Assembly (NCBI GenBank): GCA_022750415.1
Contig: JAKIVT010000005.1
Coordinates: 1-46,692 of the forward strand
Origin: Thermoplasmata archaeon
Lineage (GTDB): Archaea; Thermoplasmatota; Thermoplasmata; Lutacidiplasmatales; UBA184
Direction: 5' to 3'
Length of the DNA stretch: 46,692 bases
Shown: positions 1 to 46,692 of the stretch, in pieces
How positions within the stretch are numbered: position 1 is the first letter of the stretch
Layout of the letters: every line of letters starts with the position of its first letter
Translations under genes and position numbers: made by a program
Notes under the pieces: model-generated
Database searches by the model: none
The model's input: the letters and a program-made list of their open reading frames with translations, nothing else
What the model was told of the DNA's origin: nothing

Positions 1-618
1 CCGCTGCCGTTCGGCGAGCTCCTTCGCGCCCATCCAGGTCTGCTCGTTGCAGACGTACACGCCCTGGGGCGCGACGAGGGGGTGGATCCGCGGGTGCGTT
101 TGCCAACGGGAGATGAATCCGGCCGCATTGTCGAGGGGCGCCCCCTTCTGGGTCGTCAGTTCGGGGTCGAGGACGGCCCAGCCAAGGAACCCACGGGCCC
201 CCAGCGAATCGACCGCGCGCGCCACCGCATCCTCGAAATAGTACAGGTCGAGGAACGAGGTGGTCCCCGACAGCAGCATCTCCGCCACGCCCGCGAGCGC
301 GCCGGCCTCGACGTCCGCCTCCGTCCGCTTCGCGTCGACCGCGAACAACCTCTCCAGGAACCCGCCGAGGTCCCGGTCGTCCGCGAGGCCTCGCAATGGC
401 CCCATGGCCACGTGCGTGTGGGCGTTGACGAACCCGGGAACGAGGGCGAATCGGTGCGCGTCCTCCACCGTCGCTCCCTCCGTCGGGGCGCTCGGCGCGA
501 CGTGGGTGAACCGGCCGTGCTCGACCCGCACGTCGGCGCGCACGACGCGGCGACTCTGGTCCTGCGTGACGACGAGCGCGTTTCGGTAGACCGTCGGGGG
601 CGCTTCGGGCGCGCTCAT
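1..618 (-). CDS. Amidohydrolase of the SAH/MTA deaminase / chlorohydrolase-like type, 3' end cut off by window edge
   Basis: Reverse-strand reading from CAT at 616-618 gives MSAPEAPPTVYRNALVVTQDQ...VPGFVNAHTHVAMGPLRGLADDRDL..., with the metal-binding NAHTH motif. Open to window position 1, so absent from the ORF track. Confidence 0.85.
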   Translation of the reverse strand, partial: MSAPEAPPTVYRNALVVTQDQSRRVVRADVRVEHGRFTHVAPSAPTEGATVEDAHRFALVPGFVNAHTHVAMGPLRGLADDRDLGGFLERLFAVDAKRTEADVEAGALAGVAEMLLSGTTSFLDLYYFEDAVARAVDSLGARGFLGWAVLDPELTTQKGAPLDNAAGFISRWQTHPRIHPLVAPQGVYVCNEQTWMGAKELAERQR

Positions 619-642
619 CTCGCCCGCGCGGACGAGGGGGGC

Positions 643-1599
643 TTACAAGTGGTTTCGCCCGCCCGAAAGACGGGGCGAACCTTCCGCGGCGAGCTCGGGG
701 AGGTCCCGCAACCCCTCTTCGGCCCTCGCTTCGGCAGGCCCGAGGTCCCGGAGGATCTTTCGGATCCAGGGCCGGGAGAACACCGCGACGAACGGCACGA
801 CGGCGAGAACGACGAGGATTCCGTCCACCCAGTACCCCGGCACCCACCCGGCCGAGGGCATCCCGAGGATCGTCGCGCCCGTGTTCGGGATGAGGACGAC
901 CGCGCCCACGACGCCGATGGCCAGGGCAATGTAGGTGAGGCCGAGCATCCGGATGTTGGAGATGTTCGCGAGCTCCGCGATCCGGTTCGAGGTCCGGGAA
1001 AGTTGGTTCGCCGCCTCGGCGATCCGGTTGGCCTCTTCCGCGCTCCGGAGCAGGATGAGGTCGGAGAGCGACTGTTGGACCGAGGCGGCGAACTCGCGGG
1101 CCCGGTCCACCTCCCGGGAGACGGCGGCGAGGGCGGTCTCCGCGCCGGGAAAGCGACTGGACGAGGGCCCCTCCACCTCGGCGGCCACGACGACGGCCCG
1201 CCCGATGTGCGCCCGGAGGGCCGCGACCTCCCGCTGCTTGGCCCAAATCGTGGAGCCCTGTACCTCCCGGCCCCGCCGTTGCAGGTTGGAGAGATGCTCG
1301 TCGACCGCCTCCGCCTGGTCGAGGTAGGCGCGCGCGGCGTCGGCGAGCAGGTCGATCAGCTTCGCCGAATCGCCCGCAAGGTGGAACGACCGGCTGAGGC
1401 CCGTCGACGGGGACGGCTCCCCCAGGAAGGTGACCGCGTTCGGTTGGATCCAGACCCCCCGCCAGGAGGGTCCGGAAGGCCCGGGGATGGGCAGGGCCAG
1501 CAGGGTTCCGGCCGCCCCGTGTTGGACGGCGTGCGGTGGGGGCTTGTCCGGCGGATTGCCGAGCAGTTTCAGGACGTCGGCGAGCGGCCCTTCCCCCAT
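643..1599 (-). CDS. CorA-like membrane protein (degenerate), two C-terminal TM segments
   Basis: 318 aa; long helical region followed by two hydrophobic segments and ILGMP where CorA proteins carry GMN. Confidence 0.5.
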   Translation of the reverse strand: MGEGPLADVLKLLGNPPDKPPPHAVQHGAAGTLLALPIPGPSGPSWRGVWIQPNAVTFLGEPSPSTGLSRSFHLAGDSAKLIDLLADAARAYLDQAEAVDEHLSNLQRRGREVQGSTIWAKQREVAALRAHIGRAVVVAAEVEGPSSSRFPGAETALAAVSREVDRAREFAASVQQSLSDLILLRSAEEANRIAEAANQLSRTSNRIAELANISNIRMLGLTYIALAIGVVGAVVLIPNTGATILGMPSAGWVPGYWVDGILVVLAVVPFVAVFSRPWIRKILRDLGPAEARAEEGLRDLPELAAEGSPRLSGGRNHL

Positions 1600-1684
1600 G
1601 GTCCGGTCGACGCGCCCCCGCGGGAGGTTCGCGGGGTCGGCGGCTTAAACACTGGCCCGGACGCGCCGCACCCGGCGCGGGGGC

Positions 1685-3646
<1,962 letters not shown>

Positions 3647-3772
3647 TTATAACGCTTGGCTCGGAGCGGCATTTTCGGGTGGTGGAGGACCGTTCCGGGC
3701 GGCCCTCCGGGCGGCTGGAACCGGGGCCTCGGAGAACGCTCAAGTTATGGTCCGTACCGGCTGGGAATCCGC

Positions 3773-4531
3773 GTGTCGACCCCTCCGGCGCAGCCGTCCG
3801 CGGCGGGTCCCGGGCTCGCGCCGTCCCACGCGATCGACGAGGGCCACAAGGCCCACGGTGCGGACAAGCTCGAAGATTCCGTGTTCGGCGTCCTCGACGG
3901 TGTGATCACCGCGGTCTCGCTCTCGGTCGCGACCGCCGGGGTCGTCCGGCTCGACCACGCCGGTGTGTTCCTCACGGTGGTCGCCGCCGCCGTCGCCGGG
4001 GCGTTGTCGATGTTCTCGGGCGCGCTCCTCTCCGCCCGGGGAAAGCGCGACCTGGTCGCGCGGGAGCGGGCCCGCGAGGAACGGGAGGTCGACGAGAAAC
4101 CGGAGGAGGAGCGGCGGGAGGTCCACGACATCTACCGGGCCCGCGGCTTCACCGAGGAGGAGACCGAGATTCTGCTCCGTCGGATCACGTCGGACCGGAA
4201 GCTGTGGATCGACACCATGATGCGCGACGAGCTCGGCCTCCCTCCGGAGGTCGAAGCCGAACCGCTCACCCATGCCGGGACGATCGGCGCGTACTACCTT
4301 CTCGGTGGGATCCTTCCCGCGCTTCCGTTCCTGACCGGCTGGCTTCCCGTCTTTCAGGAACTCGAACTCTCCGTGGCGATCGCCTCGGCGGAGCTGGCGG
4401 CGGTCGGGGTCTTTGAGGCGCACTACGCGGGCAAGCGGTGGTTCCAGGGTCTCGGCGAGATCCTCCTCATCGGGCTCGGCACGGCCGTGGCGGTCCTGCT
4501 GGTCACCCTCGTCCTCCAGCCCGGACTGTAG
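3773..4531 (+). CDS. VIT1/CCC1-family Fe/Mn transporter
   Basis: KLEDSVFGVLDGVITAVSLSVATAG plus SMFSGALLSARGKRD and C-terminal TM segments; GTG start proposed at 3773 inside the longer ORF from 3656. Confidence 0.85.
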   Translation: MSTPPAQPSAAGPGLAPSHAIDEGHKAHGADKLEDSVFGVLDGVITAVSLSVATAGVVRLDHAGVFLTVVAAAVAGALSMFSGALLSARGKRDLVARERAREEREVDEKPEEERREVHDIYRARGFTEEETEILLRRITSDRKLWIDTMMRDELGLPPEVEAEPLTHAGTIGAYYLLGGILPALPFLTGWLPVFQELELSVAIASAELAAVGVFEAHYAGKRWFQGLGEILLIGLGTAVAVLLVTLVLQPGL

Positions 4532-4580
4532 GCGCGCGCCAAGCCCCAAATAGAGGGGTCCGGTGGTCGGGGCGGGACCG

Positions 4581-5159
4581 ATGCCGGAGGAACCGCCCCC
4601 TGCCGTCGAGGACGAGGAGGCGCCGGAGCCGGCCGTTCCCGCGAAGCCGAGCTCTCCCGCCGAGGACTGGGAGAAGCGGTTCACCTACCTGTACGCGGAC
4701 TTCGAGAACTTCCGCCGTCGGACGGACCGGGACCGCGTGGCCGTTCGGCAACGGACCCAGGCCGAGCTGCTGAAGGGGGTCCTCCCGATCGTCGAGGCCG
4801 CCGAGAAGGCGGTCGAGGCGGTCCGGGCCCGGCCTCCGAAGGACCCTCTTCGCAAGGGAGTGGAGATGCTCGAGAAATCGATCGGCTCTTTCCTCTCCGA
4901 GCAGGGAGTCGAGCAGGTGGGCACCCCCGGCGAATCGTTCCGCCCCGAGGAGCACGAGGCGGTCGCCGAGGCGGCTCCGACGGAGGACGTTCCGGAAGGT
5001 CACGTGGCCGAGGTCGTCCAGCGCGGCTACCGGTTCCCCGGAGGACTCCTGCGTCCTGCGAAGGTCGTGGTGGCTCGCCGGCCGGCCCCGACACCGCCGA
5101 CTCCGACCGCCCCGAGCGAGGCGGAGGAAATCTCCGACCCCGCCGACCCGGGGCCCTAA
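4581..5159 (+). CDS. grpE: GrpE nucleotide-exchange co-chaperone
   Basis: LYADFENFRRRTDRDR, long helix, FRPEEHEAV...VAEVVQRGYRFPGGLLRPAKVVVA. TATA-like CCAAATAGAG about 30 nt upstream supports ATG 4581. Confidence 0.92.
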   Translation: MPEEPPPAVEDEEAPEPAVPAKPSSPAEDWEKRFTYLYADFENFRRRTDRDRVAVRQRTQAELLKGVLPIVEAAEKAVEAVRARPPKDPLRKGVEMLEKSIGSFLSEQGVEQVGTPGESFRPEEHEAVAEAAPTEDVPEGHVAEVVQRGYRFPGGLLRPAKVVVARRPAPTPPTPTAPSEAEEISDPADPGP

Positions 5160-5177
5160 GGTATCGAGGAGTCCACG

Positions 5178-6485
5178 ATGGAGCGGAGTTCGGAGATCCC
5201 GGGGTTCTACAAGCTGTCCACCGAGGAGCGCCGCCGGTTCATCCAAGAGTGGGGCGGCCTCACCGACGAAGAGGCCCGCTCGTACGAATTCCCTCCGGGG
5301 ATCGACCCAGGGCTGTTCGGCCGGATGATCGAGAACGTCGTCGGCGCCTTCGCGTTCCCGCTCGGCATCGCGACGAACTTCCGGATCAACGGACGCGACG
5401 TGCTCGTCCCGATGGCGATCGAGGAGCCGAGCGTCGTCGCCGCCGCCTCGAACTCCGCCAAGGTCGCCCGGGCGACCGGAGGGTTCCGCGCTTCGACGAC
5501 TCCCCCGGTCATGATCGGCCAGATCCAGGTCCTGGACGTCCACGACCCGGCCGGAGGCCGGCACCGGATCCTCGATGCGAAGGACCGGCTGATCGCCGCG
5601 GCGAACGCCCGCGACCCGATGCTCGTCAAGTTCGGTGGCGGCGCGAAGGACCTCGAGGTCCGAATCGTTCCGTCGCCCCGCGGGACGATGCTCGTCGTCC
5701 ACCTCCTCGTCGACGCTCGGGATGCTGGCGGGATGAACGCGGTCAACACGATGTGCGAGGCGCTCGCGCCCGAGGTGGCGAAGCTCTCGGGGGGCCGGGT
5801 CGTCCTCCGGATCATCTCGAACCTCGCCGTATTCCGACTTGCCCGGGCCACCGCGACCTTCCCGGCCGACAAGCTCGCCACCGACCACGCCACCGGCCCG
5901 GAGGTCGTCGAGGCAATCCTCGACGCCTACACGCTGGCGGCGGTCGACCCGTTCCGGTGCGCGACGCACAACAAGGGGATCATGAACGGCATCTCGGCGG
6001 TCGTGGTGGCGACCGGTAACGACTTCCGCGCCATCGAGAGCGGAGCGCACACGTACGCGGCGTACCTGGCGAAGGACGACGGCGGCGTGGTCAAACCGCT
6101 CTCGACCTACGAGAAGGACGCCCACGGCGACCTCGTCGCCACGATCGAGCTCCCCGTGGCCGTCGGGTTGATCGGTGGGGCGACCGCGGTGCATCCCACG
6201 GCGAAGGCGAACGTGAAGCTCCTCGGCGTGAAGCACGCCCACGAGCTGGCGGAAATCCTCGCTGCGGTGGGCCTCGCCCAGAACTTCGGCGCGCTCCGGG
6301 CCCTCGCCACCGAGGGGATTCAGCGGGGCCACATGGGTCTCCACGCCCGCAACATCGCCGCCACCGCCGGCGCGCGACCGGACGAGGTCGACCGGGTCGT
6401 CGAACGCCTCGTCGCCGAGCACGCGATCCGCATCGACCGGGCGAAGGAGATCCTCGAGGAACTCCGCCGCGGCGCCACGCCGTGA
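5178..6485 (+). CDS. Hydroxymethylglutaryl-CoA reductase, class II-like
   Basis: 435 aa; FYKLSTEERRRFI, MIENVVGAFAFPLGIATNFRINGRDVLVPMAIEEPSVVAAASNSAK, GIMNGISAVVVATGNDFRAIE. Confidence 0.95.
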   Translation: MERSSEIPGFYKLSTEERRRFIQEWGGLTDEEARSYEFPPGIDPGLFGRMIENVVGAFAFPLGIATNFRINGRDVLVPMAIEEPSVVAAASNSAKVARATGGFRASTTPPVMIGQIQVLDVHDPAGGRHRILDAKDRLIAAANARDPMLVKFGGGAKDLEVRIVPSPRGTMLVVHLLVDARDAGGMNAVNTMCEALAPEVAKLSGGRVVLRIISNLAVFRLARATATFPADKLATDHATGPEVVEAILDAYTLAAVDPFRCATHNKGIMNGISAVVVATGNDFRAIESGAHTYAAYLAKDDGGVVKPLSTYEKDAHGDLVATIELPVAVGLIGGATAVHPTAKANVKLLGVKHAHELAEILAAVGLAQNFGALRALATEGIQRGHMGLHARNIAATAGARPDEVDRVVERLVAEHAIRIDRAKEILEELRRGATP

Positions 6486-7078
6486 CGATCGTCGGCGTCC
6501 TCGCCCTGCAGGGGGACTTTCCGGAACATCGGGCGGCGTTCGCCAAGGTCGTCGGCCCGAACGGAGTCCAGCTCATCCGCACCGCCCGTGAGCTCGCGAA
6601 GGTCGATGCCCTCGTCCTTCCGGGCGGCGAGAGCACCGCCATCTCCGAGCTCCTGGACAAAGGGGGACTGCGGGTCGCCCTAACCGAGCGGATCGGCCGC
6701 GGACTTCCGGTCCTGGGCACGTGCGCGGGTCTCATCGTGCTCGCCCAACGGCTCGAGACGAGCTCGGGAGGCCGGGACCCGGTGTCGCTCGGCGCCCTCG
6801 ATGTGACGGTGCGACGCAACGACTACGGTCGGCAGCGCGAATCGTTCGAGGCCCCGGTCCGGGTCGAGGGGCTCCGCGGCCCCAAGTTTCCCGGCGTGTT
6901 CATCCGGGCGCCCCGGATCCTGGAGGTCGGGCGGGCCGTGCAACCGTTCGCGTGGCGCGACGAGGAGGTGGTCGGCGTGCGGGCCGGCGCCATCTGGGGC
7001 CTGACCTTCCACCCCGAGCTGTCCGGGGACTCCCGAGTCGCCGAGGCATTCCTCGCGGAGAACGTTCCCGGCGCTTAG
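6482..7078 (+). CDS. pdxT: Pyridoxal 5'-phosphate synthase glutaminase subunit PdxT
   Basis: VGVLALQGDFPEH, LPGGESTAI, GTCAGLIVLA, GLTFHPEL; GTG start overlaps the HMG-CoA reductase stop by 4 nt. Confidence 0.95.
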   Translation: MTIVGVLALQGDFPEHRAAFAKVVGPNGVQLIRTARELAKVDALVLPGGESTAISELLDKGGLRVALTERIGRGLPVLGTCAGLIVLAQRLETSSGGRDPVSLGALDVTVRRNDYGRQRESFEAPVRVEGLRGPKFPGVFIRAPRILEVGRAVQPFAWRDEEVVGVRAGAIWGLTFHPELSGDSRVAEAFLAENVPGA

Positions 7079-7503
7079 CGCAGCAGCGACGCGAGGACGA
7101 GCACCGCCACCACCATCGCCGCGCCGACCCCCGCCGCGATCCACCACGAGATCCGGGACGGGCTCTTCCACGAGCCGAAGAACAGCGGGAGAGGTCCGAC
7201 GAGGACGACGCCCCCGGAACCCGAGCGGGGGGGAGCGCCTTCTGGCCCGTCGACGCCCAACGGTTCGAGCGCGAACTCCATCCCGAACGCGAGCGGCAGT
7301 AGAACGAGGCCGAGGAAGATCGCGAGCACTCCTCCGAGGAAGAGGGCCGACGCGCCCCCAACGAAGACCGGGACGAAAACGACCAGCTCGAGGTGCGCGG
7401 CCCCCGTCGCCACCGCCGCCACCACGAGGGCGACGCCGAGGACGAGGAACCCAGGCCCGGCCCAACGACGAGCGTTCATCACCGGGTCGTCACGTCCCTT
7501 CAC
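7075..7503 (-). CDS. DUF131/TIGR00304-type archaeal membrane protein
   Basis: 142 aa, several TM segments with the GGVVLVGPLPLFFGS motif. Confidence 0.65.
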   Translation of the reverse strand: MKGRDDPVMNARRWAGPGFLVLGVALVVAAVATGAAHLELVVFVPVFVGGASALFLGGVLAIFLGLVLLPLAFGMEFALEPLGVDGPEGAPPRSGSGGVVLVGPLPLFFGSWKSPSRISWWIAAGVGAAMVVAVLVLASLLR

Positions 7504-7531
7504 GGGTCATCGAGGTTGCGGACCACCCGCA

Positions 7532-9010
7532 TCAGTGGTAGGTGTCGAACCGGTACGGCTCGAGGGGCGTTTCGCCGATCGCCATGAGGAACTCGGGCAC
7601 CGTGAGGACCGGGCGAGGGTACAGGTCGGAGTCGTCGAGCGCGATCCTCGGGCACGCCGTGTTGACGTACGCCTCGACGTCGCGCCCCTCGAGGTCCCGG
7701 GGGTCGATCCGGTCGGAGACGAACACCTCCGCGTCGAGCCCGCGGGCCCGCGCCCGCGCTTGCAGGACGAGAGCGGTCGGGTTCCGGTTCTGGCCCGCTA
7801 ACGTCGAGACAAGGATCCCCCACCGGCGGGCGCCGCGGGTCTTCGCGACGAGCAATTGACGCCGCCGCACCAGCTGGCCCCGGTCGACCGGTAGCTCGAT
7901 CTCCCCCCGGAGCGGGTCGAGGGACCACACCGGCTTCTCGACGGCGAAGGCGAGGCCGAGCGGATGGAACCGCCCGGTTCCGAGGAAGAGGAACGCGTCG
8001 ACGTCAGCGGCCACCGACTCCGCCGTGGTGTAGTTGCACCCGAGCGCCTGCGCCGCGTACTGGAGTCGCCGGTCGCCGGTCCCGAGTCGGACGGTGTAGC
8101 CGAGCGCCTCGAGGGCCGTGACGAACGGCCCGAGGAGGTCGAGGTGCTGGACGGAGGCCACGATCCCGAGCCGTCGCGGGACTCCGGCGTCGCGCACCCG
8201 CTCGGCGAGCGCCGTGGGGTCGCCGCCCGGGTCCCGCATCTCCACGAAGTAGGTCGTGCGGTCCAACGGTACGTTCGGGATCGGGGCGTGGCCGAGCACC
8301 ACCAACGCATCGGCGCCCGGTGTCTCCGAGGGCGAGGGAAAGTCGCACGCACCGAAACAGGCGCGGGACGCGACGACGACGGGGACGCCGACGGCGTCGC
8401 GGATCGCCGCGGCGAGGTCGTGGGCGTTCCGGACCAACCCAGCCGGTACCTGGAGGACGACCTTGGTGTGATGGCCTTCCCGCAGCGCCGCGAACAACGG
8501 CTCGCCGACGGTGGGAAGGACGATCGCCTGGGGCGGGAAATGGGAGGTCGGGTGGGCCAGCGCCGTCGAAGCCTGCTCGGACTCCTCGGTGAGCCGCTCC
8601 ATCAGCCGGTCGAGCGCGGCCTGGTTGTCCGAGTAGTACAATCGCTGTCGGGCGGCCGCCGGTTCGAGCCAGGCGAACGCGTCGTGTTCTCGGCTGAGCC
8701 GGGGCACCGACGTCGCCGCGACCTCGACGCCGAAGGCGTGGAGCCGCCACCGGCGACCGTCCGGCCCCTCGAATCGGACGCTCCAATTCAACGGGTCGAG
8801 CGCGCGCAGCTCCGTGAGTCCGGTCTCCTCGGCGAGCTCGCGCCGCAGGGCCGAAGGGAGGTCCGGGTCCTTCGCGTCGACCTTGCCCGAGACGGGGACC
8901 CAGATCCGGCCGCGCTTCGGGGGGCGACGGAACAGGAGGAAGCGAGTCGGAGAGCGCGCGAACAGGTACCCTTCGACACACTCTTGGTCGACGGCCTCGT
9001 CAGCCGCCAC
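7532..9010 (-). CDS. NUDIX hydrolase domain fused to diphthamide synthase Dph2-like domain
   Basis: N-terminus: GKVDAKDPDLPSALRRELAEETGL (NUDIX-like). C-terminus: three Dph2-type Cys contexts, ACFGACDF, LGCNYTT and NTACPRIA. Confidence 0.87.
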   Translation of the reverse strand: MAADEAVDQECVEGYLFARSPTRFLLFRRPPKRGRIWVPVSGKVDAKDPDLPSALRRELAEETGLTELRALDPLNWSVRFEGPDGRRWRLHAFGVEVAATSVPRLSREHDAFAWLEPAAARQRLYYSDNQAALDRLMERLTEESEQASTALAHPTSHFPPQAIVLPTVGEPLFAALREGHHTKVVLQVPAGLVRNAHDLAAAIRDAVGVPVVVASRACFGACDFPSPSETPGADALVVLGHAPIPNVPLDRTTYFVEMRDPGGDPTALAERVRDAGVPRRLGIVASVQHLDLLGPFVTALEALGYTVRLGTGDRRLQYAAQALGCNYTTAESVAADVDAFLFLGTGRFHPLGLAFAVEKPVWSLDPLRGEIELPVDRGQLVRRRQLLVAKTRGARRWGILVSTLAGQNRNPTALVLQARARARGLDAEVFVSDRIDPRDLEGRDVEAYVNTACPRIALDDSDLYPRPVLTVPEFLMAIGETPLEPYRFDTYH

Positions 9011-9416
9011 CGGGCCCTCGCCGGGAGAGGAGCTTCAGGATTGCCTCGGCCGGTTCGCCGCCCGCGGCGGCGAGAGCGCCGAGCGCCTCGCTCCGCTCGA
9101 CGTTCGCCTGCTCCATCACGAGCTGCACGTCTTCCTCTGGCGGGCCGGCCGGCGCGGCCGGTGCCGAAGGGGCGGCGGGAGAAGACCCAACGAGTGGCCC
9201 GGCCGACCGGGCCCGGACGGAGACGTTGCCGACGACTTGGTACGTCCGCACGCCCTGGACCGAGAGGATCGTGACCTCCGGCGCCTGGAAGACATGCTCC
9301 TTGTCCTTCGTCCGGATCACGACCTCCTCCACGCCCTCGATCGGTTCGGTGGTCATCCCGAGGCGGCGCATCGCCAGCTCCATCTGGCGCTGGTTGCGCA
9401 TCCCTCCGGGAATCAT
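9000..9416 (-). CDS. Nascent polypeptide-associated complex protein (archaeal NAC)
   Basis: MIPGGMRNQRQMELAMRRLGMTTEPIEGVEEVVIRTKDKEHVFQAPEV...SVQGVRTYQVVG; C-terminal UBA-like segment EEDVQLVMEQANVERSEALGAL. Confidence 0.93.
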   Translation of the reverse strand: MIPGGMRNQRQMELAMRRLGMTTEPIEGVEEVVIRTKDKEHVFQAPEVTILSVQGVRTYQVVGNVSVRARSAGPLVGSSPAAPSAPAAPAGPPEEDVQLVMEQANVERSEALGALAAAGGEPAEAILKLLSRRGPGGG

Positions 9417-9446
9417 CGACCCCTCCTCGCGTCGGCCGGTGGACCG

Positions 9447-10676
9447 CTACGGCTCGCCCGTTGCCTCGCGGATCTTGGCCTCGAGCTCCCCGTCGACGGC
9501 GGGGTCCTCGTCGTCCTTGGCTCCGGCGCGCGCGTTCCGACGCCGGCGGGTCCGGCGCTCGTCGCGCGATTTGCGGGTCTGGGCGACCAGGTCGTCGAGC
9601 GCCTGCTGGATCGAGGCAAAGAAGTTCCATCCGGTCTCGGTCGCGTGGAAGACCCCGTCGTCGGTGTCGAGCCGGGCCTGGACCGTGGCGTCCCCGGCCC
9701 GGTGGGTCGCGTGGGGCGTGATGTGCAGGCTGAGCAGGACGGGGCGGGTGTTGCGGGCGATGTGCCGCAGCGACTTCGCGACCAACCGGTCGACCTCGGT
9801 GATGATCGTCGGGTCGCCGGAGGCTCGGAGCCCGTGGATCTGGACGTACACGTCGTCGACGTTCGGCTCCGAATCGACCGAGTCGCCGAGGGCGAGACCG
9901 AGAATGTCCGCCTGCGAGACGACGCCGGTCGGGCGCCCGTCCTCGACCACGAAGACGCTCGAGACCTTCTCCCGGGTCATCAACCGGGCCGCCGCGCCGG
10001 TGGTCGTCCCGCGGGGGACGGTCAGGGCGGGCGAGTGCATGATCGTCCCAACCTCGACGTCGAGGGCGTTCCCCGGGCGCTCCGCGTCCTTCTTCCCGCC
10101 GGCGGTCGGCCGCCAGAGGACCCGGCTCAGGTCGGCGACCCCGACGGCGCCCACCAAATGGCCCTTCCGGTCGACGACCGGGAGCGGGTGCTCCTCGAGG
10201 AGGCGGATTTGGTGGAGGAGCATGCCGCACGACTCGGATTCCTGGATGAGGAGCCCAGGGGGGCTCGCCACTTCCTCCACGAGGTGGGCCGCGATCAACG
10301 GCATATCGGGGATGACGCGGACCAGGTCGGTGCGCGAGACGATCCCGAGGAGCTCTCCTTTCTTGCCGACCACGGGGGCGGCGCGAAGGCTGTTGGCGAG
10401 GAGCTGCTCGGCGATGTCACGGAACGTGGTCTGCGGCGTGACGAGCGGAGGGAGGATCAGCAGGTGCTCGACCTTGGTGGTAAGCGGGAGGTTCGTCCGG
10501 CGGGCGAGCGACTCGATCGTGATGAGGCCGACGAGCCGGTTGTTCCGGAGGACCGGGATCTCGTGGATCCCCTTCTCCCGCATCAGTCCGAGCGCCCGGG
10601 AGACCGCGGCGTCCGTCGACAACGTGATCGGATTCGGGGTCATCAACTCGCGCGCGGTCGGTCCGTCGGTGGACAT
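9447..10676 (-). CDS. Tetra-CBS protein with C-terminal S30AE/HPF-like domain
   Basis: Four CBS repeats (ARELMTPNPITLSTD...; GELLGIVSRTDLVRV; GHLVGAVGVADLSRV; GTIMHSPALTVPRG...GVVSQADIL), then DVYVQIHGL...ATVQARLDTDDGVFHATETGWNFFASIQQALDDLVAQTRKSRDERR. Start taken at MSTDGPTARELM. Confidence 0.82.
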   Translation of the reverse strand: MSTDGPTARELMTPNPITLSTDAAVSRALGLMREKGIHEIPVLRNNRLVGLITIESLARRTNLPLTTKVEHLLILPPLVTPQTTFRDIAEQLLANSLRAAPVVGKKGELLGIVSRTDLVRVIPDMPLIAAHLVEEVASPPGLLIQESESCGMLLHQIRLLEEHPLPVVDRKGHLVGAVGVADLSRVLWRPTAGGKKDAERPGNALDVEVGTIMHSPALTVPRGTTTGAAARLMTREKVSSVFVVEDGRPTGVVSQADILGLALGDSVDSEPNVDDVYVQIHGLRASGDPTIITEVDRLVAKSLRHIARNTRPVLLSLHITPHATHRAGDATVQARLDTDDGVFHATETGWNFFASIQQALDDLVAQTRKSRDERRTRRRRNARAGAKDDEDPAVDGELEAKIREATGEP

Positions 10677-10722
10677 GTTCGATTCCGGATGGCGGGCCGG
10701 GGGCATAGCGTTTGGGCGGGCC

Positions 10723-11229
10723 CTAGCGGAGGTCGCGGGCCATCTGGTAGCCGCTCTCCCCATCGGAGTAGTAGCCGCGCAAGAGGTCCGTCACGCCGAA
10801 TCGGAACCGGGTGTAGAAGCGGATCGCGGACACGTTCGAGACCCGGACCTCGAGGGTGGCGCGACGCATCCCCCGCACGCGGCATCGCTCGAGGAACTCG
10901 TTCATGAGCGCGGTGCCGACGCCCCGGGTCCGCCAATTCCGTTCGACGGCGAACATCAGGATCCGGGCCTCGCCCTCGATCTGGGTGACGCCCAGGAGGA
11001 ACCCGACCGGGGTGCCGGAGGGGTCCGCGGCGATGAGGAATCCGGACGGCCACTGCTGGCTGAGGGAGAAGTATAGCGACGAGTCGTAGTGCTCGTGCAA
11101 CGACTCCGCGACGATGTGGGACACGACCGGTACGTCCCGGGGCTGGAACCCCCGAAGCGTGGCGCCGGGCGCACTCGCCGGCACGGTCGACTGTTGCGCG
11201 CGGTCGGCGGATTCAGCGATACATCTCAC
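10723..11229 (-). CDS. GNAT acetyltransferase, RimI-like
   Basis: LRGFQPRDVPVVSHI, ILMFAVERNWRTRGVGTALMNEFLERCRVRGMRRATLEVRVSNVSAIRFYTRFRF. Confidence 0.9.
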   Translation of the reverse strand: MRCIAESADRAQQSTVPASAPGATLRGFQPRDVPVVSHIVAESLHEHYDSSLYFSLSQQWPSGFLIAADPSGTPVGFLLGVTQIEGEARILMFAVERNWRTRGVGTALMNEFLERCRVRGMRRATLEVRVSNVSAIRFYTRFRFGVTDLLRGYYSDGESGYQMARDLR

Positions 11230-11995
11230 CCGGCCCTGAGGTCTCCGGCGTCCGGATCTTCGCCATGGACTGCTGCTGCTGCTGGAGCGAGTGGCGGACC
11301 TCCCCTTCGATCTCCGCCGCCTTTTCCCGGAGGGGCTTCGTGTCGAGGACGAGCATCGGCACGAGCGGATTGATCGTCTCGATCACCTTCGCGGCCGCCC
11401 GGGCGTCCGGGTAATCCTTGTGGGCCTGGGCGACGAGGCAAAGGACCGGGGTCTGGCGACCAATCGCGCTGAGGAGCAGCCCGCCGGCGAACCCGGTGAC
11501 GACGCCGTTGGCCGGCTCGAAGTGGTACTTCGCCAGAAGGGGCGCGGCCGCCCGGTTCGCCATCGCGACCACACGGGCATCTCCTCGGACCTCCTCGTCC
11601 ATCGGCTGTCCCTCGACCGCGACGAGGAGCTCGATCCCCTTCGCTTCGGTCCAGTCGATGAGGAGTCGGCTGAGCCGGTTCAACATCTCCGGCGGCGGCT
11701 GGATGTCGGAGATGCCGACGACCAGCTGTTCGCAACGGCGGTCGACGCCGCAGACGACCTTCGACGCGTAGAATCGGACTGGGGCGCTGACGACCCCCTC
11801 TTCCATGATCACCGTCGGGGGGAACTCCTCGCTGACCATGTACGCGACATTGGTCATGTCGAGGGCGTGGACGAGGTAGGAGGCGGCGACCGACCCGACC
11901 AGGCCGTGGGTGGGGAACCCGATGACCATCATCGCCCCCTTGAGCGACTCGTCCCGGGTGTCGATGATTTTCAGGTCGTCCATCACCAGCGCCAC
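11213..11995 (-). CDS. PAC2-family protein (proteasome assembly chaperone-like)
   Basis: GFPTHGLVGSVAASYLVHALDMTNVAYMVSEEFPPTVIMEEGVVSAPVRFY..., NGVVTGFAGGLLLSAIGRQTPVLCLVAQAH; GTG start. Confidence 0.9.
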   Translation of the reverse strand: MALVMDDLKIIDTRDESLKGAMMVIGFPTHGLVGSVAASYLVHALDMTNVAYMVSEEFPPTVIMEEGVVSAPVRFYASKVVCGVDRRCEQLVVGISDIQPPPEMLNRLSRLLIDWTEAKGIELLVAVEGQPMDEEVRGDARVVAMANRAAAPLLAKYHFEPANGVVTGFAGGLLLSAIGRQTPVLCLVAQAHKDYPDARAAAKVIETINPLVPMLVLDTKPLREKAAEIEGEVRHSLQQQQQSMAKIRTPETSGPGEMYR

Positions 11996-12068
11996 GGTTC
12001 CTCCTCCGGGAAGAACGATGCCGCTCCGGACTTAAACCGTTGGTTCGTCGATTCCGTCGGACCGGAAC

Positions 12069-12425
12069 CTACGTTCCGCGACTTCTCGCTCTCGGGCGGT
12101 CCTCGCGAAGCCAACCGGCCAACGGAAGCAGGCTCCGGTAGAGTTCCGTCCCCACCGGCGTGAGGTCGTACGCCACGGGAGCCCCCCGAAACAGTTCCGT
12201 CGTGCTGCGGACGATGAGCCGTTCCCGCTCGAGGGCGCGCAACGTCGACGTCAGTGTCGCCGGGCTCACACGGGGCAGCGACCGCTGAATCGGGCCGAAC
12301 CGGAGCTGTCCGTTGTGGCCGAGGAGGGTGACCACACACATTGCCCACTTCTTCCCCACCACGTCGATGAGCCCGACCGGCGGACAGGGGCAATTGTAGA
12401 CCCCCTCGCAACACTCGGCGTCCAC
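12069..12425 (-). CDS. Cys-rich HxlR/winged-helix transcriptional regulator
   Basis: PPVGLIDVVGKKWAMCVVTLLGHNGQLRFGPIQRSLPRVSPATLTSTLRALERERLIVRS. GTG start at 12425 proposed (VDAECCEGVYNCPCPP); the listed ORF starts at 12461. Confidence 0.82.
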   Translation of the reverse strand: MDAECCEGVYNCPCPPVGLIDVVGKKWAMCVVTLLGHNGQLRFGPIQRSLPRVSPATLTSTLRALERERLIVRSTTELFRGAPVAYDLTPVGTELYRSLLPLAGWLREDRPRARSRGT

Positions 12426-12446
12426 TTCGCTCGTACGTAGCGGCGG

Positions 12447-12481
12447 GTTATAACACTTCATTCCTTGAAGTGTCGGAGGTG
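12447..12481. promoter_or_regulatory. Bidirectional promoter/operator: palindromic TATA (GTTATAAC), perfect 8-5-8 inverted repeat (ACACTTCA-TTCCT-TGAAGTGT, 12453-12473) and Shine-Dalgarno GGAGGTG
   Basis: Read directly: gttataacacttcattccttgaagtgtcggaggtg lies between the divergent HxlR gene and the poly-Cys ORF. Confidence 0.75.
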
Positions 12482-12485
12482 CGCC

Positions 12486-12587
12486 ATGAGCGGAACTGAG
12501 AACTGCGGCCCATGCTGCTGCTGCTGCTGCTGCAAGTGCGATTGCAGCGAGTCGACCAGCAAGCCGGGCTGCTGCCGGAGCGCGTGA
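12486..12587 (+). CDS. 33-aa poly-cysteine micropeptide (metallothionein-like candidate)
   Basis: ATG at 12486 with GGAGGTG ending 5 nt upstream; translation MSGTENCGPCCCCCCCKCDCSESTSKPGCCRSA*, 12 Cys. Its TGA overlaps the arsC GTG (GTGA). Too short for the supplied ORF track. Confidence 0.72.
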   Translation: MSGTENCGPCCCCCCCKCDCSESTSKPGCCRSA

Positions 12588-13027
12588 CCGCCGAACGTCG
12601 GGTGGTGTTCGTCTGCGTGGAGAACGCGGCGCGCTCGCTGATGGCCGAGGCGATCTTCAACGCGGAGCCCCCCGCCGGTTGGGCAGCCGGATCCGCGGGA
12701 ACGCGACCGGCGGCCCAGCCGAACCCCCGCACCGAGCGGTTCCTCCGCGAGATCGGCCTCGAGCTCCCGCCCCACCCCCCGCAAGAACTCACGGCCTCGG
12801 GGCTCGATGCGGCCAACCTCATCGTCACGATGGGCTGTCTCGATGACGCGAGCTGCCCGGCGAATCTCCGCCGTCGGGAACTGCGAGATTGGAAGCTCCC
12901 GGACCCGCGCATACTCGACGACGACGGATTCCGTGCGGTGCGGGACGAGATCCGTCGCCGGATCCGGGAACTGGCCCGCGAGTTGAGGGCCGGTCCGGAT
13001 AGCCCCCGCGCGGGGCCCACGACGTGA
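12584..13027 (+). CDS. arsC: Arsenate reductase ArsC, LMW-phosphatase family
   Basis: RRVVFVCVENAARSLMAEAIF (CX5R loop), VTMGCLDDASCP redox Cys pair, DWKLPDP; GTG start coupled to the upstream micropeptide. Confidence 0.9.
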   Translation: MTAERRVVFVCVENAARSLMAEAIFNAEPPAGWAAGSAGTRPAAQPNPRTERFLREIGLELPPHPPQELTASGLDAANLIVTMGCLDDASCPANLRRRELRDWKLPDPRILDDDGFRAVRDEIRRRIRELARELRAGPDSPRAGPTT

Positions 13028-13689
13028 CGTTCGAGCTCCGCACTCGACTCCTCGCCGAGGTGGCCGGCACCGCCCTCTTGGTCGGGATCGGCACGGGCGC
13101 GATTGTCGCGACGACCGGCGTCGGGAGCGGACGCTTCGCGATCCTGGCGTTCGCCTGGTTCGTCGCGGTCACGATTCCCGTCTTCGCGTTCGCCTCCGTC
13201 TCCGGCTCGGAGATCAACCCGGTCGTGACCCTCGCCCTCGTCCTGGACGGACGCCGACCCCGGCGAGAGGCGTTCCTCTACGGGGCGGCGCAGCTCGCCG
13301 GCGCCTTTCTCGGGAGTGCGCTCGTCGGGCTCGCTTCCGGAAGCTTCGCCCATCTGGGGGCGACCACCCCGGCCGACGGCAATGTGCTGCGGACGTTTCT
13401 CCTCGAGTTCGCCTTCACCTTTGCCCTCATCGTCACGGTCTTGGCGCTCGTGCGGGTCGGTCCTGGCCGGGCCCGTTGGCGGCTGACGTGGCCCGGCGCG
13501 GTGGTCGCGGTCTCGACGTTCCTGATCGGTCCGTGGACCGGAAGCTCGCTCAACCCGGCTCGTACCCTCGGCCCGGCAGTCCTCTCGGCGGCGTACTCCG
13601 ACCTGTGGGTCTACCTGGTCGCCACGCCCCTCGCCGCAGTCGTCGCGGCCATGGCGGTCCGGACCGGCGAGCGGCTCCGGGGCCGTTAG
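13024..13689 (+). CDS. MIP-family channel (aquaporin/AqpS-like)
   Basis: 221 aa, multiple TM segments; SGSEINPVVTLAL and TGSSLNPARTLGPAV, the two NPA-type loops (first is NPV). GTG start overlaps the arsC stop by 4 nt. Confidence 0.92.
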   Translation: MTFELRTRLLAEVAGTALLVGIGTGAIVATTGVGSGRFAILAFAWFVAVTIPVFAFASVSGSEINPVVTLALVLDGRRPRREAFLYGAAQLAGAFLGSALVGLASGSFAHLGATTPADGNVLRTFLLEFAFTFALIVTVLALVRVGPGRARWRLTWPGAVVAVSTFLIGPWTGSSLNPARTLGPAVLSAAYSDLWVYLVATPLAAVVAAMAVRTGERLRGR

Positions 13690-13690
13690 G

Positions 13691-13698
13691 CTAAATAT
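13691..13698 (+). promoter_or_regulatory. TATA-box candidate for the sqd1-like gene
   Basis: CTAAATAT about 28 nt upstream of ATG 13723. Confidence 0.5.
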
Positions 13699-13722
13699 CC
13701 CGAGACCCCCGTTCTTCCCGAA

Positions 13723-14973
13723 ATGAAGGTCCTCATCACGGGGATCGACGGGTACTCCGGCTGGCCGCTCGCTCTCCACCTGCTACGGAGAGGCCACGAG
13801 GTCGTCGGGATCGACAATTTCGTTACCCGAAAGCGGGTGAAGGAGGTCGGCAGTTGGTCCGCCACCCCGATCGGCTCGTTCGCGAAGCGCCAGGAGGCCG
13901 TCGACCGGCTCCTCGGAAAGAAGATCACGTTCTACAAGGGGGACATGACGAAGTTCCCGTTCGTCGTCGACGTCCTCCGACGGGAAAAACCCGACACGAT
14001 CGTCCACCTCGCCGAGCAGCGGAGCGCTCCGTACTCGATGATTGACGTGGACCACGCCGTCCGGACGCAGGTCGAGAACATCACCGGGACCCTTCACCTG
14101 CTCTACGCGATCCGGGAGGCGACGCCCGAGTCCCACCTCGTGAAGATGGGGACGATGGGCGAGTACGGAACCCCGAACGTCGATATTCCGGAGGGGTTCT
14201 TCGAGATCGACTACAACGGGAAGCACGACCGGCTTCCCTTCCCCCGCCAAGCGGGCTCCTGGTACCACTGGAGCAAGGTGTTCGATTCCGGCGACGTGAT
14301 GTTCGCCACCAAGATCTGGAACCTGAAATCGACCGACGTCATGCAGGGGATCATCTACGGGACCCGGACCCCCGAGATCACCGACGACGCCCTGCTGACC
14401 CGGTTCGATTTCGACGAGACGTGGGGGACCGCCCTGAACCGGTTCGCCGTCGAGGCCGTCCTCGGACTCCCCATCACCCCGTACGGGAAGGGGGGCCAGG
14501 TCCGCGGGTTCATCGCGCTCGAGGACTCGATGCAATCGCTCCGCCTCGCGGTGGAGAACCCGGCGAAATCGGGCGAGTACCGGGTCTTCAACCAGTTCGA
14601 CGCCGCCTACACGATCAACGACCTTGCCGAGCTCACCCACCGAGTCGCCCGCGACCTGGGGCTCAACCCGCGAATCGAGCACCCCCCCGACCCGCGGGTC
14701 GAGGCGGAGCAGCACTACTACAACCCGATCCACGAGAATCTGCCCGCCCTCGGCTACAAACGGAGCCGGAATCTCGAGGAGGTCCTTCGCGAGATCTTCA
14801 AGGACCTGATCCGATTCCGCCGGCGACTCGAGAAGCGGCGGCACGTCGTTATGCCGACCGTCGACTGGCGCCAGGGCGACAACACGGCGAGCCTCGGAGC
14901 GCGTCACTCGGGCGGCCCGGCCGCCCCCACGCCCCCGACGGCCTCCGAGGACCCATCCCGGACCCCGGCCTAG
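13723..14973 (+). CDS. UDP-sulfoquinovose synthase (SQD1/Agl3-like SDR)
   Basis: MKVLITGIDGYSGWPLALHLLRRGHEVVGIDN, HLVKMGTMGEYGTPNVDIPEGFFEI, YHWSKVFDS, all typical of SQD1. Confidence 0.9.
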   Translation: MKVLITGIDGYSGWPLALHLLRRGHEVVGIDNFVTRKRVKEVGSWSATPIGSFAKRQEAVDRLLGKKITFYKGDMTKFPFVVDVLRREKPDTIVHLAEQRSAPYSMIDVDHAVRTQVENITGTLHLLYAIREATPESHLVKMGTMGEYGTPNVDIPEGFFEIDYNGKHDRLPFPRQAGSWYHWSKVFDSGDVMFATKIWNLKSTDVMQGIIYGTRTPEITDDALLTRFDFDETWGTALNRFAVEAVLGLPITPYGKGGQVRGFIALEDSMQSLRLAVENPAKSGEYRVFNQFDAAYTINDLAELTHRVARDLGLNPRIEHPPDPRVEAEQHYYNPIHENLPALGYKRSRNLEEVLREIFKDLIRFRRRLEKRRHVVMPTVDWRQGDNTASLGARHSGGPAAPTPPTASEDPSRTPA

Positions 14974-14978
14974 TCCCG

Positions 14979-15863
14979 ATGCGCGGCGTCGTCACCCTCG
15001 CGGGCGAGGGGACGAGGATGCTCCCTTGGAGCCGGGGGTTGCGGAAGGAGTTCCTGCCACTCTACGACCGGGCGGAGACCGGGGAAACGGTCCTCAAACC
15101 GGTCGCCCACCTCGTCCTCGAGACGATGGTCGCGGCGGGGATCGACGACGTCACGCTCGTCGTCGGCGCCAAGGACCTCGCGTTCGTCCAGAACTACTTC
15201 ACCATCGACCGGGAGCTCTTGCAGCGGCACGCCCGCCACGCCGAGCGTCTCGCGGAGACGGAGCGGTTCTACAGCACCCTTCGGGACCTCCGGATCCGAT
15301 TCGCCGTCCAGCCCGCGCCGCGGGGGTTCGGCGACGCCGTCGCCCACGCCGAGGCGTTCGTCGCCGAGGGCCCCTTCGTTCTCCACGCCGGCGACGCCGT
15401 CCTGATCGAACCCCGCCGGGGAGCCCTGCTCCGGTCGATGGGAGCGTTGCTCGAACGGGAGCAGCTCGACGCGGTGCTCTTGGTCCGCAAGGTGAGCGAC
15501 CCGCGGCGGTACGGCGTCGTCGAGGGGCGGCCGGACGGCCGGGAGGGCGGCTTGCAGCGACTGGTCGTCACGGGGATGGAGGAGAAGCCGACGAAGCCCC
15601 GTTCCCAGTGGGCGGCCACCGCCGCCTACGCGTTCTCCCACCGACTGTTCGACGCCCTGCGAGCGCTCGGAGGGTCGGGGCCGACTGGGGAGATCGAACT
15701 CACGGATGCGATCCGCGCGTTGATCGCGGACGGCCACGTCGCGGCGCTCGTCCTCACCCCCTCCGCCGGCGAATGGCGGAGCGTCGGGTCCCCGGAAGGG
15801 TTCCAGCTCGCGCTCGACCGGACCCGACGGCGCGCCCACCTGAGCGGGAAGGACCCGCCCTGA
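14979..15863 (+). CDS. UTP-glucose-1-phosphate uridylyltransferase-like nucleotidyltransferase
   Basis: MRGVVTLAGEGTRMLPWSRGLRKEFLPLYD...KPVAHLVLETMVAAGIDDVTLVVG..., RYGVVEG, GEIELTDAI. Confidence 0.88.
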   Translation: MRGVVTLAGEGTRMLPWSRGLRKEFLPLYDRAETGETVLKPVAHLVLETMVAAGIDDVTLVVGAKDLAFVQNYFTIDRELLQRHARHAERLAETERFYSTLRDLRIRFAVQPAPRGFGDAVAHAEAFVAEGPFVLHAGDAVLIEPRRGALLRSMGALLEREQLDAVLLVRKVSDPRRYGVVEGRPDGREGGLQRLVVTGMEEKPTKPRSQWAATAAYAFSHRLFDALRALGGSGPTGEIELTDAIRALIADGHVAALVLTPSAGEWRSVGSPEGFQLALDRTRRRAHLSGKDPP

Positions 15864-15992
15864 GCCCCGGCCGGACCGGATATCGACAATCGTCGATTCG
15901 GGCCGGGGGAACGATTAAGGGGTCTCTTCCCATCCCCCCGGTATTACCGCGTCCCGGATTTCTCGTCGGACGGGGAGGATCGTCCGCCGCCA

Positions 15993-17069
15993 ATGAAGCG
16001 TCAGATGGTCGATATGCTCGCGGACCTGATCAAGATCCCGAGCGACCCGTTCTCCGACAAGCAGGAGGTGCTCGACTACGTCCAGTCGTTCACCGACCAG
16101 GTCCACATGCGGAACACGCTGTTCGGCGAGTCGACCGCCCCGGCGCTCCTCGCCGAGTACGGCCAGGGGGGCGTGGTCCTCTCCGGCCACCTCGATACAC
16201 CACCAATCGGGGACTACTGGAGTTTCTCGCAGAGCCAGCTCGCCGGCGGCCGGATGTACGGTCGCGGGGCGGCGGACATGAAGGGGACCGTGATCGCGAT
16301 GCTGCAGGCGGCGCAGGACCTCGTGGCGCGCAAGGTCCCGGTGGTCCTCGCGCTCACAACCGACGAGGAGACGACGATGCAGGGCGCCGCGGCGTTGGCG
16401 AAAACGCTCCCGATGCGGCGGGCGAAGGCGATCGTCGTCGGCGAACCCACCGGCCTTCGCGTGGCCTACGCGGAGAAGGGCGTCCTCGACCTCGCGATCG
16501 AGACCCGGGGCAAGGCGGCGCACGGCGCGATGCCGCACCTGGGAGAGAATGCGATCTCGAAGATGATGCGGATCCTCCGGGGCTTGGAGAGTTTCAAGGG
16601 CCGCATTGCGCACCCCGAGCTCGGCAGCGTGACCATGAACATCGGCACGCTGAACGGAGGTACCCGGATCAATGTCGTCCCCAACAAGGCGACGGCGGAG
16701 GTCGACATCCGATTCCCGCCTCCGTACTCCCCGGACCAATTGTACCGCGAGATCGAAGAGCATCTGCGGCGGATCAAGACCCCCTTCACGCTCCGGCGGC
16801 TTCTGAGCATGCGGTCGGTCCAGATCGACCCGGAGAGCCCCCACGTGAAGCTGCTCCGGGAGGTGTCGAGCGCCGAGTCCGCCGTCCTCGTCCACGCCAG
16901 CGAGGCGGTCTGCTACACGCAAGTGAACCCGAACGTCGTCATCTTCGGCGCCGGCGAGGAAGAACTCTCCCACCAGGCGAACGAGTACGTCAAGGTCGAA
17001 GCCGTCGCCCGCGCCTCCGAAGTCTACAAGAAGTACGCGCAACGGCTCGCGACCGGCAAGGCTGGCTGA
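15993..17069 (+). CDS. M20-family metallopeptidase (ArgE/DapE/ACY1 type)
   Basis: VVLSGHLDTPPIGD, MYGRGAADMKGTVIAML, TTDEETTMQGA, VGEPTGL, KAAHGAMPHLGENAI. Confidence 0.92.
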   Translation: MKRQMVDMLADLIKIPSDPFSDKQEVLDYVQSFTDQVHMRNTLFGESTAPALLAEYGQGGVVLSGHLDTPPIGDYWSFSQSQLAGGRMYGRGAADMKGTVIAMLQAAQDLVARKVPVVLALTTDEETTMQGAAALAKTLPMRRAKAIVVGEPTGLRVAYAEKGVLDLAIETRGKAAHGAMPHLGENAISKMMRILRGLESFKGRIAHPELGSVTMNIGTLNGGTRINVVPNKATAEVDIRFPPPYSPDQLYREIEEHLRRIKTPFTLRRLLSMRSVQIDPESPHVKLLREVSSAESAVLVHASEAVCYTQVNPNVVIFGAGEEELSHQANEYVKVEAVARASEVYKKYAQRLATGKAG

Positions 17070-17081
17070 CGGGCGCGGCCC

Positions 17082-18266
17082 GTGAAGATCGCCGAATTGG
17101 CCACGCGGTATCCGCCCGGCCCCGGCGGTGTCGAGCGCCACGTCCGCGAAGTCTCCGTTCGGCTGGTGCAACGGGGCCATTCGGTGGACGTGTTCACGAC
17201 GGACCTGTACCGGGAGTACCCGTGGCTGCGGCTCGGGCCGGAGGTGCCGCGGGACGAGGTCGTAGACGGCGTCGCCGTTCACCGCCTGCCGGCGTGGACC
17301 CTTCCGAGCGAGTTGCACTACCCGTTCTTCCGCGGGCTTGACAAAGCGCTCGCCGCAGCGTCCCCCGAGCTCGTCCACGCCCACACCTACGGGACGAACC
17401 ATGCGGCCGCTGCCGCGCGGTACGCCCGAAAGACCGGTCGGCCGTTCGTCCTCTCCGCCCACTACCATCCGATCTGGTCGATCGAGGGAGGGTGGCTCCG
17501 TCACCGGATTCGGGGGTTCTACGACCGGCAACTCGCCGCTCCGATTCTCGCATCGGCGAAGCGGGTGATCGTCCAAACCCACGAGGAGGAGCGACTGCTT
17601 CGGGTCCCGGGATTTCCCATCCCCCCCGTCGAGATCGTGCCGCCCGGGTACACGCCCCTCCCCGCTCCCCCCGAAGGGGACCGGCCGTTCGCCCGGTCGC
17701 TCGGGATCGAGGGGCCCTTCCTCCTGTTCGTCGGGCGGCTGGCGTCGAACAAGGGGCTGCTCGAACTGGTCGACGCGTTCACGCGCCTCGCGCAGCACGA
17801 CCCGACCGCGACGTTGGTGCTGGTCGGGGAAGACGGGGGGATGCGTCCCGCCGTCGAACGGAACATTGCGGCGCGGAGCCTGGGCGGACGAGTGCGCATC
17901 ACCGGGTACGTCGCGGACGAGCGGCTCCTCGCCTCGGCGTTCCGGGAGGCCCGCTTGTTCGTGCTCCCGAGCGAGTACGAAGCGTTTGGTCTCGTCCTCC
18001 TGGAAGCGCTCGCGCAGGGGACTCCGGCCGTCGCCTCGCGGGTGGGGGGAATCCCGGAGTTTCTCGAGGACGGCAAGGCCGGTCGCCTCGTGCCGCCGAA
18101 CGAGCCCGTGGGGCTCGCGAACGCGATCCTCACGCTCTGGGACGACGAGACGACCCGGAAGAAGTTCGGGGCATATGGCCGGGACGTCGTCGTTCCGAAA
18201 TACTCCTGGGAACGGGTCGTCGACGAGCTCGAGCGGATCTTTCGGGACGTCGCGGACGGACGATGA
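17082..18266 (+). CDS. GT4-family glycosyltransferase
   Basis: PGGVERHVREVSVRLVQRGHSVDVFTTD; LFVGRLASNKGLLELVDAF; LPSEYEAFGLVLLEALAQGTPAVAS. Confidence 0.93.
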   Translation: MKIAELATRYPPGPGGVERHVREVSVRLVQRGHSVDVFTTDLYREYPWLRLGPEVPRDEVVDGVAVHRLPAWTLPSELHYPFFRGLDKALAAASPELVHAHTYGTNHAAAAARYARKTGRPFVLSAHYHPIWSIEGGWLRHRIRGFYDRQLAAPILASAKRVIVQTHEEERLLRVPGFPIPPVEIVPPGYTPLPAPPEGDRPFARSLGIEGPFLLFVGRLASNKGLLELVDAFTRLAQHDPTATLVLVGEDGGMRPAVERNIAARSLGGRVRITGYVADERLLASAFREARLFVLPSEYEAFGLVLLEALAQGTPAVASRVGGIPEFLEDGKAGRLVPPNEPVGLANAILTLWDDETTRKKFGAYGRDVVVPKYSWERVVDELERIFRDVADGR

Positions 18267-19417
18267 AAGTCGTCCACGTCACGCTCCGCTTCGATGCGCC
18301 CGGCGGCGTCGAGACCAACGTGCGGGAGATCGCGAAGGGGCTCCGGGCCGCGGGGGACGACGTGAGTGTGTTCGCGAGCGACCTCTACGACGAGGGCCGG
18401 TGGGAGCGGCGCACGACCTTCGCCCCGGCGGTCGATGGCGTTCCCGTCCGCCGATTCCCGGTTCGCAAACGCGTTGTTCCGTTCCTGACGATGCCGATGA
18501 TGGGCGGCCTGATCGATGCGCTCGCCGCGCAGCCTTGGGACGTGATCCACGCCCATTCCCACCGGTACGGGCATGTCCTCCAGGCGGCGGCGGTCGCCCG
18601 CCGACATCGGGTCCCACTCGTCGTGTCGACCCACTACCACCCGGCGGACCGGGGCGAGAAGCCGCTGAAGCGCGGCCTCCTTCGGTGCCAAGACGTCGCG
18701 TTCGGGATGAGCGCGTACCGCATCGCCGACGCGCTGGTCGTGGAGACGGAGCGCGAGGCCGGGCTCCTTCGGGAGTTCGCCCCCTCGAAGGGGATCCGGG
18801 TGATTCCGCCGGGCATCGACCTCGACGCATGGGGACATCCGGAAGCCGACGCGCCTCCCGCGGGGCTTCCCGAACGGTTCGTCCTCTACGCCGGCCGGAT
18901 CGCTCCGAACAAGGGGCTCCCGATCCTGCTCCATGCGTTCGCGCGGCTGCCGACGTCCGGCCGTCCTCGCCTCGTCCTCATGGGCCGCGATTGGGGGGAG
19001 CGACCGGCGCTCGAGCGGCTCGCCGCCGAGCTCGGGGTGACCGACGAGCTAGTCTGGCTCGGACATGTCGAGTCGCCGTCCGAGTACCGGGGCGTGGTCC
19101 GGCGGGCGAGCGTGTTCGTGCTGCCGTCGGAGTGGGAGGCGTTCGGCCTTGTGCTGTTGGAGGCCATGGCCGCGCGGGTCGCGATCGTGGCCTCCGCCGT
19201 CGGCGGCGTCCCCGAGGTGCTCGAGGGAGGGAAATCCGGCCGGCTCGTCCCCTACGGAGACCCGGGCGCCCTCGCCGACTCGATCGGCCAACTCTTGGCG
19301 GACGACGCCGAACGCCGGCGCCTCGTGACGGCCGGGACCCTGCGGGTCGCCTCGCTCACGTGGGCGAACGCCGTTGCGCGTCACCGGGCGTTGTATCGCG
19401 AACTGGCTCGCGGGTAG
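18263..19417 (+). CDS. GT4-family glycosyltransferase (tandem paralog)
   Basis: ATG overlaps preceding stop (ATGA); APGGVETNVREIAKGLRAAGDDVSVFASD, YAGRIAPNKGLPILLHAF, LPSEWEAFGLVLLEAMAARVAIVAS. Confidence 0.93.
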   Translation: MKVVHVTLRFDAPGGVETNVREIAKGLRAAGDDVSVFASDLYDEGRWERRTTFAPAVDGVPVRRFPVRKRVVPFLTMPMMGGLIDALAAQPWDVIHAHSHRYGHVLQAAAVARRHRVPLVVSTHYHPADRGEKPLKRGLLRCQDVAFGMSAYRIADALVVETEREAGLLREFAPSKGIRVIPPGIDLDAWGHPEADAPPAGLPERFVLYAGRIAPNKGLPILLHAFARLPTSGRPRLVLMGRDWGERPALERLAAELGVTDELVWLGHVESPSEYRGVVRRASVFVLPSEWEAFGLVLLEAMAARVAIVASAVGGVPEVLEGGKSGRLVPYGDPGALADSIGQLLADDAERRRLVTAGTLRVASLTWANAVARHRALYRELARG

Positions 19418-19528
19418 CGCGCCCGGGCAATCGCTCGAGCTCGTCGGCGAGCTCGCGGGTCGCGGTCCGGTCGGGCTCGCGCTCGGCGAGGGAGCCCGCT
19501 CGCAACAGCGCGACGGTCAGGGCGAGCA

Positions 19529-20662
19529 TCATGACGCGCCCAACTCCGCTCCGACGGACCGGAGGATGCCGAGCCCTTTGCGGAGGTTGTCGCGCGAGGC
19601 GGCGAACGACAAGCGGAGATGGTTCGCCCCGAGCGGGCCGAACGCGTCTCCCGGCGTGGAGATGAGCCCGCGCTGGAGCAGGGTCCCCGCAATCTCCTGC
19701 GCAGTCCCCGGCCAGTCGAGGTTCGGGAAGGCATAGAACGCCCCCGCCGGGGGAACGACCGAGATGCCGGGGATCTTGGCGAGCCCCTTCGCGATCAAGG
19801 TCCGTCGGGCCCGGAACTCGGCGACCATGGCCCGCGTCGCGGCCCCGCCGTCCTCGAGACCGGCGAGCACGGCGGCCTGCGCCGGGGTCGACGGGCAGGC
19901 CATCATGTGGTAGTGCATCTTGTTCAGCTCGACGGCGAGCGCCCGCGGGGCGACGAGGAAGCCAATCCTCCACCCCGTCATGGCGAGCGTCTTCGAGAAC
20001 GAGTTCACGATGACCGCCCGGTCGGTCCGGCCCCAGAACGACCGAAACTTTCCTTCGTAGACCATCTCCTCGTACACCTCGTCGGAGACGATCGTCAGGT
20101 CGTGCTCCTCGGCGAACGAGATCATCCGGTCCACCGTCGCCTCGGTGAACACGCTCCCCGTCGGGTTCGATGGGCTGTTCACGACGATCACCCGGGTTCT
20201 CGACGTGACCAGCCGCTCCAGCTGCTCGAAATCCGGTTGGTACGCCTTCGCCTCGTCGAGGTCGTACCAGACCGGTCGGGCCCCCGCGAGCTTGGCATGC
20301 GGGGGATAGAGTACGAATCCCGGGTTGGGGACGAGCACCTCATCGCCCGGGTCGTACAGGGTGAGAGCGACGGCCATGAGGCCTTCCGAGCCGGAGCCGG
20401 TGACGATCACATTCTCGCGACCGGTCTCGGGGTCCCGCTCCCGGTACCGCTCGGCGATCTTCTCGCGCAGCGGGGGCAGACCGGCCGAGGGTCCGTAATG
20501 GTTCATGCCGTGCCGGACGGCCTCACACAAGGCATCGAGGACCGCCTTCGGCGGCTCGAAATCTGGCTCACCCAATCCCAGGTTGATCGCGTTGGGCGGG
20601 GCCGCCTCGAACATCTTCCGGATGCCCGAGATTTCCACCTGGCGGACCCGCTCGGCCACCAC
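19529..20662 (-). CDS. PLP-dependent aminotransferase class I/II
   Basis: NLGLGEPDFEPP, NSPSNPTGSVF, SDEVYEEMVYEG, NSFSKTLAMTGWRIGFLVAP; GTG start proposed before VAERVRQVEISGIRKMFE. Confidence 0.93.
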   Translation of the reverse strand: MVAERVRQVEISGIRKMFEAAPPNAINLGLGEPDFEPPKAVLDALCEAVRHGMNHYGPSAGLPPLREKIAERYRERDPETGRENVIVTGSGSEGLMAVALTLYDPGDEVLVPNPGFVLYPPHAKLAGARPVWYDLDEAKAYQPDFEQLERLVTSRTRVIVVNSPSNPTGSVFTEATVDRMISFAEEHDLTIVSDEVYEEMVYEGKFRSFWGRTDRAVIVNSFSKTLAMTGWRIGFLVAPRALAVELNKMHYHMMACPSTPAQAAVLAGLEDGGAATRAMVAEFRARRTLIAKGLAKIPGISVVPPAGAFYAFPNLDWPGTAQEIAGTLLQRGLISTPGDAFGPLGANHLRLSFAASRDNLRKGLGILRSVGAELGAS

Positions 20663-20853
20663 GGGGCCGCGCGACGGGACCTCCCTTCTTAGCCTTGGTG
20701 GGGCCGTGCGTCGTCGTCGACCGGCCCGACGGTGCCCGTCGCCGGTGTAGCACGGGGTCGAGGCCCGGCGGGATCGACAGTCCGAACCGCGCCGTGCATG
20801 ACACAAGCGCCTTCTACCCGGACCGCTCCGTCGCCTCCGGGAGGAGACCCGGC

Positions 20854-22194
20854 GTGCCCGTTATCGTCATTGTCGGCGCCCAATTCGGCGACGAAGCGAA
20901 AGGAAAGATCACCGACTATCTCGCTGCGAACGCCGAGTTCGTAGTGCGGACGGGCGGGGGCCCGAACGCCGGCCACACGATCGACCTGCCGGAAGGGAAG
21001 GTCGTCCTCCACCAGTTGCCGTGCGGCGTCCTGCGCCAGGACGTCACCGCGGTATGCGGACCGGGGATGGTCCTCGACCCGACCGCCCTCGACCAAGAGA
21101 TCCGGACGCTCGAGGAGCGCCGGATGTTCAAGGGAACGCTGATCATCAGCGAGCGCGCGCACGCGATCCTGCCGACGCATATCGCGGAGGACGCGTGGGA
21201 AGAGAAGCTCCGGACGGCCACCCACCCAGGCGCCGAGCTCGGCACGACGATGCGGGGGATCGGCCCGGCGTACGCCGACCGGTACGGCCGGTGGGGAGTC
21301 CGGTTCGGCGAACTGATCCGACCGGCGAAACTCCGGCAGCGACTCGAGTTGCTGCTCGCCTCCAAACCCCATCTCGCCGGGATTCTCGACCCGAACCAAC
21401 TTCAGTCCGACCTCGGAGAGGTCGCGGGCCGGCTCGCTCCGTTCGTCCAGCCGACCGAGCCGACGCTCTGGTCCGCGCTCGCGAGGAAGGAGACCGTTCT
21501 TCTCGAAGGAGCCCAGAGCGCACTCCTCGACATCGATTTCGGGACGTATCCGTACGTCACGAGCCATCACCCCACCTCGGCCGGAGCCCTCGTGGGAAGC
21601 GGCATTCCGCCATTCGAAGTCTCCGAGGTCGTCGGCGTCACCAAGGCGTACGCGACCCGGGTGGGCGCGGGACCGTTCCCAACGGAGGTTGGCGGGGACC
21701 TCGGCGCCTACCTCCAGCGCGAGGGAGGCGAGCGAGGGGCGACCACGGGCCGGGTCCGCCAGGTCGGTTGGCTCGACCTCGTGCTCCTCCGCTACGTGAC
21801 GAAGCTCAACGGATTCACGTCGCTCGCTCTCACGAAGGTCGATGTGCTGGGCGGACTCGACGACGTGCCGGTCGCGGTCCAGTACGTCACTCCCGAGGGC
21901 CAGACGTTGACCGACTACCCTCCCGCCGACGCCGACGATCTCGCCCACGTGACCCCGGTGTACGAGAAGCTCCCCTCCTGGCCCAAGTTCAACGAGCGGC
22001 TCGTCGCCCGGCTCCGGGACGAAGGGGCGGCGGCCTTACCCCCGACGTTGAAACGATTCGTGGCGTACATCGGGCAAGAGACCGGCGTGCCGGTCGAGTG
22101 GGTCAGCTACGGCCCGCGGCGCGAGGAAACGGTCTGGTTGGGGAAGACCCACGGGTCCCCAGCCGCCGGCTCGGTCACGGCATGGGCGCAATGA
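20854..22194 (+). CDS. purA: Adenylosuccinate synthetase
   Basis: VIVIVGAQFGDEAKGKITDYLA, GGGPNAGHTI, GTTMRGIGPAYADRYGR, EGAQSALLDIDFGTYPYVTSHH; GTG start. Confidence 0.95.
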   Translation: MPVIVIVGAQFGDEAKGKITDYLAANAEFVVRTGGGPNAGHTIDLPEGKVVLHQLPCGVLRQDVTAVCGPGMVLDPTALDQEIRTLEERRMFKGTLIISERAHAILPTHIAEDAWEEKLRTATHPGAELGTTMRGIGPAYADRYGRWGVRFGELIRPAKLRQRLELLLASKPHLAGILDPNQLQSDLGEVAGRLAPFVQPTEPTLWSALARKETVLLEGAQSALLDIDFGTYPYVTSHHPTSAGALVGSGIPPFEVSEVVGVTKAYATRVGAGPFPTEVGGDLGAYLQREGGERGATTGRVRQVGWLDLVLLRYVTKLNGFTSLALTKVDVLGGLDDVPVAVQYVTPEGQTLTDYPPADADDLAHVTPVYEKLPSWPKFNERLVARLRDEGAAALPPTLKRFVAYIGQETGVPVEWVSYGPRREETVWLGKTHGSPAAGSVTAWAQ

Positions 22195-22204
22195 CCCGGC
22201 GGCC

Positions 22205-23071
22205 GTGAGCTTCGACCCGCTGCTCTACGTCGCCCTCGCGGCGGGGTTCGCCATCGGTCGACTGACTCCATGGCGTTCGCACCGCATCGGCCAGGCGGCG
22301 CTGGTCACGGTCGCGATCCTCCTGTTCCTTCTCGGCGACAGTCTCGGGACGTTGGGTCTCGGAACGGTGGCCATCGAGGTTCCCCTCGCCTTCGCCTTCG
22401 CGGCGGCGACACTGGTCGTCACGGTTCTCGTTGCGGGAGTCCTCCTCCGTGGGAGACCCGCCCCGGCTCGGGAGCCAAAGGCTCGGGAACTCCGGGCCTC
22501 GCTCCTGCCGCCGGTCGGCTTCCTCGCTGCCGTTCTCCTGGGGGTGGTGGTCGGGCGGCTCGGCGGAGCCGGGCCCGGGCCGTTCACGGAGTACGCGCTC
22601 TATGCCCTGCTGGCCCTGGTGGGGTTCGACCTTCGACTGAATCTCGCCCGGCTCCGCTCGGCGTGGATCCCGATTGCCGCGGCGACCGCGGGAGGAATCG
22701 CCGTGGCGGCGGCGTTCGCCGTCACTGGGCTCGTTCCGGCGCAAGCCGTCTTCTCGACCGCGTTGGCCTTCGGGTGGTACTCTCTTTCGGGGCCCCTGAC
22801 GGCGGTCCGCCTCGGGCCTGCGCTCGGGCTCTTCGCGTTCCTTGCCAACTTCCTCCGGGAGAACCTGACGATGCTCTTCGCACCACTACTGGGGCGTCGG
22901 GTTCGCGGGGAGGGGCTGGCGGCGATGGGGGGGGCAACGTCCATGGATACCACGCTGTACTTCGTGACCCGGTACGGCGACCCGGAGGCCGCGACCGTCG
23001 CCCTTGCGACCGGGATTGTCCTGACGACGGCGGCCGCGCTTCTCGTTCCGTTCGTTCTCGGCCTGCCGTAA
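22205..23071 (+). CDS. LysO/DUF340-family exporter-like membrane protein
   Basis: 288 aa, about 8 TM segments; AFGWYSLSGPLTA, NFLRENLTMLFAPLLGR, MGGATSMDTTLYFVTRYG. Confidence 0.8.
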   Translation: MSFDPLLYVALAAGFAIGRLTPWRSHRIGQAALVTVAILLFLLGDSLGTLGLGTVAIEVPLAFAFAAATLVVTVLVAGVLLRGRPAPAREPKARELRASLLPPVGFLAAVLLGVVVGRLGGAGPGPFTEYALYALLALVGFDLRLNLARLRSAWIPIAAATAGGIAVAAAFAVTGLVPAQAVFSTALAFGWYSLSGPLTAVRLGPALGLFAFLANFLRENLTMLFAPLLGRRVRGEGLAAMGGATSMDTTLYFVTRYGDPEAATVALATGIVLTTAAALLVPFVLGLP

Positions 23072-23111
23072 GCGCGAAGTTTATTGGACGAGGCGGCTCG
23101 CCGACGGTCGT

Positions 23112-23184
23112 GGGCTCGTAGTCCAGCGGTTAAGACGTCGCTCTCACACAGCGAAGACCGCCGGTTCGAATCCGGCCGAGCCCA
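23112..23184 (+). tRNA. tRNA-Val (anticodon CAC)
   Basis: Cloverleaf read by eye: acceptor GGGCTCG/CGAGCCC, anticodon arm TCGCT-CTCACAC-AGCGA, T arm GCCGG-TTCGAAT-CCGGC, discriminator A; no intron needed. Confidence 0.92.
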
Positions 23185-23737
23185 TCCGGCTTCGTCGCAC
23201 GCCCCGATGCGATGTGTCCGTGCCTCCGCGAGGACTCCTCGCCGTCCCCGGACCCGACAACAAGGGGTCGCAACCCCGCGGCAGATCCTGCGCGCGGGCG
23301 CACCGCGGGCGCCTCCGTCCCGGATCCCAGGTACGTAGGAGGAGGGACACTTACCGTTCCATACCCCCGAATCGAGCTCCGCTCTTCCCTCGAGGCGAAG
23401 GGAGCGACGCCCCCGGCAGCCCCAAATCGGGAGACGGGATCCGGGGGCCTCCGGCCATTCCCGCCTAGGATAGGACCCGGGAGCGGTCCGCTCGACGCTC
23501 AGGGGGATTTCGTGCCGAGCGATGTAGGTGCCGAAATCCATCTCGGACCCACGAGCCAAAACGCCCTTTCGGGGGGCGTCGGGGAGTTCCCGAACCGGGC
23601 GGCGAGGCGGCTAAGTCGGCGGGCGGCGTCCCCGCTTTCGTCCGGGGTCCACCACGACGCTTCCGCCCCCCCCATGGCTGAGTGGGCCGGCACCGCTCCC
23701 CGAGGACGATCCGTTCCGGACGGAGTCCACTCTCCTC

Positions 23738-24244
23738 GTGACCCGGCAGCCCGACATCGGTCTGGACATCGAGGTCACCGATGCCCAGGGTCGGGTTCTG
23801 GCCGAGGCGAATTCGACCTGGCGGGGATGGAAGGGGTTCAGGGAGCTGGATTTGAAGGACAACTCCGACCGACTCCTCCTGACCTACCGAATCACGCCGC
23901 CCCGGGCGGGACACTTCTTCTCGGCCCGCCCTCTCCTGCTCGCCGACGGGGCCGGGCGGGCGCTCGGGACCCTGCAAACCCGGTTCGACGGGTGGAAAGG
24001 GCGGCGGTTCTCGCTCCTCCGGCCGGACGGGCGCGACCTCGTCGTGCCGCACATCCCCCGCCACCAGGAGAATCCGCTATTGCTGGGCCAACAGACCGTG
24101 GGTTCGGTCGGAAAACGAGGCGGCCTCCTCAGCACCTTTTCCCTCCGGTTTACGCAGCCGTGCGATCATCTCCAAGCCGTCGGACTCCTCGTCTTCGTCG
24201 CGGTCCGCGCCGGACACACGAGCACCGTCGGCACCCGGGGGTAG
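23738..24244 (+). CDS. Hypothetical protein, possible LURP-one/tubby-C/scramblase-like beta fold
   Basis: 168 aa; alternating beta segments (DIEVTDAQGRVLAEANSTWRGWKGFRELDLKDNSDRLLLTYRITPP...). GTG start; fold is a guess from strand pattern. Confidence 0.45.
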   Translation: MTRQPDIGLDIEVTDAQGRVLAEANSTWRGWKGFRELDLKDNSDRLLLTYRITPPRAGHFFSARPLLLADGAGRALGTLQTRFDGWKGRRFSLLRPDGRDLVVPHIPRHQENPLLLGQQTVGSVGKRGGLLSTFSLRFTQPCDHLQAVGLLVFVAVRAGHTSTVGTRG

Positions 24245-24327
24245 GACTCCTCCGACGGGCCGACGGCGCTCCCGCTTCCGGAGGTGCGGCCGATAGCCTC
24301 TAGTGAGGACTGCCGTCTCGCCAGGGC

Positions 24328-25011
24328 GTGAAGGTACTCCTCTTCGGAGGCTCGGGGATGGTCGGTCAGGGCGTCCTGCGCGAATGCCTGCTCGACCCGA
24401 CGGTCGAGGCGGTCGTGTCCGTCGGGCGGAGCCCGTCGGGGACGGTCGCCCCGAAGTTGACCGACCTCCTTCGGCCCGACTTGACGGACCTCGCCGACGT
24501 GGAGGGCCAGCTTACCGGGTTCGATGCCTGCTTCTTCTGCCTCGGTGTTTCGTCGGTCCGGAAGTCCGAGTCGGATTTCCGGCGCGTGACGTACGACCTG
24601 ACGGTCTCCGTCGCCGAACGGCTCGCTCGGCTCAATCCGGGGATGACGTTCGTTTACGTTTCTGGTGCCGGGACCGACAGTTCCGAGCACGGTCGGGCGA
24701 TGTGGGCGCGGGTGAAGGGCGCGACCGAGAACGCGATCCTTCGGCTCCCGTTCCGCCGTTCGTTCATGTTCCGGCCCGGGGCCATCCAACCGAAGCATGG
24801 AATCCGGTCGAAGACCGCACTCTATCGGGGCCTGTACGTCGTGCTGTCCCCGTTCTTGTGGGTGCTGAAGTTGGTCTCGCCGGACTCCCTCACGACCACC
24901 GAGGCCGTCGGCCGGGCCATGATCCGGGTCGCGGCCGACGGGGCGCCCGAGCCGCTCGTCTCGACTCGGGAGATCAATCGGTTGGCCCGGCTCCCCCCGA
25001 GCCACGACTAG
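24328..25011 (+). CDS. NAD(P)-binding SDR/epimerase-like protein
   Basis: MKVLLFGGSGMVGQGVLRECLLDPTVEAVVSVGR, FVYVSGAGTDSSE, FMFRPGAIQP; GTG start. Confidence 0.87.
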   Translation: MKVLLFGGSGMVGQGVLRECLLDPTVEAVVSVGRSPSGTVAPKLTDLLRPDLTDLADVEGQLTGFDACFFCLGVSSVRKSESDFRRVTYDLTVSVAERLARLNPGMTFVYVSGAGTDSSEHGRAMWARVKGATENAILRLPFRRSFMFRPGAIQPKHGIRSKTALYRGLYVVLSPFLWVLKLVSPDSLTTTEAVGRAMIRVAADGAPEPLVSTREINRLARLPPSHD

Positions 25012-25065
25012 CCCGGGAGGTGGAGGACCCGGGCCGTTCGACGGGGCGAATCGGCGTACGCCCGG

Positions 25066-26847
25066 TTACCCGACGACGGAGACGAACGAGTTGACCAGCG
25101 AGGCATGGCTGGAGCGCGTGCGGAGCCAGAACTCCTTGTTCTCGGCGTCGCCCGGGTCGAACAGGTGGTCGTACTTGACCCGCTCCTCCCCCGGCGGAAG
25201 TCGCTCCACGCACCGTACCGCCAGCTCCCGGACCTGCCGCGGGCTCGCGATTTGGGGGTTGCTCACGACATAGTACAGCGCCAGCCGCTCGATTTCGTGG
25301 ACCTGCCGATGATGCTCGTCGGCGGCGCGTCCCAGTTGGGAGAGGACGACGGCGATCTTGTCCTCGGCCGCAAGGGGAGGGATCGAGAACTCATGCGCCG
25401 AGGGCACTCGGCTCAGCAGGTCGGCCCCCTTCGGACGGGCGAGCATCCGCTCCTTCATTTCGGCCAGGCTTGAGGCCGAGCTCCCCGCGAGGACGAAGGT
25501 CTTGCGCGCGGGCCGGTCGGCCGGGGGATCCAAGGCCGGGAACAGGACTTCGTACGGCCACGACTCCGCCCCCCGGGCATCGACCTCATCCACGAGGCAG
25601 AGGCACGGTTTGGTCTCGGCGGCCACGCGGGCGATCCCCGACCGGAACCCTTCCTCATCGAGCCGGGCGAGGTCCAAGACCACGAACTCGACGGCCGGTC
25701 CCAACGACGCCGCGATCTGTTCGACCAGGTACGTCTTTCCGCTCCCCGGCCGGCCCCAGAGGAGGTAGCTCTCGCGGCCCTGCGTGGGGAGGCTGACCCC
25801 CGCGACGACTTTTCGGCGGAGCTCCTTGAGTCGACTGCGGATTGCGGGGTCGAATCGCACGTAGCTCCCAACGATCTGGAAATCCGACAGCGAGAGCCGA
25901 GTGGCTCCGACGATCAGATCCCGAGCGTGCCCGAGATCTTCCTCCGTCACCTTGGATTCCGTCCCCGTCGCGGGCGGGACCGAGATTTCGGTCGGAGTAC
26001 CCAGGAAGGTGCGAATCTCGTGGAGGAACCTCGGCCATGCCGGTTCGGACTCCAGGAGGATGTGATTCGAACCGTCCAAGGGGACGAACTTCGCCCCCGG
26101 GATCATGGCGGCCACCTTCCTCCCGACCTCGAACGGAACGACGCGGTCGTTCTTCGCGTGCAGGATCAAGGTGGGAACGGCGACCCGGGGAAGCAGGTCC
26201 ACGACATCGATCTGCCCGAACGTCGCGTCGAACGCGAGCGCGTTTTCCGTCGAGCACGTGACCTTCTGAAGTTCGTTGAACCAGCGCATTTGCTCCGGGG
26301 TGGCGCCCGGAATGAACTGCGTCGTGAACATCTGCCGGAAGGTCGGCTCGTCCCGGCCCCAACCGAGTTTCATGAGCTGACGCATCGCCGTGCGGATCTC
26401 GATGGCCTCCGGATCCTTCCGACGTTTCGCCCACCCCAACGCGTACGTTCCGTAGAGGATCAGGTGGCTGACCCGCTCCGGATGGCGGACCGTGTACGCC
26501 ACGCTCACCGGACCGCCCTGCGAAACACCTAGGAGGGCGAAGCGCTTCAGCCCCAGGGAATCGACGACCGTCTCGAGGTCCATGACCCAGTCCTCGAACG
26601 AAAAGCGGGGAACCTTCCAGTCGGAGAGACCGACTCCGCGCTCGTCATACCGGACGTACTCGTTGTGCCGCGAGAGCTCCCGGATCCAGGGCTGCCACAC
26701 GGGACTTTCGAGGTCGAAGGCGAGATGGCTGAGGTAGTGGGCGGCCCGGACGATCGGGTAGCCCGTTCCGGTGGAGGCGTACGCGACGCTCACTCCATCG
26801 GGCGATTGGCAGAACCGAATCTGCTGCGAGGGAATGGAAGCCGACAC
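25066..26847 (-). CDS. Alpha/beta-hydrolase fused to AAA+ ATPase
   Basis: N-terminus IRFCQSPDGVSVAYASTGTGYPIV...VRYDERGVGLSDW...LLGVSQGGPVSVAY...NDRVV...SNHILLE; C-terminus Walker A WGRPGSGKT, Walker B CLCLVDEVD, sensor-like FVLAGSSAS. Confidence 0.9.
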   Translation of the reverse strand: MSASIPSQQIRFCQSPDGVSVAYASTGTGYPIVRAAHYLSHLAFDLESPVWQPWIRELSRHNEYVRYDERGVGLSDWKVPRFSFEDWVMDLETVVDSLGLKRFALLGVSQGGPVSVAYTVRHPERVSHLILYGTYALGWAKRRKDPEAIEIRTAMRQLMKLGWGRDEPTFRQMFTTQFIPGATPEQMRWFNELQKVTCSTENALAFDATFGQIDVVDLLPRVAVPTLILHAKNDRVVPFEVGRKVAAMIPGAKFVPLDGSNHILLESEPAWPRFLHEIRTFLGTPTEISVPPATGTESKVTEEDLGHARDLIVGATRLSLSDFQIVGSYVRFDPAIRSRLKELRRKVVAGVSLPTQGRESYLLWGRPGSGKTYLVEQIAASLGPAVEFVVLDLARLDEEGFRSGIARVAAETKPCLCLVDEVDARGAESWPYEVLFPALDPPADRPARKTFVLAGSSASSLAEMKERMLARPKGADLLSRVPSAHEFSIPPLAAEDKIAVVLSQLGRAADEHHRQVHEIERLALYYVVSNPQIASPRQVRELAVRCVERLPPGEERVKYDHLFDPGDAENKEFWLRTRSSHASLVNSFVSVVG

Positions 26848-27127
26848 GGTATCGACATCGTCCCGACCGGCGAACGATGCTTAAGCGACACCGACCGGGG
26901 CTGGCCGGAATGGTCGTCGGAGTGCCGCCGTCCGAAACCGTCGGCCGACGGGGCGTCCGACGAAGGGGCCCGGTTCGCCGGGACTCCCATCGCCAGCCGC
27001 CCCTTGCAAGCCTTCTGGGCGTGTCCGGCCGAGCCCAAAACCGAGTACCGGGTTTGGCCGCGTGGCCGGACTTCGGTCTCCCACCGGCGGGGCGGGTACA
27101 GCCGGAACCCGGTATGGGCCGACCCTT

Positions 27128-27535
27128 TCAGTGCAGGGACACCGGCTGGGCCGGTGAGGTGTCCCGTTCCACGACCACGGCCGTTCCGTACGCGAGGACC
27201 TCCGTCATCACCCCACCCATCTCGGAAGTATCGAACCCCACCCCGACGATGGCGTTCGCCCCGAGGCTTTTCGCGTGGGCAGCGAGACGCTCCATCGACT
27301 GGTGACGGACTTGCTCGAGCAGGTGGGTGTACACCTTGATCTCGCCGCCGCCCAAGCTTCGCACCGCCGCCCAGATGTTCTGCCCCAGGCCCCGGGACCG
27401 CACGATCAACCCGAACGTCGTGCCGATGACCCGGGTGACGTGATAGCCCGATACGAACGGCGTGGTCACGATGATGATGTCGGCGGGAGGGGCGAACGGT
27501 TCCGGCGGCGCGTTCGGCAGGGGGGGCATCGACAT
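27128..27535 (-). CDS. YbjQ/UPF0145-family protein
   Basis: IIIVTTPFVSGYHVTRVIGTTFGLIVRSRGLGQNI...SMERLAAHAKSLGANAIVGVGFDTSEMG; start at MSMPPLP within the longer ORF. Confidence 0.88.
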   Translation of the reverse strand: MSMPPLPNAPPEPFAPPADIIIVTTPFVSGYHVTRVIGTTFGLIVRSRGLGQNIWAAVRSLGGGEIKVYTHLLEQVRHQSMERLAAHAKSLGANAIVGVGFDTSEMGGVMTEVLAYGTAVVVERDTSPAQPVSLH

Positions 27536-27774
27536 GGCGCCGGTACGGCCGGCAGCGGGATGAACCTGGCGCGTGCGGGCCGGGTCCTCGCCCGGGGTCC
27601 GAGCCCACGCTCCCCCGTTGGCCGAGGCGGGCCGCCATCCGCGGAATCCCCCGAGCCATCTCCGACCGCCGAGAGCGAGCGGCAAGAATCCGCCCCTCTG
27701 CCAAGCTAGATATCCCCCACGGGGGTGCGCGGCCGGCCGGGACTCCGAACGGAGATCGGCGAAGAGGAAAGAAA

Positions 27775-28179
27775 ATGGCGACCGGACCCCAAATGGTGAC
27801 CCTGATCCCAATCCGAAAGATGGACCGCGCGATCAAATTCTACACGAAGGCGGTCGGTGCGAAGATCCTCATGCGCGCCGACGGCCCCATGAAGGACTTC
27901 TGGGCCTCGGCGAAGATCGGCGGATGCGAGGCCTGGTTCGTGAATCCGGGCCAGAGCGAGAAGCGAAAGTTGGCGTACATCACCTTCGTTGTCAAGGACA
28001 TCAAGAAGTTCGTGGCGAAGCTCAAGACGAGCGGCGTCAAGTTCGAGAAGGCGCAGAAGATGAACAAGGACACGAAGGTCGATGGACCGATCGCGTTCGA
28101 CCAATTCGGCGCGTCGGCGTTCTTCAAGGACACCGAAGGGAACCTGCTGATGCTCTGGCAGAATTCCATGGGGATGTGA
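27775..28179 (+). CDS. VOC (glyoxalase/bleomycin-resistance) family protein
   Basis: PIRKMDRAIKFYTKAVGAKIL...AYITFVVKDIKKFVAKLKTSGVKF...FFKDTEGNLLMLWQ. Confidence 0.87.
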   Translation: MATGPQMVTLIPIRKMDRAIKFYTKAVGAKILMRADGPMKDFWASAKIGGCEAWFVNPGQSEKRKLAYITFVVKDIKKFVAKLKTSGVKFEKAQKMNKDTKVDGPIAFDQFGASAFFKDTEGNLLMLWQNSMGM

Positions 28180-28372
28180 AACGCGACGGTTCGGACGTAC
28201 CGTTCCGGACAACCCTTTCCTTCCCGGCTGAGGCCGGCCCCCGAGTGGGCCGGGCCCGGGCTCCTTGTGCCACGGGAGGCCGTCGGATTCGGCGTCGGGT
28301 CCGACGATAGGTTGAAACCACACGGGAGGCGAACTTCGCCTGCGCGTTCGCGCGCGAAGGTCAGGACTGCAG

Positions 28373-29110
28373 ATGAACGGTACTCCGCGCACTCGTGTTT
28401 TCGCCCTGACGGTCGCCCTGGTCCTCTTCGCTGGGGGGATCGGCCTTGCCGCTTCCCTCGCCCACGTCGGCAGCACCTCGGGGGAAACCCGCTCGGCCTC
28501 CGTCGGTCCCGCCGTTCTGGCGGACGCGGCGAGCGGACCTCTGGGCGCGAGCCTCACCGTCAGTCCCTCCCAAGTCCAGTCGGGCCAATCGATCCAGATC
28601 CAGACGACCGCGACCGGCGGCGTCCAGCCGTACACCTTCTCGTACTCGGGCCTCCCCGGGGGATGCTCGAACCAGAATCAGCCGTCATTGACGTGCAACC
28701 CAACCTCGACCGGGACCTTCACGGTCCAAGCCAGCGTGAGCGACTCGAATGGCAGTCACACGCAGAGCAACTCGGTCAGCGTTGACGTCACGTCGTCCTC
28801 GAACAACGGCAACGGGAACGGCAAGGGAGGCGGCAACAACTCGAGCAACCCGATCTCAAGCTTGTTCTCGGGATTCTCCGGTCTCCTCCCGCTCCTCCTG
28901 ATCTTCGGCGTCGTGGGGTTCGTCACGTGGATCCTCCTCCTCGTCGGGGTCTGGATCATCGCCATCACGCTCGTTCGCCGGCTCCCCAAGCGCGGAACGA
29001 TCGGGGCCGCGGAACCCACCACGCCGTGCGCCAAGTGTTCGGCGGCCATCCCGGTGGGATCGAAGTTCTGCTCCGAGTGCGGGGCGGCGACCGCACCGAA
29101 GGGGCCCTGA
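28373..29110 (+). CDS. Membrane protein: N-terminal signal/TM, Ig/PKD-like domain, TM, C-terminal zinc ribbon
   Basis: RVFALTVALVLFAGGIGLAASL; VQPYTFSYSGLPGGC...TCNPTSTGTFTVQASVSDSNG; TM; PCAKCSAAIPVGSKFCSECGAA. Confidence 0.85.
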   Translation: MNGTPRTRVFALTVALVLFAGGIGLAASLAHVGSTSGETRSASVGPAVLADAASGPLGASLTVSPSQVQSGQSIQIQTTATGGVQPYTFSYSGLPGGCSNQNQPSLTCNPTSTGTFTVQASVSDSNGSHTQSNSVSVDVTSSSNNGNGNGKGGGNNSSNPISSLFSGFSGLLPLLLIFGVVGFVTWILLLVGVWIIAITLVRRLPKRGTIGAAEPTTPCAKCSAAIPVGSKFCSECGAATAPKGP

Positions 29111-29219
29111 GCGAGCTCCGCCACGCGGCGGCCGGCATATCGAACGAACCGGGGCTGCGACCTCGCCGCGCCGCCGGATTCTGGAAACCCTTATGGCAGC
29201 TGGTCGGAAGCGGGGTCCG

Positions 29220-29975
29220 ATGAAGTTCTCGAGAATCGTACTCGTGCCCGCAGCCCTCCTCCTGATCCTGGTCGCGGTCCCGTTCGCGGGAGCTTCGACC
29301 AACGTCAGCGGCCCGTCGAGCTCCTGCAGTCAGCTCGGCTCGTGCTACTTCGTCCTCAACACGTCGGCCGGAATCGGCTACGCCTCGACCTCGGTGTTCG
29401 GCTCCATTTCGTTCCGCCTGCCGGGGGAGACGAACGGGAGCACCGGGACGTTCGGCTGGAAGGTCGTGGGGCAGACGGGCACGGTCGACCGGGTCCAGGG
29501 GACGATCTTCGCCACCGACTCGAACTCGGGGAAGATCGTGCTCGGCTCAACCGACACGAACATCACGGTCACGAAGCACTGCTCGCACACCGGCTGCGGC
29601 TACACCTACGCGATGGTGAACGGCACCGTCAAGGTCCACCTGACCTCGCTCGATGCGACCACGACGGCGGTCTCCTGCTCCCCGGCGACGTTCGGGGCTG
29701 GATCCTCGACCAAGTGCACGGCGACCGTCACGGATGTCGCGAACCATTCCCTTTCGCCGACGGGGAATGTCACCTTCGCGACCTACTACGGTGCTGGGGT
29801 TGTTGGAACGTTCGCCCACCACGGCGCCTGCTCGCTGGTTTCGGGCCGCTGCGCGGTGCGGTTCACGGCGCTCGATGACGCGGTCGGAAACTTTGCGGTC
29901 TTGGGGACGTACCACGGGTTCCACCCGTACTACAAGAGCGTCGCCAGCACCACGATCACCGTCACCGGAAACTAG
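29220..29975 (+). CDS. Secreted Ig-like (Big-type) protein
   Basis: Signal peptide MKFSRIVLVPAALLLILVAVPFAGA; TTTAVSCSPATFGAGSSTKCTATVTDVANHSLSPTGNVTF. ATG 29193 is an alternative start. Confidence 0.8.
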   Translation: MKFSRIVLVPAALLLILVAVPFAGASTNVSGPSSSCSQLGSCYFVLNTSAGIGYASTSVFGSISFRLPGETNGSTGTFGWKVVGQTGTVDRVQGTIFATDSNSGKIVLGSTDTNITVTKHCSHTGCGYTYAMVNGTVKVHLTSLDATTTAVSCSPATFGAGSSTKCTATVTDVANHSLSPTGNVTFATYYGAGVVGTFAHHGACSLVSGRCAVRFTALDDAVGNFAVLGTYHGFHPYYKSVASTTITVTGN

Positions 29976-30264
29976 CGGCGGGCTCGAACGGTTTCGTCGG
30001 ACCGGTGGGTCCCCGGTCGGCCCGACCGGACCGAGTGTTCCCCGTCGGTGGGTCGGCAGGTCTGCCGTGTTCATGTAGTCGTTCCGTCTTTCAACGCCGG
30101 CGACCGCAGCGCCCTGTCCGAACTGTCGGGCGTGGAACGGGCCGGACGACCTGTTCTGCGCGAAGTGCGGTAGCTCCCTCCGTGCACCCTCCGCCCCTCC
30201 GTTCCCTGGCCCTCCCGCCTCGAGCCTGGCACCGACGCCGTGGGCGGCCCCGTTTCCCCCCGGT

Positions 30265-30789
30265 ATGGCCGGTCCGGCGTACTGGCCCGGTCCGTATTCC
30301 ACGCCGGGGGGTCCGCCTCCGGCCCCCCTGCGGCCGACGGCGGCGATGGTTCTCGCCATCGTTGGTGGGGCGCTCATCGTTCTCGGCGCCATCGTGGAGC
30401 TATTCCTGGGGGCGGCCTTAGCCACGATCCCGGTGCCTGTCGAGAGCGCGGCGTTCGTGGTCTCCGGCGTGGTCGGAATCGCCGTAGGAAGCTTGGTCCT
30501 AGTCTTTGGTATTCTCACCTTCGTCCAACCCCAGCATCACGTAGTCTATGGAGTCCTGATCCTCGTCTTCTCCGTCGTAAGCCTGGTGAGCTTTAAGGGC
30601 GGGTTCTTCGTCGGGTTCATTCTCGGCATCATCGGGGGAATCCTCGCCATCGTCCATCGAACGACGCCCGCGATGGTCGCGGTTCCCTACTATCCGCCGC
30701 CGGCCTTCCAGCGGCTCTGCCCGCGATGCGGCCGGTTCATCGACCCAACCGTACGGTTCTGCCCGCACTGCGGCAACGCCCTCGGCTAG
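30265..30789 (+). CDS. Four-TM membrane protein with C-terminal zinc ribbon (an upstream in-frame ribbon is discussed in findings)
   Basis: Four hydrophobic segments, then LCPRCGRFIDPTVRFCPHCGNALG; proline-rich N-terminus. Confidence 0.82.
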   Translation: MAGPAYWPGPYSTPGGPPPAPLRPTAAMVLAIVGGALIVLGAIVELFLGAALATIPVPVESAAFVVSGVVGIAVGSLVLVFGILTFVQPQHHVVYGVLILVFSVVSLVSFKGGFFVGFILGIIGGILAIVHRTTPAMVAVPYYPPPAFQRLCPRCGRFIDPTVRFCPHCGNALG

Positions 30790-31063
30790 AGGGGCAGAAG
30801 TCGAGGGGGACGCGAGCAGATCACGGAAGGGGCCCGCCAGCGATGTGGCACTCCGCTCCGCGAGGGGTCGGCGTTCTGCTCAAAGGGCGGCGCAGCCACC
30901 CCGGTGGCCCGCCCCCTAGAACCTCCTACGAGCTGGGGGGCGTTCGGTTGTCCCGGTTGTTCGCTCCAGCGCTTCCCGGTGGCGAGCCCGTCGCCGGCAA
31001 CCGGGGGGACCTCCCAGGGTCGTCCGCCCCTCGCGATAGCGACTTCGGATTTCGGAGAACGCC

Positions 31064-34000
31064 CTAAGAGCCGCCCGGCGCGCGGTCGTCGCCCTCCTCG
31101 GTTTCCGACTCGGCCGTGGAATCCCCGGAATTCAGGGGGCCCCGGCGCCACCGAGATCCAACGACGGCCCCGAGGGTCAGGCCGACGACGAGAAGCGCGA
31201 TCAGGAGACCGAGCGCCGGGAGCTCCCCGGCATTCGCGGCGCCGTGCATCGACGGTGCCGGGGCGGGAACGAAGGTGGCAGTCTCGTTCGTGGGACCGGA
31301 CACCACGACAGAGCCGCCCGCATTCGGGCCCGTATACGGGGACGCTCCGCCGTTCCCCGACCCGTTCCAGCCGACGAATTGGTAACCTGCCGCCGGTATC
31401 GCGCTCAACGTCACCCGATCGCCGGTGGCCACCCAGGTCCTCCCGACTCCGGTCACGGTTCCGCCGACGCTGGCGGTCACAACAAGGGCACACTGCTCGG
31501 TGAACGTGATGTCCACCGTCCCATCGGCCTCGACGGTGACCGGGATCGGGTTCGAACCGTTCGCCACGTAGCGGATCCCCGGTTCGATGTAGACGGCGGG
31601 CACGACCAGGACGCTCGTACCGTTGAGCCCCGAGAGGTTCAGAGTCGTTCGCGGGCCGGTCGCGCTCGTGGTTCCCCCGGCGACGCTCACACTCCAGGCC
31701 AGCCCCCTGGGCAGCCCACTCTCCGTCACCCCGAGGGAGAAGACGGCGGCGGGGGGGAACTCCCGGTAGGCGAAGGTGGCCGTCTCCCAGGTCGGGCCGA
31801 GTACCGTGACGGTGACCGCCACCGTCGTCGCCGAGACGGTTCCCGGGCCGCTCGCGTTCCAGCCGGTAAAGGCGTAGTGGTAGGCGGGACTCGCCGTCAG
31901 CTCGACCACCGACCCGCTGCCCTCCCAGGTCGACCCGAGTGCCGTCGACGGCGTGACGGACCCTCCCGCGCCGCTCGCGACCGTGAGGACGTACTCGGTC
32001 TCGTAGCTCACGGTAACCGTGCCGTCGGCCGAAATGTTGAGCATGCCCCCGACGGCAGGTCCGAAGGAGGAGATCCAGGACTTCGGCACCCAGCGGGTCC
32101 CGTTCGAGGCGTTCGCGTAGACGGTCGCCGGGACGAACCGGTACGAGCCGTTCGGAACTCCGCCGACGATGAGGGACGCCCCTGATCCGGTGTGGGACGT
32201 CGTCCCTAGGGTAAACGTGAGCGCGACGCCGGAGGGTAGGCCGACCCCGGTGACGGTGACGTTCCACACCGGCAACGGGTCCGGCCGGAACGTCGCGAGT
32301 TCGGTCACGGGGGCGGTCGGAGAGATCGTGGTCGCGGCGTCATGCTCCTGGAGGGCCGTCGACGACCCGGCGCCCGCCCCCGTCCACTCGAGGAACCGGA
32401 ACTTGGGCGAGGCGGTGGCGTTGATCGTGACGTTCGCGCCGGATTCGACCCACCGGCTGGAGGGACTCACGATGCCCCCGGTGCTGGCTGCGACCGTCAA
32501 CCAGAACATCGGTAGGTAGCCGATCACCACGCTCGCGGAGCCGTTGAAGTAGGCGACGGGCGAGTTGGGCGCCGTAAAGTTCGTGGTGTTCACCCAGGTC
32601 GTGTTTTCCATGAATTCGAGGACCGAGACCGAGGCGGCGTAGTACGCCACCCCCTCCTCGGTGTAGACGAACGAGCCGTTCAACGTGTACCGCGCCCCAC
32701 CGGTGACCGTCAGCGGGAGGCTCCCGTTGGTGACCGCGAACGAGGTCGACCCGACGTCGGCGGTCCAAGCGGTCCCATTGGGCAATCCAGACGCGCTGAA
32801 GTTCGCGACGAACGTCGTCATCGCCGGGTTCGCGAGCGTGTAGGTCACGTTCACCAAGGTCTGCGTCGGCTCCTTCACGGGCGACCCCGGCGTGGACGTC
32901 GGGATCCACTCGGAACCCGTCACGGCCGGTACAGTCCACACGGTGTACTGCGCCGCGTTCTGGCCGGTCGTGACGTTGAGCCACGGGATCGTGGCGGTCG
33001 CGCTGTGGGTGCCTTGCGCGGTTCCATTCGCGGTGACCGTGACGCCCCACGCCGTCCCCGCGGGGAGGCCGGTCTCGAAGAAGGTGAGCGGATAGGCGTA
33101 CGGCCCGACACAGGAGAGGACCCCCAACATTCCGACGCAGTTGCCGTTGTCGATGAAGTTGGCTGTTTCTTGGACCGGGGAGGAGCCGACGGTAAAGGTG
33201 ACGTTCGTGGCGTTCGTGCTGACGGAACCGATTCCGGTGCCGGTCCAGGAGACCCAGGTCAGGTTATCGTACGTGCAGTTGATGACGCACGAGATCGACT
33301 GCGGCGCCACCACGAGCCGGAACGGGGTGTTGACGCCGACCCAGAACGTCCCGGGGAGCGGGGCCATCTGGTACGTGGATTTGCTGAGCCCGGGCGTGAG
33401 GTTCAGCGGGGTAATCGGCGGATTCAGGGTGACGGTGACCTCGACGAATTCCTGGAACGTGAAGTCGAGGGTCATGCTCGAGGGGAACGTCGCCGGCGGG
33501 AATGGATTCGTCGCCGACGGCACCGGCTGCCACGCCACGCCGTACGATAGGTTCAGCCACGCCACGGCCCAGGCGATTGGCTCGGTGGTCGGAACTCCGG
33601 AGATGACCAAGTCGGTGCCGGCCGGGGCGTTGCGCTCGTTGCCGAGGATGTCGGCCGACCAGTTGTACGACGCTGTCAAGTTGGTCTCGTGGAGCGTGAG
33701 CGAAACGCCGGCTCCCGCGAACATCGAGGAAATGACGACCGTCGTGTTCGGTTCGACGAACGCCGGATTTGCGAACCGGCAGACCGGTCCCCCGGAGGCG
33801 AGCGGGCACGCCGAGTTCGTCCAGGCGAAGAACATCGCCCCCGACGGAGCGGTCGTCGCCGTCTCGTACTCCCCCATATAGGCGCTATCGAGCGCGAGGG
33901 TCGGGAAGGCCGAGAGGACGACCGGCCCGTTCCACGACGCGCCGTTGTCGGTCGAGTTGAAGTACACCTGTTCGTAGGCCCCGCAGTAGGGGGTCCCCGA

Positions 34001-35644
34001 GACCGCCCCGCAACTCGAATCGTTGAACAGTTCCGAGGTGACCGCGACGGTCCCGTTGGGGTCGACCGCGATCGCGGGGTAGTACTCCGGGCTCAGGGTC
34101 CCATTGTACGGGTCGGTGAGGTTGCCGACCTCCTCCGGCTGGGACCAGGTCGCTCCGCCGTTGGAGGAGTTCTGGAACACCGTGGAATCGACCGCCAGCC
34201 CCGCCTGACACGTCGGGGGTCCGACGGCGCTCGGGGTGCAGAAGCTGCCGATCGCTTCGGAGCTGTACACAAGGTCCAGTTGGCCCGCGACCCCATCGTA
34301 GGCCAGCTGGGGGTGGATTCCGACGAACGGGCTCGCCCCGTACCCTCCGGATCCGGACGTCATGTCGAACGGCTCGTTGGTCGCCGCGTAGTGCACGGTC
34401 CAGGTCCCGTTCCCTCCGGTGGCGTTCGCGACGACGACGTCCTGCGTGTCCGTCCCTCCGGTGCAGCCCGACGCCTCGCAGAAGGTGAGGGGGCCGGAGA
34501 GCCCCGTCGCGTAGGCCACGTAGACCTGCCCGTTTGGGGCGGCGAGAACGTACGGGTTCACGGAGAAGTTCGAGGGGAGGCCGCCGACCGGGACTCCCCC
34601 GTCCCCGACCGTCGGGAAGTTGACGGGAGCCCCCCAGGTGGCGCCGCCGTCCGTGGAGGAGATCAGGTGGACGCCGGCGGAGTACGGGTTCGTACTGAGG
34701 CAGCCGTTCGCGTCCGAGATGTTCTCATAGACGAGGTAGACCGACGTGCCAGACGCCGAGATCCATGGGTGGTAGAGCGGCGAGCCGACCGCGAGGCCGC
34801 ACAGGTCCTCTTCGGCGCTGGCGTTGAACGTCTGGTTGAGCACGTGCGGGGCCGTCCAGGTGGAGCCGCCGTTGTAGCTCTCTTGGACGACCAGCGCCGA
34901 GTTCTCCATGTCGTACGGGAAGATGCGGGGAACGACCGGGTCGGAGCAAAGGAAGAAGATCACCGTGCATCGCGAGACGTTGAACTCGGCGTAGGTGAGA
35001 ACAAATGTACCGTTCGATAGGCTCGTGAGCGATGGCTGCCACGCGTCGGTGAGGTTCGCCGCCTCGCTGCAGTTCTCATTGCCGAGGTATTGGATGGAGG
35101 ACCATGTCGCGCCTCCGTTCGTGGACGACTGGAAGGCCACGTCGACCATCGTGTTGTTCGTGAGATTGAACACCTTCGCACAGTGGGAGTAGTTCGTGAA
35201 CGCCGTGAAGGCTACCCCCATCGTTCCGCCTGACGTCACGTTGACCGACGGGTCGAAGGTCGCGTTCGGACACGTCCCGGTGGAAAACAGCGAGAGGGTT
35301 GGGAAGCACGACCGGTTCGAGGGGCGGACCGCGGAGAGATTCGCGTTGTTGAAGAACGCGCCGCGTCCGCTTGCCACCGGTCCGCTGGCCGGCGCACTCG
35401 CGAGCTTGACACCGCTGGAGCTGGAAGCGGGGGCGAGCGACGCGGAGGAAACGGAGATCCTCGCATTCGTTCCTCCCGAAGGACTGCGGGGTCCGGAGAC
35501 CGGGGATTCCGCCGCCGGATGGAGGGACAGGCCGTAGATCACCACCGCCGAACTCAGGAGCAGGGCGACGACCGCGAGCGCGGCCAGTCCGGTCCGAAGT
35601 CCGCGCGACCTTCGCGCGGAATCCAGCCGCTTCTCGGGACTCAT
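31064..35644 (-). CDS. Giant surface protein: N-terminal TM, Asp-box/BNR region, GLPxG and InlB-like beta repeats, C-terminal TM
   Basis: Start MSPEKRLDSARRSRGLRTGLAALAVVALLL; Asp-box motifs STNGGATW, SYNGGSTW, STDGGATW, SSNGGATW, STDNGASW; many N-x-S/T sequons; C-terminal LGLLIALLVVGLTLGAVVGSRWRRG. Confidence 0.88.
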   Translation of the reverse strand: MSPEKRLDSARRSRGLRTGLAALAVVALLLSSAVVIYGLSLHPAAESPVSGPRSPSGGTNARISVSSASLAPASSSSGVKLASAPASGPVASGRGAFFNNANLSAVRPSNRSCFPTLSLFSTGTCPNATFDPSVNVTSGGTMGVAFTAFTNYSHCAKVFNLTNNTMVDVAFQSSTNGGATWSSIQYLGNENCSEAANLTDAWQPSLTSLSNGTFVLTYAEFNVSRCTVIFFLCSDPVVPRIFPYDMENSALVVQESYNGGSTWTAPHVLNQTFNASAEEDLCGLAVGSPLYHPWISASGTSVYLVYENISDANGCLSTNPYSAGVHLISSTDGGATWGAPVNFPTVGDGGVPVGGLPSNFSVNPYVLAAPNGQVYVAYATGLSGPLTFCEASGCTGGTDTQDVVVANATGGNGTWTVHYAATNEPFDMTSGSGGYGASPFVGIHPQLAYDGVAGQLDLVYSSEAIGSFCTPSAVGPPTCQAGLAVDSTVFQNSSNGGATWSQPEEVGNLTDPYNGTLSPEYYPAIAVDPNGTVAVTSELFNDSSCGAVSGTPYCGAYEQVYFNSTDNGASWNGPVVLSAFPTLALDSAYMGEYETATTAPSGAMFFAWTNSACPLASGGPVCRFANPAFVEPNTTVVISSMFAGAGVSLTLHETNLTASYNWSADILGNERNAPAGTDLVISGVPTTEPIAWAVAWLNLSYGVAWQPVPSATNPFPPATFPSSMTLDFTFQEFVEVTVTLNPPITPLNLTPGLSKSTYQMAPLPGTFWVGVNTPFRLVVAPQSISCVINCTYDNLTWVSWTGTGIGSVSTNATNVTFTVGSSPVQETANFIDNGNCVGMLGVLSCVGPYAYPLTFFETGLPAGTAWGVTVTANGTAQGTHSATATIPWLNVTTGQNAAQYTVWTVPAVTGSEWIPTSTPGSPVKEPTQTLVNVTYTLANPAMTTFVANFSASGLPNGTAWTADVGSTSFAVTNGSLPLTVTGGARYTLNGSFVYTEEGVAYYAASVSVLEFMENTTWVNTTNFTAPNSPVAYFNGSASVVIGYLPMFWLTVAASTGGIVSPSSRWVESGANVTINATASPKFRFLEWTGAGAGSSTALQEHDAATTISPTAPVTELATFRPDPLPVWNVTVTGVGLPSGVALTFTLGTTSHTGSGASLIVGGVPNGSYRFVPATVYANASNGTRWVPKSWISSFGPAVGGMLNISADGTVTVSYETEYVLTVASGAGGSVTPSTALGSTWEGSGSVVELTASPAYHYAFTGWNASGPGTVSATTVAVTVTVLGPTWETATFAYREFPPAAVFSLGVTESGLPRGLAWSVSVAGGTTSATGPRTTLNLSGLNGTSVLVVPAVYIEPGIRYVANGSNPIPVTVEADGTVDITFTEQCALVVTASVGGTVTGVGRTWVATGDRVTLSAIPAAGYQFVGWNGSGNGGASPYTGPNAGGSVVVSGPTNETATFVPAPAPSMHGAANAGELPALGLLIALLVVGLTLGAVVGSRWRRGPLNSGDSTAESETEEGDDRAPGGS

Positions 35645-38600
35645 CGGTCCTCCTCTCCCGATGTGGACGAACCTCGTGGACCCGATGGAGCCCTGCGGAG
35701 TCGGAACACGAGGTAGCCGACCACGAGCCCGGCGAGGAGGCCGACCCCACCCAGGACGGCCCAGGTTGAGACATTGGACCAGAAACCCGTGGCCGTCGTC
35801 GTGCCGGAGACCGTCGGATGGAAGGTGGCAAATTCGGAGAGGGGCGCCCCGACCGTCGCGTTGACGGCGGACTGGTTCCCCGAGTAGCTCCCGGATCCGT
35901 TCCCAGTCCATGTCGCGAACACTTCGCCGAAGTTCGGTACGGCAACCAGGTGGAGGGGCGCGCCGCTCGGATACCACCCGCTCAGAGGGGACTCGGAACC
36001 GCCTGCGGAGCCTCCGATGGCCACCCAGTACGACGGGGGGGCGAACACGACCGACTTGCTCGTGTTCTGGGTGACCGGGAGTGAAAATGTTGCCAAGGTG
36101 GGGCTCCACCTCGTCAGGTCGTCTACGGAGGTGGCGACCCCGACGGCGACCTGGTAGGTGTTCGGAGCCAGGCCGGAGACGTTGATGTCCCGTCCGACGG
36201 CCGAGTACCCCGTGCCATTGACGGTGAGCCCCCAGTTGGTTCCCGCCACGTAACTGTCGGCCCACGTGAACTCGACCGAGTAGGTCGGGTGGTGGACCGG
36301 TAGCACGGGGACAAAGGTGGCGAGCTCGGTCACCGGTCCGCCGATCGATAGCATCGAGGTGGGAGCCGTCCCGGTATAGCTGCCGGTTCCGGTTCCGGTC
36401 CATCCGACGAACACATCCCCGAACGACGCGGACTCGCGGAGCTGGACGTTGTCCGACGCGTTTGCCCAGAGCGAGTGAGCGGAGATCGCCGCCCGGTCGG
36501 AGACGTACGCCGAACCCCCGAGGGTGGTGGAGAGGGAGACCAGGTACTGCGGAGCGAACGTGAGTGGTTCGATGGTTCCTCCGTTCGTGCAGAACTGAAT
36601 GGGCGGATTGACCGCGTCGTACCGGGTGGAGCCGATGGTCGTGTTGTACGCGACCCCGACGCTGACGAAGTACTGTCCCGCCGTTCCGGCGGCACACGAC
36701 AACAGGTTGGAGACCGTAAGGGAGGTCGAATTCGAGGAGTAACCGACGCCGTTCAGGTCGACCGTCCACCAGGAGCCGGAGGGGATCCCGGCCTCATCGA
36801 ACGTGACGTTGAACCGGCTCGCCGGCAGGGGGAAGAAGCTCGCCGTCTCGGTGATCGGGCCTCCGACGGTCAGAGACGCCGTGAGATTCGGTCCGGTGTA
36901 GGACCCGGCTCCGGTCCCCGTCCACCCGCCAAAGGAGTCCGCGCTCCCCGGTGTCGCGTTGAACGACGCGGCCGACCCGGCGGCGAACCAATGGCTCCCG
37001 AACCCCGAAGCGAATCCGCCGAGGCCCGCGATAACGTCGACCCGGTAGGCTGGGGTGTACGAGAGGTTCACCGTTTGGCCGACCACGACGGAGAGCGTGG
37101 GCCCGACCGCCACCGGGGTGAATCCGACCGACCCGTTCGCGGCGACGGCGGCGCCCGGGGACCACGGGAACGTTCCCGGTCGGGTCGTGACGTTGAGCCA
37201 CGGCATCGAGGTGCTGTACGCCGTCCCGTTGAAATCCACCGACCACACGGTGCCGAACCCGAGCCCCGGCGCGTAGAACGTCACCGTTCCCGAAGGGGCC
37301 GCAACATCGACGAATGCGAAGTCGAACCGGACCGTTGGTTCCGCCGGCACGACGACCGTATCCGACCCGCTCGCCACCGCTCCGAAGTACTCCCACCCCG
37401 GCGTCGAGGAGTTGGCCGTGATGCCCGACACCGTGTACCCGCCGGTGGGGATCCCCGGAACGTACGTCCAGTTCGAGGAGGGCGAACTGTAGTTGGTGCC
37501 CGCGAAGGCGAAGGAGTACCGCGAAGTGGGCGGGAGCCCGGTCGCCTGGAACCCTTCGGTGTAGACCCCGTACGATCCCGCCCAGCCCGTCTCGTTCACC
37601 GGTCCGCCCATCGTGACGTTGATTTCGGTTCCCCCGCCCGTGTAACTTCCCACGCCGCTCCCGTTCCAGTACGTGATCGGCGGGTCGGAGCCCCCCTGGA
37701 ACGTCTCGGTGACCCCGGCGGGGAAGTACCACGGGAAGGACGGGCCGGAGTATGTGGCCCCGTTGAAGCATTCGACGAAGTAGAATTGGCCGCCGATGAA
37801 CGCTCGAATCTGCTCGACGTTGGTGGTCAGCGTCGGTTGGACCCAGAACTGAAGGCCGTACTCGATCGTGAAGTTGGCCTCCGCGACCGTCGGTCCGACG
37901 AATTCGTACGGCGACCGAATCGAGAGCGAGTCCGTGAAGATCGCCCGGTAGATGCTCACCGACAGGGCGAGAAGCCCGACCGGAATCGCGACGTGGAGGG
38001 GAACGTTGGAAATCCGGATCGAGGACTGGTTGGTCGTCAGGTTGAGGCCGTCGAAGGCGATCCCCCAGACCGACCCGGCAGTGAGGTTGTGCTCGTCGAA
38101 AGTCACCACGGCCGTCGGCCCGGTGTAGACGGAGGCGATCGAGACGTTCGTGTAGTACTCGGAGGAGTACAGGAACGGGGGCCCCGTCGAAGAGAACGAG
38201 GAGGTCGACTCACTCGGTAACGTCGTCGCGGTGACCGGGGTTCCCCCCGCGGAGATCGCGATGGAAGACTCCCATCCCTGGTAGTCGTTCGCGATGTACG
38301 ACGGCGTGAGGTACGTGGCAACCGCCGTCAGGTTCGCGACCCAGGCGGCGCCGTTGGCGGAGCTCGCCACCCAGGAGCTGACCGTACCGACAAAGTCGGG
38401 GCATCCCGAGCTCGAAAAACAGTACGTCTCGTTCAGCCACACGTAGGCGATGTACGCCGTGCCTCCGGCGACGGCGACCGCGGGCGAGTAGTAGTTGTCG
38501 GCGTTTCCGGCCGCGAAATCTGCGGCCACCGTCGCATTGGTCCAAGTCGCCCCGCCGTTCGTCGAGTGGGCGGCGAAAACGCCCGTGTCTTGCCAGTCGG

Positions 38601-39921
38601 CGTAGGCAGCGGCGGCGGATTTGTAGAACGTCCCGGAGTACGCGACGAACACGCCGTGCCCGGAGGCGTCGTACGCGATCGACGTCTGCGGAGTCGCCAT
38701 CCACGGGTAGGAATACCCGGAGTAGTACGCGTCGGAATAATCCGGGTACGCATACGACTCCCCGGTCCAGTTCCCGGCGACGGTCGGACCCGCCCAAGTG
38801 GTCCCGTTTCCGGTCGAGGTCGCCACCACGATCTGCTCCCCGTACGTCGAGTACGGAGACAGGGCGACCCGGCAGGACAGCAGGCAACTTCGGTTCGTTG
38901 CGTAGGCAACCGCGAGCGCGCCGGTCCGGTTGACGGCGACGCTGGGGGCGCTCGACCAGTTCGCCATCGTGGCGTTCCATCCGGGAAGTACCACCGGCGC
39001 GCCCCACGTCGCCCCCGAGTCGTTCGAGACCACCAGTTCGACCGCGAGCGCCGGGAACGGTCCGAGCCCATTTCCTCCGGGGTAGCTCGCCGTGCCGTTG
39101 TCCGTGCTCACATACACGATGTAGATCGTGTTGCCGAACACCGCCATCTGCGGACGCACCGCGGCCGTGACGTTGGGAACGACCGAGACGTTGCTCCAGG
39201 TTGTCCCACCATTCCCGGACTGGACGAAGGCCAGGGCGTCCCCGACCGGGGCACTCCAGTCCGGCGGGAAGTACGGCTGCGACCCGAAGGTCCCGCTCGA
39301 GTTGATCGTCTGGTTGGAGAGGATGTAGGCGCCGTCCACGACTCCCGCCGTTCCGGCCGCGAACGTCGGCTCCGACGCGGAGGGCCAACGGCAGGAAGGG
39401 CTGCCGAGCAAGGTGGGCGCGCCCCAGACCGAGGCGTTCGATAGGGACAAGGCCCACGCAACGGTCGTGGCGGTCCACGACGTCAGATTCGTGGAGTTTC
39501 CACTCGCATTGCAGAGCGGCCCCACCGTCGTGTAGAGGGAGTAGCCCACCCCGAAGTGACCGGAGGCCAACCGCACGATTGAGGGGTTCTGGGTCTGCGG
39601 GTAGCAGGTGGATTGGATCACGAAGCCGTAGTTGTTCGTCAAGCAAGGGGTGTTGGTCGAATTCGCCGGGGCGAGGTCGGTCGAGGAGTACGTCGTCCCC
39701 AGTGTCACGTTCAGGCCGCCGCCGGGAAGCGCCGCGGGTACGGGAGCCACGGGGGGCGAAACGGGCACCGGCAGATACCGCGGGAGGCCCGTCGGCCCCG
39801 GTCCGGCAATCGTGGTCGCTCCCGAGAGCGGAAGCGCGGTGACCAACAGCCCCGCGACCACCGCCAGAATCAGAACACCTCGTGTCGGGGAGCGGCCTCT
39901 CTCCTCGGCCGCGATGTCCAT
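35641..39921 (-). CDS. Giant surface protein, paralogous architecture, C-terminal TM
   Basis: Start MDIAAEERGRSPTRGVLILAVVAGLLVTALPL; QSGNGGTTWS, SNDSGATWG, STNGGATWT; repeats W(T/N)GxGxGSYTG...GGP(V/I)xExAxF; TM VLGGVGLLAGLVVGYLVFRLRR. Stop overlaps next ATG by 4 nt. Confidence 0.88.
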   Translation of the reverse strand: MDIAAEERGRSPTRGVLILAVVAGLLVTALPLSGATTIAGPGPTGLPRYLPVPVSPPVAPVPAALPGGGLNVTLGTTYSSTDLAPANSTNTPCLTNNYGFVIQSTCYPQTQNPSIVRLASGHFGVGYSLYTTVGPLCNASGNSTNLTSWTATTVAWALSLSNASVWGAPTLLGSPSCRWPSASEPTFAAGTAGVVDGAYILSNQTINSSGTFGSQPYFPPDWSAPVGDALAFVQSGNGGTTWSNVSVVPNVTAAVRPQMAVFGNTIYIVYVSTDNGTASYPGGNGLGPFPALAVELVVSNDSGATWGAPVVLPGWNATMANWSSAPSVAVNRTGALAVAYATNRSCLLSCRVALSPYSTYGEQIVVATSTGNGTTWAGPTVAGNWTGESYAYPDYSDAYYSGYSYPWMATPQTSIAYDASGHGVFVAYSGTFYKSAAAAYADWQDTGVFAAHSTNGGATWTNATVAADFAAGNADNYYSPAVAVAGGTAYIAYVWLNETYCFSSSGCPDFVGTVSSWVASSANGAAWVANLTAVATYLTPSYIANDYQGWESSIAISAGGTPVTATTLPSESTSSFSSTGPPFLYSSEYYTNVSIASVYTGPTAVVTFDEHNLTAGSVWGIAFDGLNLTTNQSSIRISNVPLHVAIPVGLLALSVSIYRAIFTDSLSIRSPYEFVGPTVAEANFTIEYGLQFWVQPTLTTNVEQIRAFIGGQFYFVECFNGATYSGPSFPWYFPAGVTETFQGGSDPPITYWNGSGVGSYTGGGTEINVTMGGPVNETGWAGSYGVYTEGFQATGLPPTSRYSFAFAGTNYSSPSSNWTYVPGIPTGGYTVSGITANSSTPGWEYFGAVASGSDTVVVPAEPTVRFDFAFVDVAAPSGTVTFYAPGLGFGTVWSVDFNGTAYSTSMPWLNVTTRPGTFPWSPGAAVAANGSVGFTPVAVGPTLSVVVGQTVNLSYTPAYRVDVIAGLGGFASGFGSHWFAAGSAASFNATPGSADSFGGWTGTGAGSYTGPNLTASLTVGGPITETASFFPLPASRFNVTFDEAGIPSGSWWTVDLNGVGYSSNSTSLTVSNLLSCAAGTAGQYFVSVGVAYNTTIGSTRYDAVNPPIQFCTNGGTIEPLTFAPQYLVSLSTTLGGSAYVSDRAAISAHSLWANASDNVQLRESASFGDVFVGWTGTGTGSYTGTAPTSMLSIGGPVTELATFVPVLPVHHPTYSVEFTWADSYVAGTNWGLTVNGTGYSAVGRDINVSGLAPNTYQVAVGVATSVDDLTRWSPTLATFSLPVTQNTSKSVVFAPPSYWVAIGGSAGGSESPLSGWYPSGAPLHLVAVPNFGEVFATWTGNGSGSYSGNQSAVNATVGAPLSEFATFHPTVSGTTTATGFWSNVSTWAVLGGVGLLAGLVVGYLVFRLRRAPSGPRGSSTSGEEDR

Positions 39922-40079
39922 GCCTTCCGGGAAGCTTCGGCCCGTTAAGCGTCGCTGGCACCCTTCCATACCCGAGAGGGTGGGGACGGAACGGCCCCCC
40001 GGCCCAGCTCGGCCCGCGAGTCGGGCGCCTTTCGCTCCGCCCGGCTCGGTGGGAGGAGGCGCCCGGGAACGGGCGCCGG

Positions 40080-41153
40080 TTAGGTCAGCCGGCCCTCGAA
40101 CACACGGTTGAACGGGGTCTCGGTGGCCCGTCGGAAGCTGTGAAATCCCACGCCGACCGCGAGCTCTCGCAAGACCGAATCCGGAGTTTGCGCGCCGAGG
40201 GACATTCCGCCTTCCTGGGACATGGCCGCGGGAACGCAGAGGCTGACGGACGCATTGTAAAAGATCCGTCCGACCGGATTCACGTTCTCCGTGAGCTTCT
40301 CGCTCGCCATCGGTTCGACGACCATCCAGCTCCCGTCGGGCTTGAGCGACGACCGGACGTGGGTGGCCGCCCCCTTCGGGTCGCACATGTCGTGGAGGCA
40401 ATCGAAGAACGCCACCAGGTCGTAGCCGGTCCCCGGGTACGACTGCGCCGCGGCGACCTGGAACTCGACGGAGTGTTCGACCCCGGCCTTCTTCGCCTCC
40501 GCGCGGGCCCCCTCGATCGAAGCCTCGTGGTAGTCGAAGCCGACGAAGTGGCTCTTCGGGAACGCCTTGGCCATCACGATGGTCGACGCCCCACGGCCGC
40601 ATCCGACGTCGGCCACCTTCGCCCCTCGCTCGAGCTTCGCCACCATTCCAGTGAGCGCGGGAATCCAGCTCGGGACCAAGTTGGCGACGTACCCGGGCCG
40701 GAAGAACTTCTCCGTGCCGACAAACAGGTCGGGGCTGTGCTCGTGCCAGCCGACACCCTTTCCGGTCCGGAACGCCTCGAGGACCCGGGGTTCGTCCTTG
40801 TAGGCGGCCGCCGCGATGTAGAACGCGCCGGGGAGGTACGCCGGGCTCGCTTCGTCCGCGAGGGTGAACTCCTGCTCGGGGGTGAGGTAGAAGGTCTTCC
40901 CGTCCGGTTGCACGCTGACGTACCCCGAGGCGGCTTGGCCGGCAAGCCACTCGCGGACGCAACGTTCGTCGGTCCCCGTCCCCTTCGCGAGCTCATGCGA
41001 GGTTTTACCGGACCCCCCGGCGAGCCCCTTGTACAATCCGAGCTTCGCGCCGATGAGGATGGTCGGACCGTGAAAGTTGGCACCGAGGTCCAGAACGAAC
41101 CGCCCGACGAACTCGTTCAGTTTGGTGGGGTCGACCGCTCGTTGCTCGCTCAT
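40080..41153 (-). CDS. SAM-dependent methyltransferase
   Basis: VADVGCGRGASTIVMAKAFPKSHFVGFDYHEASIEGARAEA, YDLVAFFDCLHDMCDP; N-terminal winged-helix-like segment; start MSEQRAVDPTK. Confidence 0.92.
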   Translation of the reverse strand: MSEQRAVDPTKLNEFVGRFVLDLGANFHGPTILIGAKLGLYKGLAGGSGKTSHELAKGTGTDERCVREWLAGQAASGYVSVQPDGKTFYLTPEQEFTLADEASPAYLPGAFYIAAAAYKDEPRVLEAFRTGKGVGWHEHSPDLFVGTEKFFRPGYVANLVPSWIPALTGMVAKLERGAKVADVGCGRGASTIVMAKAFPKSHFVGFDYHEASIEGARAEAKKAGVEHSVEFQVAAAQSYPGTGYDLVAFFDCLHDMCDPKGAATHVRSSLKPDGSWMVVEPMASEKLTENVNPVGRIFYNASVSLCVPAAMSQEGGMSLGAQTPDSVLRELAVGVGFHSFRRATETPFNRVFEGRLT

Positions 41154-41410
41154 GTTCCAACCCGGCGACCGCCTCCGGCCACCGTGTCGGGCCATCCCGA
41201 CCCACGGTAAGATGGTTCCGGCGACCTGGGTCGATGGAAACGGCACCCGAGGGGTCGACCGCGGGGAATCCCCGCGAACTCCTCGCCTTCCCTCTCCGCC
41301 TGCTCGGGCCACCCTGGGCCGTACGACGGGTTCGCTTCCAATTCGGACGAGTACGAACTCACGACGTATGACCCCCAGTGGAGTCGCGCAGCCGTTTCGA
41401 GGACGCTCCG

Positions 41411-42088
41411 ATGGATGCCGAGGGATACGCAATCGTCGTCTCGCTGGTCTTCGTCTTGGCCCTCCTGATCGTCCTCGTCGTGCGGAGCGCGGCGCAATAC
41501 GCCCGGGCGAAGGACCGGAACCAGATCATCTGGGGGAGCGGACTCGGTCTCGCCGCCGCCGCGATGGCGGTGGAAGCGATCGTCTACTGGGGCGTCGCTC
41601 CCGGGCCGTACCTCCCCGCCTACGTCTTTCTCTCCGCGGCAATCGTCGGTGTTCTCTCGCTCGGCGCCACGCGGGTCCTCCACCGGCCCCGCCTCGAGGC
41701 CGGCTATCGGGCCTACATCTTCGGAACCACCGGATTGGTCGCGGTGCTGTGCGCGATCACACCGATGCCCAGCTCCATGGTGACCGCCGGGGTCATCACG
41801 GGGAACCCGCCGCTCAGCCTCCTGGTGGCCTCGACGCTCGTGACCGGGCCGGCGACCGTTCTCTTGCTATCGGCTTCGTACGTTTCCCTGCGCAGAAAGT
41901 GGAACTGGCACACCCTCCTGATGATCGCCGGCGCCCTCATTCTCGGCGGCGGGGGGATCCTCTACATCGCGACCTTCCCCGTCGCGCTGTACTACGCGGA
42001 GTTCGTGGGGGTGCTGCTCCTCTTCCTCGGGCTGGTCAGTCTCCCGACCCACACGAGCGTTCCGATCCATGTCCCGGCGGCTGCCTAA
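41411..42088 (+). CDS. Polytopic membrane protein, unknown function
   Basis: About 7 hydrophobic segments; start MDAEGYAIVVSLVFVLALLIVLVV. Confidence 0.75.
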   Translation: MDAEGYAIVVSLVFVLALLIVLVVRSAAQYARAKDRNQIIWGSGLGLAAAAMAVEAIVYWGVAPGPYLPAYVFLSAAIVGVLSLGATRVLHRPRLEAGYRAYIFGTTGLVAVLCAITPMPSSMVTAGVITGNPPLSLLVASTLVTGPATVLLLSASYVSLRRKWNWHTLLMIAGALILGGGGILYIATFPVALYYAEFVGVLLLFLGLVSLPTHTSVPIHVPAAA

Positions 42089-42151
42089 GCCGGACCGCGG
42101 AACGTCCATTCGAACGACACCCGTAAGTATCGCCCGGGAAACCCGGAATCC

Positions 42152-42610
42152 GTGACCGATTCGGCCCCCGCGTGGCCCCACAAGGCGCTTCGGATTCTCG
42201 TCCCCGTGACCGGGCTCCTTCTCGTCGCCCAGTACCTCCTCGGGTTGTGGACCAACGCGTACGCCCCCGCCTCGGGATTCACCTCGAACAGCTCGTTCCC
42301 CTCCCTCGATTGGCACTACAACATCGGGTTCGCCCTGGGGATTCTTGGCCTCCTCGTCGTGATCGTCGCCGCCTTCACCCGGAAGGTCCCGTTCATCGGA
42401 CTCGCCATCGTACTGTTCGTGGGGATCGCCATCGCCGGCGTCGAGGGAATGCGGTTCGTCAACTCGACACCCAACCCGCCGGTCGATGCCGTGCTCATGG
42501 GAGTCGGCTTCCTCGTGGCGTTCTGGGCAAGTCTCGCCCTCGGCTGGTTCGCGCTCGGCATGGGACGGATTGGGATGCACGCGCCGGGTCCGGGCTCCGT
42601 TAGCACCTAG
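42152..42610 (+). CDS. Four-TM membrane protein, unknown function
   Basis: 152 aa; hydrophobic segments RILVPVTGLLLVAQYLLGLW, IGFALGILGLLVVIVAAF, FIGLAIVLFVGIAIAG, VLMGVGFLVAFWASLALGWFALG; GTG start. Confidence 0.72.
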   Translation: MTDSAPAWPHKALRILVPVTGLLLVAQYLLGLWTNAYAPASGFTSNSSFPSLDWHYNIGFALGILGLLVVIVAAFTRKVPFIGLAIVLFVGIAIAGVEGMRFVNSTPNPPVDAVLMGVGFLVAFWASLALGWFALGMGRIGMHAPGPGSVST

Positions 42611-42662
42611 GCCGTTTCCCAGCCGATTCTCCAGCCGCCGGTCAGGCGACCCGGCGGCCGGG

Positions 42663-43157
42663 TCAGTATTCGCCCTTCAGACGCTCGCCCGCACTCCGGT
42701 TGATCATCGGTCCGCTGAGCAAGGTCGAATTGCTGACGGAGGCGAGCGCCCCGTCCTCCAGCCGAAGCCATGTCGTGACGAGGCCGATCTGGACGACCTT
42801 CCCCTTGACGCCGCTGATTTCGATGCCGTCGTTGAGGCGGAGGACCTTGTTGCGGAGAAGCAGGAATCCCGCGACGACATTCGCGAGCGTCGTCTGCAGC
42901 GCGAAGGTGGCGACCAGCCCGGCGAAGGCCGAGGCCGTCAACCCCGAGACCGGTGACACCGGGCCGAAGGCGATGACCACGATCGCCACCACCAGCAGGC
43001 TCGCGACCACGGAGATCGCGATCCGGACCGCCCGCACTTGGTGGGGCGGTGCACCGCGCTCGCGGATCCGGGCCGACGCGTTCCGACTGAGGACGTACCC
43101 CCCGACGAGGACGATCGCCGCCAGGGCGAGCGCCGTCCATTCCCAGAGGGAAAACAT
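42663..43157 (-). CDS. Small MscS-like mechanosensitive channel family protein
   Basis: GLVATFALQTTLANVVAGFLLLRNKVLRLNDGIEISGVKGKVVQIGLVTTWLRLEDGALASVSNSTLLSGPMINRS. Confidence 0.83.
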   Translation of the reverse strand: MFSLWEWTALALAAIVLVGGYVLSRNASARIRERGAPPHQVRAVRIAISVVASLLVVAIVVIAFGPVSPVSGLTASAFAGLVATFALQTTLANVVAGFLLLRNKVLRLNDGIEISGVKGKVVQIGLVTTWLRLEDGALASVSNSTLLSGPMINRSAGERLKGEY

Positions 43158-43311
43158 CCCGACCGTGAGGGCCACCGTCCGCAGCGGGGGGCCGGAAACC
43201 GGGTCCCTACCTAAGGGTGGGCCCGGGAATCCGCCGCGGAACGGCGATGCGAGGGGGGGTCGGACACGGTCCCGTCGGGGCTCGGGGCGTCCGCCGAACT
43301 CCGACGTTGGC

Positions 43312-44322
43312 CTAGGACGGGAACATCGGGGGCGCACCGGGCATCACGGAGAACGGAATGTACAGATTTCCGTTCAGGTTGCTCAGACTGCCGCCCGGAA
43401 CCACGACCTGGTCGCACCCCGACTTCAGCGTCTGCCAGATCGGGTTCGCCGTGGCGTTGTTGAACGCATTCGCGGAGCTCGAACAGGTCTTCAGGGCCGT
43501 CTGAAGCGCGCCGAACGAGGTGAGGCAGTTGCCGGTCGGATTCGACAGGTTCGAGTGGACCGACATCGTGCAGGTCGGCGAGGACTGCGCCGGGAAAATG
43601 TTCGGGTCGAACACCAAGACGACCGTGATCCCCCAGTAGACGTTGGGGTAGGTCGAGGGGGTGTCGAGCAGGTGGTCGTGGGCCGGGGTCGGGAGGACCC
43701 CGAGGGGGAGGCCCCCGTACCCCGTCGTCTTGCCGATGTGCGCCTCGACCAGGGAGAAGGCCGGGGAGAACAGGTACGTCGGGTGGGCCGGGCAGGCCGT
43801 GGAGGTCCCGCCGGCGCCGCATTGCGTGAGGACGGTGGTCCCGTTGACCGTAGGGAAGCCGTGGGACGACGCGCCGAGGTCCGTCACCCCGAAGATCGAA
43901 AGCCCGGCGAACGCGGGGACCAGGATGTACTGGGGGACCTGCTGGACCGCGTTCTGGTCGGCATTGCCGACCTCACACCCGGTCTTCGCGGCCGCCGCCG
44001 TTGCGTTCGCGTCCGTGGGGAACATGACGCTGAGCGACGGGGTGCAGACCTCGGTGGTGGTGCCGTTGTACAGGAACGTGACGATCTGCCCGTTCGCGAA
44101 CCCTCCCATCTCGAGCGCCGGGTCCGGGCCCGACGAGCTCGACGAGTGTTTCACGACGAGGTAGTAGTAGCCGAGGCCGCCCGCGACGACGAGAATGACG
44201 ACGACGACGGCGACGATCATCATGGTCGCCATCCCTTTCTTGGGGGCGGCTGGCGGAGCCGTCGAACCGGAGGGAGGTGGTGTTTCGGGGGTCACGTTGG
44301 TGGAATTGCTGACGTCGGCCAT
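43312..44322 (-). CDS. N-terminally anchored extracellular protein, unknown function
   Basis: Start MADVSNSTNVTPETPPPSG; TM MATMMIVAVVVVILVVAGGLGYYYLVV; Cys-containing sequon-bearing ectodomain. Confidence 0.75.
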   Translation of the reverse strand: MADVSNSTNVTPETPPPSGSTAPPAAPKKGMATMMIVAVVVVILVVAGGLGYYYLVVKHSSSSSGPDPALEMGGFANGQIVTFLYNGTTTEVCTPSLSVMFPTDANATAAAAKTGCEVGNADQNAVQQVPQYILVPAFAGLSIFGVTDLGASSHGFPTVNGTTVLTQCGAGGTSTACPAHPTYLFSPAFSLVEAHIGKTTGYGGLPLGVLPTPAHDHLLDTPSTYPNVYWGITVVLVFDPNIFPAQSSPTCTMSVHSNLSNPTGNCLTSFGALQTALKTCSSSANAFNNATANPIWQTLKSGCDQVVVPGGSLSNLNGNLYIPFSVMPGAPPMFPS

Positions 44323-44565
44323 GGTTCTCGGTGGTCTCCCGGAGTCACCACGAGACCCGGACTCTCGGAAGAAGCCTTCGTCGATTCTTTGCCGTGCCGG
44401 CTCCTTCCGGGAGCACGCCTCCTTCCGCCCCCTCGGGAGGGGCGGCGAGGCGGAACTCCGTCCCCCGCCGGACCCCTGCCAGGACCCTTTCGCCCGTCGG
44501 CCACACCGAGTCCGGCCCTCACATCGACCAAGTGCGTCTAAATACCACGTTCCCGCGTTGTAGTA

Positions 44566-44586
44566 CATGCCTCCCTCCGAGGCATG
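44566..44586 (+). promoter_or_regulatory. Perfect 8-5-8 inverted repeat CATGCCTC-CCTCC-GAGGCATG upstream of the small secreted protein gene
   Basis: Downstream of TATA-like CTAAATACC (about 44538-44546) and 5 nt before ATG 44592; GAGG lies in the right arm. Confidence 0.65.
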
Positions 44587-44591
44587 AAACA

Positions 44592-45125
44592 ATGAGAGAG
44601 AACCAGCGTGTGCGAACGATCTACCTCGTCACGACCCTCGTCGCCCTCGGCCTCGCGGGCGGATTCGCCCTCGCGGCCGTCTTGACGACGACGACGGTGA
44701 ACCAGAGCGCGAATGCCTACCAAGGCGGCAACTCGGGGGCGAACGGCTACACGACCGCGACGCTCTCGGTCTCGACCGTCCCCGCGGCGATCTCCGTGTG
44801 CACGTCCGGGACGAAGACCGGCGCGACGTCGGCCGGCACCGTCACGCTCGTCCTCTCCTCCACGTCGGGCGGCACCGTCTGCACGACGGGAGACTTCGCG
44901 GAAGAGTACGCCTTCTCGTTCTCGGCGACGATCACGACTCAGACGAACACCATCACCATTACGACCCAGGTCGGCGCCGGCACGGTCGCGACGAACTCCG
45001 AGGCCGTGACCCTCGGAACCGGCAGCAGTGGAGCGTTCACCCAGACCGTGGACGTCTTCGTCGACTACGGCTCCGTGAGCCCGCCCGGCGGCGGCGTGAC
45101 AGTGCTCGACGCGGTCATCCAGTAG
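44592..45125 (+). CDS. Small secreted protein, possible TasA/camelysin- or fibre-like subunit (paralog 1)
   Basis: MRENQRVRTIYLVTTLVALGLAGGFALAAVLTTTTVNQSANAYQGGNSGANGY..., beta-rich with two conserved Cys. Confidence 0.78.
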   Translation: MRENQRVRTIYLVTTLVALGLAGGFALAAVLTTTTVNQSANAYQGGNSGANGYTTATLSVSTVPAAISVCTSGTKTGATSAGTVTLVLSSTSGGTVCTTGDFAEEYAFSFSATITTQTNTITITTQVGAGTVATNSEAVTLGTGSSGAFTQTVDVFVDYGSVSPPGGGVTVLDAVIQ

Positions 45126-45142
45126 GAGACCGAGGACCCACC

Positions 45143-45169
45143 GGGGGGAGGGGTCCGACCCCCTCCCCC
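45143..45169 (+). terminator. GC-rich hairpin, possible transcription end signal or processing site
   Basis: GGGGGAGGGGT-CCG-A(C)CCCCTCCCCC, one-base bulge, 20 nt after the paralog 1 stop; no clear T tract. Confidence 0.35.
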
Positions 45170-45272
45170 GCCCTTGCCCCGGACCGCGGCGGCCGCCCTC
45201 GCGACACCCTCTCGCGCCCATCCCCCTCGCCAGTAGAATTATCGGCGGGTAGACCTTCGAGCCGCCTGACCC

Positions 45273-46244
45273 ATGACGTCCGTCGGGACATCGCACTCCG
45301 ACCCGCGCACGGGCGGACGGCGCCCCCGATCGAACGGGAACCGCGCCTCCTCCGGGGACGAAGTCGAACCCCCCCGCCTGCTCCAGCGCTGGCGCCGACG
45401 TCTTCCCGACGCCATCCCCCTCCTGCTCGTGGGGGTGGGGGCCTTCCTGCTCGCCGTTCTCGCTCGGAGCTGGAATGAGGGGCTCGCCGGTAGCCGTCTG
45501 CCTCTCTGGTCGCTGTTCACCGCCATGGGCGGGGTCGTGTTCGGCGGCGGCGTCACCGTCCTCGTCGCGGGTGGGGACGAGTTCTCGGAGCTCGGGGTAC
45601 CCGCGTGCGACCCGACGGCGCGGCTGATGGGCTCTCCTTCGACCTCCCCCTGGCCCGTACCGGAGTACGACGAGGGGCCGCCCGAGCGCCCCACCGCAAC
45701 GGGAACTGCGCCGGCCACGCTCGCCCCTCCGCCCCCCATGAGCCGAACTCCTGGCGGAGGCGTCGCTCCCGCCGCGGGAGCCGTTCGACCGGACCCGACG
45801 GCACCGGCCGGACCGGCGCGGCGCCGCGACGCCGCCGGACTGGAACAGACCATCCGGGAGGTCGAAGCGACGCTCGATGAGATTCTCGAAACTTCGCAGC
45901 GCGAGCCGCCGACCCGGGGGCGTTCCACGGTGAAAACCGCGAGGCCGGCGAAGAGTGCGGGAGCGCCCGCCCCGCCGGCGGCCCCCAAGCGGACGAGCCC
46001 GGCTCCGCTGACCCCACCCGCCTCCGCGCCGGCCCCGCTCGCACCGGTCCCGACCGAGACCGGCCCTCCCGCCCGGTGCATCGGTTGTGGGGCCGCTGGG
46101 GCCGCTACGATCCTCAGCGAGTCGTGCTCCGTGTGTGGTGAGCCCCTCTGTTCGGCGTGCGACACGAAGGCGCGGAGCGAAGGACACGCCCTCGTGTGTC
46201 CGAACTGTGATCGACTGCTGTTCAAGCCCTCCGGCCGCAAATGA
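45273..46244 (+). CDS. Membrane protein with Pro/Ala-rich linker and C-terminal zinc-ribbon/B-box-like Cys cluster
   Basis: Two TM segments (IPLLLVGVGAFLLAVLA, LWSLFTAMGGVVFGGGVTVLVAGG); CIGCGAAGAATILSESCSVCGEPLCSACDTKARSEGHALVCPNCDRLLF. Confidence 0.82.
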   Translation: MTSVGTSHSDPRTGGRRPRSNGNRASSGDEVEPPRLLQRWRRRLPDAIPLLLVGVGAFLLAVLARSWNEGLAGSRLPLWSLFTAMGGVVFGGGVTVLVAGGDEFSELGVPACDPTARLMGSPSTSPWPVPEYDEGPPERPTATGTAPATLAPPPPMSRTPGGGVAPAAGAVRPDPTAPAGPARRRDAAGLEQTIREVEATLDEILETSQREPPTRGRSTVKTARPAKSAGAPAPPAAPKRTSPAPLTPPASAPAPLAPVPTETGPPARCIGCGAAGAATILSESCSVCGEPLCSACDTKARSEGHALVCPNCDRLLFKPSGRK

Positions 46245-46692
46245 GGCCCCGCACGCGGCGGGCGGCCGTCTGGGCGACGATCGTCTCCCTCGTGGTCCTC
46301 GGGTCTTCGGCGTCGTCGTACGCCATCGTCCTGACCCTCGTCCCGGTTAACCAGTCGAACGGCCAGTACGAGGCGGGCAACAGTGGGGTCAACGGCTACA
46401 GCGCGGCGTCGATCGCGGTCACGACGGTCCCGACCGAGGTTTCGGCCTGTACGACCGGGACCAGGACGATCCCGCTGACCGGCGGGTCGACGAACCTCGT
46501 CCTCTCCTCGACGACCGGAGGGTCGAGCTGCACCGCCGGGGACTTCTCCGAAGAGTTCACCGTGCCCTTCGCTGCGATCATCGGGACGCAGACGAACACC
46601 TTCACGGTCATCACTCGGGTCGCCGGAGGAGCGAGCGGGGTCAATCAGGAAACCGTCACGCTGGGGCTCATCGGTCTCCCGCTCCCGATGAC
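46241..46692 (+). CDS. Small secreted protein, paralog 2 (runs off window end)
   Basis: ATG overlaps preceding TGA (ATGA); MRPRTRRAAVWATIVSLVVLGSSASSYAIVLTLVPVNQSNGQYEAGNSGVNGY..., aligns with the 44592 product. Not in ORF track (open end). Confidence 0.83.
   Translation, partial: MRPRTRRAAVWATIVSLVVLGSSASSYAIVLTLVPVNQSNGQYEAGNSGVNGYSAASIAVTTVPTEVSACTTGTRTIPLTGGSTNLVLSSTTGGSSCTAGDFSEEFTVPFAAIIGTQTNTFTVITRVAGGASGVNQETVTLGLIGLPLPM

Follow-up and report, generated by a model that had tools for sequence, protein, structure and literature searches.

What is an open reading frame of 33 codons, 12 of them for cysteine, doing directly before an arsenate reductase gene in a Thermoplasmata archaeon? 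The stretch analysed, hereafter the window, is 46,692 nt of contig JAKIVT010000005.1, and the preliminary description of it, made from the letters alone, had proposed two mechanisms for the short frame: a metal(loid)-binding peptide that exchanges its ligand with ArsC and the neighbouring channel, or a Cys-responsive leader whose translation gates arsC.

The micro-ORF and its operon

The micro-ORF (12486..12587, + strand), gene 1 of the ars operon, is called on its translation, 28 relatives, a codon signature and a chance test. It reads MSGTENCGPCCCCCCCKCDCSESTSKPGCCRSA followed by a stop, in exact agreement with the 33-residue, 12-Cys peptide first proposed, and seven Cys codons stand in a row at 12513..12533 (+), where a tandem repeat finder returned (TGC)7 as an exact repeat. 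A Shine-Dalgarno-like GGAGGTG (12475..12481, +) lies 4 nt before the ATG at 12486, and GAGG-type sites occupy the same place in most relatives; at the other end the TGA stop (12585-12587) overlaps the GTG start of arsC (12584-12586). The preliminary description had reported these features together with a TATA box and an operator-like repeat, and all of them were recovered. TATA-like TTATAA is found at 12448..12453, with TTAT(A/G)A or similar in the same place in relatives, and possibly drives both of the divergent units. It is followed at 12454..12472 by a perfect inverted repeat, CACTTCA-TTCCT-TGAAGTG (CACTTCA-N5-TGAAGTG), which is conserved across the family and has no second copy in the 2.0-Mb genome, with up to 2 mismatches allowed. 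Promoter-pattern searches added a further conserved element, GTACGTAG (12433..12440), which precedes the TATA box.

Beyond the operator lies a divergent HxlR-family regulator (12069..12425, - strand; Pfam PF01638, E 8e-16; relatives compared) with CPCPP and an N-terminal Cys pair. Its start is most likely GTG 12425; the alternative ATG 12461 is disfavoured because it falls inside the operator and is missing in relatives. In the other direction ArsC (12584..13027, +) has the LMW-phosphatase fold (PF01451, E 1.6e-20), and its nearest solved structures are arsenate reductases (PDB 1y1l, E 3e-16), while its own scores stay under the NCBIfam equivalog cut-offs. It has the marks of an LMW-PTP-type arsenate reductase: the LMWPc fold, a CX5R motif that includes Cys11, and two further cysteines, Cys85 and Cys91, that may be the resolving residues. 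The arsC stop overlaps the start of a MIP-family channel gene with NPV/NPA motifs (13024..13689, +; Pfam PF00230, E 3e-33), likely the exit channel for As(III). ArsC paired with an aquaglyceroporin-type channel is a documented alternative to ArsC with ArsB/Acr3, as in AqpS of Sinorhizobium meliloti and AqpS-ArsC of Salinispora (PMC6205960); the window operon shares with these arsC-aqpS type operons the reductase and the channel in place of ArsB/Acr3, and differs in having HxlR rather than ArsR, plus the Cys micropeptide. PAC2, HxlR, MIP and epimerase genes make up the surroundings of the operon, with no arsA. Elsewhere in the window (31064-40962, -) are two very large ORFs of ~1,900 and ~1,770 aa, rich in Ser/Thr/Gly/Asn, which probably encode exported surface proteins.

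A family of cysteine-rich peptides before arsC

ArsC was used as query in 78 genomes of the genus of the window, and ~80 loci were examined. The distinct Cys-rich micro-ORFs collected number 29, with 5-15 Cys in 22-42 codons, from 22 of the 78 genus genomes and from 6 genomes of other genera of the family: 21 adjoin arsC (the window included), 2 are uncoupled (G058, G012) and 6 come from the other genera. The family carrying them is of the Ca. Lutacidiplasmatales type, a placement that follows from the identity of one peptide-bearing genome, AcS11-62, with a published Ca. Lutacidiplasmatales MAG (PMC9287336). The 21 genus loci in which the micro-ORF stands directly before arsC have a divergent HxlR gene in 18 and a downstream MIP gene in 18, and a GTG, TTG or ATG start overlaps the peptide stop (NTGA or TGATG) in 17; the exceptions are L043, L082, L091 and L114, whose stops come near the point where arsC homology starts. 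Nearly all 29 ORFs begin 10-16 nt past the conserved operator, beside the divergent regulator. Comparison with relatives had been put forward as a check on the peptide, and many of them do carry a Cys-rich ORF at this locus; the peptide is a lineage-restricted family rather than a lone oddity.

Several searches bear on position and distribution. When 611 kb of arsC loci were cut into 11,050 stop-to-stop segments, 24 of these reached 7 or more Cys within 25 aa; 19 are the arsC-adjacent peptide and 1 is the G058 peptide. The arsenate-reductase loci of ~20 outgroup genomes of the class have no Cys-rich ORF at arsC. The promoter pattern GTACGTAG-N8-20-CTTCA-N5-TGAAGT gave 28 matches in 25 genomes of the genus, against 0 for its reversed control; over 400 genomes of the class every match fell inside the family, the ~300 genomes outside it having none. 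The first ORF behind the pattern is a Cys peptide in most cases and an arsenite-methyltransferase-type protein in three, and the remaining matches have a Cys-poor or Cys-less first ORF, or none. A search of 85,462 species for CPPGCC[DE]xCC returned 8 archaeal records, each from this group, and 2 from bacteria. Neither of the latter was accepted as a homologue: the Micromonospora match (L125) looks like a chance frame, and that in a Planctomycetota MAG (L123:5388-5825, +) is a secreted-looking Cys-rich protein with CCTCCPDDACGPDCPPGCCDNCCDECSDGCCG, containing CPPGCCDxCC, probably by convergence.

Not every locus follows the scheme. HxlR adjoins arsC in 28 loci, and 10 of these lack the peptide; two of the ten keep a coupled micro-ORF with 2 Cys (L146) or none (L152), in which Cys is evidently dispensable. 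Either certain species can do without the peptide, or its coupling to arsC is an additional function that can be separated from the rest. An arsM-like gene stands directly upstream of arsC in 29 loci and the peptide in 21, never both, an exclusion that is partly definitional as one place cannot hold two genes; arsM is also found under the common operator type in relatives. In three loci (L065, L079, L104) the micropeptide directly before arsC is replaced by an AbrB-like protein whose N-terminus is rich in Cys (CCGEDCCGGGISCCG...), and the L079 copy scores above the cut-off for the NCBIfam model 'HgcAB-associated protein HgcC'. The N-terminal Cys pair of HxlR is present in 17 of 27 loci with the peptide and in 0 of 16 without it (L181, the same locus as L126, being scored as peptide-bearing), an association that is suggestive only, since it comprises just 2-3 phylogenetically independent pairs and is not significant.

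Coding constraint and the chance explanation

The Cys content of the micro-ORF is far outside chance expectation. Without it, the 46.7 kb of the window reach at most 6 Cys per 33 aa and a longest Cys run of 4, values never exceeded in 100 first-order Markov simulations; in the 2.0-Mb genome (TGY)4 has 9 matches, 4 of them within the micro-ORF run, compared with 31 for the reversed control. Codon positions 1, 2 and 3 of the CPPGCC block, compared pairwise across 16 peptides, have diversities of 0.18, 0.22 and 0.49; third positions vary most, which points to constraint at the protein level. Codon use resembles that of arsC, with GC3 of 0.84 at non-Cys codons (arsC 0.85) and TGC:TGT of 189:54 (arsC 52:17). 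Conserved residues form the C-terminal motif CDPxxCPPGCCDxCC.

Two styles of peptide can be told apart. The CDPxxCPPGCCDxCC style is scattered on the arsC tree, and the poly-Cys style occupies two supported arsC clades (98/97 and 98/96) and appears again in another genus (L184, L185). The window falls in the first poly-Cys clade with the syntenic orthologues G010, G066 and G038, the last of which encodes VSECKGCCCCCCQCDCRDVPSQPSCCRSA. Identity to these orthologues is ~79-86% at the DNA level, fairly even over the long conserved stretches. Cassette exchange, considered because PAC2 is 99% identical and ArsC 71%, was ruled out by this evenness, which indicates that the loci are ordinary orthologues and that the ars module evolves faster.

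An open TGC expansion, or an ArsC that starts further upstream and is read in another frame (MLLLLLLQV...), would also place such letters before arsC; (TGC)7 is after all a perfect repeat, and 10 of 21 loci have an arsC frame that stays open across the peptide. However, that frame has stops across the peptide in the other 11, which rules out an N-terminal extension of ArsC, and the Cys runs of relatives mix TGC and TGT, some family members having no repeat at all. With the codon signature and the Markov test, these relatives refute a microsatellite or chance ORF, and such an origin is barely credible.

Cis or trans

If the frame is translated, its product could act where it is made or at a distance. 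A cis-acting leader would respond to scarce Cys-tRNA, or to As(III) held by its own nascent chain, and its stalling or completion would set arsC expression. The ORF is indeed short, usually the first past the operator, with its stop on or near the arsC start, and first position with coupling to the next gene fits a leader equally well. Contiguous Cys codons, present in the window and ~10 relatives and absent from the CPPG type, recall the Cys attenuators of mycobacteria, and CruR provides a precedent for a metal-sensing uORF (PMC9426467). However, RNA folding of the leaders of 21 loci found no more structure than in shuffled sequences (mean z +0.40), on which ground an RNA attenuator was rejected. 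Cys codon choice in the peptides matches that of arsC. Non-Cys residues are conserved (DP..PPG..D) while the number and place of Cys change widely, and no known arrest motif was seen by eye.

The uncoupled copies bear on the same question. In G058 (L086) the peptide, VPQPSESAPGCRPSNCCCCCCCCCGTSCD, lies under its own operator, and ~110 nt past its stop a second complete GTACGTAG/TATA/operator set precedes arsM, arsC and MIP, so that in this genome arsM and the peptide are served by separate operators, and the peptide gene is parted from arsM by the second promoter. G012 (L153, contig 88) keeps HxlR and the peptide without arsC; a ppx/gppA-like gene lies ~110 nt downstream and a CHAD-like ORF beyond HxlR, both named by eye. 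These copies and the lack of an RNA structure signal favour a peptide acting in trans, although there are only two of them and the arsC-less G012 copy could be decaying. We regard a leader as doubtful.

Could the ORF merely bring ribosomes to the arsC start by termination-reinitiation, its peptide being unimportant? The overlaps in 17 of 21 loci would suit such a device, as would the coupled ORFs with no Cys and with two; 5-15 Cys, the C-terminal motif, the third-position excess and the uncoupled copies would all be left unexplained, and we consider it distinctly improbable. A thiol reductant or disulfide relay that resets the ArsC disulfide, rather than binding As(III), draws on the relation of this ArsC to thioredoxin-coupled arsenate reductases and on CGPC in the window peptide and CPGC in L082. 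It is very improbable: CGPC is not conserved across the family, 22-42 aa are too short for a thioredoxin fold, and G012 keeps the peptide without arsC.

Of the two mechanisms first proposed, we prefer the metal(loid)-binding peptide, because the C-terminal motif is conserved, Cys are spread along the peptide and two genomes carry its gene as a separate unit. The case for a Cys-responsive leader that gates arsC is weakened by the absence of an RNA structure signal and of Cys-codon bias, by an uncoupled copy, and by a position that is not before Cys-metabolism genes.

Discussion

The comparative data allow the construction of a model. We favour a trans-acting binding microprotein over a cis-acting leader, and think it reasonably probable that the ORF encodes a lineage-specific, thiolate-rich microprotein that binds As(III) or soft metals and stands first among the products of an arsenic operon under HxlR control. 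In this model As(III) would bind to the cysteines of the regulator, HxlR acting as a putative arsenic sensor, and derepress the operon. The ribosome would make the peptide first, then ArsC by termination-reinitiation, then the MIP channel. As ArsC converts arsenate to As(III), the peptide would capture and buffer the As(III) made beside it, and the MIP channel would release it after one or more presumed hand-over steps. The peptide would act much as a metallothionein of minimal size does, or an arsenite carrier resembling ArsD, although another soft metal may be its true ligand. Against the model stand the 10 of 28 HxlR-arsC loci that lack the peptide and the wide variability of its sequence and Cys number (5-15).

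Comparison with known systems places the peptide beside several and within none. The window peptide matches nothing in Pfam or NCBIfam, bacterial metallothionein PF02069 included, and the family profile has no match in the PDB, consistent with the earlier statement that no named family fits; one relative gave a Keratin_B2_2 match below cut-off (E 0.0017), read as compositional. With metallothioneins (the bacterial SmtA type PF02069 and others) the peptides share small size, a Cys content of one-fifth to two-fifths, CC/CxC/CxxC spacing and an apparent metal(loid)-stress operon setting, and all 29, with 5-15 Cys in 22-42 aa, have the Cys content of a metallothionein-like class. They differ in lacking a Pfam or NCBIfam sequence match, in their length of only 22-42 aa and in belonging to an arsenic operon, and their metal binding is a prediction. 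ArsD is a folded protein of ~120 aa and the partner of ArsA. It is a Cys-based As(III) carrier of the ars operon (PMC6205960), the role proposed here for the peptide, whereas the peptides have no Pfam or NCBIfam match to it and no ArsA adjoins the operon. The mycobacterial polycysteine sORFs (Canestrari et al., 2020, doi 10.1111/mmi.14498, as cited in PMC9094748 and PMC9031893) are bacterial, leaderless and subject to Cys-responsive attenuation; they too are short upstream ORFs with contiguous Cys codons that head an operon. The peptides differ in their association with arsenic genes, their conserved non-Cys residues, the existence of uncoupled copies and the lack of an RNA structure signal over 21 loci, and they have an SD-like site, which may set their start apart from a leaderless one. 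CruR, a copper-responsive uORF of DUF2946 with 145 residues, CXXC and RAPP and predicted to be exported (PMC9426467), likewise contains Cys and opens a metal operon, but the peptides, at 22-42 aa, have no Pfam match to it and RAPP occurs in 0 of 29. On the preferred reading the peptide would thus be metallothionein- or ArsD-like, and on the rival reading polycysteine attenuator- or CruR-like; by sequence it belongs to none of them.

The open-access titles and abstracts returned on polycysteine, HxlR or small Cys-rich proteins in an ars context contain no earlier description of such a peptide. Gene callers easily miss peptides of such small size and Cys density, and in GC-rich genomes the peptide may end up inside an ArsC call that is too long and begins with poly-Leu. 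To our knowledge, no metallothionein-like peptide has been known in any archaeal arsenic operon. We give about an even chance to the broader proposal, drawn from these genome comparisons, of an undescribed family of poly-Cys arsenite-binding microproteins in the ars operons of one archaeal family, in which runs of 6-9 Cys would have arisen more than once and whose translation would be coupled to that of the enzyme producing their toxic ligand. Such a family, if real, could supply sensor design or remediation with a small scaffold that binds As(III), would show clearly whether an enzyme and the peptide that mops up its toxic product are coupled in translation, and would give a family of uncultured acid-soil archaea a gene-encoded counterpart of phytochelatins.
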